A stretch of DNA of 64,000 nucleotides, taken from Pyxidicoccus sp. MSG2. Lineage in GTDB: Bacteria > Myxococcota > Myxococcia > Myxococcales > Myxococcaceae. Position 1 is the first letter of the stretch, and every line of letters begins with the position of its first letter. Location of the stretch: positions 744,001 to 808,000 of the forward strand of contig NZ_JAPNKC010000001.1 of the NCBI RefSeq assembly GCF_026626705.1, in the 5' to 3' direction. Below are positions 1-64,000 of the stretch, in pieces. The notes beneath the pieces are model-generated. The model did not search any database, had not been told where the DNA came from, and worked only from the letters and a program-made list of their open reading frames with translations. The translations under genes and the position numbers were made by a program.

Positions 1-690
1 CTCGTCACCCGCATCAAGAAGGAGACGGGCATCGAGGCCATGGCGCACCTGACGTGCGTGGGCCACACGCGGGACGAATTGCGCGAGCTGCTCAAGCGGC
101 TGGCGGAGGCGAAGCTGGACAACCTGCTGGTGCTGCGCGGAGACCCGCCGCAGGGCGAGAAGTCCTTCGTGCCGTCCGCGGGCGGGTTCCAGTTCGCGTC
201 GGAGCTGGTGCGATTCATCCGAGAAGAGGATTTCAACTTCTGCCTCGGAGGGGCGTGTTATCCGGAGGGCCACGTCGAGACGGTGTCCCGTGACGACGAC
301 CTGCGTCATCTGAAGGAGAAGGTCGACGCGGGGCTGGACTTCGTGGTGACGCAGCTCTTCTTCGACAACGCCTTCTTCTTCGACTTCGTGGAGCGGGCAC
401 GGCGCGCGGGCATCAACGTCCCCATCGTCCCCGGCATCATGCCGATTACGAACTACGAGCAGCTCCAGCGCTTCACGCGCATGTGCGGAGCCACCGTGCC
501 CATGCGGCTGGCGCTGCAACTGGAGCGGGTGAAGGACCAGCCGGACGCGCTGGTGCAGCTCGGCGTGGCGCACGCGACGGTGCAGTGCATGGAGTTGCTC
601 TCGCGCGGCGTGCCCGGCATCCACTTCTACACGCTCAACAAGTCCCCGGCGACGCGGATGATCGTGAGCGCCCTGAGAGCCCGTTCATGA
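1..690 (+). CDS. metF: 5,10-methylenetetrahydrofolate reductase, 3' part
   Basis: This cytosolic flavoenzyme would reduce 5,10-methylene-THF to 5-methyl-THF for methionine synthesis. The frame is open from the first base, so the N-terminus lies outside the window; 229 residues and the stop remain. The visible part covers the C-terminal three quarters of the FAD-binding TIM barrel: the NLLVLRGDPP strand (about 120-152), the VVTQLFFD motif (about 343-366) that carries conserved barrel residues, and the VPIVPGIMPI strand (about 418-447). The end of the protein (LNKSPATRMI) matches family C-termini. Its stop overlaps the next start in an ATGA, so the two genes are probably co-transcribed. Identification is confident; only the truncation by the window edge limits it. 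Confidence 0.93.
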   Translation, partial: LVTRIKKETGIEAMAHLTCVGHTRDELRELLKRLAEAKLDNLLVLRGDPPQGEKSFVPSAGGFQFASELVRFIREEDFNFCLGGACYPEGHVETVSRDDDLRHLKEKVDAGLDFVVTQLFFDNAFFFDFVERARRAGINVPIVPGIMPITNYEQLQRFTRMCGATVPMRLALQLERVKDQPDALVQLGVAHATVQCMELLSRGVPGIHFYTLNKSPATRMIVSALRARS

Positions 691-1115
691 GTGGTCCTGG
701 AATCCAGCTCCCCCCGGATGACCCGCGCATCAAGATCCTGAACATCATCCGGCCGCCCGCGTTCTTCCTCTTGTGCGCGGGCTCGCTGTCCATCCTGTTC
801 AACGTCCTTCAAGTCGTGCTGTTCGTCTTCAAGATTCCCTCGCCCTTCGCGCCCCCCGAGGCGGCGCAGGCCGGTGGCGTCTTCGAGCTGTCGTGGTTCT
901 TCGTCCTCCAGGTGACGGCGGCCATCCTGTGCGGCTCGCTCGCCGTCTGGGCGGCGCTGAGCGCGATGCAGCTCAAGGGCTACGGACTGGCCACGGTGGG
1001 CGCCATCACCGCCCTCTTCCCCTCGCTGCCGGCGTGCTTCATCAGCGTGCCGGTGGCCGTGTGGATGCTCTTCACGCTGCGCCGCGAGGGCGTGCGCGAG
1101 GCCTTCCGGAACTGA
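687..1115 (+). CDS. Small three-helix integral membrane protein, unknown function
   Basis: A 142-residue protein whose ATG overlaps the metF stop (ATGA), implying translational coupling. After a short polar N-terminus (MSGPGIQLPPDDPRIK) there are three hydrophobic segments, near residues 18-46, 66-94 and 99-127, with a basic C-terminal tail (LRREGVREAFRN), so an inner-membrane protein with the tail in the cytoplasm is likely. No catalytic motif is visible and I do not recognise the family beyond generic small myxobacterial membrane proteins. Linkage to metF may be only positional. A perfect 8-bp hairpin follows the stop. Confidence 0.75.
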   Translation: MSGPGIQLPPDDPRIKILNIIRPPAFFLLCAGSLSILFNVLQVVLFVFKIPSPFAPPEAAQAGGVFELSWFFVLQVTAAILCGSLAVWAALSAMQLKGYGLATVGAITALFPSLPACFISVPVAVWMLFTLRREGVREAFRN

Positions 1116-1137
1116 AGCCGCGCGCAGTGAGGACCTT

Positions 1138-1167
1138 GCGCTGCCTGATCACCCGCGTGGGCAGCGC
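1138..1167. terminator. Hairpin between convergent genes
   Basis: GCGCTGCC (1138-1145) pairs perfectly with GGCAGCGC (1160-1167). It lies between the stop of the membrane protein and the stop of the convergent ADP-ribosylglycohydrolase gene, so it could serve both strands. No T-tract follows on either side, so termination is inferred from position. Confidence 0.4.
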
Positions 1168-1172
1168 GGCGC

Positions 1173-2117
1173 TCAGGGGCGCACGTGGGCCAGCAGCTTC
1201 TTCACCAGCGGCTCGACCAGCTCCTGCCCACGTAGCGCCGAGCGCCACCGCTCGGGAATGCCCTGCACGCCATGGATGAGCCCGGCGATTCCGCCGGCCA
1301 CCGCCGCCGTGGTGTCCGTGTCGTGCCCCAACCGGATGGCCGCCTTCACCACGCCCTCGTAGTCGCGCCCCGCCGCCACGCACTGCCGCGCCGAGCGCAG
1401 GCAGTCCACCACGTACCCGGTGCCATTGCCCGGTGTGTCCTCCGCATCCGGCCGCGCGATGTACGTGTCCAGCTCCGTGCGGGCCTCGAGGCCCTCCGGG
1501 TACAACGCCCGGAAGGTGGCCAGCGCGTCCGCCCAGGGGTCCACGGCGCCTTCCAGGATGCGGCGGGCCCACAGGCAATACACCGCGCAGCACGCCTGCG
1601 AGCGCATGTGTCCATGCGTCACCCGCGACTGCGCCATCGCGTCCGAGGCGAGCTTCGCGTCATCGCCCTGGTGCCAGAGCGCCATCGGCAGCACGCGCAT
1701 CAGCGAGCCGTTGCCGTTGTCCCGCTCCCCCTTCGGCCCGGACATCAACGCGGGCGTTCCGGCGCGGAAGTGCGCCAGCGCAGTGCTCGTCTGGATGCCC
1801 ACGTCGAACACCTTGCCGTCCACGGCGAGGTAGCCCCACTCGTACCAGTTCACCAGCCGCCGCCCGAGGTCCTCCAGGTCCAGGTGGCCGTGGTACAGCA
1901 GCGAGTCCAGCAGGCACAGCGCATGCGCGCCATCATCGGACCAGGTGCCCGGCGGCACGCCGTCATGCGAGCGCTCGAAGCCGGCGGGAGGCTCGAAGTC
2001 GATGGCCTCGGCGGCGGGAAGCTGCTGCGGCGAATGGAACTCGTAGGGCACTCCGAGCGCGTCGCCAATCAGCAACCCGTACACCCCACCTGAGATTCGC
2101 TCCTCGCGCGTCGGCAT
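1173..2117 (-). CDS. ADP-ribosylglycohydrolase family protein (DraG-like)
   Basis: A 314-residue protein of the ADP-ribosyl-glycohydrolase (ARH/DraG) fold, which removes ADP-ribose from proteins or small molecules using a dinuclear metal centre. The family signatures are present in order: GLLIGDALGVPYEF near residues 14-27, the metal-binding WSDDG (about 59-63), NGNGSLMRVLPM (about 134-145), and GHDTDTTAAVAGGIAG near the C-terminus, which supplies the remaining acidic metal ligands. The start was chosen because a strong GGGAGGGAG ribosome-binding site sits just upstream of this ATG; the frame stays open further upstream but the added residues look non-coding. It is transcribed alone, divergent from a small lipoprotein gene. 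The substrate cannot be read from the sequence. Confidence 0.88.
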   Translation of the reverse strand: MPTREERISGGVYGLLIGDALGVPYEFHSPQQLPAAEAIDFEPPAGFERSHDGVPPGTWSDDGAHALCLLDSLLYHGHLDLEDLGRRLVNWYEWGYLAVDGKVFDVGIQTSTALAHFRAGTPALMSGPKGERDNGNGSLMRVLPMALWHQGDDAKLASDAMAQSRVTHGHMRSQACCAVYCLWARRILEGAVDPWADALATFRALYPEGLEARTELDTYIARPDAEDTPGNGTGYVVDCLRSARQCVAAGRDYEGVVKAAIRLGHDTDTTAAVAGGIAGLIHGVQGIPERWRSALRGQELVEPLVKKLLAHVRP

Positions 2118-2284
2118 GACTGCTCCCTCCCCTTCCCCGCTGTCGGGGACCCGCGTCCGAAACCTAGCAGCGCGGCCCTCGAATATCTGAGCCTCCCGGC
2201 CGCGGGTGTCAGTTTCCCGGGTGCGGTCGGGAAGTGTCTCCCTCGGAGCAGTCCGTGGCATGCGACATGAAACAGGATGGGCCC

Positions 2285-2548
2285 ATGCGAACCTTCATGC
2301 TCCTCGCGCTCTCCGTGGGACTGATTGCCGGCTGTGGTGGTTCCCGGACCCGCGACAACTCCAGCGTCCCCGAGGGGGCCGTCTGTCAGTCCAGTGCCCA
2401 GTGCGCGATTGACTTCGCGTGCCTCGGCTGCGCGAACGAAGACGCGCACTGCATCGCCGGGTGCGAGAGCGACTCGGACTGCTCCGAGGGGCACTGCGAG
2501 AAACAAACGTGCATCACCTGTCCCTGTCCGGGTCGCTGTGAGCAGTAG
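2285..2548 (+). CDS. Small cysteine-rich lipoprotein
   Basis: An 87-residue predicted lipoprotein: short basic start (MRTF), hydrophobic core LLALSVGLIAG and a lipobox Cys (LIAGC). The mature part carries about twelve more cysteines, in a pattern (CQSSAQCAIDFACLGC, CIAGCESDSDC) resembling the small disulfide-rich domains common in myxobacterial secreted proteins. An upstream in-frame ATG at 2267 was rejected because it would put polar residues before the signal peptide. It is probably exported and disulfide-stabilised in the envelope. No specific function is known to me. Confidence 0.75.
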   Translation: MRTFMLLALSVGLIAGCGGSRTRDNSSVPEGAVCQSSAQCAIDFACLGCANEDAHCIAGCESDSDCSEGHCEKQTCITCPCPGRCEQ

Positions 2549-2707
2549 CGGCATCCCCGCGTCCTGAAGCGGACGGAGCGGCACTGCCCCTGCGTCACGC
2601 AGTTCTGTCAGCGCGCGGCGGGACGCCCGAACCCGGGAGCGATACCCGCCCCGTGCATGCCTGCCCACCGTTGGGCGGACCCGCGTGGGGTCGGGAGGCG
2701 GACCGGC

Positions 2708-3037
2708 ATGACGACGAAGACCCGCGGGGGTGCCGTGCTGGTGGGAGCCCTGGTGTCCGTCTCGCTTTGGAGTGGTGGATGCGCGAAGGAGAAGGCCCAG
2801 GAGACGGGCAGCACGCGCGCCACGACCGCGGAAGGCGGCGGAGCCACCGCGAATACGGGGCATGGCTCCGGCACGAGTGACAAACGAAGGGGCGGCTCGG
2901 GCACGGCCGGTTCCCTCGGCACTCACGGGTCCGGCACGCATGGCTCGGGCGCGGGTGGCACCATCATGGGCGGCGGCGCGGCGACGGGTGGCAGCTCGTA
3001 CACGGGCGGCGGCAGCATGGGCGGTGGCGGCGAGTGA
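2708..3037 (+). CDS. Gly/Ser-rich low-complexity lipoprotein
   Basis: A 109-residue predicted lipoprotein. The N-terminus has a basic start (MTTKTR), a hydrophobic stretch (GAVLVGALVSVSLW) and a lipobox ending SGGC. Almost the whole mature region is Gly, Ser, Thr and His, with GSGTHGSG-type repeats and a GGGSMGGGGE end, so it is probably unstructured on the envelope surface or in the periplasm. GGGAGG lies a few bases upstream of the ATG and supports this start. Function unknown; the composition alone does not allow one to be assigned. Confidence 0.65.
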   Translation: MTTKTRGGAVLVGALVSVSLWSGGCAKEKAQETGSTRATTAEGGGATANTGHGSGTSDKRRGGSGTAGSLGTHGSGTHGSGAGGTIMGGGAATGGSSYTGGGSMGGGGE

Positions 3038-3167
3038 GCTGAGCCCTCCCGGGCGGCCCGAGACAGCGGAAGGAATGTTCATTCCGCGCCGCTGCCCCGG
3101 AGGACGGGTGGGAGTCCGGGCTCCCTCGCCCCATCTCATTCCCTGTCACCGGTGACGGGAGTGGTGC

Positions 3168-4979
3168 GTGGAAACAGGCGGGAGGTCATGGCCGCGAGTG
3201 CTGGCGCTGGGCCTGACGCTGGCGGGACTGTCCGCGCTCGCCGGCCCGCAGGTGTACGGCGAGAGCCTCATGGTCAAGGTGCGCCCGGACGCGCAGCCTC
3301 GTGCGGCGGCCCCCGTGGAATTGCTCGGCGCACGCAACGAAGCCCTGAGCTTCCAGGTGGTGATTCACGGCGGAGACACCGGCGCGGAGGAAGTGACGGC
3401 CCGATTCGATGCGCTCATGGGGCCCATCTCCATCGGGAGCCGTCAGCTCACGCTCTACCGGCAGGACTTCCTGAACATCACCGTCCCTTCGAACCTCACC
3501 CTCTCCTCGGGCCGGTGGCCGGATGCGCTCATCCCCTCGGTGGATGAGGTCGCCGGAGAGCCGCGCAACGCCTTCCCCTTCGACGTGCCCGCGAAAGAGG
3601 CCCGGGCCCTCTGGGTGGACGTGCTCGTGCCGGAGGACGCCCCCTCCGGACGCTACGAGGGCTCGGTGGAAGTCCAGGCCCGGGGAGGCTTCTCCGTCTT
3701 CGTCCCCGTGACGCTCACCGTCGTCGACCTCACCCTCCCGAGCACGCCGTCCTATTCCACGTCCTTCGGCCTGGGAGCGGACTTCGTCTGCGAGGCGCAC
3801 ACCGGACGCAAGGACTGCGGAGGCGACAACGTGCGCCTGGAGTTGCTCTCACGCTACGCCCGGCTGGCGCTCGACCACCGCTTCACGCTGTCCAACGTGC
3901 TGGTCCCCCAGCCGGAAGTGGGGCCGTGGGAGGCCTTCGACGCGGCCTATGCCCCACTGCTCGACGGCACCGCGCCCACCCGCCTGCGCGGCGCGCGGAT
4001 GACGAGCGTCCGGTACCTGGGGCCCCTCGAGGACCAGGCCCTCGCCTCCTTCGTGAGCCACTTCTCCGCCCGGGGCTGGCTCGAGCGCGCGTACGACTAC
4101 ACCGGGGACGAGCCCCCGCACTTCACCTCGTTCGAAGAGGTGCGCACCCGCGCCGCGCAGCTCGTGCGCTCCGCGCCGGAACTGCCCCGGATGGTGACCA
4201 CCACGCTGCCGATTGCGCGGGACAACGGGTTCGACGGGCTCATCAGCCGCCTGTCGGTCCTCATCCAGCGAATCACTCCGACAGAACCCCAGTACGACGC
4301 GGACGCGTCACGGGCGGACTACGACGCCTTCCTCGCGCGGCCCGGCAACTCGCTGTGGCTGTACCAGAGCTGCATCAGTCATGGCTGCATTGGAGGCCTT
4401 CCGCTCGGGCGGCACTGGCCCGCGTACATGGTGGACTACCCGGCCAACCTCAACCGCGCCATGCCGTGGATGGTGTTCCTCCTGCGCGCCTCGGGGGAGA
4501 CCTATTACGACACCGGCGCGCGCCTGCTGACCGCGTGGACCGACCAGCTCTTCTACGGCGGCAATGGCGATGGGACGCTCTTCTACCCGGGTACGACCGC
4601 GAGGATTGGCGGCCGTTCCGACGTGCCGCTGCCGAGCCTCCGCCTCAAGCTCCTCCGCGCCGGAGTGCAGGACTACGAATGGCTCATGCTCGTCGCGAAC
4701 GGAGGCGACCCCGCGTTCGCCGACGAGGTGGCCCGAGAGCTCGTCCCCACGCCCGACCAGGTGTCGCTGGACCCCGCGGCCTTCGAGAACGCACGGGCCC
4801 GGCTCATCGGCCGGGCGCAGCAGCTCGTCCAGGCCCAGAAGAGCCCCGGGCTGACCCCGGCGATGCCGGGGGATTCGAGCGGGTGCGGCTGTGACACGGG
4901 CTCGTCCGGCGCGGCGCTGGCGGTGGGCCTGGGCGGGCTCGTATGGGCGCTGGCGCGGCGGCGCTTCCGCGCCCGGTGA
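3168..4979 (+). CDS. DUF4091-type exported protein with MYXO-CTERM-like anchor
   Basis: A 603-residue secreted protein starting at GTG, preceded by GGGAG. It has a signal peptide (about residues 1-25), a beta-rich N-terminal half with GESLMVKVRPDA and RNEALSFQVV strands, and a C-terminal region with aromatic and acidic motifs (YTGDEPP, LWLYQSC, YDTGARLLTAW, VQDYEWLMLV) typical of DUF4091, a family thought to be glycan-active. The last about 35 residues form a Cys-rich GCGCDTGSSGA motif, a hydrophobic segment and a RRRFRAR tail, as in MYXO-CTERM sorting signals. That points to anchoring at the cell surface after processing. The catalytic substrate is unknown. It is flanked by unrelated genes and appears to be transcribed alone. 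Confidence 0.8.
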   Translation: METGGRSWPRVLALGLTLAGLSALAGPQVYGESLMVKVRPDAQPRAAAPVELLGARNEALSFQVVIHGGDTGAEEVTARFDALMGPISIGSRQLTLYRQDFLNITVPSNLTLSSGRWPDALIPSVDEVAGEPRNAFPFDVPAKEARALWVDVLVPEDAPSGRYEGSVEVQARGGFSVFVPVTLTVVDLTLPSTPSYSTSFGLGADFVCEAHTGRKDCGGDNVRLELLSRYARLALDHRFTLSNVLVPQPEVGPWEAFDAAYAPLLDGTAPTRLRGARMTSVRYLGPLEDQALASFVSHFSARGWLERAYDYTGDEPPHFTSFEEVRTRAAQLVRSAPELPRMVTTTLPIARDNGFDGLISRLSVLIQRITPTEPQYDADASRADYDAFLARPGNSLWLYQSCISHGCIGGLPLGRHWPAYMVDYPANLNRAMPWMVFLLRASGETYYDTGARLLTAWTDQLFYGGNGDGTLFYPGTTARIGGRSDVPLPSLRLKLLRAGVQDYEWLMLVANGGDPAFADEVARELVPTPDQVSLDPAAFENARARLIGRAQQLVQAQKSPGLTPAMPGDSSGCGCDTGSSGAALAVGLGGLVWALARRRFRAR

Positions 4980-5085
4980 GGCACTGCCCCCCTCACTCGC
5001 ACCGCGGCTCGGTTCCCATTCGCGGAGACCTGGGGTACGAGTCGTGGCAGGCGCCGCTGTCGGAAGCTCGCGCCAGGACGTGGCC

Positions 5086-6144
5086 ATGCCCAAGCGCCCC
5101 ACCCCTCTCGAAATCGAGGCCGTCCTCCGGACTCCGTACCACGAGCGCTCGAACCTCCTGGAGGTCCTCAAGGTGCTCCCGGACGACGTGGACCCCGCCC
5201 TGGCGGCCCGAGCCGCGGTGGGGCTCATCGGCGACAGCTATCACCCGACCTGGCTCTTCGCGCGGACGTGCCGGCGCCTGCCGGTGCCCGTCATCCGCGC
5301 CAGCCTGGCGCTGCTCGAGTCCGACCGGCGGCCCCACGGCTTCATCATCCGCGAGTACGTCCGGCGCGACGCGAAGGACGACGTGCTCGCCGCCGACTGG
5401 GACGAGGCGATGCAGGTGCTGCTCGGCCTGGAGACGACGTACGCCTGGGGCTCGAAGCAGAAGCGGGCGAAGTTCCAGACGCTGGCGGACCAGCCGCGCG
5501 TCCTCCAGGCCCTGCAGACGGCCGCCGTGGCGTGCGAGCAGGTGTCGCTGGACCTGCTGGCGGTGCTCGCCGCCGACGGCTCGGAGGCCTCGCTCGACGC
5601 GCTCATCCCGCACATCGAGCGGGCGGTGCGGCAGCAGGACTGGGAACTGGACCGGCTCCAGGCCCTGCGCACGCACGCGCGCGCCACGCCGGTGATGGAG
5701 GACCTGTTCTCGCGCATGAAGGCATTGTTCGAGGCGCGGCAGGCCCGCTCACCCGCGCTCGGCCTCGCGAAGGAACTGGGCTTCGGCGAGCCCGACGCCT
5801 TCTGGTTCCAGGTCCACATCTCCTCGCCCGCGTTCGACGGAGCCCCGGCCTACCAGCACCAGGTGCACCTGTCCGTCGACAGCCGCTCCGCGACGTGGTT
5901 CCACGCCTCCCTGTCCGCGTCCAACCCCGCCGACATCCTGCGCCCGCGAAGCACGTCCTTCACCAGCGACAAGGTGCACTGCGACGACCTGGGACTGGGC
6001 ACGTGCGTGCCGTCCGCCTTCCCGGCCTGGCTCGCCGCCTCGGCCGAGCGGCTCCGCACGCGGTGGAACTTCGACCAGCTGAGCCTGGGCACCAGCGTGC
6101 GCGGCAAGAAGCGCAACCAGTTGGAGCGCTGGCTGCGCGGGTAG
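5086..6144 (+). CDS. Helical-repeat-like protein of unknown function
   Basis: A 352-residue soluble protein with no signal peptide or membrane segment. Residues 1-220 are strongly alpha-helical with repeated hydrophobic helix pairs (LEIEAVLRTPYHERSNLLEV, ALAARAAVGLIG, VIRASLALLES, LDLLAVLAADGSEASLDALI), suggestive of a HEAT-like solenoid. The C-terminal third is beta-rich (FWFQVHISSPAF, YQHQVHLSVDS) and ends in a basic RGKKRNQLERWLRG. The ATG at 5086 begins the first helix; the longer upstream frame is arginine-rich shadow sequence. I do not recognise a named family. It converges on folD with a short hairpin between. Confidence 0.7.
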   Translation: MPKRPTPLEIEAVLRTPYHERSNLLEVLKVLPDDVDPALAARAAVGLIGDSYHPTWLFARTCRRLPVPVIRASLALLESDRRPHGFIIREYVRRDAKDDVLAADWDEAMQVLLGLETTYAWGSKQKRAKFQTLADQPRVLQALQTAAVACEQVSLDLLAVLAADGSEASLDALIPHIERAVRQQDWELDRLQALRTHARATPVMEDLFSRMKALFEARQARSPALGLAKELGFGEPDAFWFQVHISSPAFDGAPAYQHQVHLSVDSRSATWFHASLSASNPADILRPRSTSFTSDKVHCDDLGLGTCVPSAFPAWLAASAERLRTRWNFDQLSLGTSVRGKKRNQLERWLRG

Positions 6145-6149
6145 GACAC

Positions 6150-6172
6150 CGGGCCGCTTCACCCAAGGCCCG
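6150..6172. terminator. Short hairpin between convergent genes
   Basis: CGGGCC (6150-6155) pairs with GGCCCG (6167-6172) in the 34-bp gap between the stops of the helical-repeat gene and folD. Its position suggests a shared terminator, but the stem is short and there is no T-tract. Confidence 0.3.
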
Positions 6173-6178
6173 CGGGCG

Positions 6179-7027
6179 TCACTTCACGCCGCGCTCGGCC
6201 GCTTCCAGCGTGTTGCGCATGAGCATGGCAATCGTCATCGGCCCCACGCCGCCCGGCACGGGGGTGATGTACGAGGCGCGCTCGGCGGCCTTCGCGAACT
6301 CCACGTCGCCCACCAGCTTGCCGTCCGGCAGGCGGTTCATCCCCACGTCGATGACCACCGCGCCGGGCTTGATCCACTCGCCCTTCACCAGCTCCTTCAC
6401 GCCCACCGCCACCACGACGATGTCCGCGCCCTCCACCTCGCGGCGCACGTCGCTCTTGCTGTGGGCGATGGTGACGGTGGCGTTCTTCTGGAGCAGCATC
6501 AGCGCCATCGGCTTGCCGACGATGTTGCTGCGCCCCACCACCACCGCGCGCTTGCCGGCCGGGTCGCAGCCAATCTCCTCCAGCAGCCGCATGATGCCGT
6601 AGGGCGTGCACGCGCGCGTCGCGGGCCGGCCCAGCAGCAGGTTGCCGGCGTTCATCGGGTGGAAGCCGTCCGCGTCCTTCTCCGGCTTCACCGCGGAGAT
6701 GATGACGTCCGCGTCGATGTGCCTGGGCAGCGGCAGCTGCACGAGGATGCCGTGCACCGCCGGGTCGTCGTTGAGCTGCCGCACCAGCGCGAGCAGCTCG
6801 TCCTGGGTGATGCTCGCGTCGCGGTGGTGCTCCCACGAGTTGAAGCCCACCTCCGCGGCGGCCTTCTTCTTCCCGCCGACGTAGACCTGGGACGCGGGGT
6901 CCTCGCCCACGCGCACCACGGCGAGCCCGGGGGTGAGGCCGCGCTCCGCCTTGAGCCGGTCCACCTCCGCCTTCACCTCCGCCCGCACCCGCGCCGCCAC
7001 TGCCTTGCCATCAATCAACTGGGCCAT
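6179..7027 (-). CDS. folD: Bifunctional methylenetetrahydrofolate dehydrogenase/cyclohydrolase
   Basis: A 282-residue FolD, which interconverts 5,10-methylene-THF and 10-formyl-THF with NADP. The Tyr/Lys active-site motif [13 protein letters not shown] (about residues 49-61), the [14 protein letters not shown] motif, the Rossmann element [12 protein letters not shown] and the C-terminal [10 protein letters not shown] are all present, and the length matches the family (280-300). One small deviation: the usual PCTP loop reads ACTPYG here. The ATG at 7027 gives the canonical N-terminus [11 protein letters not shown]. Upstream it shares a 55-bp divergent gap with the J-domain gene. It is a second folate-C1 gene in this window, 5.5 kb from metF. 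Confidence 0.96.
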
Positions 7028-7082
7028 AATGCGGCGCACTCTATGCAAAACTCCCCGGTGGAAAGGGAGCGAAACCTCGGAC

Positions 7083-7883
7083 ATGGGCGCGGGAAGAGTT
7101 CTGGGGGCGATTGTCGGGCTGGCGGTGGGCCTGCTCATCGGACACCCGCTCGCCATCGTCCTCCTCGCCGTCGTGGGAGGCCTCGTCGGCCACCGTCTCG
7201 ACGAGCAGCATTCCCAGTTCACCGGGTCGCCAGAGGTGCTCTCCGACTTCGTCCCCCCCGACCCGCGCTCCTTCGAGGAGGCCGGGACTGAAGAAGCGCC
7301 GGTCGATGAGCTGACCCGCGACCTCTGCGCCCTCTTCATCGAGGTGGCCCACGCCGACGGTGACGTCCGCCGCGAGGAGGTGCGCGAGGTGCGCCGCTAC
7401 TTCGAGAGCGTCCTCGGCTACGGCCCCGAGTCCCTCCAGCTCGTGCGCGGGCACCTCAAGGCGTTCCTCGCCCGGCCCCCGGACCTGGATGCCGCCGCGC
7501 GGGCCTGCGGGGAGCAGCTGCCTTCCGCCGAGCGCCACCAGTTGCTCGACGCCCTCTTCGAGCTGGCGCTGGTGGACGGCGCCCTCCAACGCTCCGAGCG
7601 GGAGGTGCTGCGCCGCGCGGCCCGGGGCCTGGATATCTCCGAGGAGGAAGAGCAGGCCATCGCTGCTCAGCACCTGGGCGCCGGCGACGACCACTACGCC
7701 GTGCTCGGCCTCACCCCCGACGCCACCGACACGGAGGTGAAGCGCGCCTTCCGTCAGCTCGCCGCCGAGCACCATCCCGACAAGGCCGCCCACGCCGGAA
7801 GGCAGGCCGCCGAGCAGGCCTCCCGCCGCTTTCAGGAGCTCCGGGATGCCTACGAAGAGATTCGACGACTGCGCGGACTGTAG
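7083..7883 (+). CDS. DjlA-like membrane protein with TerB and J domains
   Basis: A 266-residue protein resembling DjlA co-chaperones. The N-terminus is a glycine-rich hydrophobic helix ([13 protein letters not shown] and [13 protein letters not shown], residues 7-34), then a TerB-like helical domain (about 75-185, with [14 protein letters not shown] and [12 protein letters not shown], the repeated A-D-G-x-V/L hallmark), and a C-terminal J domain (about 198-266) with the catalytic HPD in EHHPDKAAH. It should anchor at the inner membrane and stimulate a DnaK-type ATPase on the cytoplasmic side. The N-terminus is shorter than classic DjlA. It is followed 24 bp downstream by the Smr-domain gene, probably in one transcript. 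Confidence 0.88.
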
Positions 7884-7907
7884 CGCCCCGTTAGACCCAG
7901 GAATCCC

Positions 7908-8615
7908 ATGAGCCAGAAGAAGAAGGACGAGGCGTTCCACAACAACCCCTTCAAGTCCGCCATCAAGGCGATGAAGGACCAGGAGAAGAAGGAGGCCCAG
8001 GACAAGGCCGCCGCTGCCGCCGCCGAGGCCGCGAAGCGCAAGGCCCCGCCTCCCCCGCCCAAGGCGAAGAAGGGGCCCAAGGTCAGCGAGGCCGATGAGG
8101 CCGCCCTCTTCTATTCCGCCATGGACGGCGTGCAGCAGATCACCAACCGCGGTGAGGCCCCGGCGCCCAACCCGCGCCTGCCCGAAATCATCGACGAGAA
8201 TGCCGAGGCGCTCGCCGAGCTCTCGGAGCTCGTCGCAGGCCAGGGCGACTTCGACATCACCGGCGGCGACGAATACTTCGAGGGCGCGGGGCCGGGCATC
8301 GACCGGAACCTGCTGCGCTCGCTGCGCCGGGGCGACTTCTCCGTGCAGGGCCGCCTGGACCTGCATGGCATGACGCAGGCGGCGGCCAGGGACGCCGTGG
8401 AGCGTTTCCTGGCGGACAGCCGCCGCTCCAAGAAGCGATGTGTGCTCATCGTCCACGGACGTGGGTTGAACTCCAAGGACCAGATTCCCGTCCTCAAGGA
8501 GAGCGTCAGGGAGTGGCTGTCCCAGAAGCGCGTGGGGAACATGGTGCTGGCGTTCGCCACCGCACGTCCGCAGGACGGGGGCACCGGGGCGGTGTACGTC
8601 CTGCTCCGGCGGTAA
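7908..8615 (+). CDS. Smr-domain protein
   Basis: A 235-residue protein with a C-terminal Smr (small MutS-related) domain. Residues 1-55 are Lys/Ala/Glu-rich and then proline-rich, probably flexible and able to bind nucleic acid. The Smr domain (about 145-235) shows its three signature elements: LDLHGMT, VLIVHGRGLNS and GGTGAVYVLLRR. Smr domains are nicking endonucleases or RNases acting on DNA junctions or stalled-ribosome mRNA; which applies here is not visible. E. coli SmrA/SmrB are similar in size. It lies in a plus-strand run with the J-domain gene, a deaminase-family gene and pyrD. Confidence 0.88.
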   Translation: MSQKKKDEAFHNNPFKSAIKAMKDQEKKEAQDKAAAAAAEAAKRKAPPPPPKAKKGPKVSEADEAALFYSAMDGVQQITNRGEAPAPNPRLPEIIDENAEALAELSELVAGQGDFDITGGDEYFEGAGPGIDRNLLRSLRRGDFSVQGRLDLHGMTQAAARDAVERFLADSRRSKKRCVLIVHGRGLNSKDQIPVLKESVREWLSQKRVGNMVLAFATARPQDGGTGAVYVLLRR

Positions 8616-8652
8616 CCTTTACGCGCGCCCGGCACTGTGCATACATGCCGCC

Positions 8653-9648
8653 ATGGCACGCGAACTCATCGACCTGCACATCCATGTGGGCGGCGCCGTT
8701 GCGCCCCACATCCTCTGGTCCATCGCCCACCAGCAGGGCTTCAAGCTCCCCGTCAAAAACTACTTCGACTTCGTGGAGCTCATCACCTCCCGACCCGGCA
8801 AGGTCGGGAGCCTCGACGACTATCTGAAGATCCTCCACACGTGGACGGAGAAGATTCAGTCCTCGCCGAGCGCAATCGAGCGCTCCGTCTATGAGGTCAT
8901 CGGCAAGGAGTACCGCGGTAGCCGGGTGACACAGATGGAGCTGCGCTTCAACCCGATGAAGCGCAACCTCAACTCCGAGCTGGACCTGGACCACATCATC
9001 CACGCCGCGCTGCGCGGCATGGACCGCGCGGTGCTGGAGTACGGCGTGAAGATGGGGCTCATCTTCTGCCTCGCTCGCGAGTTCGACCACAAGCTCAACA
9101 GCATCATCGTGGACAAGGCCATCAAGTACCGCACGCGCGGCGTGTACGGCATCGACCTGGCCGGCACCGAGACGAACGCCATGGAGCTCAAGCCCGAGCG
9201 CGTGGCCGAGTACGAGGACCTCTTCGCGCGCGCCCGCAAGGCCGGCCTCAAGTGCACCGTGCACACCGGCGAGACGCGCGGCACCGGCGCCGAGGGCGTC
9301 ATGTCCGTGGTGGAGAAGCTCAAGCCGCACCGCATCGGCCATGGCATCCGCGCCGCCTACGACGAGCACGCCATGAAGGTGCTGCGGGAGAACGACATCG
9401 TCCTGGAGCTGTGCCCCACGTCCAACCTGCACACCAAGGCGGTGGAGGGCGTGGAGGAGCTGCGCCACATCTGCCGCACCTTCTGGGACCGCAAGGTGAA
9501 GTTCACCATCAACACCGACGGCCCCTACCTGCTCGAGACGGACATGCGCCGGGAAATCGAAATCATCGAGCAGAACGGCATCCTCACGCCGGAGCAGGTG
9601 GACCAGACGCTCGCCTGGGCCCGGCAGGCCTCGTTCATCCCCGCCTGA
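8653..9648 (+). CDS. Adenosine deaminase-family amidohydrolase
   Basis: A 331-residue metallo-hydrolase of the adenosine/AMP deaminase family. Metal ligands are visible: HxH at H9/H11 (LIDLHIHVGG), H204 with the proton-donor E207 (HTGE), H230 (RIGHG), and D289 (NTDGP). ELCPTSN, which follows the catalytic His region, is also conserved. Typical family members have two Asp at the last motif (DDP); here the second is G290. In mammalian ADA that second Asp contacts purine N7, so the substrate range may differ from adenosine. It is 8 bp upstream of pyrD, consistent with a nucleotide salvage and synthesis operon. Confidence 0.82.
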   Translation: MARELIDLHIHVGGAVAPHILWSIAHQQGFKLPVKNYFDFVELITSRPGKVGSLDDYLKILHTWTEKIQSSPSAIERSVYEVIGKEYRGSRVTQMELRFNPMKRNLNSELDLDHIIHAALRGMDRAVLEYGVKMGLIFCLAREFDHKLNSIIVDKAIKYRTRGVYGIDLAGTETNAMELKPERVAEYEDLFARARKAGLKCTVHTGETRGTGAEGVMSVVEKLKPHRIGHGIRAAYDEHAMKVLRENDIVLELCPTSNLHTKAVEGVEELRHICRTFWDRKVKFTINTDGPYLLETDMRREIEIIEQNGILTPEQVDQTLAWARQASFIPA

Positions 9649-9656
9649 GCGTGCCC

Positions 9657-10763
9657 ATGTACGGACTCACCCGCTCGCTCCTCTTCCAGCTCTCCGCGGA
9701 GCGCGCGCACCGGCTGGGCATGGCCGGGCTGCACCAGCTCGGCCGCGCCCACGGCCTCTGCGAATCCATGCGCGCGAAGGCACTGCGCGGCACCACGCCG
9801 GGCATGGCCGTGGACGTCGCGGGCCTGCGCTTCGCCCACCCCGTGGCCCTGGCCGCCGGCCTGGACAAGGACGCCGAGGCGGTGGACGGACTCTTCGCCT
9901 GCGGCTTCTCCGCGGTGGAGATTGGCACCCTCACGCCCCGGCCCCAGCCCGGCAACCCCACACCGCGCCTGTTCCGCCTCCCGGAGCACCGTGCCGTCAT
10001 CAACCGCATGGGCTTCAACAACCACGGCGCCACGGACGCGGCCACGCGCCTGCGCGCGCTCACGTGGCGCCCCGGCCCGCTGGGCGTCAACATCGGCAAG
10101 AACAAGGACACGCCGCTGGAGAAGGCGGTGGACGACTACGTGGCCTGCGTGGACGCGCTCGCGCCGCTGGGCGACTACGTGGTGGTGAATGCCTCGTCGC
10201 CCAACACGCCCGGCCTGCGCAAGCTGCAGGAGCCGGAAGCGCTGGGCCACCTGCTGCGCACCGTGCAGGAGCGCCTGGCCTCGGTGGCCCCCGGCAAGCC
10301 CCTGTTCCTGAAGATTGCCCCGGACCTCACGCCCGAGGCCGTGGACGAGGTGGTGGACGTGGTGCGCGCGTGCGGCCTCTCGGGCCTCATCGCCACCAAC
10401 ACCACCATCGCCCGCCCCTTCGAGCACCCGCTGGCGAAGGAGGCGGGCGGCCTGTCCGGAGCGCCCGTGCGCGAGCCGGCCAACGCCGTCATCCGCCGCG
10501 CGTACCTGCGCAGCGGCGGCGCCCTGCCCATCATCGGCGTGGGCGGCGTCTTCACCGCCCAGGACGTGTACGAGAAGCTGCGCGCCGGCGCGTCCGTGGT
10601 GCAGGTCTACACGGGCTTCATCTACGAGGGGCCCGGCATGGTGGGCCGCATCCTCCCCGGCCTCGCCGCCCTGCTCTCCCGGGATGGCTTCAGCCAGGTG
10701 CGGGACGCCATCGGCGCCGAGCACCGGGGCACCGGACAGGCCGCTTCCCCGCCCTCCGCATAG
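9657..10763 (+). CDS. pyrD: Dihydroorotate dehydrogenase (quinone), class 2
   Basis: A 368-residue class 2 PyrD, which oxidises dihydroorotate to orotate and passes electrons to quinone at the inner membrane. The amphipathic N-terminal helices (residues 1-40) that bind quinone are present, as are VALAAGLDKD, the GTLTPRPQPGNP motif, NRMGFNN, the catalytic-Ser loop NASSPNTPGLR, and the FMN phosphate-binding IIGVGGV. A GTG six bases upstream (9651) is an alternative start. It is the last gene of a plus-strand run and is followed by two strong hairpins. Confidence 0.96.
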   Translation: MYGLTRSLLFQLSAERAHRLGMAGLHQLGRAHGLCESMRAKALRGTTPGMAVDVAGLRFAHPVALAAGLDKDAEAVDGLFACGFSAVEIGTLTPRPQPGNPTPRLFRLPEHRAVINRMGFNNHGATDAATRLRALTWRPGPLGVNIGKNKDTPLEKAVDDYVACVDALAPLGDYVVVNASSPNTPGLRKLQEPEALGHLLRTVQERLASVAPGKPLFLKIAPDLTPEAVDEVVDVVRACGLSGLIATNTTIARPFEHPLAKEAGGLSGAPVREPANAVIRRAYLRSGGALPIIGVGGVFTAQDVYEKLRAGASVVQVYTGFIYEGPGMVGRILPGLAALLSRDGFSQVRDAIGAEHRGTGQAASPPSA

Positions 10764-10767
10764 ACGA

Positions 10768-10799
10768 AGCCCCGGGTGCCTGGAAGGCCACCCGGGGCT
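10768..10799 (+). terminator. Strong hairpin after pyrD
   Basis: AGCCCCGGGTG (10768-10778) pairs perfectly with CACCCGGGGCT (10789-10799) around a 10-base loop, five bases after the pyrD stop. The run following on the plus strand is not T-rich, so it may act as a Rho-assisted or mRNA-stabilising structure rather than a classical intrinsic terminator. Confidence 0.6.
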
Positions 10800-10812
10800 G
10801 TCTGAAAAATGA

Positions 10813-10849
10813 GCGCTCGCCGGCGCCTTGGAGTTTCACCGGCGAGCGC
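10813..10849 (-). terminator. Intrinsic terminator of the DUF4097 gene
   Basis: GCGCTCGCCGG (10813-10823) pairs with CCGGCGAGCGC (10839-10849), loop 15 bases. Read on the minus strand the stem is followed at once by TCATTTTT, so it is a good intrinsic terminator for the gene ending at 10881. It sits back to back with the pyrD hairpin. Confidence 0.65.
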
Positions 10850-10880
10850 CCCGGGCCCAGTGCTTGACGGGCCGCGAAAG

Positions 10881-11570
10881 CTATTCCTGCACCGTGAGCG
10901 CGCCGCTCACCGTGCTGACTTCGACTGCCTGGGAGCCGGCGCCGTAGCTCTTCTCCTTCGAGCCGAGCGCGACGGAACTCCCATTGAAACTTCCACTGAC
11001 GGAGCTGAATTCCACCTTCGCGTCCGCCTTGGCCGGCAGCTTCAGCCGGACATCCCCTGAAACGGTGCTCACAGAAGTAGTCACGACCTTCCGCGGTGCC
11101 AACACCACTTCTCCATCTACGGAGCTGACCGAGATCCTTCGCTCCGAGCCGTTCACTTCCACACGGCCGTTGACCGCCGAAATCTCCTGCTCCCCCGTCA
11201 CGCCCCCTACTGACACCGTGGCATTCACGACACTGACGTGAAGCTCCGTGCTCCGGGGCACCTTCACCGCGAACCGCACCTTCCCCAGGTCACCCTTGCA
11301 GGAGTGCCGCTCCTCCTCGCACTTCCCGCAGCACACCTGCGCCCTCACCACGTCGCCTTCTTGGACGACTTCAACCTCGGTTTTGTTCCGGCCCGAGTCC
11401 GAGCCTTCCCTAACCACCTCGAATACCACGCTATTCCCGTCTACCGCATCTACCCGCACCGCGCCATCCACATTGGAAATATGGACCTCGGGAGTGCCAT
11501 CCGTTTCAAACTTCCACGTCTGGGGTGTTGCCGGGGCAGCAGCCAGGATGACCAGGAGGGCGAGGTGCAT
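10881..11570 (-). CDS. Exported DUF4097-type beta-repeat protein with a Cys cluster
   Basis: A 229-residue protein with an N-terminal signal peptide (residues 1 to about 16) and six or more short beta-strand repeats of the type ISxVDGxVxV (ISNVDGAVRV, VSVVNATVSV, ISAVNGRVEV, VSSVDGEVVL, VSTVSGDVRL, VSTVSGALTV), characteristic of the DUF4097 putative-adhesin beta-helix. An inserted loop carries C80, C81, C84 and C91 (CCGKC then C), which could form disulfides or bind metal. The ATG follows GAGGAC. It ends in its own terminator. The gene appears lower in GC and richer in Lys/Ser/Thr codons than its neighbours, though I did not compute this. The function of the family is not established. Confidence 0.78.
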   Translation of the reverse strand: MHLALLVILAAAPATPQTWKFETDGTPEVHISNVDGAVRVDAVDGNSVVFEVVREGSDSGRNKTEVEVVQEGDVVRAQVCCGKCEEERHSCKGDLGKVRFAVKVPRSTELHVSVVNATVSVGGVTGEQEISAVNGRVEVNGSERRISVSSVDGEVVLAPRKVVTTSVSTVSGDVRLKLPAKADAKVEFSSVSGSFNGSSVALGSKEKSYGAGSQAVEVSTVSGALTVQE

Positions 11571-11676
11571 GGTGGGTCCTCATGTAGGGGTAAGGCTTCC
11601 CTCCTCCCTACGTAGGGCCCGCCTTTCGATTTCGTCGACGGCGTGCGGCAGTATCCACGCCGGTCTGACATGCGCC

Positions 11677-12831
11677 TCAGGCGCCAATGCCGCGAGCCAC
11701 CTTCTGGTACAGCGCGTCGTGCACGCGGATCATCTTCTCCAGCGACAGCTCCCGCGCCACGAAGTCCCGCGCGGCCCGGCCCATGGCTCTCGCCTTCTCG
11801 GGATTCGAGAGGAGCTGGGCAAAGGACTGGGCCAGTTGGGCGGGCTGCTCGGGTGACACGATGAGGCCGCGCACGCCGTCCTGGACGAGGTCGGTGTTGC
11901 CGCCCACCCGTGTCACCACCATGGGCAGCCCGGAGGCCATGCCCTCCATGACGGCGTTGGACATGCCCTCCGCGGAGGAGCACAGCACGCCGAAGCTGGC
12001 GCGCGCGTAGATGGCCGGCACGTCGGTGCGGTGCCGGAGGAAGTGGACGGTGTCCGTCACGCCGAGCTCCGCGGCCAGCTTCTCCAATTGCGGCCGGCGC
12101 GGGCCGTCCCCCACGAGGAAGGCATGCAACTTCGTGCCGCCGTGGCGGAGCATGGCCAGCGAGAGCAGCAGGTCTTCCTGCCGCTTCACGGGGTGGTTCA
12201 TGTTGGCCACGTGCACCACCACCGGCGCACCGCCCGTGTCCGGCAGGGGGCCCTTGAGGCCCTCGCGCACGCGGGCGTCGAAGCGCCGCAGGTCCAGGCC
12301 GTTGTGGATGACGGAGACGCGCGAGGCGGGCAGGCCCTCCTCGGACACCAGCATGTTCCGGATGGCCTCCGCGTTGGCGATGACGTGGTCCGCCATCCGC
12401 GTCAGCCGCGCGTGCACCGCGCGCCGCACCCGGCCCTGCCAGTGGGACAGGTCCAACCGCCCGACGATGACCTTCGCCCCCGCCAGCTTCGCGGCGGGCA
12501 CGGCGATGAGCGTGGAGTAGAAGTCGTGCACGTGCACCAGCTCCACGCGGTGCTGCTTCAGCCAGCGCGCCATCCGGTACACCTGGTACGCGGTGTTGGG
12601 CTGCGCCACCGAGCCCTTGAGCGGGAAGGCCTCCGGCGCGTGGCCGAGCTTCCAGAGCGAGCCCATCAGCGGCCCCGCGTCCTCCAGCACGGAGACCTGG
12701 AGCCGGTAGCTGGGGGGCAGCCCCCGCAGCAGCTCCAGCACCTGCACCTCCGTCCCTCCAATGTGGAACGACCGGGTGAACTGCACCAGGCGGAGGGGCT
12801 CCCGCCCCATCCGCACCTCCTCACGCCGCAT
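11677..12831 (-). CDS. Family-4-type (GT-B) glycosyltransferase
   Basis: A 384-residue GT-B glycosyltransferase of the GT4 class that probably adds a sugar to a lipid-linked glycan on the cytoplasmic face of the membrane. The N-terminal acceptor domain has QFTRSFHIGGTEVQVLELL and LVHVHDFYS; the C-terminal donor domain has the linker HNGLDLRRF, VVHVANMNHPVKRQEDLL, FLVGDGPRR, and the EGMSNAVMEGMASGLPMVVT element that contains the EX7E motif. The start at 12831 overlaps the stop of the upstream O-antigen-ligase gene; an internal ATG at 12810 with GAGGAGG upstream is an equally good start. The pair forms a polysaccharide operon. Confidence 0.88.
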   Translation of the reverse strand: MRREEVRMGREPLRLVQFTRSFHIGGTEVQVLELLRGLPPSYRLQVSVLEDAGPLMGSLWKLGHAPEAFPLKGSVAQPNTAYQVYRMARWLKQHRVELVHVHDFYSTLIAVPAAKLAGAKVIVGRLDLSHWQGRVRRAVHARLTRMADHVIANAEAIRNMLVSEEGLPASRVSVIHNGLDLRRFDARVREGLKGPLPDTGGAPVVVHVANMNHPVKRQEDLLLSLAMLRHGGTKLHAFLVGDGPRRPQLEKLAAELGVTDTVHFLRHRTDVPAIYARASFGVLCSSAEGMSNAVMEGMASGLPMVVTRVGGNTDLVQDGVRGLIVSPEQPAQLAQSFAQLLSNPEKARAMGRAARDFVARELSLEKMIRVHDALYQKVARGIGA

Positions 12832-14107
12832 GTCCAGACCCCTCCCAACCCGCCACCGCCGGCTCCCTGGGAGCCGGAACCTTCTGCACCGCCACCGAAG
12901 ACGTCTCCGCCGCGCGGGCAATCCGATGCGCCGCCGCCGCCAATCCGAAGAGCACGTAGCAGTGCGCGGACAGGATGTAGCCGGAGAACAAGTCACACAC
13001 GAGGTAGCCGACCATGGAGGCGGACAGCGCCCGCCCCAACCAGCCCATCTCCGGGTTTCTCGACGCCGCGAAGGCGCCGCCCGCGGCGCCGCCCGCGAAG
13101 ACCAGGAAGAAGGCGAGGCCCACCCAGCCCAGCTCGCCAATCACGTCCAGGAAGATGTTGTGCGCCACGTAGGCCCGGCGCGCCTCGGGCGGCGCATACA
13201 GCGGCCACGCGTAGCGGAAGCTGCCCGCGCCCACGCCCAGCAGCGGCCGGTCCAGGCTGATGCGGCTGGCCACCTGCCACGCGTACACGCGGCCCATGGC
13301 GGACGCGTCCTCGTGGAACGTGGCCACCGTCTCGTTGCGCTCCCAGAAGCTCTTCGGAGCGAACACGAGCAGGCCCACCACGAAGAGGGAGCCCACCACC
13401 ACCGCCTGCATGCGGCGCTTCTCGCGCACCGCCCAGATGCCCATGGCGAGCGACAGGCCGATGAAGCCGCCGCGCGAGTGAGAGAAGACAATCGCCGTCA
13501 CCGCCAGCGCCGCCGCGACGAGGCACGCCAGCCGCCACAGCCACGCGCTGCCCTTGCGCGCCATGAAGGCGACGGCCAGCGGCACCACCAGGCCAATGTT
13601 CATGGCCATGTGGTTCGGGTCCGCGTAGACGCCCACCCACCGCGCGCGGAAGCCCTCCACCAGGTCCTCGCCCACCAGGTACCAGTTGATGACGCCGATG
13701 GACGTCACCACCGACGCCAGCACCATGGCCCCGCACACCACCGCGAGCCGCTTGCCGCTGGTGATGACGTTGACGATGGTGAGGTAGATGGCCGTGAGCT
13801 TCAGCAGCTCCACGCCCGTCGCCTGCGTCACCTCCGGGTTCAGCGACCAGGAGAGCGACGCCACCGCCAGCGTCGAAAAACCAATCAGCGCCAGCCCTCG
13901 CGAGCCGTCCACGTAGAGCGGCTCGGCCTTGCCCAGCCGCCGCATCACCATCAACCCCGCCGCCAGCACCGATGTCACCAGCGCCAGCCGCAGCTCCGCC
14001 AGCGCGGGGATCCACTCACCCGGCGCCGCATACAACACCGCCGCGAACGCGGTCAGCGCATAGAAGGCCCACAAGTCACGGCGCTGTCCCTGGTCGCCCG
14101 GCACCAT
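12821..14107 (-). CDS. O-antigen ligase/polymerase-family membrane protein
   Basis: A 428-residue polytopic inner-membrane protein with about ten to twelve hydrophobic helices. The O-antigen ligase/Wzy-type signatures are clear: SHSRGGFIGLS in the centre, VGAGSFRYAWPLY in the large periplasmic loop, and HNIFLDVIGELGWVG with the conserved His. Members either ligate glycans to lipid A core, polymerise repeat units or modify proteins; the exact role is not visible. The ATG at 14107 follows a GGGAGGTGGAGGG box; a GTG nine bases upstream sits too close to that box. It is followed by an overlapping glycosyltransferase gene. Confidence 0.87.
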   Translation of the reverse strand: MVPGDQGQRRDLWAFYALTAFAAVLYAAPGEWIPALAELRLALVTSVLAAGLMVMRRLGKAEPLYVDGSRGLALIGFSTLAVASLSWSLNPEVTQATGVELLKLTAIYLTIVNVITSGKRLAVVCGAMVLASVVTSIGVINWYLVGEDLVEGFRARWVGVYADPNHMAMNIGLVVPLAVAFMARKGSAWLWRLACLVAAALAVTAIVFSHSRGGFIGLSLAMGIWAVREKRRMQAVVVGSLFVVGLLVFAPKSFWERNETVATFHEDASAMGRVYAWQVASRISLDRPLLGVGAGSFRYAWPLYAPPEARRAYVAHNIFLDVIGELGWVGLAFFLVFAGGAAGGAFAASRNPEMGWLGRALSASMVGYLVCDLFSGYILSAHCYVLFGLAAAAHRIARAAETSSVAVQKVPAPREPAVAGWEGSGHAA

Positions 14108-14214
14108 TCCCTCCACCTCCCAGCAGTTGCCTCGCGCACAATCACGCGTGCCCTGCCGGTAGCAGAGGACATGCCAGCCGCCCCAACGGGCAAAGGCTTG
14201 GATCTCCTACGCTT

Positions 14215-14244
14215 GGGCGGCCCCTTCCGTGCCCCGGGCCGCCC
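14215..14244. terminator. Hairpin between two minus-strand units
   Basis: GGGCGGCC (14215-14222) pairs with GGCCGCCC (14237-14244), just past the stop of the large unknown gene (14258). On the minus strand a GTTTTTC run lies between that stop and the stem, the wrong order for a classical intrinsic terminator, so confidence is low. Confidence 0.3.
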
Positions 14245-14257
14245 AGGACTGAAAAAC

Positions 14258-15931
14258 CTACGGTACCGGGCTGCTCTCCATGGGAAGCACGGCGGTGGCG
14301 ACTGGATCCAACCGCCCCTCCTGGAGCCAGGCCGTGCCCAGCTCGTCCAACAGCCGGGTGAGTGTCAGTCCCACCAGGCGCCGCAGCTCCTCGCGGGCCT
14401 CGGGGGGCACCGCGTTCTCCAGGCCGGCGAAGACGCGCTCGGCGGCGGAGGGGCGCAGACGCGGCTCCTCGGGGGTGCCCTCGAAGAGGCGCTGGCCCAG
14501 CTCCACCGTGCGCCCCAGGGGCACGGGGCGCGCGTCCGCCCGGCCCTCCAGCACCGCCATGGCCACCACCGCGGCCAGCAGGCGCTCCACGCCCAGCGTC
14601 TCCAGCGGCACGCCGAAGCGGGCCACCGCCGTGTGCGCGGCCTCGGCGGAGCCGCCCAGCATCCCGCGCAGCAGCGCCACCTGGGCCTCCGCGCGGGCCA
14701 GCAGCGCCTCGGTGGAGGCCACCTCGCGCAGGGAGCGGAAGGGCACCGGCTCCGCGCCCTCCACCCGCAGCGCGCGGCGCGGCCGCTTGCGCCGGAGCGC
14801 GTCGATGGCCGCGGCCTCCTCCGGCAGCACCATCAGCACGCCCTCGAGCATGGCGCCCGGTGCCTTCACCAGCCGGTCCGCCCGGAACTTGAGCTGGAGC
14901 GTCAGCGAGAAGCCCACCTGGAAGACGCGGCGCAGCGGCGTGTCGCGCAGCGCGTCCGAGGCGCGGCCGGGGACGGCGCCCGTCAGGTGCTCCAGCCCCA
15001 GCGAGAGGTAGTCGCGGACCATCTCCGCCGCCTGGCGCGTGGCGTCCAGGTCTCCAGGGTCCGCCAGCTCCGCCACCAGCGCGGCGTTGGCCACGTCCCG
15101 CAGCTCGTCCTCCGCGTTCTCCCGCTCCAGCATCGTCAGCCCGCGGAAGGCCGCCTCCAGGTAGTCCACGTGCCCGCCGGTGGCCGCCAGCGCGGCGCCC
15201 GGCGCCTTCGTCGTGTCCACCGGGGCGCCCACGTCCACGCGGCTGAAGAGGGACACCGCGTCCTCCAGCGTGGGGAAGCCCATGTCCAGCAGCCGCCCGC
15301 GGCGGAACTGGTAGGCCGTCTCCTCCATCTCGCTGGGAATCTCCCAGCGCACGGCCTCCAGCAGCCGCACCGCCTCGAAGGGGTTCTCCGCGATGAGGTC
15401 ATTGAGGAGCGAGCGCACGGCGGACATCTCCACGCCCTCGGCCTTGATTTCGATGAGGTAGCGCCCCTCGGGCGTCTCCATCGTCACGCCGGGCGGGTTG
15501 ACGTCCGGGTTCTCCTCCAGGTCATGCACCTCGGAGAACTCGCGCAGCAGCAACTCCAGCACCTCCAGGTCCACCGCGTGCAGCTTGCGGAGGAAATCCC
15601 CGGTGTCGTCCACCCCGCCGCGCGCGGCGCGCAGCCAGGTGAGCACCGCGTGCGAGTCCACCTTGTCGCGGTGCCAGCCGCCCAGGTCCACGAAGGCGCG
15701 GAACTGGCCGGGCGACGCGAGCTGCACCAGCTCCGTCGCATCCGCCAGCCCCACTTCCTGGATGGTGACGTAGAGGTCCTCCGGAGGCAGCGAGCGCACC
15801 ACCGCCCGCGCATCCGAAGCCTCCAGGAGGGCGTCCATCCGCTGCCGCGGGGACAGCCGCATCAACCGCTGGCGCAGCTCTCGCGGGGCGAGCTGCGCGT
15901 CTCTGCCATTTCCCTTGCCGTTTTCAGACAC
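14258..15931 (-). CDS. Large protein of unknown function (DUF6178-like)
   Basis: A 557-residue soluble protein starting at GTG (MSENGKGNG). It is alpha-helical and rich in Arg, Glu and Leu, with no signal peptide or membrane segment. Features include LRQRLMRLSPRQRMDALLEA near the start, LPPEDLYVTIQEVG, FVDLGGWHRDKVD, and a C-terminal all-helical domain ending GLTLTRLLDELG. This arrangement reminds me of the DUF6178 family found in deltaproteobacteria, but I could not confirm that. It stands alone between the polysaccharide genes and engB. No enzymatic motif is apparent. Confidence 0.7.
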   Translation of the reverse strand: MSENGKGNGRDAQLAPRELRQRLMRLSPRQRMDALLEASDARAVVRSLPPEDLYVTIQEVGLADATELVQLASPGQFRAFVDLGGWHRDKVDSHAVLTWLRAARGGVDDTGDFLRKLHAVDLEVLELLLREFSEVHDLEENPDVNPPGVTMETPEGRYLIEIKAEGVEMSAVRSLLNDLIAENPFEAVRLLEAVRWEIPSEMEETAYQFRRGRLLDMGFPTLEDAVSLFSRVDVGAPVDTTKAPGAALAATGGHVDYLEAAFRGLTMLERENAEDELRDVANAALVAELADPGDLDATRQAAEMVRDYLSLGLEHLTGAVPGRASDALRDTPLRRVFQVGFSLTLQLKFRADRLVKAPGAMLEGVLMVLPEEAAAIDALRRKRPRRALRVEGAEPVPFRSLREVASTEALLARAEAQVALLRGMLGGSAEAAHTAVARFGVPLETLGVERLLAAVVAMAVLEGRADARPVPLGRTVELGQRLFEGTPEEPRLRPSAAERVFAGLENAVPPEAREELRRLVGLTLTRLLDELGTAWLQEGRLDPVATAVLPMESSPVP

Positions 15932-16056
15932 GCGGCGTGCCTACCACACCCCCTCCCGAGCCGGGAGGGGAACGCCACCGCGAGCGGCGACTACCGGATG
16001 ACGACCTCGCACCCACAAACGGAAAAGGTCAGGAAACGTTCTGCGCCGCGCCCTGC

Positions 16057-16680
16057 TCACTCCACCCGGGTGGACTTCCCGAAGGTATCGAGCAGGGCGC
16101 CCCAGACTTCATCGACTCCCAGCTTCTCCGTCGAGGAGAAGGGAAGGATGATCTCCAGGGGCAGGTCCATGGCCTTGGAGAGCGCCAGCATGCGGGGCTT
16201 GCGCTGGGCCTTGGTGAGCCGGTCCACCTTGGTCGCCACGACGAGGATGCGACGGTTGTGGGCCTGGAGGTAGTCGAGCGTGGCCAGGTCGTCCGGGGTA
16301 GGCCCCACCTCCGCGTCGATGATGCTGACCACCGCCTCCAGGCGGTGCCGCTTCTCGAGGTAGGTGGTGATCATCTCCTCCCACTGCTTCTTGTCCGTCT
16401 TGCTGGCCTTGGCGAAGCCGTAGCCGGGCAGATCGCACAGGCGCACCGCGTGGCGCACGCCTTTGCGCTCCAGGTCCACGTCGAAGAAGTTGAGCGTCCG
16501 GGTGCGGCCCGGGGTGTTCGACACGCGCACCAGCTTCCTGCGGTTGGTGAGCGCGTTGATCATGGAAGACTTGCCCACGTTGGAGCGGCCGACGAAGGCC
16601 ACCTCCGCGGTATGGCCCGGCGGGTAGCCCTTGGGCTCCACGGCGGTGACGACAAAGCGGGCGTCGAGAACCTTGATCAC
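16057..16680 (-). CDS. engB: Ribosome-biogenesis GTPase EngB (YsxC/YihA)
   Basis: A 207-residue TRAFAC GTPase that acts late in 50S subunit assembly. All GTPase motifs are visible: G1 GRSNVGKS (about residues 31-38), G2 region NTPGRTRTLNFF, G3 DLPGYG, G4 TKVD and G5 SST. Length agrees with the family (about 200). It starts with GTG four bases after the stop of the upstream cytochrome gene, so the two are co-transcribed. The basic N-terminus MIKVLDARFVVTAV matches EngB proteins. Confidence 0.95.
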   Translation of the reverse strand: MIKVLDARFVVTAVEPKGYPPGHTAEVAFVGRSNVGKSSMINALTNRRKLVRVSNTPGRTRTLNFFDVDLERKGVRHAVRLCDLPGYGFAKASKTDKKQWEEMITTYLEKRHRLEAVVSIIDAEVGPTPDDLATLDYLQAHNRRILVVATKVDRLTKAQRKPRMLALSKAMDLPLEIILPFSSTEKLGVDEVWGALLDTFGKSTRVE

Positions 16681-16684
16681 GCGA

Positions 16685-17203
16685 CTATTTCTTGGCGCTG
16701 GCCGGGGCTGGCGCCGTGGAGGTGGAAGTAGAGGACGCGTCGGTCCGGCCGGAGCGGCGGGCGCGCTCGGCGGACCAGTGGTCGATGGCCTTGAGCGACT
16801 CCTTGAAGTCGAAAGGCCGGAGGGAGGGCGAGGAAGCGTCGTGGCAGGAGCGGCACTGCTTCTCTGACGGGTCCACCAGCCCCACCAGCCGGGCCAGTTC
16901 CGGGTCCTTCATCACGTACTCGGGCGAGTAGTACTGGCCGCCGCCGTGGCACGTCTCGCAGGTGACGCTGGCCGTGGCCTGCGCGCCCTGATCCGGGGAG
17001 TGGCAGGACAGGCAGCGCCCGTCCTTGCGCTGCTGCTCGGAGAGGGAGTTCTCCGCGCGGGCATGCTTGGACTGCATCCACGCGTCGTAGGCCTCGGGGT
17101 GGCAGCCCTTGCAGCTGTCCGGGCCGACGAAGTCGGCGGCGGCGGCCGCGCCACCGAGGGCGAGGGCGAGCAGGAGCATCATCCTGGAGCCAGGAGCAGG
17201 CAT
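16685..17203 (-). CDS. Exported tetraheme c-type cytochrome
   Basis: A 172-residue periplasmic protein with a signal peptide (MMLLLALALGGAAAAA) and four CxxCH heme-c sites: CKGCH, CLSCH, CETCH and CRSCH. The DSCKGCHPEAYDAWMQSKHARAE stretch (positions near residues 29-51) is typical of the cytochrome c554/c3-like family of multiheme carriers. The C-terminus is a flexible Ser/Thr/Ala/Lys-rich tail (ASSTSTSTAPAPASAKK). It should carry electrons in the periplasm, donor and acceptor unknown. The start at 17203 lacks a good ribosome-binding site; a paired ATG about 20 bases downstream is an alternative. It is co-transcribed with engB. Confidence 0.85.
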   Translation of the reverse strand: MPAPGSRMMLLLALALGGAAAAADFVGPDSCKGCHPEAYDAWMQSKHARAENSLSEQQRKDGRCLSCHSPDQGAQATASVTCETCHGGGQYYSPEYVMKDPELARLVGLVDPSEKQCRSCHDASSPSLRPFDFKESLKAIDHWSAERARRSGRTDASSTSTSTAPAPASAKK

Positions 17204-17334
17204 GACGGTCCGACTAGCAGACCCCCCCGGACGGGGCAAGGCGTCTCGTGATTGAATGCCGGCCAGCATCATCCGTTTGAAACACTGTGGATTTCTTGAG
17301 CCCTGCCTGCTCAATCCGTTAGGGAGGAATCGTG

Positions 17335-17802
17335 ATGCGGACCCTGACCCTGCTCGCCGTGCTCGCCTTCGCCGTCCCCGCCGCCGCCAAGCCCTGGCAG
17401 GGCATCGAGCCCGGCACTTCGAAGCGCGAGGAAATCATCAAGAAGTTCGGTGAGCCCTCGCGCACCGTCACCCAGGACGGCAAGGAGATCATCGCCTACC
17501 TGGGCAAGGAGGCCATCAAGGGCACCACCCAGGCCCAGTTCAAGGTCGACCCCGGCTCGCAACTGGTGGAGCGCATCGACGTGTTCCCCGGGCCGGTCAT
17601 CGACAAGGAGACGATTGAGAACAGCTACGGCCCCGCCTGCCCCGCCGGCCCGGCGCCCGCCAGCCCGTGCTACCTGCGCAAGCTGACGGAGGACTTCCGC
17701 ACCTACTTCCTCTACCCGAAGCTGGGGCTGGCCATCTTCTTCAACGAGGACGGCAAGTCGGTGCAGTCGTTCACCTTCACCACGCAGAAGGCCGCGAAGT
17801 AG
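17335..17802 (+). CDS. Exported BamE/SmpA-like small protein
   Basis: A 155-residue protein with a clean signal peptide (MRTLTLLAVLAFAVPAAA, cleavage after AAA), no lipobox Cys. The mature N-terminus GIEPGTSKREEIIKKFGEPSRTV has the G-x-T-x-x-E/D-x-x-x-x-F/L-G-x-P signature of the BamE/OmlA (SmpA) fold, and the rest contains alternating strands (KEIIAYLG, AQFKV, VQSFTF). A CPAGPAPASPC loop may form a disulfide. AGGGAGGAAT sits just upstream of the start. Divergent from the cytochrome gene; 10 bp upstream of coaE. The BamE relation is by motif only. Confidence 0.7.
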   Translation: MRTLTLLAVLAFAVPAAAKPWQGIEPGTSKREEIIKKFGEPSRTVTQDGKEIIAYLGKEAIKGTTQAQFKVDPGSQLVERIDVFPGPVIDKETIENSYGPACPAGPAPASPCYLRKLTEDFRTYFLYPKLGLAIFFNEDGKSVQSFTFTTQKAAK

Positions 17803-17812
17803 GCCGCGCACC

Positions 17813-18409
17813 ATGCACGTCTTCGGGCTGACGGGCGGCATCGCCTCCGGCAAGAGCACCGTCACCCGGATGCTCCGCGAGCTGGGCGCCGAGGTGCTGG
17901 ACGCGGACGTACTGGCCCGCGAGGTGGTGGAGCCCGGCACCCCGGGCCTCGCCGACGTGGCCGCGCGCTTCCCCGGCGTGGTGGGCCCCGACGGCCGGTT
18001 GGACCGGGTGAAGCTGGGCGCGCACGTCTTCTCGGACGCCATCGAGCGCGCCGCCCTCAACGCCATCATCCACCCCCGGGTGCGCGAGGCCTTCCTGGAG
18101 AAGGTCCAGGCACTGGAGGCCCGGGGCGTGAAGCGCGTCATCTACGACGTGCCCCTGCTCATCGAGGCGGGGATGCACCAGTGGATGGAGGGGGTGGCGG
18201 TGGTGTGGGTGCCCCGGGATTCGCAGAAGGCCCGGCTGATGTCGCGGGACGGGCTGGACGCGGCGGGGGCGGAGGGCCGGCTGGCCGCCCAGCTCCCCCT
18301 GGACGAGAAGCGGGCGCACGCCACGTGGGTCATCGACAACAGTGGTGACCTGGCCGCCACCCGGGCCCAGGTGGAATCTGTGTGGCGGGCCATGCTCGCG
18401 CGGGGCTGA
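17813..18409 (+). CDS. coaE: Dephospho-CoA kinase
   Basis: A 198-residue CoaE that phosphorylates the 3'-hydroxyl of dephospho-CoA, the last step of coenzyme A synthesis. The P-loop GGIASGKST (about residues 8-16), the DADVLARE motif, the IIHPRVRE motif and VPLLIEAGM with the lid residues are all present; length matches the family (about 200). The ATG begins the canonical MHVFGLTGGIASGKS. It follows the BamE-like gene by 10 bp and precedes the SDR gene by 23 bp, so it is likely in a plus-strand run to 20519. Confidence 0.95.
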   Translation: MHVFGLTGGIASGKSTVTRMLRELGAEVLDADVLAREVVEPGTPGLADVAARFPGVVGPDGRLDRVKLGAHVFSDAIERAALNAIIHPRVREAFLEKVQALEARGVKRVIYDVPLLIEAGMHQWMEGVAVVWVPRDSQKARLMSRDGLDAAGAEGRLAAQLPLDEKRAHATWVIDNSGDLAATRAQVESVWRAMLARG

Positions 18410-18432
18410 CGGGCGGGTATGCTGCGCGCCGC

Positions 18433-19602
18433 ATGAGCGAGACGCGCAAGAAGGGCGGCGGCGCCGGGACGTATTTCATCACCGGCTACCCCGGGTTCAT
18501 CGGCAAGCGGCTGGTGGAGCACATCGCGCGGGAGGACCCGAAGGGGCACATCTACGCGCTGGTGCAGCCCAAGCACCTCAAGGACGCGCAGAAGCACGCG
18601 GCGAAGGTGAAGGGCGCTCCGGTGGAGCTGCTCACCGGCGACGTGGTGGACATGCACCTGGGCCTGTCCGGCGAGGAGTACCAGCGCCTGTGCGAGCGGG
18701 CGACGGACATCTTCCACCTCGCGGCGGTGGCCCAGCTCGGCGTGCCGAAGGACACCGCGTGGCGGGTGAACGTGGACGGCACCCGCAACATGCTGGAGCT
18801 GGCGCGGGACTGCTCGCACCTGGCGCGCTTCAACCACTTCTCCACCTGCTACGTGTCGGGTGACAGGGTGGGTGTCATCGCCGAGGACGAGCTGGACCGC
18901 GGCCAGGCCTTCCGCAACCCGTACGAGGAGACGAAGTTCCAGGCGGAGCGGCTGGTGCAGCGCGCGGGGGCCACCCTGCCCGTCACCATCTTCCGTCCCT
19001 CCAGCGTGGTGGGGGACTCGCGCACGGGGGAGATCGACAAGTTCGAGGGGCCCTACTACCTGGGCATCCTGCTCGTCACGTCGCCGCTGGTGGTGCCGCT
19101 GCCGCTGCCGGGCAACGGCGTGGCGCCGCTCAACGTGGTGCCGGTGGACTTCGTGGTGGACGCGGTGCTGCGGCTGTCGAAGGACCCGCGCGCCGCGGGG
19201 CGGACGTTCCACCTGGTGGACCCCAACCCCATGAGCGCGCGCCGCGTGTACGAGCTCATCGCGGAGAAGGCCAACAAGAAGCTGCCGCGCTTCAACCTCT
19301 CCGCCCGCGCGGCGGATGTCATGCTGCGGCTGCCCGTGCTGGAGAAGCTGGCCCGGCCCCAGCGCGCGGCCATCAGCTACGTGAATCACCTGGCCATCTA
19401 CAACTGCCACAACACGCTGGAGCTGCTGGACGGCACGGGCGTGCGGTGCCCTCCCCTCTCCTCGTACCTGGACCAGCTGGTGACGTACGTGCGCGAGCAG
19501 TACCGCAAGCGCCGCGAGGACCCCCAGGTGGACGACCCGCTGGACCACGGCCCCTCGCCCGAGCGTGACGAAGCCGACTCCAGCCACCGACAGGGGCGCT
19601 GA
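18433..19602 (+). CDS. NAD(P)-dependent SDR-family oxidoreductase
   Basis: A 389-residue extended short-chain dehydrogenase/reductase. The dinucleotide-binding TGYPGFIGKRLV motif is near residue 17, an AAVAQLG/N-V-D-G-T-R-N-M element follows, and the catalytic Tyr-Lys pair sits in NPYEETKFQAE. The substrate-binding half has FRPSSVVGDSRTGE. The general look is of the NAD-epimerase/male-sterility-type reductases acting on sugars, sterols or fatty-acyl substrates; I cannot choose. The C-terminus is charged and disordered. The start follows no clear ribosome-binding site but matches the family N-terminus. It is followed two bases later by a lipoprotein gene. Confidence 0.85.
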   Translation: MSETRKKGGGAGTYFITGYPGFIGKRLVEHIAREDPKGHIYALVQPKHLKDAQKHAAKVKGAPVELLTGDVVDMHLGLSGEEYQRLCERATDIFHLAAVAQLGVPKDTAWRVNVDGTRNMLELARDCSHLARFNHFSTCYVSGDRVGVIAEDELDRGQAFRNPYEETKFQAERLVQRAGATLPVTIFRPSSVVGDSRTGEIDKFEGPYYLGILLVTSPLVVPLPLPGNGVAPLNVVPVDFVVDAVLRLSKDPRAAGRTFHLVDPNPMSARRVYELIAEKANKKLPRFNLSARAADVMLRLPVLEKLARPQRAAISYVNHLAIYNCHNTLELLDGTGVRCPPLSSYLDQLVTYVREQYRKRREDPQVDDPLDHGPSPERDEADSSHRQGR

Positions 19603-19604
19603 GC

Positions 19605-20519
19605 ATGGGCACACGCATCCTCCTCCTCGCGGCGGTCCTCGCAACCACCGGCTGCGTCGTCGACTCGGGCGGTGACGAGCCCCTCTGCACGCCGTCCACC
19701 TGCCGCGAGCCGAACCGCTCTCAATGCGTCGTGGAGGGAGACGAGGCGCGGTGCCTGTGTGACACGGGCTACGTGGCCCGTCCGAGCGGCGCGTGTGAAT
19801 TGGTGAGCGAGGCCAACTGCGCGGAGCACGCCGGGGACGCGTCGGAGCCGGATGACTGCCAAGCGCGTGCACGGACGCTGGTGCCGGACGGGCGGGTCAA
19901 TCCGCGGAGCATCAATCCCATTGGCGACCTGGACTTCTTCCGCTTCGAGGCGCGGGCGGGCCGCATCTACTCGGTGACGGTGGTACCCGAAGGCGGCAGC
20001 CTGCTGCCCCGAGTGGACGCGTTCGACCAGGGCGGCGTGTGGCTGGACGCGGTGGATGGCCGGCCTCGCGCGGAGATGACCTTCAAGACGCCCACCACCG
20101 CGCCCTACTTCCTGCGCGTGAGCCACTCGCCCGTGGACATCTCCGCGGCCACCGGCAACTACGTGCTGACCTTCAACGAGCTGGGCGAGGACGACCACGG
20201 GGACGGCCCGGACACGGCTACACGAATCGCTCCCGACGCGTTCGACACCGTCTACGGGCGCTTCGAGTACCAGCGCGACGAGGACTGGTTCGAGTTCTCC
20301 GCGAGCACCACGAGCCAGTACCGCCTCACCTTCGAGGGGCCTTCCGGCCGCGTGCTGCCGGTGGTGGAGGTGTACCTGGCCAGCGACTTGAGACAGCCGC
20401 TGTTCACCCGGCGCAATCCCATCGTGGACTTCACGGTTCCGGCAGGAGGCACGGCGTTCCTGGTGATGTACCTGCCGGATGGTGGACAGGGCAGCTACGG
20501 GTTCACCTTCCTGGAGTAG
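19605..20519 (+). CDS. Lipoprotein with EGF-like and two PPC-type domains
   Basis: A 304-residue predicted lipoprotein: MGTRILLLAAVLATTGC ends in a lipobox Cys. Residues about 26-66 form a Cys-rich EGF-like module (CTPSTCREPNRSQC, CLCDTGYVARPSGAC). Two beta-sandwich PPC-like domains (bacterial pre-peptidase C-terminal) follow, at about 78-185 and 188-304, each with a GDLDFFRFEA or DEDWFEFSA signature and aromatic strands. PPC domains often occur in secreted binding or adhesion proteins. It lies two bases downstream of the SDR gene. Probably an outer-membrane or surface lipoprotein; no enzymatic part is visible. Confidence 0.83.
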   Translation: MGTRILLLAAVLATTGCVVDSGGDEPLCTPSTCREPNRSQCVVEGDEARCLCDTGYVARPSGACELVSEANCAEHAGDASEPDDCQARARTLVPDGRVNPRSINPIGDLDFFRFEARAGRIYSVTVVPEGGSLLPRVDAFDQGGVWLDAVDGRPRAEMTFKTPTTAPYFLRVSHSPVDISAATGNYVLTFNELGEDDHGDGPDTATRIAPDAFDTVYGRFEYQRDEDWFEFSASTTSQYRLTFEGPSGRVLPVVEVYLASDLRQPLFTRRNPIVDFTVPAGGTAFLVMYLPDGGQGSYGFTFLE

Positions 20520-20546
20520 GGCCCGGGCGTGGTAGACACGTCGGTG

Positions 20547-20942
20547 ATGCCACGCACCTTCCAGACAGGCGACACGTTCACGCACGTCCGCGAGTGCGAT
20601 CGGTACCGGCCGATCTACTACGCGGGTGCTTCCGGGGACTTCAACCCCATCCACATCGACCCCGAGGCGGCCAAGGCCGTGGGCCTCGGCGGCAACATCC
20701 TCCAGGGGCTGTGCACGCTGGGCTGGGCCGTCGAGGCCGTGGGCGTGTTCGTGGGAGACCCGGGCCGGGTGCGCCGCGTGCGGGTGCGCTTCTCGAAGCC
20801 CGTGCGTCCCGAGGACACCATCACCTTCCAGGGCAAGGTCACCGCCATCCAGGACGGCCGGCTCACGGCGGAAATCAGCGCCACCAACCAGCGCGGCGAG
20901 GACGTCCTCAAGGGCGCCGTCGTCGAAGCCTCCCTGGAGTAA
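20547..20942 (+). CDS. MaoC-like (R)-hydratase, HadB-like
   Basis: A 131-residue hot-dog-fold protein with the hydratase-2 motif YYAGASGDFNPIHID (about residues 24-38), whose Asp and His are the catalytic dyad for hydration/dehydration of hydroxyacyl thioesters. Length and motif resemble HadB of mycobacterial (3R)-hydroxyacyl-ACP dehydratase. The ATG at 20547 was preferred over GTG at 20529 because MPRTFQTGDTF is the family-like start. The next gene, four bases downstream, is a HadA-like partner lacking that dyad, so a heterodimeric dehydratase is the natural reading. The substrate chain length is unknown. Confidence 0.85.
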   Translation: MPRTFQTGDTFTHVRECDRYRPIYYAGASGDFNPIHIDPEAAKAVGLGGNILQGLCTLGWAVEAVGVFVGDPGRVRRVRVRFSKPVRPEDTITFQGKVTAIQDGRLTAEISATNQRGEDVLKGAVVEASLE

Positions 20943-20946
20943 CGCC

Positions 20947-21426
20947 ATGGCCCTCGACAAGCGCTTCATCGGCCGTGAGTACGGCCCCTTCGTCTACACG
21001 ATTGGCGCGGAGAAGCTGCGCGAGTTCACCCTCGCCATTGGCGGTGCGGTGCCCGGCGCCGGCACTCCGGGCGAGCCGCTCCCCCACGTCAGCCCGCTCC
21101 TCCACGACGCGCAGGCGGCGAAGGTCGGGCCGTATGGGGACGTGATTGCGTTCCCCAGCTTCGCGGTGGTGTTCGCCATCCGCCCCTTCAGCGCGGCACT
21201 GTCGGACCCGGACATGGGCATCGACATCCAACGCGTCGTTCACGGTGAGCAGGAATTGGAGTTCATGGACGTGATGCGCCCCGGTGATGTCATGACGACC
21301 ACCGGCCGCATCGCGGACATCTACGAGAAGGCCCGCATGGGCTTCGTCGTCGTCACCACCGAGTCGCGCAACCAGCGCGGCGAGGTCGTGGTGAAGGGGA
21401 CGTGGTCCGGCGTGGTGCGGGGCTGA
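20947..21426 (+). CDS. Hot-dog-fold partner subunit, HadA-like (FAS1-type dehydratase)
   Basis: A 159-residue protein of the FAS1-like/MaoC N-terminal dehydratase type. It starts MALDKRFIGREYGPFVYTI, contains FPSFAVVFAI and HGEQELEFMDVMRPGDVM, the conserved hot-dog helix and strand region, and TTESRNQRGEVVVKG near the end. It lacks the G-D-x-N-x-I-H catalytic motif of its neighbour, as expected for the substrate-binding half of a HadAB- or HadBC-type complex. The four-base spacing to the HadB-like gene supports obligate co-expression. Its stop lies inside a hairpin shared with the convergent gene. Confidence 0.83.
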   Translation: MALDKRFIGREYGPFVYTIGAEKLREFTLAIGGAVPGAGTPGEPLPHVSPLLHDAQAAKVGPYGDVIAFPSFAVVFAIRPFSAALSDPDMGIDIQRVVHGEQELEFMDVMRPGDVMTTTGRIADIYEKARMGFVVVTTESRNQRGEVVVKGTWSGVVRG

Positions 21427-21437
21427 GTCCTCAGCCC
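21420..21437. terminator. Hairpin containing both stop codons of a convergent pair
   Basis: GGGCTGA (21420-21426) pairs with TCAGCCC (21431-21437) around a 4-base loop GTCC. The stem includes the TGA stop of the HadA-like gene and the TGA stop (TCA on the plus strand) of the convergent TPR gene, four bases apart. It is very compact and symmetrical; terminator function is inferred. Confidence 0.45.
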
Positions 21438-22315
21438 GCGGTGATGACGCCTTCGTCCAGCAGCTGCGCGAGGATGCGCGCGGTATCCAGCCGCGTCATC
21501 CCCGACAGGGCGAACAAATCTTCGTAGGACACCGCGCCGTCAATCTGCGCCAGCACGAAGCCGGCGCGGTGGTCCAGGTTCAGCCAGATGATGTCATCCG
21601 GCTGCAGGCGCACCCGGGGCACCCGCCCGAGGTCACCCAGCTTGGACTCCAGCATCGCCATCAGCATCCGCTCGCTGCGCTGCCGCAGTGCCTCGACGCG
21701 CGGGTCCCCCGGCGCCAGTTCCTGCGCCTTGAACAGCAGGTCCACCGCGCCGGAGTGGTCATCCAGCTCCAGCAGGTCCTCCGCCCCGCGCAGCAGCAGG
21801 TCCAGCTCACCCTCGGCGGGGGGCAGGCCATACTCCTGCGTGTCACCCTTCGGGATGCCGAACTCCTGCGTGTCGTTGTCGGCGAGCGCGAACACCTGTG
21901 GCTCGGAGTCGTCGTCCTCCCGCGCCAGCAGCTCCATCGCGTCCACGCGGCTGTTGGCCAGAACTTCCGGCAGGTACACCGGCGCGGGCGTCTTCCAGCT
22001 CGCGCCCTCCGGCGGCGGTCCACCCTGCCCTTCGGCCCACGCGCCCCAGTCCCCGTCCAGCGAGGGAGCCGTCGGCGCCAGCCGCCCCAGCACCTGCGCC
22101 GGGAGCCGCACCACGTCCGCCTGGGGCGGTGAGAAGGGCGTCACGCTCCCCGCGGACAGCGCCGCCGTGGCGGCCTCCAGGTACTCCTTCGCGCGCGTGT
22201 TACCCGGGTCCAGTTGCAGGGCGCGCTCGAAGAGACGCTGCGCGCCCCGCATGTCGCCGCTCAGGCGCAGCCACAGTCCCGCCTCGATGAGCTGATTCGC
22301 GCGCTGGGGACTCAT
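21431..22315 (-). CDS. TPR-like protein of the DnaK operon
   Basis: A 294-residue cytosolic protein. Residues about 1-50 form a TPR-like helix pair (LIEAGLWLRLSGDMRGAQRLF, ALQLDPGNTRAKEYL), a proline- and acid-rich linker follows, then a second TPR-like segment (HSGAVDLLFKAQELAPGDPRV, about 187-207). The C-terminal part ends in a compact helical unit LDHRAGFVLAQIDG...LFALSGMTRLDTARILAQLLDEGVI, similar to the C-terminal helices of DUF4388/PATAN-type domains. Its ATG abuts the stop of the DnaK-like gene, so it is translated with it. It may act as a client or scaffold subunit; function unknown. Confidence 0.72.
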   Translation of the reverse strand: MSPQRANQLIEAGLWLRLSGDMRGAQRLFERALQLDPGNTRAKEYLEAATAALSAGSVTPFSPPQADVVRLPAQVLGRLAPTAPSLDGDWGAWAEGQGGPPPEGASWKTPAPVYLPEVLANSRVDAMELLAREDDDSEPQVFALADNDTQEFGIPKGDTQEYGLPPAEGELDLLLRGAEDLLELDDHSGAVDLLFKAQELAPGDPRVEALRQRSERMLMAMLESKLGDLGRVPRVRLQPDDIIWLNLDHRAGFVLAQIDGAVSYEDLFALSGMTRLDTARILAQLLDEGVITAG

Positions 22316-24154
<1,839 letters not shown>

Positions 24155-24171
24155 GGGGAACCGTATGCATC

Positions 24172-25515
24172 CTAGAACGTCCAGCGCAGCTTCTTGAGGG
24201 CCGCCTTTGCCTCGGCGTTGTCTGGATCCAGCTTCGCGGCTTCCTCGAAGGCCCGCTTGGCGAGCTTCTTCGATCCAGCGTCCATGAGCACCTTTCCGAG
24301 CAGCACATGGTGTTCGATGCGCTCCGGTTGTTGGTCCACGGCGCGCTGCGCCAGCGACTTCACCTCCGCTACGTCCTGGCCAAGCTGGTACCCCAGGCGC
24401 GCGGCGCGGAAGGCGGCCTCGGCGCTCTGCTCGTCCAACGAGCTGGCGAGCCGGTAGGCCGCATAGGCCCCGTTGGCGTCCGCGCCCTGCTCCAGCGTCT
24501 TGCCGCGGGCCAGCTCCACGGAGGCCCGCTGCGCGTCGTGGCGGCGGCGGGCCTCCACCAGCAGCGTTCCGGCCTCGCGGTTCTTCGGGTCCAACATCTG
24601 CACCTGGTGGAAGTCCTGGTACGCCCGCTCCCAGTCGCCCTTGGCGACGGCGGCCTTCCCCCGGGCCAGCAGCTCGGACAGCTTGCCCGTCCGGGCGAGG
24701 TACGGGTGCCGGGCCAGGCGGGCCTGCCGCTCGGCGCGGCGGGCCTCGGACTCCGCGTCATTCACCGGAGGCGGCGCGGGCGCGGGCGGAGCCCGGGGCG
24801 GCGGCGCGGCGGGCCTCGGCGGCGGGGCCGGCGGGACGTACGCGACGTGGACCGGAGGGGGCACGGGGGTGAGCGGCGGCGGAGGCTCGGGCGGCGGCGG
24901 GGCCACGGGAGGCGGCGTGGCGGCCGCGGCGGCGAGCCCCAGCGCGGGATTCGCCCGGAGGTACGCCTCGCGCTTGTCCGGCTGGGTGAGGACGTTGTGG
25001 GCGTCGGTGAGGCGCCGGAAGATGCGCTCCATGCGGGCGCGGAAGCTGCCCAGGTTCTTCCCGAAGTAGCGGTCCGGATGGAAGCGGCGCGAGGCGTTGT
25101 AATACGCCTGCTTCACGTCCGCCGGCGAGGCGCCCGGCTTCAGGCCCATCACGGCGAAGTGGTCCAGCGCGTCCAGCGCGCGCTCCAGCTCGATGATTTC
25201 CTTCTTCCGCTCCGGCTCGAGGTCCACCTCCTCGAGCAGGGCCGCGTCCACGGAGGGCGCGGGCTGGGTGCGGGCCACCACGCGGGCGGGGACGATGGCG
25301 CCCTTGGCCCGCAGCGCCAGCAGCACCGCAATCGTGCGCGCCTCGCCGAGCGATGAGCGGGCCAGCACCTGGTCGATGCGCTCCACCCGGCCCACGAGCG
25401 AAAGCACCGCGCCCTCCTCCGCGGTGAGCTGGAGGCGGACCGGGTCCACATGGGGCACCGTGGCGATGTGGTCCGTCCGGGCCCCCAGCCCGACGATCGT
25501 GTTTGGCGCGCTCAC
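24172..25515 (-). CDS. J-domain protein with TPR region
   Basis: A 447-residue protein starting at GTG (25515). Residues about 20-80 form a small helical unit (LQLTAEEGAVLSLVG, QVLARSSLGEARTIAVLLAL) like the C-terminal part of DUF4388/PATAN domains. A J domain follows (about 115-185) with its catalytic motif in RRFHPDRYFGK, then a long Pro/Ala linker (about 195-265), and a C-terminal solenoid of three to four TPR-like repeats (AKGDWERAYQDFHQVQMLDP, ANGAYAAYRLASSLDE, EAAKLDPDNAEAKAAL). It should recruit the adjacent DnaK-like chaperone to a specific client or complex. It lies 17 bp upstream of that chaperone and in the same operon. Confidence 0.87.
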   Translation of the reverse strand: MSAPNTIVGLGARTDHIATVPHVDPVRLQLTAEEGAVLSLVGRVERIDQVLARSSLGEARTIAVLLALRAKGAIVPARVVARTQPAPSVDAALLEEVDLEPERKKEIIELERALDALDHFAVMGLKPGASPADVKQAYYNASRRFHPDRYFGKNLGSFRARMERIFRRLTDAHNVLTQPDKREAYLRANPALGLAAAAATPPPVAPPPPEPPPPLTPVPPPVHVAYVPPAPPPRPAAPPPRAPPAPAPPPVNDAESEARRAERQARLARHPYLARTGKLSELLARGKAAVAKGDWERAYQDFHQVQMLDPKNREAGTLLVEARRRHDAQRASVELARGKTLEQGADANGAYAAYRLASSLDEQSAEAAFRAARLGYQLGQDVAEVKSLAQRAVDQQPERIEHHVLLGKVLMDAGSKKLAKRAFEEAAKLDPDNAEAKAALKKLRWTF

Positions 25516-25622
25516 TAGGACGGTCCGCGAAAGGGCAGCGGGAGTGCCCAGACTAGGGTTCCGGACGCGGGGCGTCAAACGTCCGTTACAGGGTTTTCTG
25601 GATTTCTTCGATTGGCACCGCG

Positions 25623-26864
25623 TCAGAGCGCGGCCAGCACGCGTTCGACGATGGCGAGGCCCTCGTCCAATTCCTTCCGGGTGACGATGAAGGGGGGCGC
25701 GAAGCGCACCGTGCGGTCGCCGGCGGCATTCACCAGGAGTCCGGCCTCGCGGAGGCTGGCGATGACGGGGGCCACGTCGCGGTCCAGCTCCAGGCCCAGC
25801 AGCAGGCCCTGGCCCCGCACGGCCTGGATGCGGCCGGCGGGCAGCCGCGCCTGCAGCTCGCGGGCGCGGGCGAGGAAGTGCGCGCCCTTCTCGGTGACCT
25901 CCGGGAGCGTCTCGGGCCGGCGGAGGATGCGCAGCACCGCGTTGGCGGCGGCGGCGGCGACGAGGTTGCCGCCGAAGGTGGAGCCGTGCGTGCCCGGGAC
26001 GAGGCTGGCGCCGAGCTCCTCCCGGCAGAGCATGGCGCCGATGGGCAGGCCGTTGCCCAGCGCCTTGGCGAGGCTGATGGCGTCCGGGCGGATGCCCTCG
26101 TGCATGAAGCCGAAGGGCTTGCCGGTGCGGCCCATGCCCGTCTGCACCTCGTCCACCAGGAGCAAGAGCCCGCGCTCGTCGCACAGGGCGCGCAGGGCGG
26201 TGAGGAAGCCCGGAGGCGCGATGCGCACCCCGCCCTCGCCCTGGATGGGCTCCACGAGGATGGCGGCGGTGGCGGGGCCGACGGCGCGGCGGACGGCTTC
26301 CATGTCGCCGTAGGGCACGTGGGTGAAGCCGGCGGGCAGCGGCTCGAAGCCCGCGTGGTACTTCGGCTGTCCGGTGGCGGTGACGGTGGCGAGCGTGCGG
26401 CCGTGGAAGCTCTTCTCGAAGGAGATGACCTCGTAGCGCTCGGGCGTGCCGCGGTCCTTCATCACCTTGCGGGCCAGCTTGAGGAGCGCCTCGTTGGCCT
26501 CGCCGCCCGAGTTGCAGAAGAACGCGCGCGGCAGCCCGGACCACTCGGTGAGCTGCGCGGCGAGGTCTATCTGCGGCTGCGAGTAGAAGACGTTGGAGAC
26601 GTGCCAGAGCGAGTCGAGCTGCGCCTTCGCCGCGGCCGTCACCTCGGGGTGGCAGTGGCCGAGCGCACACGTGGCGATGCCGCCGAGCAGGTCCAGATAC
26701 TCGCGACCGTCCGCGTCCCACACCCGAGTCCCCTGCCCGCGCACCAGGACGATGGGCTGCTGCTTGTAGTTCTGCAGCAGGTGCCGCTTCGCCTCCTGGA
26801 TGATGGCGTCGTTGGCGGGCGTGGGGACGGAGGGGGACGGCGGGGGTTGCGACAAGGCGGTCAT
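25623..26864 (-). CDS. argD: Acetylornithine/succinyldiaminopimelate aminotransferase
   Basis: A 413-residue class III PLP aminotransferase. The FFCNSGGEANEALLKLAR motif, ILVEPIQGEGG, the DEVQTGMGRTG stretch, and the PLP-Lys motif SLAKALGNGLPIGA are all present, with the NALG/VxGxG type C-terminus seen in ArgD. It catalyses transamination of N-acetylglutamate semialdehyde in arginine synthesis and probably also the lysine (DAP) step. The start follows GAAGAAGG directly. It lies 34 bp downstream of hslU but may have its own message; linkage to the protease genes has no obvious metabolic logic. Confidence 0.92.
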   Translation of the reverse strand: MTALSQPPPSPSVPTPANDAIIQEAKRHLLQNYKQQPIVLVRGQGTRVWDADGREYLDLLGGIATCALGHCHPEVTAAAKAQLDSLWHVSNVFYSQPQIDLAAQLTEWSGLPRAFFCNSGGEANEALLKLARKVMKDRGTPERYEVISFEKSFHGRTLATVTATGQPKYHAGFEPLPAGFTHVPYGDMEAVRRAVGPATAAILVEPIQGEGGVRIAPPGFLTALRALCDERGLLLLVDEVQTGMGRTGKPFGFMHEGIRPDAISLAKALGNGLPIGAMLCREELGASLVPGTHGSTFGGNLVAAAAANAVLRILRRPETLPEVTEKGAHFLARARELQARLPAGRIQAVRGQGLLLGLELDRDVAPVIASLREAGLLVNAAGDRTVRFAPPFIVTRKELDEGLAIVERVLAAL

Positions 26865-26898
26865 CCTTCTTCAGGGCCTGAAGCGCGCATATAGCGCG

Positions 26899-28296
<1,398 letters not shown>

Positions 28297-28308
28297 GGGC
28301 GGTGACTC

Positions 28309-28836
28309 CTAGAGCTCTTCGATGGAGATGTTCGAGTTGGTGTAGATGTCGATTTCGCCGGCGATGGACAGGGACTGCTGGGCCACCTCGCGGGCGGGAA
28401 GCTGGGTGTGGGCCATGAGGGCACGCGCGGCGGCGAACGCGTACGGGCCTCCGCTGCCCACGGCGGCGATGCCGTAGTCGGGCTCAATCACGTCACCGGC
28501 GCCGGAGAGGATGAAGGTCTTCTCCTTGTCGGCGACGATGAGGAGGGCTTCCAGACGGCGGAGGAAGCGGTCGGTGCGCCAGTCCTTGCCGAGCTCGACG
28601 CAGGCGCGGGCCATGTTCTTCTGGTGCTCCTTGAGCTTGCCCTCGAAGCGCTCGAAGAGGGTGAAGGCGTCGGCGGTGCTGCCGGCGAAGCCAGCGAGCA
28701 CCTGGCCCTCACCGAGCTTGCGGACCTTCTTCGCCGTGTTCTTCATCACGGTCTTGTCGAAGGAGACCTGGCCGTCGCTGGCGATGGCGACCTTCCCGTC
28801 GCGCCGCACGCAGAGGATGGTGGTGCCGTGGAACAT
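28309..28836 (-). CDS. hslV: HslUV protease proteolytic subunit
   Basis: A 175-residue T1-family peptidase. The N-terminus [15 protein letters not shown] contains the catalytic Thr (T5 after processing of the leading FHG), followed by IASDGQV and the conserved K-x-x-x-K-V-R-K-L. HslV forms a dodecamer with HslU and degrades misfolded and regulatory proteins. Length matches the family. xerC lies 129 bp upstream and hslU 12 bp downstream, so xerC-hslV-hslU reproduces the CodV-CodW-CodX order of Bacillus subtilis. Confidence 0.96.
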
Positions 28837-28965
28837 AGGGCCCCGGGTCTAACAAGCCGGGGCCCGCATTTCCAAGGAACAGTGACTGGCTGTCCGCTCC
28901 AGTACCGTTCATGGGCCCGGAAGGTGGTGGCCCGGAATCAGTCGCGGCCCTGTCTCTCCGCCCGC

Positions 28966-29868
28966 TCACGCCCGCGGATGCGCGGCGTCGTAGACCTGCT
29001 GCAACTGCTCCCACGTCACCTGGGTATACCGCTGCGTGGTGGACAGGCTCGCGTGGCCGAGCAGTTCCTGGATGCTGCGGATGTCCGCGCCGCCACCCAG
29101 CAGGTGCGTGGCGAACGAGTGGCGCAGCGCATGCGGGCTCACCTTGCGCGCCAGCGCGCACTTGAGCACGTGGGCATCGAGGTGCCGCGCGATGCTTCTC
29201 GGCGTCAGCCGGCCTCCGCGGAAGTTGAGGAACATGGCCTCCGGGGACTGCCCCGCCTTGGGCGTGGCCAGCAGCTCGCCCCGGCGCGCGAGCCAGGCCT
29301 CCAACGCGCGAATGGCCTGCGCGTTGACGGGCACCAGCCGCTCCTTGCTGCCCTTGCCCATCACCCGGACGATGCGCCCGCTCCGGTCCACGTCCAGCGT
29401 GTCCAGGCCGCACAACTCGCTGATGCGCAGCCCCCCCGCGTAGAGCAGCTCGAGGATGGCCTTGTCCCGCAGCCCGAGCACCGTCTTCAGGTCGTGCACA
29501 TCGAGGAGCGCGAACACCTCTTCCACCGGAAGAACCTTGGGCAGTGCCTTCGGCAGCTTCGGGCTCTTCACCAACTTCGCCGGGCTGGCCGGCAAGAGCT
29601 TCTGCCGCACGAGGTACTTGTAGAAAGATTTGATGCTCGCCAGCCGTCGCGCCCGGCTCGCGGGAGCATGGTCCGTGCTCAGCGTGCCCAGGTAGCCGCG
29701 AATCGCCGCGTGCGTGCCCGCCAGGAGCGACAGCTTCATCCGCTCCACCAGGTAGCGCTCGTAGTCCACCAGGTCGATGAGGTAGTTCCGCACCGTGTGC
29801 GGGGACGTGCCCTTCTCGTCCTCCAGGTGGACGCGGAACTGCTCCAGCAGTGGCGACAGGTTCGTCAT
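28966..29868 (-). CDS. xerC: Tyrosine recombinase XerC
   Basis: A 300-residue tyrosine site-specific recombinase of XerC/D length, which with its partner resolves chromosome dimers at dif. The N-terminal SAM-like domain is residues 1 to about 95; the catalytic residues are visible: Arg in AGGLRISELC, Lys in GKGSKERLV, the HALRHSF box, the His of LLGHASLSTT, and the Tyr in TQRYTQV. It is not flanked by phage genes, and its neighbourhood (hslVU) is chromosomal. It is followed 129 bp later by hslV. Confidence 0.93.
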   Translation of the reverse strand: MTNLSPLLEQFRVHLEDEKGTSPHTVRNYLIDLVDYERYLVERMKLSLLAGTHAAIRGYLGTLSTDHAPASRARRLASIKSFYKYLVRQKLLPASPAKLVKSPKLPKALPKVLPVEEVFALLDVHDLKTVLGLRDKAILELLYAGGLRISELCGLDTLDVDRSGRIVRVMGKGSKERLVPVNAQAIRALEAWLARRGELLATPKAGQSPEAMFLNFRGGRLTPRSIARHLDAHVLKCALARKVSPHALRHSFATHLLGGGADIRSIQELLGHASLSTTQRYTQVTWEQLQQVYDAAHPRA

Positions 29869-29922
29869 GGCGCGGTCAGCCTACGGGGCCGGGAGATCCT
29901 CGCAAGATTCCCGGCCCGGTGC

Positions 29923-32160
29923 CTACTTCGTCGCGGGTGCCGCCGCCGGAGGCGCCGCGGGAGCAGGCTCCACCGATGACGGCAGCACCACCGCGCAGGT
30001 GTCCTCGGACAGCCAGCGCGCCCCACACATCGCGGTGAGAATCGGGATGCGGACCTGCCAGAGCAGGACGAATATCACCAGCAACGCGATGCCCAGCCGC
30101 GCCCAGCCGGACAGGCCCTCCGTCTCCCCGTCCTCCTCCTGCTGACGGGCCAGCTCCGGACGCACCATGTCCATCCGATCCACCCGCGCGCCCTTGGGCA
30201 GCCTCGGACGCCGCGTCACCAGCGACGACAGCGCGGGCGTCAGCATCAGCCGGTCATTCAGCGCCCAGCCCGAGCCCTCCAGCAGCAATGCCAGGTTGCG
30301 CCGCCGCAGCTTCAGCCAGCCCAGCAATCCCGCCGGAGCCATCACCACAATCGCAATCAACGTTGCAGCCGAGATGAGGTCGATCAACGTCAGCGACTTC
30401 ACCTGCGTCACGATGAATGCGAACGAAGAACCCAGCGCCGCCGCCGCGATGCTGCCCGCCGCCACCATCCCCGCGATGCCACCCGTGGCCGGAGCCGCCG
30501 CTGCCGGAGCAGCACCCGCCGCGGGAGGAGCCACCACTGCCTGCGTGTAGCCCTTCTCCAACGTCGTATCGAACGTCTTCTCCCCCGCTGTCGCCAGTCC
30601 CTCCACCTTGCTGGTGATGAAGGCACCCATGCGCGTGAAGGGCATGGTCATCGCCTCCCACAGCGACACGGGCTGGCGGATGACCTGGGTCACCGTGGCG
30701 TCGTGCTCCTTGCCGTCCACGTCGTAGAAGATGCCGCGCTTGCCCACCACCAGGTCCGTGCTCCGCCCGCGCGTGACGGGCACCGCCACCTCGTAGCTCG
30801 GCGCCCCATCCTTCGGCGCCACCTGGACGTAGAGGACACACGTCGTCCCCTGCGCCGTGAGCGCCGCATGTGCAGCCCGATTCGTCGTCAGCACCGACAG
30901 CGTGTACTTGCGCCCGCCGAGGATGAGCGTCCCCTTCTCCACCAGCGCCAGCCGCCTCGGCAGGTAGATGTTGGGCATGCTGATGAAGTTGTTCGCGAAC
31001 ACCAGCAGCCAGCGCTGGTAGAGCACCAACCGCTCCAGCTCGACGATGGCGTCCAGCGTCGGCTTCAGCAGCAGGTCCGCGGCGCACGCCGATTCAATCG
31101 CCGCCAGGTCCGTGGCCTCGACAGTGGGGCGCGCTTCCACCACCTTGCGCACCGGGCTCGCGTCGAGCTTCGCCTGCCACGCCAGCACCGCGTCCGCCTT
31201 CGCCAACATCTCCCGCCAGGCCGGGTCCGTCAGCCGCCTCGCGTCGCCCGTCACCTGCGTCGCCACGTCACGGCGGAACGCCTCCAGCGTCTCGTACGCC
31301 GGACCGCGGTGGATGCGGGACCACTCCAGCACGCCCGCGGGCTCGGGCGGGGCGATGGGCAAATCTCCCGCAGCCTTCCCTAGCGCCGCCACGTCTCCCA
31401 GCGCGCCCTCCACCCGCCCGGCGGGCAGGCGCAGGCTCGCGGCGGCCTCCGGCTGCGCGGCCACCAGCCGGCACTGCACGAAGTACGCGTCCAACCATGG
31501 CGCCACCTCGCGGATGCGCTTCGCCGTGTCCAGGCTCGCGTCGCCCAGGGTGAAGACCGCGCCGCGCGCGTCCAGGTGCGCGAGCAGGGCCGTGCGCTCC
31601 TCGCGGAAGCGCTGCACCATGGCCGGGTCGATGCCCGCCTCACCCGCCCGGTTCTTCACCTCCGGGAAGCAGGCCATGAGGTCCACCGCCAGCGGGCGCA
31701 GCTGCTCGGGCAGGTGCGCCGGGGAGACGATGCCGTCCCCGTTCTGCCCCGCCGCACGCAGCGCCGGGTCACTGGCCCGCACCTGGTCCAGCGAGATTCG
31801 CGCCATGTCCGGCGCCTTCAGCGTCCGGAGGATGGTCTCCGCCGCGCTCCGCAGCGGCCGGGCCTCCTCGGTGAGGGCACCCAGCTCCAGCACGGGGCTG
31901 CCCTCGTCCGCGCCCTTGCGGTCCTTCAGTTGCTTCGCCGCCCACTCCACCGCGGCGCGCACCTCCGCCACGCGGATGCGGGCGTTGCCGTCCGTGTCCA
32001 GGAACGTCAGGAAGCGCGAGTCACAGTTCAGCCCCTCCAGTGGACACGCGGTGGCAATCCACTGCGTCTCGGGGATGCGCACCGCCTCCTCGAGCACGTC
32101 GAAGGAGGGAAGGTCCACCTGGAGCGAGCCGCCATAGCGGCGATAGATGAGAGAGGCCAT
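29923..32160 (-). CDS. EF-hand-containing membrane protein of unknown function
   Basis: A 745-residue protein without signal peptide. Near the N-terminus (D55-E66) it has a textbook EF-hand loop, D-T-D-G-N-A-R-I-R-V-A-E, and a second, degenerate one (QNGDGIVSPAHL, about residue 140). A long soluble region follows (to about 520) with acidic helices and a beta-rich stretch (LILGGRKYTLSVLT, TTCVLYVQVAP). The last about 200 residues contain three hydrophobic segments (AGSIAAAALGSSFAFIV, ISAATLIAIVVMAPAGLLG, ARLGIALLVIFVLLW), interrupted by a Pro/Ala linker. The ATG at 32160 begins MASLIYRRYGG. I do not know the family; calcium sensing at the membrane is an inference from the loop. Confidence 0.75.
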   Translation of the reverse strand: MASLIYRRYGGSLQVDLPSFDVLEEAVRIPETQWIATACPLEGLNCDSRFLTFLDTDGNARIRVAEVRAAVEWAAKQLKDRKGADEGSPVLELGALTEEARPLRSAAETILRTLKAPDMARISLDQVRASDPALRAAGQNGDGIVSPAHLPEQLRPLAVDLMACFPEVKNRAGEAGIDPAMVQRFREERTALLAHLDARGAVFTLGDASLDTAKRIREVAPWLDAYFVQCRLVAAQPEAAASLRLPAGRVEGALGDVAALGKAAGDLPIAPPEPAGVLEWSRIHRGPAYETLEAFRRDVATQVTGDARRLTDPAWREMLAKADAVLAWQAKLDASPVRKVVEARPTVEATDLAAIESACAADLLLKPTLDAIVELERLVLYQRWLLVFANNFISMPNIYLPRRLALVEKGTLILGGRKYTLSVLTTNRAAHAALTAQGTTCVLYVQVAPKDGAPSYEVAVPVTRGRSTDLVVGKRGIFYDVDGKEHDATVTQVIRQPVSLWEAMTMPFTRMGAFITSKVEGLATAGEKTFDTTLEKGYTQAVVAPPAAGAAPAAAAPATGGIAGMVAAGSIAAAALGSSFAFIVTQVKSLTLIDLISAATLIAIVVMAPAGLLGWLKLRRRNLALLLEGSGWALNDRLMLTPALSSLVTRRPRLPKGARVDRMDMVRPELARQQEEDGETEGLSGWARLGIALLVIFVLLWQVRIPILTAMCGARWLSEDTCAVVLPSSVEPAPAAPPAAAPATK

Positions 32161-32271
32161 CGGGCGGCGGAAGTAAGCACACCGCCCGAGGTCCTGCACG
32201 CTTCCGGCGAGGGCGAGCGGTGAATCCGCTTCCGCCCCCCGTCCTTCACGGTGCTCGAACCGGCCGCCGGA

Positions 32272-33945
32272 CTACTTCTGCGCGGCCGTCTCGAGCGTGG
32301 CGGGCACGCTGTACACGCCCGCCTTCGGTCCCTGCGCGATGATGTACACGGCGCGCGAGTCGCCCTTGCCCGCGAACGACACCGGCACCTGCACGCCCTG
32401 GTCGAGCGTTTTGCGCGCCTGCGTCTTCACGTCGTACACCGCCACGTCATACGTGTCCGAGTCCATCCGCGCGTACGTGAAGAGCACCCGCTGGCCATCC
32501 TCGGACAGCTTGTAGCTGAACATGCCCTGGATCCACGTCTGCGGCTCGCCGTTGCGCGGTAGCCCCAGCGCCTTGAAGTCACACGCGCGACCGTTGCGGA
32601 TGCAGTTCGAGCGGAACACCACCTGCGTGTTGCCCGGCATGAAGCCGTAGCCGAACACGCCCCTGTGCACCTTCTCCGCCTTCTCCGTGCCCAGCGCGTA
32701 CAGCATCAGGTCCACCGAGTACTCGGGCTTCAGGAAGCGCGAGAGGAACAACACGTACTTCCCATCCGAGCCCCACAGGAAGTTGGGCACGCGGCCCCCC
32801 ACCTGCTTCGTCGCCCCGTCCGGCAGCGCCGCCACCGCCATCAGCCCCGCGCCCGCCGTCTGGTCGTACTTCTCCAGGAAGCCCACCGCCTGCGAGTCCG
32901 GCGAGAAGGCGAACTTCTCCACCCGCTCCCCCAGCTTGCGCCCCGCACCGCCCGCCGCCGGCCCCACGTAGAAATCACCCGGCACGTCCGGCTTCCCGTT
33001 CTCCGTGCGCCCCAGCCACTTGCTGTCCGGCGAGAAGGCGAAGGCGCTCGACGCCACCGCCAGCCGCTTCGGCTTCAGCGCCGGCACCTCCGCCAGGTAC
33101 AAGTCGTAGAGCCCGCGCACGGACTCGCTGCGCACCTGGAAGGCCACGCGCTGTCCGTCCGGAGACACCGCGTAGTCGCCCACCTGGTCCGCCAGCTTGC
33201 GCGGCGCCACCTCCGGCTGCTCCACGGACACCGCCGCCAGCCCACCCGCCGCCGTCAGCCGGCGCTTGATGAGCAGCGTCTTCCCGTCCGGGGTGAACTG
33301 CGCGGTGCTCACTTCCCCCGCCACCTCGGTGAAGGGGCCCGAGGGCAGCGGCCCCAGCTTCAGCCGGCCCGCGTCCACGAAGGCCAGCCGCGTCCCGTCC
33401 GGGCTGGGCAGCATGTAGCTCACCGCCGTGCCCAGCACCGCGGGCTCCGACTTCGCGTCGTCCAGCGCCGCGACGGTCAGCGCGCCCGACTGCGAGGCCG
33501 GGTTGTAGCCCGCGAGGAACAGCGCGTGCTTCGAGTCCGGCGTGACGAGCTGCCCACCCGGCACGTTCGTCACGCCCTCGCCCAGCTTGCGCGGCTCGCC
33601 GCCCTCCACCGGGACGACGTAGAGCTGCCCCAGGAGCATCTGCGGAGGAATCCCGTCCAGCCGGGGCTTCTGGCCGTTGAGCAGGTACGTGGCCTTCAGC
33701 CCGTCCGGCGTCACGCGCAGGTCCGCCGCCCGGCCCGCCGCCAGGAGCAGCCCCTGTCCCGCTTCCGGTGCGCCACGGCTGGGAGCCGGCGCGCGCGCCG
33801 CGCTTCCACCCGTCGAGCCACTGCTGGCCGCGGGCGCCGCCGCGCCGCCGCTGCCCTCATTCCCCTTCTTGCAGCCCGCACCCGCCACCGCGAGCGCGGC
33901 CAGTAGACCTGCACCCAGAAGTCGCCCCTGCCGCGTCCGCATCAT
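32272..33945 (-). CDS. Beta-propeller (PD40/TolB-like) lipoprotein
   Basis: A 557-residue lipoprotein: [19 protein letters not shown] is a signal with a lipobox Cys, followed by a Gly/Ala/Ser-rich linker. The mature part carries repeated WD40-like PD40 motifs ([67 protein letters not shown]), the blade signature of TolB-like six- or seven-bladed propellers. It should sit on the periplasmic side of the outer or inner membrane and bind proteins or ligands. Its ATG overlaps the trmFO stop in an ATGA with GAGGAG upstream, so it is translationally coupled to trmFO. Confidence 0.87.
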
Positions 33946-35309
33946 GCGCTCCTCTGTTCCCCGTGCTCGGGCGTGCCCGGCACGCCCGCGTGCGGTAGCC
34001 ACTCCGCCAGGGCCTGCTTCGCCCTCGCCGAGTACGCTGCCCGCTTGTCCGCCTTCTTCACCCGCCCGGCCAGCGGCGGGAAGAGGCCGAAGATGATGTT
34101 GGAGGGCTGGTGCGGGTAGTCCGGTGGGTGCGCTTCTCCCGTCACGTGACGGAACAGCGCGCCCAATGCCGTGGTGGCCGGAGGCGGAACGAACTCCTTC
34201 CCCGTCAGCTTCGCGTGCAGCGCCAGCGCCACCAGGTACCCGCACGCCGCGCTCTCCACGTAGCCCTCCACGCCGGAAATCTGCCCCGCGAAGTACAGCC
34301 TCGGCTCCGACTTCAGCGACAAGTCCCGCGACAGCAGCCGGGGCGAGTCGATGAAGGTGTTGCGGTGGATCTGCCCCATCCGCAGGAACTCCGCCTGCTG
34401 GAGGCCGGGGATGCACGTGCTGAAGATGCGCTTCTGTTCACCCCACGTCAGCCGCGTCTGGAAGCCCACCATGTTCCATGACGTGCCCGCCGTGTCCTCC
34501 ATGCGCAGCTGCACCACCGCATAGGGCTCCTGGCCCGAGCGAGGGTCTCTCAAGCCCACCGGCTTCATCGGCCCGTAGGCCAGCGTGTCGTCGCCGCGCT
34601 CCGCCATCACTTCAATCGGCAGACACCCTTCGAAGTATTTCGGTTCCTCGAAAGCGTGCGGCACCACCTTCTGGCCGGCCTTCACCTCGGCGATGAAGCG
34701 GTAGTACTCGTCGCGCGTCATCGGAAGGTTGAGGTAGTCGTCCCCGCCGCCCTTGCCGTAGCGGCTCTGCCGGAAGGCCACGTTCAGGTCGATGGAGTCC
34801 CCGGAGATGATGGGGGCGATGGAGTCGTAGAAGTAGAGCTTCGTCCCCACGTGCCGCTCCAGCTCGCGGGTAAGCGCGTCCGACGTGAGCGGCCCCGTGG
34901 CCACCACCACCGGGCCCTCGTCCGGCAGACGCTCCACCTCGCCCGCCACCACCTCCACGCCCGCCATGCGGTGGAGCGTCTCCGTGATTGCACCGGAGAA
35001 GCGCTCGCGCTCCACCGCCAGCGCGTCACCCGCGGGCACGCGGTGCGCGTCCGCGGTGCCCAGCACCAGCGAGCCCAGCGCGCGCAATTCCGCGTGCAGC
35101 AGGCCGATGGCGCTCTCCGGGTTGTCCGAGCGCAGCGAGTTGCTGCACACCAGCTCCGCGAACTGGTCCGACTTGTGGGCCGGCGAGCGCTTGTGCGGCT
35201 TCATCTCGCGCAGTTCCACGGACACGCCGCGGCGGGCGAGCTGGTATGCGCACTCGCTGCCCGCCAGGCCTCCGCCAATCACCGTCACCCGCTGCTTCAC
35301 GTCAGCCAT
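33942..35309 (-). CDS. trmFO: Methylenetetrahydrofolate-tRNA uracil-5 methyltransferase (FAD)
   Basis: A 455-residue TrmFO/Gid protein that makes 5-methyluridine-54 in tRNA using methylene-THF and FADH2. The FAD-binding [18 protein letters not shown] motif begins at about residue 12, and [29 protein letters not shown]-type elements and [16 protein letters not shown] follow, as expected for the family. A strong GGGAGGAGCGGG box precedes the ATG. Length is normal. It is divergent from the DksA-like gene and coupled to the beta-propeller lipoprotein gene. Confidence 0.95.
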
Positions 35310-35585
35310 CCCGCTCCTCCCGGGCGCGCGCCGTCGCCCGTCGGTGAACTGTTAGCAGGACCGGGCCGCCCTTTCCCAGAAGTGAAAGCGGGCGCGTCAA
35401 CCACTGTCTCCCAGGGCATGCCGCCTGCCCGCCTGCCCAGCGACCCACCGGAGCCCCCCGTTGGAAGGCGCGGTTTCCCTACCTGGGTTGAACCCCTACG
35501 TTTCTCGCGTTCGTCGCGCCGGAGCGGCCTTCCATCCGGACGAGCGGAAATGAACTCGAAGACTGGAGCAATCGGAGACATGGCC

Positions 35586-35972
35586 ATGGCCCGAAGCAAC
35601 GACCTGAACAGGATTCGCGAGCTCCTCCAGCGCCGGCGCCGGGAAATCCTCACGGCGAACGCGGGCGCGCATCGGGAGCTGACCGCCCTCAAGGACCAGG
35701 AGAGGGACCCCGAGTACGAGGAGAATGCCCAGTCGGAGCTGGCGGACTACACCCTGTCCAGCCTGCTCGAGTCCCAGCGGCGCGAAATCATGCTCATCGA
35801 CGCGGCCCTGCGCCGCATGGAGATGGGCGTCTTCGGAGACTGCGTGGACTGCGGCTTCGAGATTCCAATCGAGCGCCTGGAAGCCCTGCCCTTCGCCATC
35901 CGCTGCGAGGAGGACGCCAGCATCCACGAGCTGGAGACGCGCGGCGGGCCCATGGCCACGCCCTCGCTCTAG
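35586..35972 (+). CDS. DksA/TraR-type transcription regulator with incomplete zinc site
   Basis: A 128-residue protein with a coiled-coil N-terminal half (LNRIRELLQRRRREILTANA) and a C-terminal DksA/TraR zinc-finger region. The Zn ligands read C86-x2-C89-x17-C107-x2-D110: the fourth Cys of the canonical C4 finger is replaced by Asp, so zinc may be held by three Cys plus Asp, or not at all. GDCVDCGFEIPIERLEALP matches the family (positions 84-102). DksA-like proteins bind RNA polymerase secondary channel and alter promoter choice, often with ppGpp. The ATG was chosen for its spacing to GGAG; an upstream ATG at 35550 is possible. Not the housekeeping DksA, which is longer. Confidence 0.82.
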   Translation: MARSNDLNRIRELLQRRRREILTANAGAHRELTALKDQERDPEYEENAQSELADYTLSSLLESQRREIMLIDAALRRMEMGVFGDCVDCGFEIPIERLEALPFAIRCEEDASIHELETRGGPMATPSL

Positions 35973-35992
35973 CCTTCCGTCCGCTGAATGAG

Positions 35993-36021
35993 GGGCGCTC
36001 CCGCCGTGCCGGGGAGCGCCC
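35993..36021. terminator. Perfect hairpin between dksA-like and exbD-like genes
   Basis: GGGCGCTCCC (35993-36002) pairs with GGGAGCGCCC (36012-36021); loop 9 bases. It lies 20 bp after the DksA-like stop and its far arm touches the stop codon (TAG, CTA on plus at 36021) of the convergent TolR-like gene. Probably a bidirectional terminator. Confidence 0.55.
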
Positions 36022-36602
36022 TACTCGCCTTCCTTCTGGAGGACGACGAACCGGTAGTTCTCCAGCTCGTTCTGCCCCGCCGTGTAGAGCACGGTGAGGA
36101 GCATGTCGTAGGGAACCTTCTTGTCCGCGATGACGGACAGCTCCCGGCTGAAGGGGGCGGAGGGGTTCCGCTCGGCGATGTACTTCAGCTTCTCCACTTC
36201 CTTCTTCAGCTGCGCGTCCAGCGGCAGCACCAGCCGGCCCTGAATCTTGTCGGCTGGAATCACGCCGTTCTGCAGCCGGAGCACCTCACGCTCGCCCACC
36301 AGGATGTTCTTGGGGGTGATGGTGACGGCCACGGTGTCCTTCGGCGTGGCGCGCGTGGTGGACACGGGCGGGCGCACGTCCTCGGACGCCGTCACCGCGG
36401 CGGAGGACGAGGCGAAGGACTTGAGCAGGAACACCAGGAGGATGGTCATCATGTCCATCATCGCGGTGATGTTCAGCTCCTTGATTTCCCCCGCGGCCTC
36501 GCGCTCCTTGCGCTTCTTGCGCGCCAGCGCCTTGCGGTAGCGCAGCCGCGCCAGCGTCTCTTCGTCGGCCTCGCTCAGGGCGGGTGTCGTCGGCTCGGCC
36601 AT
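36021..36602 (-). CDS. ExbD/TolR-family proton-channel subunit (second TolR)
   Basis: A 193-residue single-pass protein: a basic cytoplasmic N-terminus (residues 1 to about 42), one membrane helix with the essential acidic residue D50 in MMDMMTILLVFLLKSFA, then a periplasmic domain containing the EVLRLQNGVIPADKIQG and NPSAPFSRELSVIADKK elements. TolR/ExbD proteins convert proton flow through a TolQ/ExbB ring into force on an outer-membrane partner. It is the third gene of the TolQ-TolR-TolR operon, three bases downstream of the first TolR. Its basic N-terminus (KALARKKRKEREAAG) is longer than usual. Confidence 0.88.
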   Translation of the reverse strand: MAEPTTPALSEADEETLARLRYRKALARKKRKEREAAGEIKELNITAMMDMMTILLVFLLKSFASSSAAVTASEDVRPPVSTTRATPKDTVAVTITPKNILVGEREVLRLQNGVIPADKIQGRLVLPLDAQLKKEVEKLKYIAERNPSAPFSRELSVIADKKVPYDMLLTVLYTAGQNELENYRFVVLQKEGE

Positions 36603-36605
36603 GGG

Positions 36606-37136
36606 TCAGATCGCCCCGAGGGTGACGTCCGGGAACAGCAGGCGGTGCGGGCTGGCCTGCGTCTCGCGGATGGCGTCCAGCGTCTGGGTGAGGGCCTCGT
36701 AGGGGATGTCCGGATCCGCGCCGACGATGACCTTCGTCTCCTTGGGAAACGCCGCCTTGATCTCCACCATCTTCGCGTTGAGCGCCCGGAAGTCGTAGGT
36801 GCCGTCCGCCAGCACCGGCACGGTGGGCTGGTCCGCCGCCGCGCCCTCCTGACCGAGGATGGCATTCTCGCTGCTGACGAAGTGGCCCTTCTTGGAGATG
36901 AGCACGGACAGCGTCAGCTTCTGCTCGTCCTGCCCCTCCTGCGTCATGCCCGCGCTGGGCGCGCCGTAGCTGGGGGCATTCACGTTCAGGATGCCGAACG
37001 TGGCGAGGCCCGTGATGGACAGCAGCATGAAGATGATGAGGTTCATGAGGATGTCGAGGTACGGGACGATGTTCAGCTCGCCCGACTCTTCTTCCTCACG
37101 GACCTTCAGCTTGCGCCGGGAGTAGTGGAACGCCAT
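36606..37136 (-). CDS. ExbD/TolR-family proton-channel subunit (first TolR)
   Basis: A 176-residue TolR/ExbD protein. After a short basic N-terminus the single membrane helix carries the conserved acidic residue D28 in YLDILMNLIIFMLL, and the periplasmic domain has KLTLSVLISKKGHF and VIVGADPDIPYEALTQTLD, the typical ExbD strand and helix. It lies 18 bp downstream of the TolQ gene and three bases upstream of a second TolR gene; a TolQ ring with two non-identical TolR proteins is the arrangement seen in the M. xanthus AglRQS motor, but the two are not necessarily orthologous. Confidence 0.9.
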   Translation of the reverse strand: MAFHYSRRKLKVREEEESGELNIVPYLDILMNLIIFMLLSITGLATFGILNVNAPSYGAPSAGMTQEGQDEQKLTLSVLISKKGHFVSSENAILGQEGAAADQPTVPVLADGTYDFRALNAKMVEIKAAFPKETKVIVGADPDIPYEALTQTLDAIRETQASPHRLLFPDVTLGAI

Positions 37137-37154
37137 GGACGCGCACCGTGCGCC

Positions 37155-37892
37155 TTACGACGCGCGGGACTCGAGCTCCGTGGTTGCCGGGTCCACCGAG
37201 CCGCGACGCGACAGGAGGTTCTCCAGCTTCAGCGCGTTGAGCTCCATCGACTCCACCAGCCCCTTCGCGTACGAGGTGAGGAACAGGTGGAAGACGATGC
37301 AGAGCACCGCGATGGAGAGCGCGAAGGCGGTGTTGTTCATCGCCTTGGAGATACCGTCGGACAGCAGCACCTGCTTCTGCTCCGCCGGCACGTTGCCGAG
37401 CGCCTGGAAGGTGCCGATGAGGCCGAAGATGGTGCCGACGAGGCCCACCAGCGTGGCGATGTTGGCGAGGGACCACAGCCACGGGATGCGCTTGGACACG
37501 TGCGGGCTGTGCTCGACGATGGCCTCTTCCACCGCCTTGGCCACTTCAATCTCGCCGCGGTTGGCATTCACCAGGCCCGCGCGGATGACCTTCGCCAGCG
37601 GCGAGTTGGGCGCCATGCTGCACACCTTCACCGCGCGGTCCAGGTTGCCACTGCGCACCAGCTTGGCGATCTGCTCCATGAACGGCGGCGCGGGCAGGTT
37701 GTAGCGGAACACCACGGTGACGATGCGCTCCAGCGCCACCGCCAGCGAGCACGCCAGCCAGAACAGGTTCACGAACATGAACGGGCCGCCATCCTTAAAG
37801 AACTTGATGACGGAGTCCGTGACGCCCATCTTGCCGCCCTCCGTGGCCGCAAGTGTCACGTCCAGCAGCAGCTCGCTCACCGAGTGAATCAT
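37155..37892 (-). CDS. TolQ/ExbB/MotA-family proton-channel subunit
   Basis: A 245-residue protein with three membrane helices (about residues 30-55, 140-165 and 180-205). The signature region NIATLVGLVGTIFGLIGTFQAL and ISKAMNNTAFALSIAVLCIV is typical of the MotA/TolQ/ExbB proton channel. The ATG at 37892 follows AAAGGA. With two TolR-like genes it forms a complete Tol/Exb energy-transducing module, but no TolA, TolB or Pal genes are adjacent. Whether it is the housekeeping Tol system or a motility- or sporulation-type motor cannot be told from this window. Confidence 0.93.
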   Translation of the reverse strand: MIHSVSELLLDVTLAATEGGKMGVTDSVIKFFKDGGPFMFVNLFWLACSLAVALERIVTVVFRYNLPAPPFMEQIAKLVRSGNLDRAVKVCSMAPNSPLAKVIRAGLVNANRGEIEVAKAVEEAIVEHSPHVSKRIPWLWSLANIATLVGLVGTIFGLIGTFQALGNVPAEQKQVLLSDGISKAMNNTAFALSIAVLCIVFHLFLTSYAKGLVESMELNALKLENLLSRRGSVDPATTELESRAS

Positions 37893-38056
37893 CGCGCCTG
37901 GTGTCCTTTCGACGCCCGTCCCCCCGGGTGGGCCCGTGCCGGACACGGGCTCCCACAGGACTCTCCCCGAGGAGGGGGCAGCCTGGACTTCTAGGGCGGG
38001 CCCGCCGAGCGTGTCAAGCCACGGACAGGGCCCAGCCCTCCGGAACTACTGGGCTT

Positions 38057-40615
38057 TCAAGCAGCCGAGGAGGCTTCCGGTGACCCGGGTACGCCCGCCT
38101 GCTCCACGACCTCACGCCGGTAGTCGCACTCCTTGTTCGGGCAGGCGATGTAGGCACCGTCCCGCTTGGAGAACTTCTGCAGGAGGTACGGGGACGCGCA
38201 CTGCGGGCACTGCTCGGCCAGGGGCCTGTCCCACGCGGCGAACTTGCAGTCCGGGTAGCGGTTGCAGCCGAAGAAGATCTTCCCGCGGCCGCTGCGGCGC
38301 TCCGTGAGGTAGCCCTGCTTGCACTCCGGGCACCCCACGCCGATGGAGATGGGCTTGGACGTCTTGCAGTCCGGGTAGCCGGAGCAGGCCATGAAGCGCC
38401 CGAAGCGGCCGCGCTTGATGACCATGGGCCTGGCGCACTTCTCGCACTTCTCGTCCGTGGTCTCCTCCTCCACGATGACGATCTTCCCCTCGGCGTCCCG
38501 CTTGAAGTCCTTGGTGTTCTTGCAGTCGGGGTAGTTCGAGCAGGCGAGGAAGTGCCCCATCTTCCCGAACTTGATGACGAAGGGGTTGCCGCACTTCTCG
38601 CAGGAGATGTCGGTCTTGATCTCCTCGCGCTTGACGTCGCGCATCTCCGCCTTGGCCTTCTCGAGCGTCTCCTTGAAGGGCCCGTAGAAGTCGTGCAGCA
38701 CGGCCTTCCAGCTCGTGCCGCCCTCGGAGATCTGGTCCAGCTTCTCCTCCATGGTGGCGGTGAAGGTGACGTCCAGCTCGTGGGGGAAGTGCTTGACCAG
38801 CATCTCGTTGGTCATCTGCCCCAGGTCCGTGGGCCGGAAGCGCCCCTCCAGCTTCTCCACGTACTTCTTGTCCTGGATGGTGGAGAGGATGGCGGCGTAG
38901 GTGGACGGGCGGCCGATGCCGCGCTCTTCCAATTCCTTCACCAGCGTGGCCTCGCTGAAGCGCGGGGGCGGCTGGGTGAAGTGCTGCTCGTGGAGCAGCT
39001 TCTGGAGGGCCAGCTTCTCGCCCTCGGTGAGGAAGGGCAGCTCGCCGATGGCGTCCGCGCCATCCGCGCCCTCTTCACCGGCGGCCTTCGCCTTCTCCTT
39101 CTCGGCCTCCTCCTCGGGGGTGAGGCCCGCGCCGTAGACGGCCAGGTATCCGGCGAACTTCAGCGTGCTGCCCGAGGCGCGGAACGTGGCCCGGCCCGCG
39201 GAGATGTCCGCGCTCGTCTGGTCATACACGGCCGGCATCATCTGGCACGCCACGAAGCGGTTCCAGATGAGCTCGTAGAGGCGGAACATGTCCGACTCGC
39301 CCATGGCCTCGAAGAAGGGCCGCACGCGCTCGGGCGGGTACTCCAGGGACGTGGGGCGGATGGCCTCGTGCGCGTCCTGCGCGCTCTTCCGGGAGCGGTA
39401 CACCACGGGCTCGGCCGGCAGGAACTCCTTGCCGTACTTGCCGTCGATGAACTCGCGCACCTGCTTCACCGCGTCGTCCGACAGACGGGTGGAGTCCGTA
39501 CGCATGTACGTGATGAGCGCCGTCTGGCCCTCCTCGCCGAGGGGCACGCCCTCGTAGAGCTTCTGGGCCAGCGTCATCGTCTTCTTGGCGGTGAAGGACA
39601 GCCGGTTGGCGGCCTCCTGCTGCAGCTTGGAGGTGATGAACGGCGCGGGCGCGTTGCGGCGGCGCTCGCGGCGGTCCACCTTGGCCACCACGAACTCGGC
39701 CCCCTGGAGCTCGGCGACGAGCCCCTCGGTGGTGGCGCGGTCCTTCAGCTCCATCTTCTTGCCGTCCACCTTGGACAGCTTCGCCTTGAAGGGCGGCGGG
39801 CCGGCGGAACCGGCCAGCAGCGCGTCCAGCGACCAGTACTCCTCGGGGACGAAGGCCTTGATTTCGGCCTCGCGCTCCACGACGAGGCGCACCGCCACCG
39901 ACTGCACGCGGCCGGCGGACAGGCCCCGGCGGATCTTCTGCCAGAGCAGCGGGGAGATTTGATACCCCACCAACCGGTCGAGGATGCGGCGCGTCTGCTG
40001 CGAGTCGTAGTTGTCCTGGTTCAGCTGGCGCGGCTGGGCGATGGCCTCCTGGACGGCCTTCTTGGTGATTTCGTTGAAGGTCACCCGCATGGCGTCGGGG
40101 TGGGCGAGCTCTTCCTTGATGTGCCAGGCAATGGCCTCGCCCTCGCGGTCGGGGTCCGTCGCGAGGAAGACCTTGTCGGCGGACTTCGCCATCTTCTTGA
40201 GCTCGTTGAGCACCTTCTCCTTGCCCTTGATGACCTCGTACTCGGGCTGGAAGTCGTGCTCCACGTCGACGCCCATCTTGCTCTTGGGCAGATCCTTCAC
40301 GTGGCCCACGGAGGCCTTCACCGTGTAGCCGGAGCCCAGGTACTTCTTGATGGTCTTCGCCTTGGCGGGAGACTCCACCACCACGAGGTAGTGCGGGCCC
40401 TTGCCGCGGGGCGCGACTTCCTCGTCCGCGTCCGCATCCACGGTGGGCAGCTCGTCGTCGCCCTTCTTGCCGCGGCGGCGGGCCGCCGTCTTCTTCGCCT
40501 TGGCCGCCGGCTTCTTCTTGGCGGCCGTCTTCTTCTTGGCGGCCGCCTTGCGGGGCGACTTCGTCTCCTCCGCCGCCTCCGTCTCTTCCACCTGCTTCTT
40601 CGTCCGCGTGGCCAT
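38057..40615 (-). CDS. topA: DNA topoisomerase I with Lys/Ala-rich N-terminal extension
   Basis: An 852-residue type IA topoisomerase, which relaxes negative supercoils. The TOPRIM motif is VVVESPAKAKTIKKYLG (about residue 77), the catalytic Tyr lies in LITYMRTDSTRLS, and four C-terminal zinc ribbons are visible (each CxxC...NYPDC- or NKEC-like), the last ending near the C-terminus. Unlike E. coli TopA it has a roughly 75-residue N-terminal tail of KKTAAKKK-type repeats that resembles histone H1 tails and may enhance DNA binding. AGGAG precedes the ATG. It lies 11 bp downstream of dprA, the classic dprA-topA arrangement. Confidence 0.95.
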   Translation of the reverse strand: MATRTKKQVEETEAAEETKSPRKAAAKKKTAAKKKPAAKAKKTAARRRGKKGDDELPTVDADADEEVAPRGKGPHYLVVVESPAKAKTIKKYLGSGYTVKASVGHVKDLPKSKMGVDVEHDFQPEYEVIKGKEKVLNELKKMAKSADKVFLATDPDREGEAIAWHIKEELAHPDAMRVTFNEITKKAVQEAIAQPRQLNQDNYDSQQTRRILDRLVGYQISPLLWQKIRRGLSAGRVQSVAVRLVVEREAEIKAFVPEEYWSLDALLAGSAGPPPFKAKLSKVDGKKMELKDRATTEGLVAELQGAEFVVAKVDRRERRRNAPAPFITSKLQQEAANRLSFTAKKTMTLAQKLYEGVPLGEEGQTALITYMRTDSTRLSDDAVKQVREFIDGKYGKEFLPAEPVVYRSRKSAQDAHEAIRPTSLEYPPERVRPFFEAMGESDMFRLYELIWNRFVACQMMPAVYDQTSADISAGRATFRASGSTLKFAGYLAVYGAGLTPEEEAEKEKAKAAGEEGADGADAIGELPFLTEGEKLALQKLLHEQHFTQPPPRFSEATLVKELEERGIGRPSTYAAILSTIQDKKYVEKLEGRFRPTDLGQMTNEMLVKHFPHELDVTFTATMEEKLDQISEGGTSWKAVLHDFYGPFKETLEKAKAEMRDVKREEIKTDISCEKCGNPFVIKFGKMGHFLACSNYPDCKNTKDFKRDAEGKIVIVEEETTDEKCEKCARPMVIKRGRFGRFMACSGYPDCKTSKPISIGVGCPECKQGYLTERRSGRGKIFFGCNRYPDCKFAAWDRPLAEQCPQCASPYLLQKFSKRDGAYIACPNKECDYRREVVEQAGVPGSPEASSAA

Positions 40616-40626
40616 GACTCTCCTAC

Positions 40627-41748
40627 CTAGACCTTTTCGTACAGCTTGCCCGGGTGCTGGATGACCAGCCCCGTCAACTCCAGCTCCACCAGCGCGCCGG
40701 TGAGCGCCGCCGGTGAGAGGGTGCTGCCGACCAGCACCTCGTCAAATGTCCGGGGAACCCGGTCCAACACTCCATAAGTGCCCTTCGCTTCCGCGGAGAG
40801 CTCCTCCCACGAGGCCGTGTAGTCCGGCGGCCCCATGACTTCCGGCTGAACGCCCACCACCCTCCACACATCCTCCGGGCCCATGCAGGCGCTCGCATGC
40901 CCGTCCCGGAGCAGCTCGTTGCACCCCGCCGCCGCCACCTGCCTCACATCCCCGGGCAGCGCGAACACCGGCCGCCCCTGTGCCCGCCCCGCGTGGGCCG
41001 TGTATAGCGCCCCCGACTTCTTCCCCGCCCTCAACACCAGGACCACATCGGATGCGCCGGAGATGAGTCGGTTGCGGCGCGGGAAGGTGGTAACGCTCGC
41101 CCGGACCCCAGGTGGGAGCTCGCTGAAGAACACGCCTCCCCGCCCCAAAAAGTGAGGAAGCAGGCGGGCTTGCGCCGGGTCCAACGCATCCAGGGCAGAC
41201 CCCAGGAAGGCCCACGTCTCCCCGCCCACATCCAGCGCGCCCCAGTGGCACGCCTGGTCCACCCCCACCGCGGCCCCGGACACCACGCCCACCCCCGCCC
41301 CCGCCACCTTCCTCGCGAAGTCCCGGGCAAAGGGCAGGAAGCCGTGGTCCGGATGGCGGCTGCCCACCATGGCCACCCGGCGCCGGGGCAGCCCCGGACG
41401 CCCCCGGTAGAAGAGCAGCGGAGGCGCGTCCTCCACCTCCCGCAGGCGGTCCGGATAGGTGTGCTGGCCGGAGAAGGCCACGCCCATGGCCACCCGGCGG
41501 CAGGCCTCCAGCACGCGCTCCGCCAGCGGAGGGAGCGTGTCCACCGCCGCCAGCCGTCTGCGCACCTGTGGGGAGACCGGCGCCTGGGACACCCAGTCCC
41601 GTACAGGGACGGAGGCGAGCGCCGCGAGACTTCCATCCGCGAAGGCGCGCAGGGCGGCCAGCGTCCTCGGCCCCAGGCCGGGAACGGCCCAGAGCGCCAG
41701 GCACGCCTGCTGCTCCGCCGTGAGGCTGTCCGTCTCAGCGTCCGCCAT
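40627..41748 (-). CDS. dprA: DNA-processing protein DprA
   Basis: A 373-residue DprA/Smf, which loads RecA onto incoming single-stranded DNA in natural transformation. A helical SAM-like N-terminal domain (VPGLGPRTLAALRAFA) precedes the Rossmann core with AMVGSRHPDHGF, VVSGAAVGVDQACHWGAL and FPRRNRLISGASDVVLVL, and a winged-helix C-terminal domain ends the protein. A GTG 24 bases upstream is an alternative start; ATG with GGGGA is preferred. Myxococci are known to be naturally transformable, so it may be functional for competence as well as recombination. Confidence 0.94.
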   Translation of the reverse strand: MADAETDSLTAEQQACLALWAVPGLGPRTLAALRAFADGSLAALASVPVRDWVSQAPVSPQVRRRLAAVDTLPPLAERVLEACRRVAMGVAFSGQHTYPDRLREVEDAPPLLFYRGRPGLPRRRVAMVGSRHPDHGFLPFARDFARKVAGAGVGVVSGAAVGVDQACHWGALDVGGETWAFLGSALDALDPAQARLLPHFLGRGGVFFSELPPGVRASVTTFPRRNRLISGASDVVLVLRAGKKSGALYTAHAGRAQGRPVFALPGDVRQVAAAGCNELLRDGHASACMGPEDVWRVVGVQPEVMGPPDYTASWEELSAEAKGTYGVLDRVPRTFDEVLVGSTLSPAALTGALVELELTGLVIQHPGKLYEKV

Positions 41749-41843
41749 ACCCGTCCCCTGCCCGTTTCCCACCTATATAGAAGATGGGTCCCCGGGAGGG
41801 GCGCGACACATAGACACCGGACCGCCACCGGTCAAGCACTCAG

Positions 41844-41863
41844 CCCCTCCACTGGCGGAGGGG
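41844..41863 (-). terminator. Hairpin downstream of the LysM gene
   Basis: CCCCTCC (41844-41850) pairs with GGAGGGG (41857-41863) across a 6-base loop, about 45 bp after the LysM gene stop and before dprA. There is no T-tract, but it sits at an operon boundary. Confidence 0.4.
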
Positions 41864-41907
41864 ATGCACATTTCCTGCCGGGTTCCGGGCTCTCGGGCCC
41901 CGGGAGT

Positions 41908-43116
41908 TCAGCGGCTGGCGGTGGGCTCGCCGACGCGCATGACGGCGCGGTCGCCGGGAACGAGCTCTTCCATGGAGCGCGTCATGAGGCAGTTGGAGGT
42001 GCGCTCCTTCACCTCGGTCACCATGCAGGTGCCGATGTTCTCCCAGGGGAAGCGCTTCTCGTTGGCGGTGAGCGGCTTCGCCTCCTGGCCGAGCACCTGG
42101 AGGGACGGGTCGCCCTGGCGGAGGATGGTGAAGGTGTTGCCCAGCTGGACGCCGTCCGCGCTGCCCCGGTCCACCACCACCGTGTGGAACTCGCCGAGCA
42201 GCGTCAGGTACGGCACCAGCGCGGTGATGACGGTGGCCTGCAGCTCCTTCGCGTTGGCCTTCGGGGCCACGCGCTCGGTGAGGCGCTCGCCGACGGGGCC
42301 CACCAGGTCGCCGCGCTCCATGCCGTCCCACGTGTCCACCACCTGCGCGGTGACGACGTTGTCGCTCACGCGAATCACGCGCAGCGTGCCGAGGAAGTCG
42401 GTGAGGTAGCCCAGCTTCTTCTTCGTCACCGGGTGCTGGACGGCCTGGGTGGTGTGGTAGACGACGTAGCGGTCCCCCACCTTGGCGCTGCCCTTCTTCT
42501 TGAAGCGCACGTAGGCGGTGTCCGGGAAGGACAGCATCAGCGCGCCGGAGGACGAGCCCTCGATCCGGCCGGCCTCGTCCAGCTCGCGCTGGGTGACGAA
42601 GCCCTGGGTCGTCACCGGGCGCGCGGCCGACACGTCGTAGCCAATCTTCCCCGTCACCGTCACCAGGTCGCCGCCGCTCATCTCGGTGGGCGCCGTCACG
42701 TCCTCGGCGGCAATCTCCGTGCCCACGCGGGTGGGCACCTCTTCGCCCGAGGCGAAGAAGCGCACCTGGTTGCCCGGGTAGATCCAATGCGGGTTGGCGA
42801 TCTCCGGGTTGTAGGCCCAGACCTTCGGCCAGTACCAGGGGCTGCCCAGGTAGCGCTGGGACAGGTCCCAGAGCGTGTCACCGTCCTGCACGGAGTGGAC
42901 CTCGCCCGGGGCGCTCTCGCGGCCCTTGGGCGTGCCCGGCGGGACGGACACGGTGCCCTGGGGGCGCTCGGGGGCCTCGTCCATGACCTCGGCGCCCTCC
43001 GTCTCGCTGCCGGTGTCCTGGTCCTGCTCCTCCGTGCCCTCCTGCTGGGCGCGCGCGCTCCAGGCCGGCGCGACGGCGAGGCTCAACATCAGCGAGGTGA
43101 GGATCCGGGAGCGCAT
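41908..43116 (-). CDS. Exported LysM-domain protein
   Basis: A 402-residue exported protein with a signal peptide (about residues 1-23, MRSRILTSLMLSLAVAPAWSA). An acidic linker (EEQDQDTGSETEGAEVMDEA) leads to a LysM domain (about residues 73-118, HSVQDGDTLWDLSQRYL and WAYNPEIANPHWIYPGNQV), which binds peptidoglycan glycans. The remainder (about 130-400) is a beta-rich region with ALMLSFPDTAYVRF and DRYVVYHTTQAV strands and a periodic GxxxG pattern. AAGGA precedes the start. It follows a TPR lipoprotein gene by 26 bp, so the two probably act together in the cell wall. Confidence 0.87.
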   Translation of the reverse strand: MRSRILTSLMLSLAVAPAWSARAQQEGTEEQDQDTGSETEGAEVMDEAPERPQGTVSVPPGTPKGRESAPGEVHSVQDGDTLWDLSQRYLGSPWYWPKVWAYNPEIANPHWIYPGNQVRFFASGEEVPTRVGTEIAAEDVTAPTEMSGGDLVTVTGKIGYDVSAARPVTTQGFVTQRELDEAGRIEGSSSGALMLSFPDTAYVRFKKKGSAKVGDRYVVYHTTQAVQHPVTKKKLGYLTDFLGTLRVIRVSDNVVTAQVVDTWDGMERGDLVGPVGERLTERVAPKANAKELQATVITALVPYLTLLGEFHTVVVDRGSADGVQLGNTFTILRQGDPSLQVLGQEAKPLTANEKRFPWENIGTCMVTEVKERTSNCLMTRSMEELVPGDRAVMRVGEPTASR

Positions 43117-43142
43117 CGCACGACGTCCTTTCGAAAGAGCCT

Positions 43143-43988
43143 TCACTGCGGGAGCGCGGCGAGCCGCTGCTCCGCCTGCGTGGCGGCGGCCGTCCCCGGG
43201 AACTGGGTGACGACGCGGGTGTAGAGCGCCTTGGCATCCGCGGCCTGGTTCAGCCGCATCCGGCACTCGGCGAGCCGGAGCATGCTGTCCAGCATGGCAT
43301 CCCCGGCGGGATAGGTCTTGATGAGCCGCTCGAACGTCCGCGCGGCGTCCTTGAACTCGCTGAGGCCGATCAGCCCGAGCCCGCTGAAGTACAGCGCGTT
43401 GTCGGCGCGAGGGTGGCGCGGATTCTCCTCCGCGAAGCGGCGCAGGCGCTCCACGCCGCCCTCCACGTTGCCGGTACGCAAGAGCGACACGGCCTTGTCG
43501 TACTCGGCGTCGAGCACGTCCGGGTCCTTCGCGTCCGCGTCGTCGTCGCGCGAGGCGACCACGGTGGCGGCCTCGCCGCCCGAGGCGGCCGCGGCCCCTT
43601 CCGGCACGGCGCTGATGAACATCTCCATCTGCTCCGTGTCCGGCTCCACCACGGGCACCGCGGTGGGCAGCTTCGGCGCGGGCTCGTTGCGCGGCTTGAG
43701 CTTCACCACCGCCAGCTCCGGCGTGGTGCCCAGGCCGTCTCCAGAAGCGCTGGCGTCCGCGGGCGTGGCGCGCGCGGGGGCACCACTCGTACGGGCCTTC
43801 TCCACCGCGTCGTGCGCCTCCAGTCGCTGCAGGCGCTCGGTCAGCCGGGCCTGCGTCTCGCGCAGGGCCTGCACCTCCGCTCGCAGCGCCCCCACGTCCG
43901 CCTGGCTGGCGGCGTTGGAGGCGCAAGCGCTCATCACGCACAGGGGCGCGGCGGCGAGCAGGCGGAAGATGACGGAGCGCGCGGGCAC
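43143..43988 (-). CDS. YbgF/TPR-type lipoprotein
   Basis: A 281-residue predicted lipoprotein starting at GTG: RLLAAAPLCVMSAC is a short signal with lipobox. A coiled coil follows (about 30-65, EVQALRETQARLTERLQRLE), then an unstructured linker, and a C-terminal TPR solenoid of about 130 residues (AEYDKAVSLLRTGNVEGGVERL, RHPRADNALYFSGLGL, AARTFERLIKTYPAGDAMLD). This coiled-coil plus TPR layout is that of YbgF/CpoB, which links peptidoglycan synthesis with the Tol complex. It lies upstream of the LysM gene; a TolQRR operon is 5.2 kb further on, not adjacent. Confidence 0.8.
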   Translation of the reverse strand: MPARSVIFRLLAAAPLCVMSACASNAASQADVGALRAEVQALRETQARLTERLQRLEAHDAVEKARTSGAPARATPADASASGDGLGTTPELAVVKLKPRNEPAPKLPTAVPVVEPDTEQMEMFISAVPEGAAAASGGEAATVVASRDDDADAKDPDVLDAEYDKAVSLLRTGNVEGGVERLRRFAEENPRHPRADNALYFSGLGLIGLSEFKDAARTFERLIKTYPAGDAMLDSMLRLAECRMRLNQAADAKALYTRVVTQFPGTAAATQAEQRLAALPQ

Positions 43989-44070
43989 GGGCCTCTTCGG
44001 ACGGGGATCACCCCGAGGATAGGAAGGCCCGTCGGAGAGCGTCAAGAAAACGGCCGGCGCCGCTCGGGGG

Positions 44071-44829
44071 CTAGAAGCGGTGTACCACGTAGTTGAGGTG
44101 GCGTCCGGTGCGCCCCGCGTCGCGGCGGTGGGAGAAGAAGCGCTCGGGCTCACATGCGGTACAGGCCGGTAGCACGTCCACGTGCGCCGGCTTCAGCCCC
44201 GCGCGCAGCAGCGTCAGCCGCACCGCCCGTGTCAGGTCCAGCTTCACCGCGCCGCCAGCGGCCTCCACCACTTCAGCACCGAAGCGGGCGGTGAAGCGCT
44301 GGCCCAATTCTCCGGACACCTCGTAGCAGCAGCGCTGGATGCAGGGCCCCACCGCCGCGAGCAACCGCTCCGGCCGCGCGCCCTTCGCCACCAGCGCCTC
44401 CACCGCCCGCGCGCTGATGTCCGCGTCCGTGCCCCGCCACCCCGAGTGCACCGCCGCCACGCGCTGTCCGTCCGGGTCCACCAGCAGCACCGGCACGCAG
44501 TCCGCCGTGCCCACCGCCACCCACGTGCCAGGCGCCTCCGTCCAAAGCGCATCCGCCTCGCCCTCCACCGGCCGCAAGGCCTCCCCTTCCCCGCCCCGCG
44601 CCTCCAGCACCCGGTCGCCATGCACCTGTGACACGCGGCACAGCGCGCCCAGCGGAGCCCCGGCGCCCGTGGCCAGCCGGCGGAGGTTCTCCAGCACCTT
44701 CTCCTGCGCGTCGCCGGTGGAGAAGCCCAGGTTGAGCGACGCGTACGGCCCCTCCGAAACGCCTCCCGCGCGGGTGGCGAAGCCATGGGGAACGGGCAGC
44801 AGCGAGGACGTCAGGAACGCGGTCGACAT
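44071..44829 (-). CDS. pgeF: Multicopper polyphenol oxidase family (PgeF/YfiH)
   Basis: A 252-residue protein of the DUF152/YfiH laccase-like family, which in E. coli (PgeF) corrects mislinked muropeptides during peptidoglycan synthesis. The family motifs are visible in order: RVSQVHGDRVL, TADCVPVLLVD, AVHSGWRGT, the Cys/His-containing GPCIQRCCYEVSGEL, TACEPERFFSHRRD and GRTGRHLNYV. It is the first gene of a minus-strand run with a YbgF-like lipoprotein and a LysM protein, which suits a role in cell-wall quality control. Earlier naming as a polyphenol oxidase is probably a family side activity. Confidence 0.87.
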   Translation of the reverse strand: MSTAFLTSSLLPVPHGFATRAGGVSEGPYASLNLGFSTGDAQEKVLENLRRLATGAGAPLGALCRVSQVHGDRVLEARGGEGEALRPVEGEADALWTEAPGTWVAVGTADCVPVLLVDPDGQRVAAVHSGWRGTDADISARAVEALVAKGARPERLLAAVGPCIQRCCYEVSGELGQRFTARFGAEVVEAAGGAVKLDLTRAVRLTLLRAGLKPAHVDVLPACTACEPERFFSHRRDAGRTGRHLNYVVHRF

Positions 44830-44921
44830 GCGACTCCGGGAGAGGCCAGCAACCCGCTGATGACGGGACGCAGCAAAGGAAGCAACACCACCGGAACAGG
44901 AAAATTCTTGTCCCGGTACGT

Positions 44922-44950
44922 TTGACAGTCCGCGTCAGCCAATTGACAAT
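44922..44950 (+). promoter_or_regulatory. Candidate sigma-70-type promoter of the diguanylate cyclase
   Basis: TTGACA (44922-44927) lies 17 bases from GACAAT (44945-44950), a perfect -35 with a four-of-six -10. A second TTGACA overlaps at 44943, and TTTAAT sits at 44975-44980. This 60-bp AT-richer patch is the only such block in the divergent gap before the cyclase gene at 45011. Confidence 0.45.
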
Positions 44951-45010
44951 TCCGATGGAAGTTCGTGAAACAAGTTTAATCCACCGCTGCGGAGAGCTGC
45001 GAACAAGCGC

Positions 45011-46945
45011 ATGCCCCTGGGTCCCGACACTGTTGGCAGGAAGCTCCTGTGGAGCATCGCCCTGCCGGGGCTGGTGGTGGCGTTGCTGGGCGTGGGCCAC
45101 TTCTGGCGCGAGGCGCAGGTGGCGGTGCAGGACGCGACGCAGGTGGAGTCGCTGGCGCTGGCGGAGTTCGTCGCCTCCACCTTCACGCTTCCGCAGGCGC
45201 CGGGCGCATCCAAGGCCCACGCGGCGGTGGCGGAGGTGCTGAGCTCGGACACGCGCCTGTTCCGCTCGGTGGAGGACGCGCGGGTGCTGACGCCGGACGG
45301 GCACATCCGCTGGTCCCGCCGGCCGGACGAGGTGGGCCAGGAGCATGCGGAGGCCAAACGGCTGACGGCGCCCGGGCCGGAGGCGGCACGCTCCGTGGAC
45401 GGGGTGACGGAGGTGGTGCGGCCGCTGGGCGGTCCCGAGTGCGGCAGCTGCCACTCGGAGGGCGAGGTGCCCGGCGCGAGCGTCCTGCAGATGCGCGTGG
45501 CGGAGCCGACGCTGCACCAGCAGCTCACGGAGATGTTCCGCGGCGCGCTGGGCGCCATGGTGCTGTTCATCGTGCTGCTGGCGTTCATCACCGCGCTGGC
45601 GCTGCACTTCAACCTCACCCGCCCGCTGCACAAGCTGAGCGCGGCCATGGGGCGCGCGGAGGCGGGCGACCTGCTGGTGCGCGCGGACGCGCGGGGCACG
45701 GACGAGCTGTCCCGGCTGGGCGCGGCCTTCAACCAGATGCTGGCGCGGCTCACCGCGATGAAGGCGGAGGAAATCGACACCCACCGGGACCTCGCGGTGG
45801 TGAAGGAGAAGCTCGCCCTCAAGGAGGAGCTGGAGGGACGCCTGCGCGAGCTGTCGCTGCTCTTCGACGTGGCGCGCTCGCTCAACGCCACGCTGGAGCT
45901 GGACGAGCTGCTGGAGGCCGTCACCCGGCTGGTGGTGGAGCGGCTCCAGATTCCGGACTTCTCCATCATGCTCCTCAACGTGGAGGGGCTGCTGGAGGTG
46001 AAGCACGCGTGGCCGGAGGGCCGCGCGGCCGAGGGGCTCACCTTCGCGCTGGGCGAGGGCGCGTGCGGGCGCGCGGCCCAGACGCTCAAGGCGGTGTACC
46101 TGCCGGACCTGGGTGACCGCACCAGCATCTTCGCGCGGCGCGGCCTGGTGGAGGGCGCGGTGGACACGGGCGCGCTGCTGGCGGTGCCCATGGTGCACAT
46201 GGGCACGCTGTTGGGGGTGATGAACTTCCAGCGCCCCGAGGTGGCCAGCTTCTCCGCGGAGGAAATCGAGCTGCTGACAGCCGTCGCGGACCTGGCGGCC
46301 ACGGCGGTGAAGAACGCGCGGCTGCACGCGGAGACGGTGAAGCTCACCATGACGGACCCGCTCACCGGCGTGCCCAACCGGCGCCACCTCTTCCAGCGCA
46401 TGGAGCTGGAGCTGGCGCGGGCGCAGCGCTTCGGCGTCCCGCTGGCGCTGCTGATGGTGGACGTGGACCACTTCAAGCGCCTCAACGACGTGGCGGGCCA
46501 CCGGGTGGGCGACGAGACGCTGCGCCGCGTGTGCGACGCGCTCCGGCTGCGCGTGCGCAAGGTGGACACGCTGGCGCGCTACGGCGGCGAGGAGTTCGTC
46601 CTGCTGTTGCCCCAGGCCTCCAAGGAGGACGCGGTGGAGGTGGCGGAGAAGCTGCGCCGCGCGGTGGCGGACAACGTGCTGCTGTCCCAGCCCGGCCTGC
46701 CCGGCAACCACGTCACCGTGTCCGTGGGCGTGGCCCACTACCCCACCGACGCCGCCACCCAGGAAGAGCTGGTGGACTGCGCCGACGCGGCCCTCTATTG
46801 CAGCAAGCGCACGGGCCGCAACCGCACCACCCCGTACGAGTCCGGCATGGAGATGCACCCCGGCCGCGAGCGCGGCCCCCACTCCCCTCCCGCCGACGTG
46901 CCCGCCGCCACCACCACCACGCCGGGTGGCGTGGCCAAGGCGTAG
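45011..46945 (+). CDS. Heme-c-motif sensor diguanylate cyclase (GAF-GGDEF)
   Basis: A 644-residue membrane protein. Residues about 10-30 form TM1; the periplasmic sensor (about 31-177) contains C144-G-S-C-H148, a c-type heme attachment site; TM2 is about 178-200 (GALGAMVLFIVLLAFITALA), then a HAMP domain (to about 255), a GAF domain (about 290-440) and a GGDEF domain (about 455-615). The active-site GGEEF is intact (near residue 527) and the inhibitory RxxD (RKVD) lies five residues before it. It should make c-di-GMP in response to a redox or gas signal sensed by the heme and a second ligand sensed by GAF. The layout resembles DUF3365/Tll0287-type sensors. Confidence 0.87.
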   Translation: MPLGPDTVGRKLLWSIALPGLVVALLGVGHFWREAQVAVQDATQVESLALAEFVASTFTLPQAPGASKAHAAVAEVLSSDTRLFRSVEDARVLTPDGHIRWSRRPDEVGQEHAEAKRLTAPGPEAARSVDGVTEVVRPLGGPECGSCHSEGEVPGASVLQMRVAEPTLHQQLTEMFRGALGAMVLFIVLLAFITALALHFNLTRPLHKLSAAMGRAEAGDLLVRADARGTDELSRLGAAFNQMLARLTAMKAEEIDTHRDLAVVKEKLALKEELEGRLRELSLLFDVARSLNATLELDELLEAVTRLVVERLQIPDFSIMLLNVEGLLEVKHAWPEGRAAEGLTFALGEGACGRAAQTLKAVYLPDLGDRTSIFARRGLVEGAVDTGALLAVPMVHMGTLLGVMNFQRPEVASFSAEEIELLTAVADLAATAVKNARLHAETVKLTMTDPLTGVPNRRHLFQRMELELARAQRFGVPLALLMVDVDHFKRLNDVAGHRVGDETLRRVCDALRLRVRKVDTLARYGGEEFVLLLPQASKEDAVEVAEKLRRAVADNVLLSQPGLPGNHVTVSVGVAHYPTDAATQEELVDCADAALYCSKRTGRNRTTPYESGMEMHPGRERGPHSPPADVPAATTTTPGGVAKA

Positions 46946-46962
46946 GCGCGCGCGCCGTCAGC

Positions 46963-47556
46963 TCAGCGCGACACCAGCGTGCGCACCGTGGGCAGCAGCA
47001 GGTCCGCCCACTCCTCGTACCCCTCGTCGGACGGGTGGAAGCCGTCGTGACAGAAGAACTGCGGGCGCTGGGGGATCATCTCCTTGCTGGCCGTGTACAG
47101 GTCCACCAGGTGCAGGCCGTGCGCACGGGCCACCTCGGCCATGGCGGCGTTGAAGGGCTCGATGCGGCCCTCGTAGAGGGAGCTCGGCACCAGCTTCGCC
47201 ACCGGCGCCAGGGCCATGTCCGCGATGTTCACCACCACCAGCGGCGCGCCCGTCTGTTTCAGCCGGCGGGCGATGCGGTCCAGTTCCTCCTGGAAGTCCT
47301 CCACCGAGGTGCCGCGCCAGAGGTCGTTGGTGCCCACCCCCAGTGTCACCAGCGTGGGCTGCGCGGCCACCGCGCGCTTCACCTGCCCCGTGAAGACGTC
47401 GCGGATGCGGGCCCCGCTCTGCCCCAGGTTGGTGAGGCCCACCGGGAGCCCGTCACTCCGAAGCCGGGAGGCGAGGCGCTCGGGGTAGCCCCCGCCACGC
47501 GCCGCCCCCACGCCCACCGCCGTGCTGTCGCCGAGGGCGACGTAGTTGACGCTCAT
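46963..47556 (-). CDS. SGNH/GDSL-family hydrolase
   Basis: A 197-residue enzyme of the SGNH superfamily with no signal peptide. Block I is VALGDSTAVGVG (catalytic Ser), block II GQSGARI (Gly), block III VTLGVGTNDLW (Asn) and block V DGFHPSDEGY (Asp and His), the complete catalytic set. SGNH hydrolases act as esterases, acyltransferases or lipases, often on acetylated glycans; the substrate is not visible. It overlaps nothing, and lies 22 bp downstream of the HtrA gene. Confidence 0.88.
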   Translation of the reverse strand: MSVNYVALGDSTAVGVGAARGGGYPERLASRLRSDGLPVGLTNLGQSGARIRDVFTGQVKRAVAAQPTLVTLGVGTNDLWRGTSVEDFQEELDRIARRLKQTGAPLVVVNIADMALAPVAKLVPSSLYEGRIEPFNAAMAEVARAHGLHLVDLYTASKEMIPQRPQFFCHDGFHPSDEGYEEWADLLLPTVRTLVSR

Positions 47557-47578
47557 GCCGCTCCGCTTCCCGTCCGCC

Positions 47579-49072
47579 TCACGGCACCCGCAGGGCGCGC
47601 AGGGAGCGATTGCCCCCCGGCGCGGCGACGCGCAACAGCAGCGTGCTGCCGGACTGCGCGCCCTTGATGACCTTCGCCAATTCCTCGGCGCTGTTCACCG
47701 GCTTGCGGTTCACCTCCACCACCAGCATGCCGGGCTCCAGGTTCGCGCGGTCCGCGGGCGAGCCGGGCAACACGTCGGTGATGAGCGCGCCCTGGCGGTC
47801 GGTGAAGCCCGCCTGCTGCGCGGTGCGCGCGTCCAGGTTCTGCAGGCTGACGCCCACGCGGCGCGAGCTCTCCTGCGCGTCGCCCTCGCGCGGCTGCTTG
47901 GAGGCCACGCCCTCCAGGTCCGGCCGCGTGCCCAGCGTCACCTTCACGTCCTGCTTCTTGCCGTCGCGGTACACGGTCAGCGTGGAGACGCTGCCCGGGC
48001 GCTTGAGCGCCACCGTGCGCGTCAGCTCGCTGCTGGAGGAGACATTCCTCCCGTCGATGGCGGTGACGACGTCGTCCGTCTTCAGCCCGGCCTTCGCCGC
48101 GGGCGAGCCCGGGTTGACCTGGGTGAGGATGGCACCGGCCGTCACCTGCAGCTTGAGCGCGCCGGCCAGGTCCCGCGTCAGGTCCTGGATGCCCACGCCC
48201 AGCCACGCGCGGGTGACGGCGCCCTCCTTCTCCAATTGCGGCAGCAGTGCGTGGATGAGGTTGCTGGGCACCGCGAAGCCGATGCCCGTGCCGCCGCCGA
48301 CGATGGCGGTGTTGATGCCCACCACTTCGCCCTTCATGTTGAAGAGCGGGCCGCCGGAGTTGCCGGGGTTGATGGCCGCGTCCGTCTGGAGGAACTCGTC
48401 ATACGGGCTGGCGCCAATCTCACGCGCCCGCGCGGAGACGATGCCGAGGCTCACGCTGGAGGCCAGGCCGAACGGGTTGCCGATGGCCACCACCCAGTCA
48501 CCCACGCGCAGCGCGTCCGAGTCGCCCAGCTTCACCGTGGGCAGCCCCTCCACCTTCTCCTTCAGCTTCACCAGCGCCACGTCGGTGAGCGGATCCCTGC
48601 CCAGCACGTCGCCGGAGAAGGTGCGCCCGTCGTCCAACCGCACGGTGATGGAGACCGCGTCCTGCACCACGTGGTTGTTGGTGAGGATGACGCCCTTGGG
48701 GTCGATGATGAAGCCGGAGCCCGCGCCTTGACGGAGCGGCTCCCGCTGCTGCCCGCCCCGCCCTCCGCCGAAGAAGCGGTCGAAGAACGGGTTGTCCTCC
48801 ATGCCCTGAGGTCCGCCACCGCCGCGCGCCTGCACGTCCACGTTGACCACCGCGGACTTCACGGACTCCACCAGCGGCGCCAGCGACGGCAGCGCCTGCG
48901 CCTCGCGCGTGGCGGGCTGGAGCGGATTGCCCCCGGGCACCGGAGCCGCCTGGGCCGCCGGTGGAGGCGGGGCCGGCTGGGGCGCCGGAGCCTGGGCGAG
49001 AGCAACGCCGGGCAGCACGAGCAGGAGCGCCGCGACCAGGGCCCTCCGGGGAGCGACGGGAGAACGGTTCAT
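47579..49072 (-). CDS. Periplasmic serine protease, DegP/HtrA-type
   Basis: A 497-residue periplasmic protease-chaperone. It has a signal peptide (MNRSPVAPRRALVAALLLVLPGVALA, positions 1-26, and Pro/Ala linker), a trypsin-like domain with the catalytic triad His (ILTNNHVV), Asp (LTDVALVKL) and Ser (NPGNSGGPL), and two PDZ domains. AGGAG lies just upstream of the ATG. It degrades or refolds misfolded envelope proteins; which of several HtrA paralogues it is cannot be told. A LA-loop-like acidic/glycine insert (FFDRFFGGGRGGQQ) near residue 100 is typical of DegP-type proteins. Confidence 0.94.
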   Translation of the reverse strand: MNRSPVAPRRALVAALLLVLPGVALAQAPAPQPAPPPPAAQAAPVPGGNPLQPATREAQALPSLAPLVESVKSAVVNVDVQARGGGGPQGMEDNPFFDRFFGGGRGGQQREPLRQGAGSGFIIDPKGVILTNNHVVQDAVSITVRLDDGRTFSGDVLGRDPLTDVALVKLKEKVEGLPTVKLGDSDALRVGDWVVAIGNPFGLASSVSLGIVSARAREIGASPYDEFLQTDAAINPGNSGGPLFNMKGEVVGINTAIVGGGTGIGFAVPSNLIHALLPQLEKEGAVTRAWLGVGIQDLTRDLAGALKLQVTAGAILTQVNPGSPAAKAGLKTDDVVTAIDGRNVSSSSELTRTVALKRPGSVSTLTVYRDGKKQDVKVTLGTRPDLEGVASKQPREGDAQESSRRVGVSLQNLDARTAQQAGFTDRQGALITDVLPGSPADRANLEPGMLVVEVNRKPVNSAEELAKVIKGAQSGSTLLLRVAAPGGNRSLRALRVP

Positions 49073-49170
49073 ATGTACTCCTAGCTAAAGCGGAAAAGAC
49101 TCACCGCAAGCGAAATGGAGCCCTGGGACGAGAAGGAAACACCCCGCCGCCCCGCCTGTTCCCGGAGCAC

Positions 49171-50760
49171 TCAGCCGGGCCGGTAGACGCGGTAGTCCAG
49201 CTCCGGGAAGAGGTTGTCGCGGCCCTCCACCTGGGTGAGCCAACCCTCGTCGATGGTGTCGGCGCGCAGCTCGTCGTGAAGGCGCTGGAAGCGGAGGACG
49301 TGCTCGCGCGTGCGGCGCCGGGCGTACTCCACCATGGTGCCCGTCTTCATGATGAAGGCCCAGTCGGAGGACTGGGCGAGCAGCAGCTCACGCGCGGCCT
49401 GGTTGAGCGCACGGCGCTTCAGGGAGTCGGCGTCGGGGAAGTCGCGGGCCAGCTCCACCATCTGCTTCGCGCAGTGGTGCAGGTGGCGGTAGATCCAATC
49501 ATTGGCCCCGTCGAGCCACATGTTCGCGTAGCCGCCCGCGCCCCACGAGGACAGCGGCGGCGTGGCCACCTGGTTCTCCGGGTTCTCCCGCAGGTCGTCC
49601 GAGGGCGTCACCAGGCGGAAGGTCTTCTGGTCATACGCGGCCTTGCGGATGAGGAAGTCGAGGAACATGGGCCCCTCGAACCACCAGTGGCCGAACAGCT
49701 CCGCATCGTAGGGAGCCACGACGACGGGCTTGCGTCCCCCCAGGCGTGAGGCGAGGTGCTCTATCTGCCGCTCGCGATTGAAGAGGAAGTTGCCGGCGTG
49801 GATGGCGGCGCGCTCGCGGGCGGCGGCCGGGTTGTAGGGCTGCTTGTCGTGCGTCTTGCCGGTGATGCGGAAGTACTTGAAGCCGGTGTTCTTGCGGTCG
49901 CCGGTGGGCTGGATGAACGGGCGGATGTAGTCCAGGTCCAGGTCCCAGCCGATGTCCCGGTAGAACTCGCGGTAGTCCCCGTCACCGGGATAGCCGAACT
50001 CGGTGCTCCACACCTGCTGGCTGCTCTCCGGGTCTCTCGCATATGCGGCCACGCCCGTTTCCGTGAAGATGGGCGCATAGGGTCCGTGCAGCGGGCGCGG
50101 TGTGGCGTCCGTGAGGCCGTGCGTGTCCACGAAGAAGTAGCGGATGCGCTCGTTGGCCAGCACGCGCTCCAGCCCGGGGTAGTAGCCGCACTCGGCCAGC
50201 CAGATGCCCGCCGGGTCTCTCCCGAAGTTCTGCCGGTAGTGGTTGGCGGCCACCGTCACCTGTGCGCGCACGGCCTCGGGCACCTGCTGCATGAGCGGCA
50301 GGAAGCCGTGCGTGGCGTTGCAGGTGATGATGTCCAGGAAACCCGCGTCCTGGAGGCGGCGGAAGGCGGTGACGAGCTCGCGCTTGTAGCGGTCGTGGAA
50401 GGCGCGGCGCAGCGACTCGAAATGGTCGCGGTGGAAGCGGGCCAGCGGGCCGAAGGTGGCGTCGTTCCGGGTGCGGTGGACCTCGCGCGCGCCCAGCTCG
50501 CAGAGTTGGTCCAGCCGGCGCGCGTAGCGCGACATGAGCAGCTCGTCCCGCAGCATGGCGACGAGCGTGGGGGACAGCGTCATCGTCAGACGGAAGGGGA
50601 CGCCGTCCTCGGCCAGCTTGTCGAAGACGAGGAGCAGCGGGAGGTACGTCTCGGAGATGGCTTCGTAGAGCCAGTCCTCCTCGAGGAAATCCTCGTGCTC
50701 GGGGTGTCGGACGAAGGGAAGGTGCGCGTGGAGGACCAGCGCGAGAGAGCCCAGGCTCAT
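49171..50760 (-). CDS. GH57-type 1,4-alpha-glucan branching enzyme
   Basis: A 529-residue member of glycoside hydrolase family 57 (with DUF1957 C-terminal part), of the alpha-glucan branching type. Conserved regions: HAHLPFVRHP (region 1), the nucleophile E190 in LAECGYYPG, and APYDAELFGHWWFEGP with the acid/base Asp. It should introduce alpha-1,6 branches into glycogen-like storage glucan in the cytosol. It lies 26 bp downstream of the DUF4912 gene, an association I remember as recurrent for GH57 genes in other genomes. Its start was placed at the ATG before MSLGSLALVLHAHLPF. Confidence 0.9.
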   Translation of the reverse strand: MSLGSLALVLHAHLPFVRHPEHEDFLEEDWLYEAISETYLPLLLVFDKLAEDGVPFRLTMTLSPTLVAMLRDELLMSRYARRLDQLCELGAREVHRTRNDATFGPLARFHRDHFESLRRAFHDRYKRELVTAFRRLQDAGFLDIITCNATHGFLPLMQQVPEAVRAQVTVAANHYRQNFGRDPAGIWLAECGYYPGLERVLANERIRYFFVDTHGLTDATPRPLHGPYAPIFTETGVAAYARDPESSQQVWSTEFGYPGDGDYREFYRDIGWDLDLDYIRPFIQPTGDRKNTGFKYFRITGKTHDKQPYNPAAARERAAIHAGNFLFNRERQIEHLASRLGGRKPVVVAPYDAELFGHWWFEGPMFLDFLIRKAAYDQKTFRLVTPSDDLRENPENQVATPPLSSWGAGGYANMWLDGANDWIYRHLHHCAKQMVELARDFPDADSLKRRALNQAARELLLAQSSDWAFIMKTGTMVEYARRRTREHVLRFQRLHDELRADTIDEGWLTQVEGRDNLFPELDYRVYRPG

Positions 50761-50785
50761 AAGCGTTCGAAGTGTCCGTGCGGGT

Positions 50786-52795
50786 TCACGAGCGGCCGCT
50801 GCCCGAAGGCGGCTTCCGGGGAAGAGGCTCCTCCGGGGAACCCGGAGGACGCTGCGCGGATTCGGTGGGGCGCGGCTCCGATGCACCTGACGGACGGGCT
50901 ACGTGTTCCAGGTAGCGCATGTCGGAAGCACCCGGTGCGCGTGGAGGAGAGTCCAAGTAGCGCATGTCGGAAGCGCCCGGCGCACGCGGAGGAGATTCGA
51001 GGTAGCGCATGTCCGAGGCCCCCGGCGCACGGCCCGGTGACTCCAGGTAGCGCATGTCCGAAGCACCCGGCGCACGGCCCACCTCGAGGTATTGATGAGG
51101 CCGGGCACCACCGGCTGGCTGAGAGCCCCCCAGATAGCGCTGGTCGGAAGCCCCGGGCGCACGGCCCGGTGACTCCAGGTAGCGCATGTCCGAAGCACCC
51201 GGCGCGCGCCCCACGTCGAGGTACTGACGCTCGCGCGGCTGCGTACGGCCCTCCAGATAGCGTTGCTCCGATGCCCCCGGAGCCCGACCCGGCGCCTCCA
51301 GATACCGCTGGTCCGACGCTCCCGGCGCGCGCTCCGTGGACTCCACGTAGCGCATGTCCGAAGCACCCGGGACGCGCTCCCGAGCCTCCATGTAACGCAC
51401 GTCCGAGGCCCCCGGCGCTCGCGGTGGCGCTTCGAGATGGGACTCGGGCTGCTCGGCGGAAACGGTCCGCTCACGGTGCGACTCGGGGATGTCCCGCACG
51501 CCTCCGCTGCCCGGCAGATTCACACGGCGCCAGGTGATGTACTCGCGCTCCTCGGCCTCCTGCGCCCGGGTGCGCACCGGCGGCACCACCTCCGGCAGGG
51601 GCTGCGGCTCGGGCATGCGCTGAGGCACGCGGAGGAAACGAATCGAAGTGTCCGTGGACGTGCCGCTGGGCGGTAACGCAACCCGGCTGCTGGAGTGACC
51701 GATACGGCGACTGCGGCCATCCCTTCCGATGAAGTGCGCCTCCACACGGTAGTGCCGGCCCGGCTCCAGGCCGTGGATGTAGAAGCTCCGGGACTCGAGC
51801 GCGCAGTCCAGCTCGCGCGCCATCTTCTCCCCGTCGAACACGCGCAGCACGGCACGCGGAGCATCCAGCCCCTGCAGCGCCCGGGCCCGAGCGGCCGTAC
51901 TGAAGTCCCACGAGACGAAGAGCGTCTGCGGATCCCTCGGCAGCAGCAACGCGCCGTCGTCCTCGTAGCCCGCTGGCAACTCGCCCAGCCCCTCGTCGTC
52001 CTCCGGTGAAGGCGGCGGGTGAGACGACGCGTCCACCAGATGGTGCCGGCGTGCCTCGTCCGGCCCCATGACGCGCGCCACGAAGAAGCCTTCGAGCACC
52101 GGTTCCGCGTCGTGCTGCGCGGGAGGAGGCGGCGGCGCAACGGGCGCGGCGGCGGGGACTTCAGGCGACGACGCCGGGGTGCTTTCAGGAGGAGCCCCCG
52201 TGTCTCCGGAGGACGCGGAGACCGGCGAGGAAGCCGTGGGCGTCGCCGGCTCGCGGGGGACGCGAGGCTTCGGCGGGAACGTCACCACCTGGGCGGGGCG
52301 CGCCGGCGGGGCGTCACCCGGCTTCTCCGACGCTCGCTTGGCCGCCACCCGCTTGGGCGCGGACACGCGGCCCTGGCCCATCTTCTCGGCTGGCTTCGCC
52401 TTCGCCGGAGCACGCTTCTCCTCTACCGCCACCTTCTGCCCCCGCGTGGAGGCCTTGGAAGCGCTCGCCTCCCTGGCAGCCTGCCTGCTCTCCCGGGCGG
52501 GCGCCTTCGGCACCTTCACGCCCCTGGCAGGAGTCTTGGACTCCCGGGCCTTCCTGTCCTTGGGGGACTCCTTGGCCTTCGCGGCCGCGGCCTTCGCGGG
52601 AGCAGGAGCCTTGGTGGCGGAACTTTTGCGCGCCACGGTGATACCCACCAGGCGAGCGAGCTTCGCCAGGGCGGGGACGTACGCGGCGAGCGCCGCGATG
52701 AGCTCCTCCTTCTTCAACTTGCTGTAACCGCTCCCCAGGTGCTTCTGGGCCAGCTCTCTCAGATGGCTGACGGTTACACTCTTGAGGTCGTCCAT
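50786..52795 (-). CDS. DUF4912 protein with Rho-N-like N-terminus and 15-residue tandem repeat
   Basis: A 669-residue cytosolic protein. The N-terminus (LKSVTVSHLRELAQKHLGSG, about residues 4-23) is a SAP/Rho N-terminal nucleic-acid-binding helix pair; then a Lys/Ala/Pro-rich tail (about 55-195) with repeated APAKAAA-type elements; a DUF4912-type domain (about 265-395, with LFVSWDFSTAARARAL, IHGLEPGRHYRVEAHFIGRDG); and finally about ten copies of a 15-residue repeat (RAPGASDMRYLESPG) from about 459 to 630. DUF4912 is of unknown function but often neighbours GH57 genes. A TTG six bases upstream is an alternative start. Confidence 0.82.
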   Translation of the reverse strand: MDDLKSVTVSHLRELAQKHLGSGYSKLKKEELIAALAAYVPALAKLARLVGITVARKSSATKAPAPAKAAAAKAKESPKDRKARESKTPARGVKVPKAPARESRQAAREASASKASTRGQKVAVEEKRAPAKAKPAEKMGQGRVSAPKRVAAKRASEKPGDAPPARPAQVVTFPPKPRVPREPATPTASSPVSASSGDTGAPPESTPASSPEVPAAAPVAPPPPPAQHDAEPVLEGFFVARVMGPDEARRHHLVDASSHPPPSPEDDEGLGELPAGYEDDGALLLPRDPQTLFVSWDFSTAARARALQGLDAPRAVLRVFDGEKMARELDCALESRSFYIHGLEPGRHYRVEAHFIGRDGRSRRIGHSSSRVALPPSGTSTDTSIRFLRVPQRMPEPQPLPEVVPPVRTRAQEAEEREYITWRRVNLPGSGGVRDIPESHRERTVSAEQPESHLEAPPRAPGASDVRYMEARERVPGASDMRYVESTERAPGASDQRYLEAPGRAPGASEQRYLEGRTQPRERQYLDVGRAPGASDMRYLESPGRAPGASDQRYLGGSQPAGGARPHQYLEVGRAPGASDMRYLESPGRAPGASDMRYLESPPRAPGASDMRYLDSPPRAPGASDMRYLEHVARPSGASEPRPTESAQRPPGSPEEPLPRKPPSGSGRS
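50906..51421 (-). repeat. In-frame 45-bp tandem repeat of the DUF4912 gene
   Basis: About ten copies of a 45-bp unit (15 residues: R-A-P-G-A-S-D-M/Q-R-Y-L-E-S-P-G), with two interruptions where a shorter related unit (RERQYLDVG; ARPHQYLEVG) replaces it. The DNA copies are nearly identical over GTAGCGCATGTCCGAAGC-like segments, so recent duplication and gene conversion are likely and copy number could vary between strains. Confidence 0.9.
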
Positions 52796-52926
52796 AGGCA
52801 AGGTCGCCTTTAGGTCGCTGGCAGTGGAGGGTCAACGTGCCAGCATTTCATGTGTTCGTCGCCCGACCCCCCCTCCCCTGCATCGCCCGATGACACCCAG
52901 GATGGGGCCAAGTATCCTGCCCACGC
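52796..52926. promoter_or_regulatory. Divergent intergenic region between DUF4912 and glycosyltransferase genes
   Basis: A 131-bp gap that must hold both outward promoters, so the two repeat-bearing proteins could be co-regulated. I see no obvious consensus -35/-10 pair or operator on either side, only a pyrimidine-rich tract CCCCCCCTCCCC near 52867-52877. Confidence 0.4.
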
Positions 52927-55900
52927 TTGAGCGACCTGCCCAGACTGCTCCTGTGCAGTTTCGACGTCATCCCCGGTCCGTCGGGCTCGTCGCGCCGTGT
53001 CACGGAGTACCTCAAGGCGCTTCCAGACCGCTTCTCCGTGGTGGTGCTGTCGGCGAAGACACCTGACCACTCCCATATCGAGAAGTACCAGGGCGCCCGC
53101 CTGCTGCGGGTGCCGGTAGGCTCGGGCGACCTGGCCTCGCGCATCCAGGCCTTCGAGCGCGCCGTGCGCCGCCAGTTGGAGAGCGAGGAGTACGCGCTCG
53201 CCCACTTCACCGACCCCTTCGGCGGCTATGCGCTGTGCGAGCTGAAGGCGGACTACGGCCACCGGCTCGTCTACGAGGCGCAGACCTTCCCGTCCCAGGA
53301 GCTGCGCTACACGCACCCGCAGACGGAAGGGGACCGGCGCTTCCTCTCCAAGATTCGCAGGCAGGAGCTGTTCTGCCTGATGAACGCGGACCTCATCATC
53401 ACCGGCTCGCAGACGACGCGCTCGTACATCCAGTCGCTCGGGGCGAGCGACGACCTCATCCACGTGGTCCGCGCGCCGGTGGACCTCAAGGCCTACGAGC
53501 CCGAGGCGATGGGCGCGCCGGATGGGCAGCCGCTGCGGCTGATGTACCTGGGCAGCCAGGTGGGGTGGCAGGGCCTGCCCACGCTGCTGCGCGCGGTGGC
53601 GCTCGCGGCCCAACGCGCGGACGTGCGGCTCACCCTGGTGGGCGCGCAGCACGCGGACTGGCAGCCGCACCTGGATGACCTGGTGAAGGAGCTGGGGCTG
53701 AAGGAGCGGGTGGAGTTCCAGGCGCCCGTCCTCCACGACGACGTGGCCAAGGTGCTCGCGCTGGCGGACGTGGGCGTGCTCCCCCTGGACGACGTGGAGC
53801 GCAACCGGCTGCAGGGCGGTCCCCTGGCGAAGGTGTCCGAGTACTGTGCCGCCGGCCGCCCCGTCATCGCCGCGGACCTGCCCGTCACCCGCGAGCTCAT
53901 TCCCCAGAGCGCGGCCCTCTTCTTCCCGCCTGGAGACACGCAGGCCCTCGCGAACCACATCGTCGACCTGGCGCGTGACGTTCCCCGCCGCATGGAGCTG
54001 GGACGCCGGGCGCGCGCGCATGCGGAGCAGGTGCTCGACGCGGGCCTCATCCGCGGCAGGCTCCTGGACCTCTACGACTCGCTCCTGGAGAAGCGGTCGG
54101 CATCGGTGGCGCCCCGGAGCGAGGACGACCTGCCCGCTCCCACCACGGTGACGGGCACGCCCACCAACCGGCTCGCGGCCCTGCTGCCGCCGGAACCGAC
54201 GCCCAGGAAGGAAGCGTCGAAGCCGGAGGCCGCGCAGGCTGGCAGCTCCGAGCCGACGGGCGAGGACGTGCCGCTGGTCATGGGCCAGGTGCTGGACGAG
54301 GGGCTCGACACGCGCCTCATCAAGACGGAGCTGGAGTCGCAGCCCTCCGAGCCTCCCGTGGTGATGGGCCTGCCCCTGCGCGAGAGCTCCGCGAAGGGCA
54401 AGGGAGCTGAGAGCGCCTCGCCCGCCTCCGTCATCGTGGATCCGGCGCTTCCCACTTCGAGCCGTGCGGGCACGGAGTCCGGCGGACCGGTGTCGCTGAG
54501 GTACTCCCCTCCGGGGAAGGCCACGTCGCCCTCGCTCGTGGAGGAGCCGCCCGCGCCGACGCCGACTCCGACGCCCATCGTCCGGGGCTCCAGCACCGCT
54601 GACAGGGAGGAGCCCCCGGCGCCCACGCCTGTCGTGCGCGCTCCGGTCGCCCAGGATGCGGAGGAGCCTCCCTCGCCCACGCCCGTCGTCCGCGCGCCGT
54701 CCAGGGCCGATGCAGAGGAGCCTCCCGCTCCCACACCTATCGTCCGCGCGCCGTCCAGGGCCGATGCAGAGGAGCCTCCCGCTCCCACGCCTATCATCCG
54801 TGCGCCGTCCAGGGTCGAAGCAGAGGAGCCTCCCGCTCCCACGCCTGTCGTCCGCGCCCCCGTGGCGGCGGACCGCGAGGAGCCTTTCTCGCCCCGGGTT
54901 TCTGGCGCGGGCCTTCGTGAGGAGTCCCCGGGTGCTGCCTCCGGCGGCCGCACGCCCGCCACGTCCGACCGCGACGAGCCGCCGGCCCCGACGCCCATCG
55001 TCAAGGTGCCCGCGGCGCTGTTCATGCGTGACGAGGCGTTCGCGCCGTCCTCGGCGGGACGCGACTCCGGCACCGCGAACCGGAAGGACGAGCCGCCAGC
55101 GCCCGGCGGCGCATCACGCTCACTGAGTGGTGGGCGCAGCACGTCGGCCCGCGTGGAGACGCCCTCGCGGCGCATGTCCGCGCTCTCCACGCCGGCCCGA
55201 GGCACCTCGGCCACCGAGTCCGAGCGTGCGCCCTCCGCGCCCCGCTCGGGCTCACCCACCTCCGAGACCGGACTGCCCCCGGTGGTTCGTCCGGGCTCGC
55301 CCACCTCCGAGCCGGGGCTGCCCCCGGTGGTTCGTCCGGGCTCCTCGCCTTCGGAAACCGGGCTGCCCCCAGTGGTCCGCTCGGGCCCGCAGACCTCGGA
55401 GACCGCGCTCCCGCCGGTGCTGCGCTCGGGGCCTCCGACCTCGGAGACCGCGCTCCCGCCGGTGCTGCGCTCGGGCCCGCAGACCTCGGAGCTCGTGATT
55501 CCCCAGGTGCCGCGCTCGGGCTCCGCGTCCCACGACTCGGGACTGCCTCCAATGATTCGCGGAGGCACCCCCTCCTCCGAGGCCGAGCGCCCTCCCCCGG
55601 TGCTGCGGCCGGGCACCGCGCCCTCTGAGTCCGGGCTGCCTCCGATGATCCGCGGAGGCGCCGCCTCCTCCGACGTCGAGCGCCCGCTCCCCGTCCTGCG
55701 CCCCGGTTCCTCGGACGCGGACCGCCTGGCGCCGATCCGTGGAAACACGGCCGGCGCTGATCAGGACCGTGCCCCGCCGATTCGCGGAGGCCTCCCCGCC
55801 GCTGATCAGGACCGCCCCCCGTCCATCCGCGGAGGCACCACCCCCTCTGAGCCGGAGCGCCCGCCCGCGCTGCCACCCCGTGCCACCGCGCCGCCCCCCG

Positions 55901-56457
55901 TCCCCCGCCAGCGGCCGCCCCGGCTGATGGCCGAGGGCCCGCCCCGCCTCGCCCCCGTGGACGTACAGGCCTCGCGCCCGGCGCCCCCATCGCTGAAGGC
56001 CTCCCTCCCCGCGTCCGCCTCCTCCGAGGACGAACCCGAGGAAATCTCCCCGGACGAAGCCCAGTCCATCGACGACGGCTCCGACACCTCTCCGACTCCC
56101 GCGCACTCGCGCCCACGTCTCGACGAGCCGGACGAGATCAGCAGCGACGAAGTGGAGGAAGCCGAGGTCTCCGTGGCCAACGGCGCCCGCCTGCTCGAGG
56201 ACGCGGAGCTGCACGAGGTGGAGGCCGAGCCCGCGTCGGAACCCGAGGACGAGGGCGCCGCGCCGGAGCCCGTCCCCTCGGCACTCAACCCGTGGTTCGC
56301 CCAGCTCGCTCACGGGTACTGTCCGCCGGACGGCATCCGTTTCGACCGCCACACGCCACCGACCACGTTCCCCGGTCGGGACGAGGACACCAGCCCCTCC
56401 CGCGTCCCCCCGGCCGTACGTACCTCCCCGGGCGTCGGTCGCGGCAAGAGCTCGTGA
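52927..56457 (+). CDS. GT4-type glycosyltransferase with about 780-residue disordered repeat tail
   Basis: A 1176-residue protein starting at TTG. Residues 1 to about 390 are a GT-B glycosyltransferase (RLLLCSFDVIPGPSGSS, MYLGSQVGWQGLPTLL, TLVGAQHADW, and the EX7E-like region VERNRLQGGPLAKVSEYCAAGRP). The rest is low-complexity: a Pro/Glu region with six copies of an 18-residue EEPPAPTPIVRAPSRADA-type repeat (about 539-655), a 15-residue SETGLPPVVRPGSPT-type array (about 770-985), acidic stretches, and a conserved-looking C-terminus (NPWFAQLAHGYCPPDG, about 1120). No membrane helix is visible. It could anchor or scaffold the enzyme; such tails may phase-separate. Function of the tail unknown. 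Confidence 0.82.
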   Translation: MSDLPRLLLCSFDVIPGPSGSSRRVTEYLKALPDRFSVVVLSAKTPDHSHIEKYQGARLLRVPVGSGDLASRIQAFERAVRRQLESEEYALAHFTDPFGGYALCELKADYGHRLVYEAQTFPSQELRYTHPQTEGDRRFLSKIRRQELFCLMNADLIITGSQTTRSYIQSLGASDDLIHVVRAPVDLKAYEPEAMGAPDGQPLRLMYLGSQVGWQGLPTLLRAVALAAQRADVRLTLVGAQHADWQPHLDDLVKELGLKERVEFQAPVLHDDVAKVLALADVGVLPLDDVERNRLQGGPLAKVSEYCAAGRPVIAADLPVTRELIPQSAALFFPPGDTQALANHIVDLARDVPRRMELGRRARAHAEQVLDAGLIRGRLLDLYDSLLEKRSASVAPRSEDDLPAPTTVTGTPTNRLAALLPPEPTPRKEASKPEAAQAGSSEPTGEDVPLVMGQVLDEGLDTRLIKTELESQPSEPPVVMGLPLRESSAKGKGAESASPASVIVDPALPTSSRAGTESGGPVSLRYSPPGKATSPSLVEEPPAPTPTPTPIVRGSSTADREEPPAPTPVVRAPVAQDAEEPPSPTPVVRAPSRADAEEPPAPTPIVRAPSRADAEEPPAPTPIIRAPSRVEAEEPPAPTPVVRAPVAADREEPFSPRVSGAGLREESPGAASGGRTPATSDRDEPPAPTPIVKVPAALFMRDEAFAPSSAGRDSGTANRKDEPPAPGGASRSLSGGRSTSARVETPSRRMSALSTPARGTSATESERAPSAPRSGSPTSETGLPPVVRPGSPTSEPGLPPVVRPGSSPSETGLPPVVRSGPQTSETALPPVLRSGPPTSETALPPVLRSGPQTSELVIPQVPRSGSASHDSGLPPMIRGGTPSSEAERPPPVLRPGTAPSESGLPPMIRGGAASSDVERPLPVLRPGSSDADRLAPIRGNTAGADQDRAPPIRGGLPAADQDRPPSIRGGTTPSEPERPPALPPRATAPPPVPRQRPPRLMAEGPPRLAPVDVQASRPAPPSLKASLPASASSEDEPEEISPDEAQSIDDGSDTSPTPAHSRPRLDEPDEISSDEVEEAEVSVANGARLLEDAELHEVEAEPASEPEDEGAAPEPVPSALNPWFAQLAHGYCPPDGIRFDRHTPPTTFPGRDEDTSPSRVPPAVRTSPGVGRGKSS
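54541..54890 (+). repeat. 54-bp in-frame repeat, first tail array of the glycosyltransferase
   Basis: About six copies of an 18-residue unit (E-E-P-P-A-P-T-P-I/V-V-R-A-P plus five variable residues). Two adjacent copies are almost identical at the DNA level (SRADA-EEPPAPTP twice), showing recent duplication. Confidence 0.88.
55241..55880 (+). repeat. 45-bp in-frame repeat, second tail array of the glycosyltransferase
   Basis: About ten to twelve diverging copies of a 15-residue unit (S-E-T-G-L-P-P-V-V-R-P/S-G-S/P-x-T), the last copies degenerate toward an IRGGxxxADQDR-type unit. It is distinct from the first array and from the DUF4912 repeat, although that one is also 15 residues long. Confidence 0.87.
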
Positions 56458-56557
56458 AGCAGCCAACCGAGCGCCACCCATAAACTTTCCAAGGCTTGCA
56501 CGCGCCCGATAGGATGCTGCGGTTTTCACTGCACTTTTTCCGGGTCAGAAGGGCTTC

Positions 56558-59500
56558 ATGGAGCGTCGGGTCCTCATCGTCGAAAGCCAGAACGAGTTCG
56601 CCCTCAGCATGGCCACCGTGCTCAAGAGCGCGGGGTATCAGACGGCCATGGCGGCGACTGCGTCTGACGCGCAGCGTGAGCTGGAAAAGCGTCGGCCGGA
56701 TCTGGTCGTCCTGCGCGCCGAGCTGCCGGATCAGTCCGGCTTCGTTCTCTGTGGGCAGATCAAGAAGGGCAAGTGGGGACAGAACCTCAAGGTCCTCCTG
56801 CTCTCCTCCGACACGGGAGTGGATGGCCTGACGCAGCACCGGCAGACGCCGGGCGCCGCGGACGGCTACCTCGTCATCCCCTTCGAGATGGGAGAGCTCG
56901 CGTCCATGAGCTACGGCATCATCCCGCCGGGCACGGACGAATCGGACGCCTCGCTCGACGCGGCGCTCAACGGCACGCCCCGTGAGGCGCCGCCGCCCAT
57001 GCCGCCCCCCATGCGCACCAGCGCCGGTGGCCCGCCCAAGCTGCCCAAGCGCGAGCGCCGCAGCGCGATGACGGACGAGGACCGCGCCTTCCTCGACCGT
57101 GCCTTCCAGTCCATCGCCGACCGCAAGGCGGAGCTGCTCGCCGAGTCCCGCCAGCTCAAGCGCCCGCCCCCGCGGCGCGAGCTGATGGGCACGCCGGAAG
57201 GCAAGATTCAAATCCTCCGCGACGAGCTGAAGACGCGCGAGGCCCAGCTCGCCCGCCTCTCCGAAATCTGGAGCGTGCGCGAGCGCGAGCTCCTCTCCGG
57301 CGAGGACCGGCTCCACGAGAAGGACGTGGAGCTGCAAGGGCTGAAGATGCAGGTGGACGACCTGCTCCGCCGCTTCAACGAGGCCCAGCAGGGCATGCTC
57401 CAGAAGGAGCGCGAGCACGGCGCCGCCGTGGACGACCTGCTCCTCCAGAAGTTCTCCTCGGAGAAGGACCTCATCGAGGTCGTGGCCTCCAAGGAGAAGG
57501 ACATCAACGTCCTTCGCAAGGAGGTCCACAACCGCGAGGACGAGCTGGAGCGCCGCGTCTCCGAGCTGGAGAACCTCCGCGGCGAGTACGACAAGCTGGA
57601 GAAGCACCTCGGCGTCGTCACGCTGGAGTTCGAGGTCAAGGAGCAGAAGCTCCAGGACTCCCTCCGCGCCCACGAGGCGGAAGTCGCCCGCCTGGGCAAG
57701 CGCGGTGACGACTTCGAGGCCGAGCTGGCCCGCACCGTCAGCGAGCGCGACGCGCGCTACGCAGAGCTGAGCGGAGAGATTCAGGCGCTCCAGGACCGGC
57801 TCCAGGAGACGGAGCAGGAGCGCGACAGCACCGTCCGCGCCCTGGAGGCGCGCGCCACCGCCGCCGAGGAGCACGGCACCCAGGCGGACGCCGAAATCGT
57901 CCGGCTCAACGCCGAGCGCGAGGCCCTGGAGGCCCGCCTCACGCAGCAGGTGGCCGACCTGGAAGGCGACCTCGCGCGCACCACCAGCGAGCGTGACCAG
58001 CTCCGGCTGGACAAGGACGCCCAGGAGACCGAGCTCACCCAGCGCGTCGAGGACCGCGACGCGAAGATTGGCACCCTCGAGCGCGAGCTGTCGGAGACCA
58101 TCGCCCGCAACGAGCAGAGCGAGGCGGAGCTCAACGCCAACATCCAGCAGCACCTGGAGCGCATCGGCGAGCTGGAGGGCGAGGTCGAGTCCGTCAAGAC
58201 GCACCTGGCGGACCGCGAGGCGGAGCTCTCCGCCGAGCTGCAGGCCCTGCAGCAGGCCAGGGACGAGCTGGAGACGGACCTCACCGACCGCCTCCAGGCG
58301 CTCAACCAGGCCAAGGACGCCCTGGAGCAGGACCTCTCCCAGCAGTTGGAGGAGCTGCGCTCCGCCAAGGCCGAGCTGGAGGCGGACCTCACCGGCCAGA
58401 TCCAGGCGCTCACCCAGCAGCTCGAGCAGTCGCAGAACACGGGCGAGCAGCTCACCGCGCGCGTGGCATCGCTGGAGGACACCGTCGCCCAGCGCGAGGC
58501 CACCATCGAGGGCCTGCAAGGCGACGTGGCGACGCGCGACGAGCGCATCGCCGAGCTGAGCGGCAACCTGGAGGCCACGAGCCAGACGCTCGCGCAGACG
58601 CAGGACACGCTGTCGCGCACGGAGGCCACCCTCTCCGAGACGCAGGGCACGCTGGCCCGCACCGAGGAGACGCTCTCCGAGACGCGCGGCGAGCTGGAGG
58701 CCACCTCCCAGACGCTGGCGGACACGCAGGCACGCCTCTCCCAGACGGAAGAGGCCCTGTCCAACACCCGCGGCGAGCTGGAGGCCACCAGCCAGACGCT
58801 CGCGCAGACGCAGGACACCCTCTCCTCCACGGAAGCGACGCTCGCGGACACGCAGGCGCGGCTGGCCCAGACGGAGGGCTCGCTGGCGGAGACGCGCGGC
58901 GAGCTGGAGGCCACCAGCCAGACGCTGACGCAGACGCAGTCCGCGCTGGAGGACACGCGCGAGCAGCTCGCCACCACCACCGGCCAGCGCGACGCGCTCC
59001 AGGCCGAGCTGGAGGAGACGCGCGGCGCGCTCCAGGAGACGAACGACACCCTGGCCCGCACCACCCGCGAGCGCGACCAGCGCACCGCGGAGCTGCAGGC
59101 CCTGGGCGTGGCGAAGGACGCGCTGGAGGACCAGCTCACCGGCCAGATTGGCCAGCTGCGCGGCGAGCTGTCCGAGACGCAGGGCCACTACGAGGCCGAG
59201 CGCGCCGCCCACGAGAAGCTGGCCGCCGAGACGAGCGCGCACATCCAGGACCTCACGGGCGAGCGCGACGGGCTTCGCCAGGAGCTGGAGGCCACCAGCC
59301 AGACGCTGGAGCAGACGCAGGGCCAGCTCGCCTCCACCCGCGATGCGCTGGGCAAGGAGCAGCAGGCCCACACCGCCACGCGGCAGGCCGCGGCCAGCGC
59401 CCAGTCCGCGCTGGAGTCGCAGCTCAACGAGGCGCGCAACCAGGGCGAGGACCTGGGCGAGCAGCTCACGCTCACCAAGCATGAGCTGGGCGCCGCCGTC

Positions 59501-60799
59501 GCCGAGGTGACGCGGCTGTCCTCGCAGCTGGCACAGGTGGAGGATGCGCGCGGCACCCTCGAGGAGCGGCTGCACGCGCTCACCGAGGAGTCGCAGCGCA
59601 AGGAGGAGCTGCTCCAGAACGACCTGGCCAGCAAGGGCAAGGAGCTGTCCGACACGCTCCGCAAGCTCACCCAGGTGACGCAGGAGAAGATGCGTCAGGC
59701 CGAGGTGCTCAACCGCGAGGTGGCCACCCGGACCGAGCAGCTCAAGGCGATGGAGGCAAAGCTCCAGACGCAGGCCGCCGAGTCGAAGCGTCAGGCCGAC
59801 GCGCTCGGCCAGCAGATGGCCGGCCTCAACAACCAGCTGGAGCTGGGCAAGAAGGCCCTCGCCGACCGCGAGGAGCAGCTGCGCGCCGCGGGCACCGCCC
59901 ACCAGAAGCTGACCGCCGAGCGCAACGAGCTGACCACCCGCCTCCAGCAGTCCGAGGCGAAGCTCCAGCAGCAGGCCCAGCAGGCGGCCCAGGAGCGCAC
60001 AGAGGCGAAGAAGTCGGCGGACGACCTGGCCGCGAAGCTGGCCAAGGCCGAGCAGCGCGTCGCCCAGCTCACCCAGGAGGCCCAGGCCCGCACCGCCGAT
60101 GCGGAGGCGAAGGCCAAGGACCTGCAGGGGCAGCTCGCCACGCGCACGAAGAAGATCCAGGACCTGGAGCTGGCGGTGGAGAACGCGCAGGGCGCCAAGG
60201 CCCGCGTGGAGAAGGAGCTCAACGCCCGCGTGGCCACCGCCGAGGGCAAGGCCAACGAGGCCGCGGCCCGGCTCGCCACCGCGCAGAAGGAGCGCAAGGA
60301 CCTGGAGACGCGGCAGCTCAAGGAGCTGGAGGACCTCTCCGCGAAGCAGAAGGCGGAGCTGGAGCGCCGCGAGGCCATCAAGACCCAGGAAGTGGCCCGC
60401 CTGCAGCAGTCCGTGCAGGAGAAGAGCAAGGCCCTCAAGGTCGCCGAGCTGGAGCTGGCCCGCTTCAAGAGCAAGGCTCCCGCCGCCGCCGCCACCCCGG
60501 CCCCCGCGAAGCCCGCCGCGGCGAAGGCGGCCACCGCCCCCGCCCCCGTGGAGGAGGAGGACCTGGCCGTGAGGACGCAGCTCAACCAGGTCATCCCGGC
60601 CGCCGCGCCCGCCGCGGCGAAGCCCGCCGCCGCGAAGGCCCCGGCGAAGCCCGCCGCGAAGAAGGCCGCGGCCCCCGCCCCGGCCCCTGTCGTCGAGGAG
60701 TCCGAGCCCACCGACCGCACCGTGATGATCCAGATTCCCGCCGGCGTCGCGAAGGAAGACGACGACTGGACGGCCCTGGTCGACGAGCTCGACAAGTAG
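56558..60799 (+). CDS. aglZ: AglZ-like gliding-motility protein (pseudo-receiver plus long coiled coil)
   Basis: A 1413-residue protein with an N-terminal receiver-like domain (residues 1 to about 120) that lacks the key phosphorylation residues: Asp is replaced by R53 (VVLRAELPD), an acid-pocket Asp by E9/S10, and the switch Lys by I107 (GYLVIPFE). The rest, about 190-1290, is an uninterrupted coiled coil with clear heptads, and a Pro/Ala-rich tail and acidic end (DDDWTALVDELDK). This matches M. xanthus AglZ (about 1,395 residues), which interacts with MglA and FrzCD in A-motility; I infer the identity from architecture. The heptad repeats at 58562-58975 are unusually regular. AAGGG precedes the ATG. 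Confidence 0.85.
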   Translation: MERRVLIVESQNEFALSMATVLKSAGYQTAMAATASDAQRELEKRRPDLVVLRAELPDQSGFVLCGQIKKGKWGQNLKVLLLSSDTGVDGLTQHRQTPGAADGYLVIPFEMGELASMSYGIIPPGTDESDASLDAALNGTPREAPPPMPPPMRTSAGGPPKLPKRERRSAMTDEDRAFLDRAFQSIADRKAELLAESRQLKRPPPRRELMGTPEGKIQILRDELKTREAQLARLSEIWSVRERELLSGEDRLHEKDVELQGLKMQVDDLLRRFNEAQQGMLQKEREHGAAVDDLLLQKFSSEKDLIEVVASKEKDINVLRKEVHNREDELERRVSELENLRGEYDKLEKHLGVVTLEFEVKEQKLQDSLRAHEAEVARLGKRGDDFEAELARTVSERDARYAELSGEIQALQDRLQETEQERDSTVRALEARATAAEEHGTQADAEIVRLNAEREALEARLTQQVADLEGDLARTTSERDQLRLDKDAQETELTQRVEDRDAKIGTLERELSETIARNEQSEAELNANIQQHLERIGELEGEVESVKTHLADREAELSAELQALQQARDELETDLTDRLQALNQAKDALEQDLSQQLEELRSAKAELEADLTGQIQALTQQLEQSQNTGEQLTARVASLEDTVAQREATIEGLQGDVATRDERIAELSGNLEATSQTLAQTQDTLSRTEATLSETQGTLARTEETLSETRGELEATSQTLADTQARLSQTEEALSNTRGELEATSQTLAQTQDTLSSTEATLADTQARLAQTEGSLAETRGELEATSQTLTQTQSALEDTREQLATTTGQRDALQAELEETRGALQETNDTLARTTRERDQRTAELQALGVAKDALEDQLTGQIGQLRGELSETQGHYEAERAAHEKLAAETSAHIQDLTGERDGLRQELEATSQTLEQTQGQLASTRDALGKEQQAHTATRQAAASAQSALESQLNEARNQGEDLGEQLTLTKHELGAAVAEVTRLSSQLAQVEDARGTLEERLHALTEESQRKEELLQNDLASKGKELSDTLRKLTQVTQEKMRQAEVLNREVATRTEQLKAMEAKLQTQAAESKRQADALGQQMAGLNNQLELGKKALADREEQLRAAGTAHQKLTAERNELTTRLQQSEAKLQQQAQQAAQERTEAKKSADDLAAKLAKAEQRVAQLTQEAQARTADAEAKAKDLQGQLATRTKKIQDLELAVENAQGAKARVEKELNARVATAEGKANEAAARLATAQKERKDLETRQLKELEDLSAKQKAELERREAIKTQEVARLQQSVQEKSKALKVAELELARFKSKAPAAAATPAPAKPAAAKAATAPAPVEEEDLAVRTQLNQVIPAAAPAAAKPAAAKAPAKPAAKKAAAPAPAPVVEESEPTDRTVMIQIPAGVAKEDDDWTALVDELDK
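58562..58975 (+). repeat. Near-perfect heptad repeat block within aglZ
   Basis: Roughly twenty consecutive heptads of the type GELEATS-QTLAQTQ-DTLSSTE, grouped in recurring four- or six-heptad blocks that begin GELEATS (or GNLEATS). The DNA is nearly repetitive, so rod length could change by slippage; it lies in the middle of the coiled coil. Confidence 0.82.
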
Positions 60800-60804
60800 T
60801 CCCC

Positions 60805-60830
60805 GGGCGCCGGAGCTCCCTCCGGCGCCC
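60805..60830 (+). terminator. Perfect hairpin after aglZ
   Basis: GGGCGCCGGA (60805-60814) pairs with TCCGGCGCCC (60821-60830), loop 6, five bases after the aglZ stop. The run CTTGCGGCTTT follows; weakly T-rich, so a terminator is plausible. Confidence 0.6.
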
Positions 60831-60971
60831 CTTGCGGCTTTCCGGCACCACCCGCCGGATGCCCGGCACCCTCCCCCGAAAACGACTCACCCCGGAGCGC
60901 CTCGTCATGGGCGGTCCGGGGTGGCGGTTTCATCAGGTGCCCCGGAATCCCGGGGGCTTTGGGGTCAACCA

Positions 60972-61004
60972 TGACATCCGTGCCCTACCCGGGCGTGGAT
61001 GTCA
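60972..61004 (-). terminator. Hairpin at the stop of the small membrane protein
   Basis: TGACATCC (60972-60979) pairs with GGATGTCA (60997-61004), with an inner GCCC/GGGC pair. The right arm covers the stop codon of the 73-residue gene. No T-tract, so the role is uncertain; it may be a terminator or an RNA-processing hairpin. Confidence 0.4.
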
Positions 61005-61223
61005 CAGGGCGGCGCGCGCCTCGCGGATCAGCTCCTTGAAGTGGAGCGAGGCGACCACATCGCGGAGGGAGGCCTCGCGACCGCGGCTGTGCGCCTCCAC
61101 CTGCGCGTTGTGCCACCGGGCGCGGAGCGTCCGCACCGCGATGTAGGCCAGCAGGAGCGGGAAGCCCCCGGGCAACAGCACCACCGCCACCGCCATCGCC
61201 ATCCTCAACCACGCCCAAAACAT
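61002..61223 (-). CDS. Small membrane protein (73 aa)
   Basis: A 73-residue protein with one to two hydrophobic stretches (MAMAVAVVLLPGGFPLLLAYIAV, residues about 8-30) and an amphipathic charged C-terminus (TLRARWHNAQVEAHSRG, LHFKELIREARAAL). GAGAGG lies nine bases before the ATG. Single-pass topology with the basic tail inside is likely. It lies between aglZ and the MoxR gene on the opposite strand. No family recognised; the presence of a good ribosome-binding site and a coherent membrane profile supports coding. Confidence 0.6.
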   Translation of the reverse strand: MFWAWLRMAMAVAVVLLPGGFPLLLAYIAVRTLRARWHNAQVEAHSRGREASLRDVVASLHFKELIREARAAL

Positions 61224-61412
61224 GACCGCGACCTCTCTGCTTCGTGAATTGCGCGGTGTAGATGCACGACGTGTGCCCACGGTGCGCAGAAAATTTCCAC
61301 ACGTGGTTACGCCGGGTTGCAGAGCAGGGAGGCAGAAGGGCCACGGCGGGGGCGCCGGAACCCTGGCATTTTTGCCGCAGTGGGGTGGAGGGCGTCGGTT
61401 AAGTTTCCAGGC

Positions 61413-62351
61413 GTGAGCACCCCTTCGACGGTAGATGGCCGCGGCTTCAGCAGCGTGGCGGACGCGGAAGAGCGCCTGGAGCAGGTGGGCTACCTCTCCT
61501 CCCCCGAAATCGCCACCGCGGCCTTCCTCGCGGACCGGATGGACAAGCCCATCCTCGTCGAGGGCCCCGCCGGCGTGGGCAAGACGGAATTGGCCAAGGC
61601 GCTCGCCCAGGCCCTGGGCCGCGAGTTCATCCGCCTCCAGTGCTACGAGGGCCTGGACGAGGCCAAGGCGCTGTACGAGTGGGAGTACGCCAAGCAGCTG
61701 CTCTACACCCAGCTGCTCAAGGACAAGATTGGCGAGATGGTGGAGGGCGCCCGCACGCTGACCGAGGCCGCGGACAAGCTGGCCTCCAGCGACGCGGTGT
61801 TCTTCTCCGAGCGCTTCCTGCTGCCGCGCCCCATCCTCAAGGCCCAGCTCTCCGAGCACCCCGCCCTGCTGCTGGTGGACGAAATCGACAAGGCGGACCC
61901 GGAGTTCGAGGCCTTCCTCCTCGAAGTCCTGTCGGACAACGCCGTCACCATCCCCGAGCTGGGCACCTTCCGCGCGAAGCACATCCCCCGCGTCATCCTC
62001 ACGTCCAACAACGCCCGCGAGCTGTCGGACGCGCTCAAGCGCCGCTGCCTGCACCTGCACATCGACTTCCCGGACCGCGAGCGCGAGCTGCGCATCGTCA
62101 GGTCGCGCCTGCCCGGCGTCCCGCAGGTGCTGGCAGAACAGGTGGTGGAAGCCGTCGCCGCCATCCGCACGCTGGACTTGAAGAAGGCGCCCTCCATCAG
62201 CGAGACGCTGGACTGGGCGCAGAGCCTGGCCCTGCTCAACGCGGAGCAGCTCACCTCGGACCTGGTGGCCTCCACGCTCAACCTCGTCCTCAAGTACGAG
62301 GGCGACATCGAGAAGGCCAAAGCCAACCTCCCGCAGATTGCCCAGGCCTGA
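61413..62351 (+). CDS. MoxR-family AAA+ ATPase
   Basis: A 312-residue AAA+ ATPase starting at GTG. Walker A GPAGVGKT is residues 51-58, Walker B LLLVDEIDKAD at about 152-162 (D156/E157), sensor 1 in VILTSNNARELS, and the arginine-finger/sensor 2 region RRCLHLHIDFPDRE, all typical of MoxR/RavA-type ATPases, which remodel protein partners. MoxR genes usually neighbour a VWA-domain gene; here the next gene, 21 bp downstream, is a patatin-like lipase, and no VWA is visible. The start lacks a clear ribosome-binding site; the chosen GTG precedes the first conserved residues. Confidence 0.87.
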   Translation: MSTPSTVDGRGFSSVADAEERLEQVGYLSSPEIATAAFLADRMDKPILVEGPAGVGKTELAKALAQALGREFIRLQCYEGLDEAKALYEWEYAKQLLYTQLLKDKIGEMVEGARTLTEAADKLASSDAVFFSERFLLPRPILKAQLSEHPALLLVDEIDKADPEFEAFLLEVLSDNAVTIPELGTFRAKHIPRVILTSNNARELSDALKRRCLHLHIDFPDRERELRIVRSRLPGVPQVLAEQVVEAVAAIRTLDLKKAPSISETLDWAQSLALLNAEQLTSDLVASTLNLVLKYEGDIEKAKANLPQIAQA

Positions 62352-62372
62352 GGCACCCGGGACGCCCCGCCC

Positions 62373-63788
62373 GTGCTGCTGAAGGAACGCTTCCAGATCA
62401 ATCGGCCGCTCGAGGAGCTGGAGCTCAACCTCGTGCGCGCCACCATGGCCTCCCCGCACCTGCTGGACGCGCGTGAGGAGGCCATCCTGCGCACCGCGCT
62501 GTCGCTGGCACGCCTCTACAAGGTGCAGCACGGCGGGCTGGACGTCGGCGTGGGCGCGCTGCTCACCCCTTTTCGCGAAGAGGTGGAGCGGCGCCTGACG
62601 CCCGTGCTCGGTGGCCCGCGCCCGCCCACGCGCGACAGGCTGGTGCCCCACGTGCGTGACTTGCGCGAGCACGCCGCGCGGGCCCGGGACGCGGTGGCGC
62701 AGCGGCTGCGCGAGCGGGTGCCGGTGGAGGCGCTGGACCGGGAAATCCGCCACAAGGAACTGGTGCTGGTGGCGGGCGGCGGCGGAGGCACCGCGTTCGT
62801 CTACCTGGGCGTCATGAGCCTTCTGGACGAGCACGGCCTGGAGCCGAAGCTGATTGCCGGTGCGTCCATGGGGGCCATCCTCGCCATCATGCGCGCGCGC
62901 ATGGCGCGCTTCGACCCCACGGAGATGATCAACATCGTCCGGGGACTGTCGTTCCGGAAGCTCTTCCGCTTCATCTCCACGGAGAGCCGCTACGGGCTGC
63001 CCGCCGCGCTGCGGTTGTTCCTGCGCGCGGGGCTGGGGCGCTTCTTCGGCGCGGGCCCCGAGGGCAGTGGCCTGCGGCTCAAGGACCTTCCCATCCCCAC
63101 GCTCATCTCCGTGGGTGGCATCCGCCGCGGCATGCTGCCCCGCCCGCTGGAGTACTACGAGCGCCTGCTGGGCACGAGCCCGCTGGGCCTGCTCAACCCC
63201 GCGGGCGTGGCCCGGCGCATCCAGGCGGCCATGGGCGCCATGGCGGAGCTGTTCACCCGCCCGGAAATCACCGTCCGCCTCCACCTGGGCGCGGACGACG
63301 CCACCGCCGACTTCGACGCGCTGGACGCCGCGGGCTTCTCCTCCGCCCTGCCCGGCGTCATCCACTACGACGTGCTGCGCGAGGACCCGCGCATGCACGG
63401 CCTGCTGGACGGGCTGCTGGCGCAACACGGCGTGGCGCGCCTCATCGACGGAGGGCTGGTGGACAACCTGCCCGCGAAGGCCGCGTGGAAGGCCGTGGCG
63501 CGCGGGCGCATCGGCACTCGCAACACGCTCATCCTCGGGCTGGACGGCTTCGCGCCCCGGCTGGCCACGCCCTTCTGGCTGCCCCTGCAGCGGCTGGCCG
63601 CGATGACCGTGACCCCCAACCTGCCCTACGCACACCACATCAAGCGGTTCTCCCGCACGCTGTCGCCGCTGGAAGTCGTGCCCAACGTGGAGCTGGCCTC
63701 GAAGGCCCTGCACCTGGGCCGCAAGGCGCTGGCCGAGGACATGCCCTTCCTGCGCCGCATGCTCACCCCGCTGCCCCCCGTGTTGTGA
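62373..63788 (+). CDS. Patatin-like phospholipase with N-terminal extension
   Basis: A 471-residue protein starting at GTG. Residues 1 to about 125 form an unrecognised helical domain (RPLEELELNLVRATMASP, ILRTALSLARLY). The patatin domain follows: oxyanion hole GGGGGT (about 135-139), nucleophile S165 in GASMGAI, and D359 in DGGLVDN, the catalytic dyad of cytosolic acylhydrolases. No signal peptide or membrane anchor is visible. It probably hydrolyses lipid acyl chains at the inner membrane. It lies 21 bp downstream of the MoxR ATPase and is followed by ilvE, so the ATPase is the likely functional partner. Confidence 0.87.
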   Translation: MLLKERFQINRPLEELELNLVRATMASPHLLDAREEAILRTALSLARLYKVQHGGLDVGVGALLTPFREEVERRLTPVLGGPRPPTRDRLVPHVRDLREHAARARDAVAQRLRERVPVEALDREIRHKELVLVAGGGGGTAFVYLGVMSLLDEHGLEPKLIAGASMGAILAIMRARMARFDPTEMINIVRGLSFRKLFRFISTESRYGLPAALRLFLRAGLGRFFGAGPEGSGLRLKDLPIPTLISVGGIRRGMLPRPLEYYERLLGTSPLGLLNPAGVARRIQAAMGAMAELFTRPEITVRLHLGADDATADFDALDAAGFSSALPGVIHYDVLREDPRMHGLLDGLLAQHGVARLIDGGLVDNLPAKAAWKAVARGRIGTRNTLILGLDGFAPRLATPFWLPLQRLAAMTVTPNLPYAHHIKRFSRTLSPLEVVPNVELASKALHLGRKALAEDMPFLRRMLTPLPPVL

Positions 63789-63889
63789 CGCAGCGCGAAT
63801 CCGTTTTCGTGCTTTGACCTCATAGGGCCGGGCTGGCATGAAGGTCCGGGCAGTCCCATCTTGAAGTCCCCCGCGGAAGGAACCTTCGA

Positions 63890-64000
63890 ATGAGCTCGAC
63901 CTCGAGTAGCACGTTGCGCGCGGATCAGATCTGGCTCGATGGGAAGATGGTGAAGTGGGACGAGGGCCAGGTCCACGTGATGACGCACGCGCTCCACTAC
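63890..64000 (+). CDS. ilvE: Branched-chain amino-acid aminotransferase, 5' part
   Basis: Only 37 codons are inside the window. [13 protein letters not shown] leads into [20 protein letters not shown], the start of the class IV PLP aminotransferase IlvE (positions 63932-63991), in which the [10 protein letters not shown] segment follows the first strand. It would transaminate leucine, isoleucine and valine precursors. AAGGA precedes the ATG. The PLP-lysine and the rest lie outside the window. Confidence 0.85.

Follow-up and report, generated by a model that had tools for sequence, protein, structure and literature searches.

The open reading frame at positions 52927-56457 (+ strand) of the window, i.e. 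the 64,000-nucleotide stretch of Pyxidicoccus sp. MSG2 DNA that was analysed, encodes a protein of 1176 aa (TTG start) in which a GT4-type glycosyltransferase (GT) is followed by a long disordered tail and closed by a conserved motif. Sequence comparison across relatives established this architecture, together with free drift of tail length and repeats, an end motif under strong purifying selection and a fixed position at the side of aglZ. Because length and repeats vary freely while the last ~33 residues are tightly preserved, the tail is suggested to act as a leash with a docking peptide at its tip. The end motif itself is probably such a peptide; for the protein as a whole, read as an enzyme with a length-variable disordered tether and a conserved docking peptide, we put the chances at about even.

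The glycosyltransferase gene and its catalytic domain

The GT domain (residues 1-391; 52927..54099, + strand) was assigned with Pfam, AlphaFold2 and Foldseek. Pfam GT4-type domains (PF13692, PF00534, PF13439 and PF13579) fell inside residues 19-364, with PF13692 (4.2e-20), PF00534 (7.4e-15) and PF13439 (3.5e-12) above the curated cut-offs. Residues 1-391 were folded confidently by AlphaFold2 (mostly pLDDT 80-98), in agreement with the normal GT-B enzyme of ~390 residues described in the initial annotation. The top Foldseek matches were MshA (3c4q), 7qsg, 6kih and HepE (4xsu), and the two-domain GT-B fold was recovered with MshA 3c4q at E 7.5e-21 (target TM 0.79). By Foldseek and Pfam the fold is that of the bacterial GT4 enzymes MshA, HepE, PimB' and Tll1590; these solved examples stop at the GT domain, whereas a 785-residue disordered tail and an end motif are added here. 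GlgM and an archaeal glycogen synthase were also among the matches. Since MshA, HepE, BshA and WaaG score equally, the fold gives no clue to the sugar.

In the active site, Ser210 and Gln215 stand where aligned solved enzymes (PimB', 6kih) have the donor-phosphate Arg/Lys; the first Glu of the EX7E motif is replaced by Gly, and Glu305 is retained. The Ser/Gln pair is common to many relatives in the GT subfamily. Because a paralogous GT4 shares this WQG type, the missing Arg/Lys looks like a subfamily trait and not proof of inactivity, and a pseudoenzyme reading is weakened by the occurrence of the type in the paralogue and in many homologues. Mean pairwise identity (17 genomes) was 0.94 for the N-terminal GT domain versus 0.80 for the donor-binding domain, and 0.835 and 0.821 for the two domains of the paralogous GT4 in the same genomes. 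The excess conservation of the N domain is consistent with additional contacts made by this part of the enzyme.

The only promoter-like match in 52600-56700 was ATGACA-17-TATCCT (52890..52918, + strand; 0.1 matches expected from shuffles), and most orthologues in the Myxococcaceae have TATCCT/TATTCT and TGACA elements at the equivalent position. The TTG start follows 8 bases after the end of the -10 hexamer, from which we infer that the mRNA would be leaderless. The reading frame was judged to be genuine because orthologues from many genera keep the frame of the GT and carry the C-terminal motif, and variation within the motif is mainly synonymous.

The disordered tail and its conserved end

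The 785 residues behind the GT domain had low predicted confidence (AlphaFold2 pLDDT <50 for nearly all of residues 392-1176), contained 19.5% Pro and 14% Asp+Glu (residues 395-1118) and matched no Pfam model at a threshold as loose as E<=1, so that the disordered, proline/acid-rich tail of ~780 residues originally proposed was borne out. Both of the tandem arrays noticed at that stage were recovered by Tandem Repeats Finder, one of 18 residues (EEPPAPTPIVRAPSRADA-type; 54607..54857, + strand; 54-bp unit x4.6) and one of 15 residues (SGPQTSETALPPVLR-type; 55247..55491, + strand; 45-bp unit x5.4), with degenerate copies of the latter continuing to about 55868. The genome set comprised one genome per species, and comparisons of arrays and lengths are therefore between species. 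Both arrays are lineage-specific and weakly constrained across relatives (pN/pS 0.58 for the 18-residue and 0.79 for the 15-residue array), and repetition of the 15-residue unit was confined to the window's clade (the window, L031, L063 and L064), with a trace in L033. These results give no support to the suggestion that repeat number alters a surface-glycan phenotype.

Column conservation revealed several islands within the tail (all on the + strand): TGTPTNRLA right behind the GT domain (residues 409-417; 54151..54177), two P-x-V-M-G-x-x-L motifs (residues 449-487; 54271..54387; pN/pS 0.39 for residues 446-487), a proline-rich stretch, ALPPRATAPPPVPRQRPPRL (residues 978-1000; 55858..55926; pN/pS 0.27), and the acidic motifs DEPEEISPDEA and EPDEISSDEVEEAE (residues 1035-1082; 56029..56172; pN/pS 0.42 for residues 1033-1082).

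The distinct C-terminal segment of the initial annotation proved to be the key feature of the protein. The proposed docking motif, LNPWFAQLAHGYCPPDGIRFDRHTPPTTFPGRD (residues 1120-1152; 56284..56382, + strand), had the lowest pN/pS of nine regions (0.089, compared with 0.11 and 0.32 for the two GT halves). Nearly all tails close with the ~33-residue consensus LNPWFAQLAHGYCPPEGxxFxRHTPPTtFPGRD, the core of which is W-F/L-x-Q-L-x-H-G-Y-C-P-P. The pattern lay <=75 residues from the end in 58/78 intact proteins and was found nowhere else in those proteins (65,167 residues). No other protein carried the motif at E<0.02 in the six genomes searched, and the reading as a shared tag was rejected on this ground.

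Tail length in relatives (58 proteins) ranged from 184 to 1428 residues, nearly eight-fold, with conserved composition; contigs assembled from short reads frequently break off within the tail. Lack of length conservation among close relatives had been named beforehand as evidence against a role for the tail. The length is indeed unconserved, but the end of the tail is strongly conserved, and length is the wrong test because the conserved part is the tail's end.

The tail might instead be mostly neutral: expandable repeats would pile up behind the enzyme, just the end being retained, e.g. because it acts as a stability or anti-degradation signal. The weak constraint on the arrays agrees with this, as does the presence, in a few genomes, of a tail-less GT beside aglZ. 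Length varies just as much in the disordered tail of the DUF4912 protein encoded next to the GT (CV 0.32 versus 0.35), so that length drift is ordinary at this locus; tail length did not co-vary with the DUF4912 protein (rho -0.27, p 0.14; -0.27 and 0.01 for two measures). However, the PxVMG, proline-rich and acidic islands are conserved too, and no intact tail-bearing Myxococcaceae orthologue is without the motif. We regard a neutral tail as unlikely.

The aglZ neighbour and the divergent genes

The gene downstream (56558..60799, + strand) starts 100 bases past the GT stop codon and encodes a protein of 1413 aa with a receiver-like domain (Response_reg at 5-115) followed by matches to coiled-coil models. 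In M. xanthus the coiled coil of AglZ has 1076 residues and that of FrzS 235 residues (PMC4546325). The downstream gene was identified as aglZ because its length fits AglZ, with a receiver-like domain and then a very long coiled coil, and because the FrzS orthologue sits elsewhere in the same genome (G000:C1:11197728; 89% match, open frame of 611 aa). Identity as FrzS was rejected, the identity to the solved FrzS receiver domain being only 29%. An exopolysaccharide/pilus account built on FrzS was dropped with this assignment, and the M. xanthus locus tag MXAN_4148, which presumed frzS linkage and retrieved no papers, is irrelevant. The neighbour, and not the GT, belongs to the AglZ/FrzS pair of pseudo-receiver coiled-coil proteins (PMC4546325).

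The GT gene lies directly upstream of aglZ, in the same strand and order, in 76/76 genomes with both genes on one contig; in Myxococcus and Corallococcus some 100 bp separate them, and each gene appears to have its own promoter region. GT homologues outside the order have neither the motif nor an aglZ neighbour; since neither motif nor adjacency occurs beyond this one order, their association is phylogenetically confounded. The papers searched contained no link between AglZ and a glycosyltransferase, and the tags MXAN_2990/2992, searched jointly with AglZ, did not occur among the papers listed.

G132 (a single draft genome, 910 contigs) has lost the GT domain and retains GH57, DUF4912 and aglZ; in the interval from DUF4912 to aglZ, a 107-aa ORF preceded by a similar promoter still encodes an acidic stretch and the motif core (E 4.6e-5), the motif agreeing at just 15/35 positions. 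G128 retains GH57 and aglZ, and both GT and motif are absent. In G032/L092 and G136/L131, a GT stands beside aglZ without tail or motif. Given these tail-less enzymes and G128, the coupling of GT, motif and aglZ is dispensable.

On the other side of the GT, and divergent from it, lie genes for a DUF4912 protein (50786..52801, - strand; Pfam and TRF), with a weak Rho_N-like N-terminus and 15-residue repeats of its own, and for a GH57 1,4-alpha-glucan branching enzyme (49171..50886, - strand; Pfam BE_C and Glyco_hydro_57; NCBIfam match at E 1e-98, under the curated cut-off). A literature search on DUF4912 gave nothing useful. Both genes stay by the GT in nearly all sufficiently long Myxococcaceae loci, as well as in two loci of another family, L082 and L090. 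This persistence, and the GlgM and glycogen synthase matches, would suit an alpha-glucan pathway shared by the three genes, with the motif docking onto one of the two neighbours and a parallel to glycogenin in function as well as in architecture. However, MshA, HepE, BshA and WaaG match equally well, the GT is transcribed away from both genes, and GH57, DUF4912 and aglZ in G132, and GH57 and aglZ in G128, persist without the GT, which argues that they are independent of it. An alpha-glucan role is accordingly rated as improbable. Nothing tied the GT to a surface-polysaccharide cluster.

Candidate docking partner and implications

A motif under about the same constraint as the N-terminal GT domain could fold back on its own enzyme, as an autoinhibitory element or a missing part of the active site. 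In the AlphaFold2 model the motif formed one short helix (1122-1128), undocked from the enzyme, and a 575-aa orthologue again gave a disordered tail with a single short motif helix; the motif pLDDT was below or about 50 in both models, which do not support docking on the GT domain. G132 retains the motif without the GT, and a nearly eight-fold range of tether length would be odd for an effective contact. We consider this explanation quite improbable. Phase separation of the enzyme, driven by a long, disordered, charged and repeat-bearing tail, is very improbable, since the tails contain only 0-8 aromatic residues (tails of 124-1368 residues) in place of regularly spaced aromatic stickers, the repeats are lineage-specific, and beyond the short islands there is no conserved sticker pattern. 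The initial interpretation of the tail is thus partly supported, without its condensate and repeat-number ideas.

The docking-peptide reading finds its closest parallel in glycogenin, which has a GT-A/GT8 catalytic fold; the enzyme here differs in matching GT4-type (GT-B) models only and no GT8 model. In glycogenin, a linker that varies both in sequence and in length follows the catalytic domain, and the partner enzyme is docked by a C-terminal helical peptide of ~34 residues, which is conserved (PMC9188544). The GT described here likewise combines a catalytic domain, a variable linker and a conserved C-terminal peptide; the motif is of another sequence, and the likeness is one of architecture, with partner binding predicted.

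In the proposed mechanism, a cytoplasmic GT4-type glycosyltransferase would be borne on an acidic, proline-rich, intrinsically disordered tether whose length drifts freely, and the ~33-residue end peptide would fold on binding and so dock the enzyme to a partner protein. Since 2007 AglZ has served as a marker for the focal adhesions of myxobacteria (PMC12288465); it is a FrzS paralogue that the gliding machinery is believed to have co-opted (PMC4546325). On the basis of gene adjacency, the partner may tentatively be sought in the MglA/AglZ focal-adhesion complex, as AglZ itself or a different component, and by this docking the enzyme would reach the leading pole or the moving adhesion sites. 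Somewhat more doubtful is the full proposal that the peptide, on its variable leash, recruits the GT to AglZ adhesion/polarity complexes and links local glycosylation or glycan synthesis to gliding, as a glycogenin-like tether of independent origin in bacteria.

The protein offers a clean example of a tether that drifts nearly eight-fold in length while a putative terminal binding motif stays constant, and corrects the shortcut that equates an unconserved tail with an unimportant one. The orthologues already supply a natural series of tether lengths (184 to 1428 residues). A GT gene that keeps its place beside aglZ throughout the family, with a product closed by a peptide under strong conservation, makes an unexplored candidate component of gliding.

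Domain architecture of the glycosyltransferase

The glycosyltransferase (GT) gene (52927-56457, + strand) was read as an ORF of 1176 aa with a TTG start. GT4-type domains were assigned by Pfam to residues 19-364, and AlphaFold2, run with 42 orthologues, gave a high-confidence fold for residues 1-391 and pLDDT <50 for nearly all of residues 392-1176 (the tail), in which Pfam returned zero matches at E≤1. Two tandem arrays were located in the tail with Tandem Repeats Finder: an 18-residue array (54607-54857, +) and a 15-residue array (55247-55491, +), the latter with degenerate copies beyond. The initial annotation, a GT enzyme followed by a long disordered tail with 18- and 15-residue arrays, was therefore correct.

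Foldseek matched the enzyme to retaining GT4 enzymes and their relatives (MshA, 7qsg, 6kih, HepE, GlgM and glycogen synthase) without a clear favourite, so the sugar is not predictable from the fold. Ser210 and Gln215 occupy the positions of Arg and Lys in PimB' and 6kih; a pseudoenzyme is not claimed, because the WQG form is common to most GT homologues and to a paralogue. In a GT4 enzyme one would expect the donor-binding domain to be the better conserved of the two. The GT shows the opposite, with a mean pairwise identity of 0.94 for the N-terminal domain versus 0.80 for the C-terminal (donor-binding) domain; the paralogue, from the same 17 genomes, had even values (0.835 and 0.821).

Conservation of the tail and its end motif

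The source genome is 13.3 Mb; among named relatives, the nearest found was Pyxidicoccus caerfyrddinensis, whose GT is 98% identical. Of the 145 genomes sampled from the order, 96 had a GT match at E≤1e-40, paralogue-only matches included. Among the 78 proteins that were read to an in-frame stop, 58 carried the pattern W-h-x-x-h-x-x-G-Y/F-x-P within 75 residues of the C-terminus, and the pattern was absent elsewhere across 65,167 residues of these proteins. In the 58 proteins with the pattern, the tail extended 184-1428 residues (median 634) past residue 391. In the window's protein the end motif is LNPWFAQLAHGYCPPDGIRFDRHTPPTTFPGRD (residues 1120-1152; 56284-56382, +).

Across an alignment of 35 Myxococcaceae proteins, the majority fraction averaged 0.87 for the GT domain, 0.42 for the tail and 0.91 for the motif. 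Nei-Gojobori style counts with 29 relatives gave pN/pS values of 0.109 and 0.318 (the two GT domains), 0.27-0.50 (four short internal tail islands), 0.089 (end motif) and, roughly, the array alignment being uncertain, 0.58 and 0.79 (the two arrays). The 15-mer array was numerous only in the window's clade, and unrelated arrays (e.g. ERPSxR or SSATPVVKA) occupied the tails of other clades. The repeats, clade-specific and weakly constrained, therefore turn over, whereas the strongly constrained tail end does not. Many draft contigs (L035, L036, L038, L040, L042, L043, L045-L048) stop within the tail, as expected if repeats break short-read assemblies, and L036 has a false early stop close to the contig end.

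The coefficient of variation of length was 0.35 for the tail and 0.32 for the disordered part of the divergently encoded DUF4912 protein, versus 0.04 for AglZ (16 proteins). In this locus, then, length variation by itself is nothing unusual and gives no evidence of function. The DUF4912 gene (50786-52801, -) has its own 15-residue (45-bp) tandem array of the RAPGASDMRYLESP type (50907-51422, -), and its product has a C-terminal part as length-variable as the GT tail, often with KPPSGxGRS at the end.

Linkage to aglZ and its exceptions

The downstream gene (56558-60799, +) encodes 1413 aa. Its best PDB match was the solved FrzS receiver, but with an E-value of only 1.6e-13, and FrzS was rejected: the FrzS receiver matched the window's own genome at 89% elsewhere (G000:C1:11197728, open frame of 611 aa), and the GT neighbour is 29% identical to that receiver. 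By its length and by elimination, the neighbour is therefore AglZ.

Linkage was counted in 92 genomes whose GT match was treated as an orthologue. An AglZ-type gene lay on the GT contig in 76, directly downstream on the same strand in all 76, with 1.3-5.6 kb between the two starts, a spread due to the tail. The two genes were on separate contigs in 14 genomes, mostly draft assemblies ending inside the tail, and an AglZ-type match was not found in 2 of the 92. The gap from GT stop to aglZ start is ~100 bp in Myxococcus and Corallococcus; the GT-aglZ spacer is conserved and contains a TAGGAT element, so that a separate promoter for aglZ is probable. Also conserved is the GT promoter (ATGACA-17-TATCCT, 52890-52927), whose -10 hexamer ends 8 bases upstream of the TTG; this suggests that most of the family has a leaderless mRNA beginning with TTG. 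The same conserved block includes the divergently oriented genes for the DUF4912 protein and the GH57 branching enzyme (49171-50886, -). One record titled Comamonas sp. KCTC 72670 (BNCN01000003.1) seems mislabelled or mixed, because its locus is clearly that of a myxobacterium, with a GT identity of 85.7% and the whole GH57-DUF4912-GT-aglZ order.

In genome G132, a GT match was absent genome-wide at E≤1e-6. Between its DUF4912 gene and aglZ lies a 107-aa ORF (L137:3309-3632, -), preceded by a comparable promoter-like sequence, with an acidic stretch and LEPWLAQLLQGYCP, the core of the end motif (profile E 4.6e-5, positions 1-15). In this single draft genome the locus looks like either a natural deletion that removed the enzyme but spared the docking end, or a gene in decay. 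Genome G128 retained aglZ and GH57, with GT and motif absent. A diverged GT without tail or motif adjoins aglZ in G032 and G136; G135-G137 (L131) are small genomes (2.1-2.7 Mb) with a diverged tail-less GT beside an AglZ-type gene, and GC3 in L131 is about 0.5.

Relatives from other families that adjoin an AglZ-like gene have reduced motifs: SDEWLGHIVFGYAPF (L082), SDEWLSHVLLGYAPF (L090), SDEWLGHVLLGYAPF (L091) and PDAWYHSLVLGFAPL (L086). GT homologues of other Myxococcota families had different tails, no motif and no aglZ neighbour in the sequence read, except for one weak receiver match (L155). Judged from these loci, the motif-aglZ association therefore tracks phylogeny and does not count as independent support for binding. 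In one such family (L145-L149, L153), the GT tails have a different recurring motif (FLLGGPPFPV-like), with no aglZ neighbour.

A proposed docking peptide

AlphaFold2 predicted one helix in the window's motif (1122-1128) and, in a 575-aa orthologue, two low-confidence helices (505-511 and 522-529, the second within the motif) in an otherwise disordered tail. When the motif profile was searched against six genomes, the GT protein was the sole match (next ones E 0.027 or worse), and almost all of the tail's few aromatic residues fall inside the motif. Predicted helix, uniqueness and aromatic concentration are marks of a peptide that folds upon binding a partner; the binding itself we infer.

In glycogenin, the catalytic domain is connected to a C-terminal glycogen synthase-binding peptide by a linker whose sequence and length vary, and in vitro the length of this linker influences particle size (PMC9188544). 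The GT protein likewise combines a catalytic domain, a variable linker and a C-terminal peptide, for which partner binding is proposed; its catalytic family differs by Pfam, and it was rejected as a glycogenin. Each of the three elements (GT4 enzyme, disordered tail, terminal docking motif) is already known, and a description of their combination at the aglZ locus was not found in the open-access papers searched (part of the search was aimed at FrzS).

The best-supported model for the GT protein is an enzyme, a tether of free length and a docking peptide. The C-terminal peptide would dock the GT to a partner. Because the adjacency is fixed, the foremost candidate, although at well below even odds, is AglZ or a protein from its complex, with the GH57 or DUF4912 product as the next.
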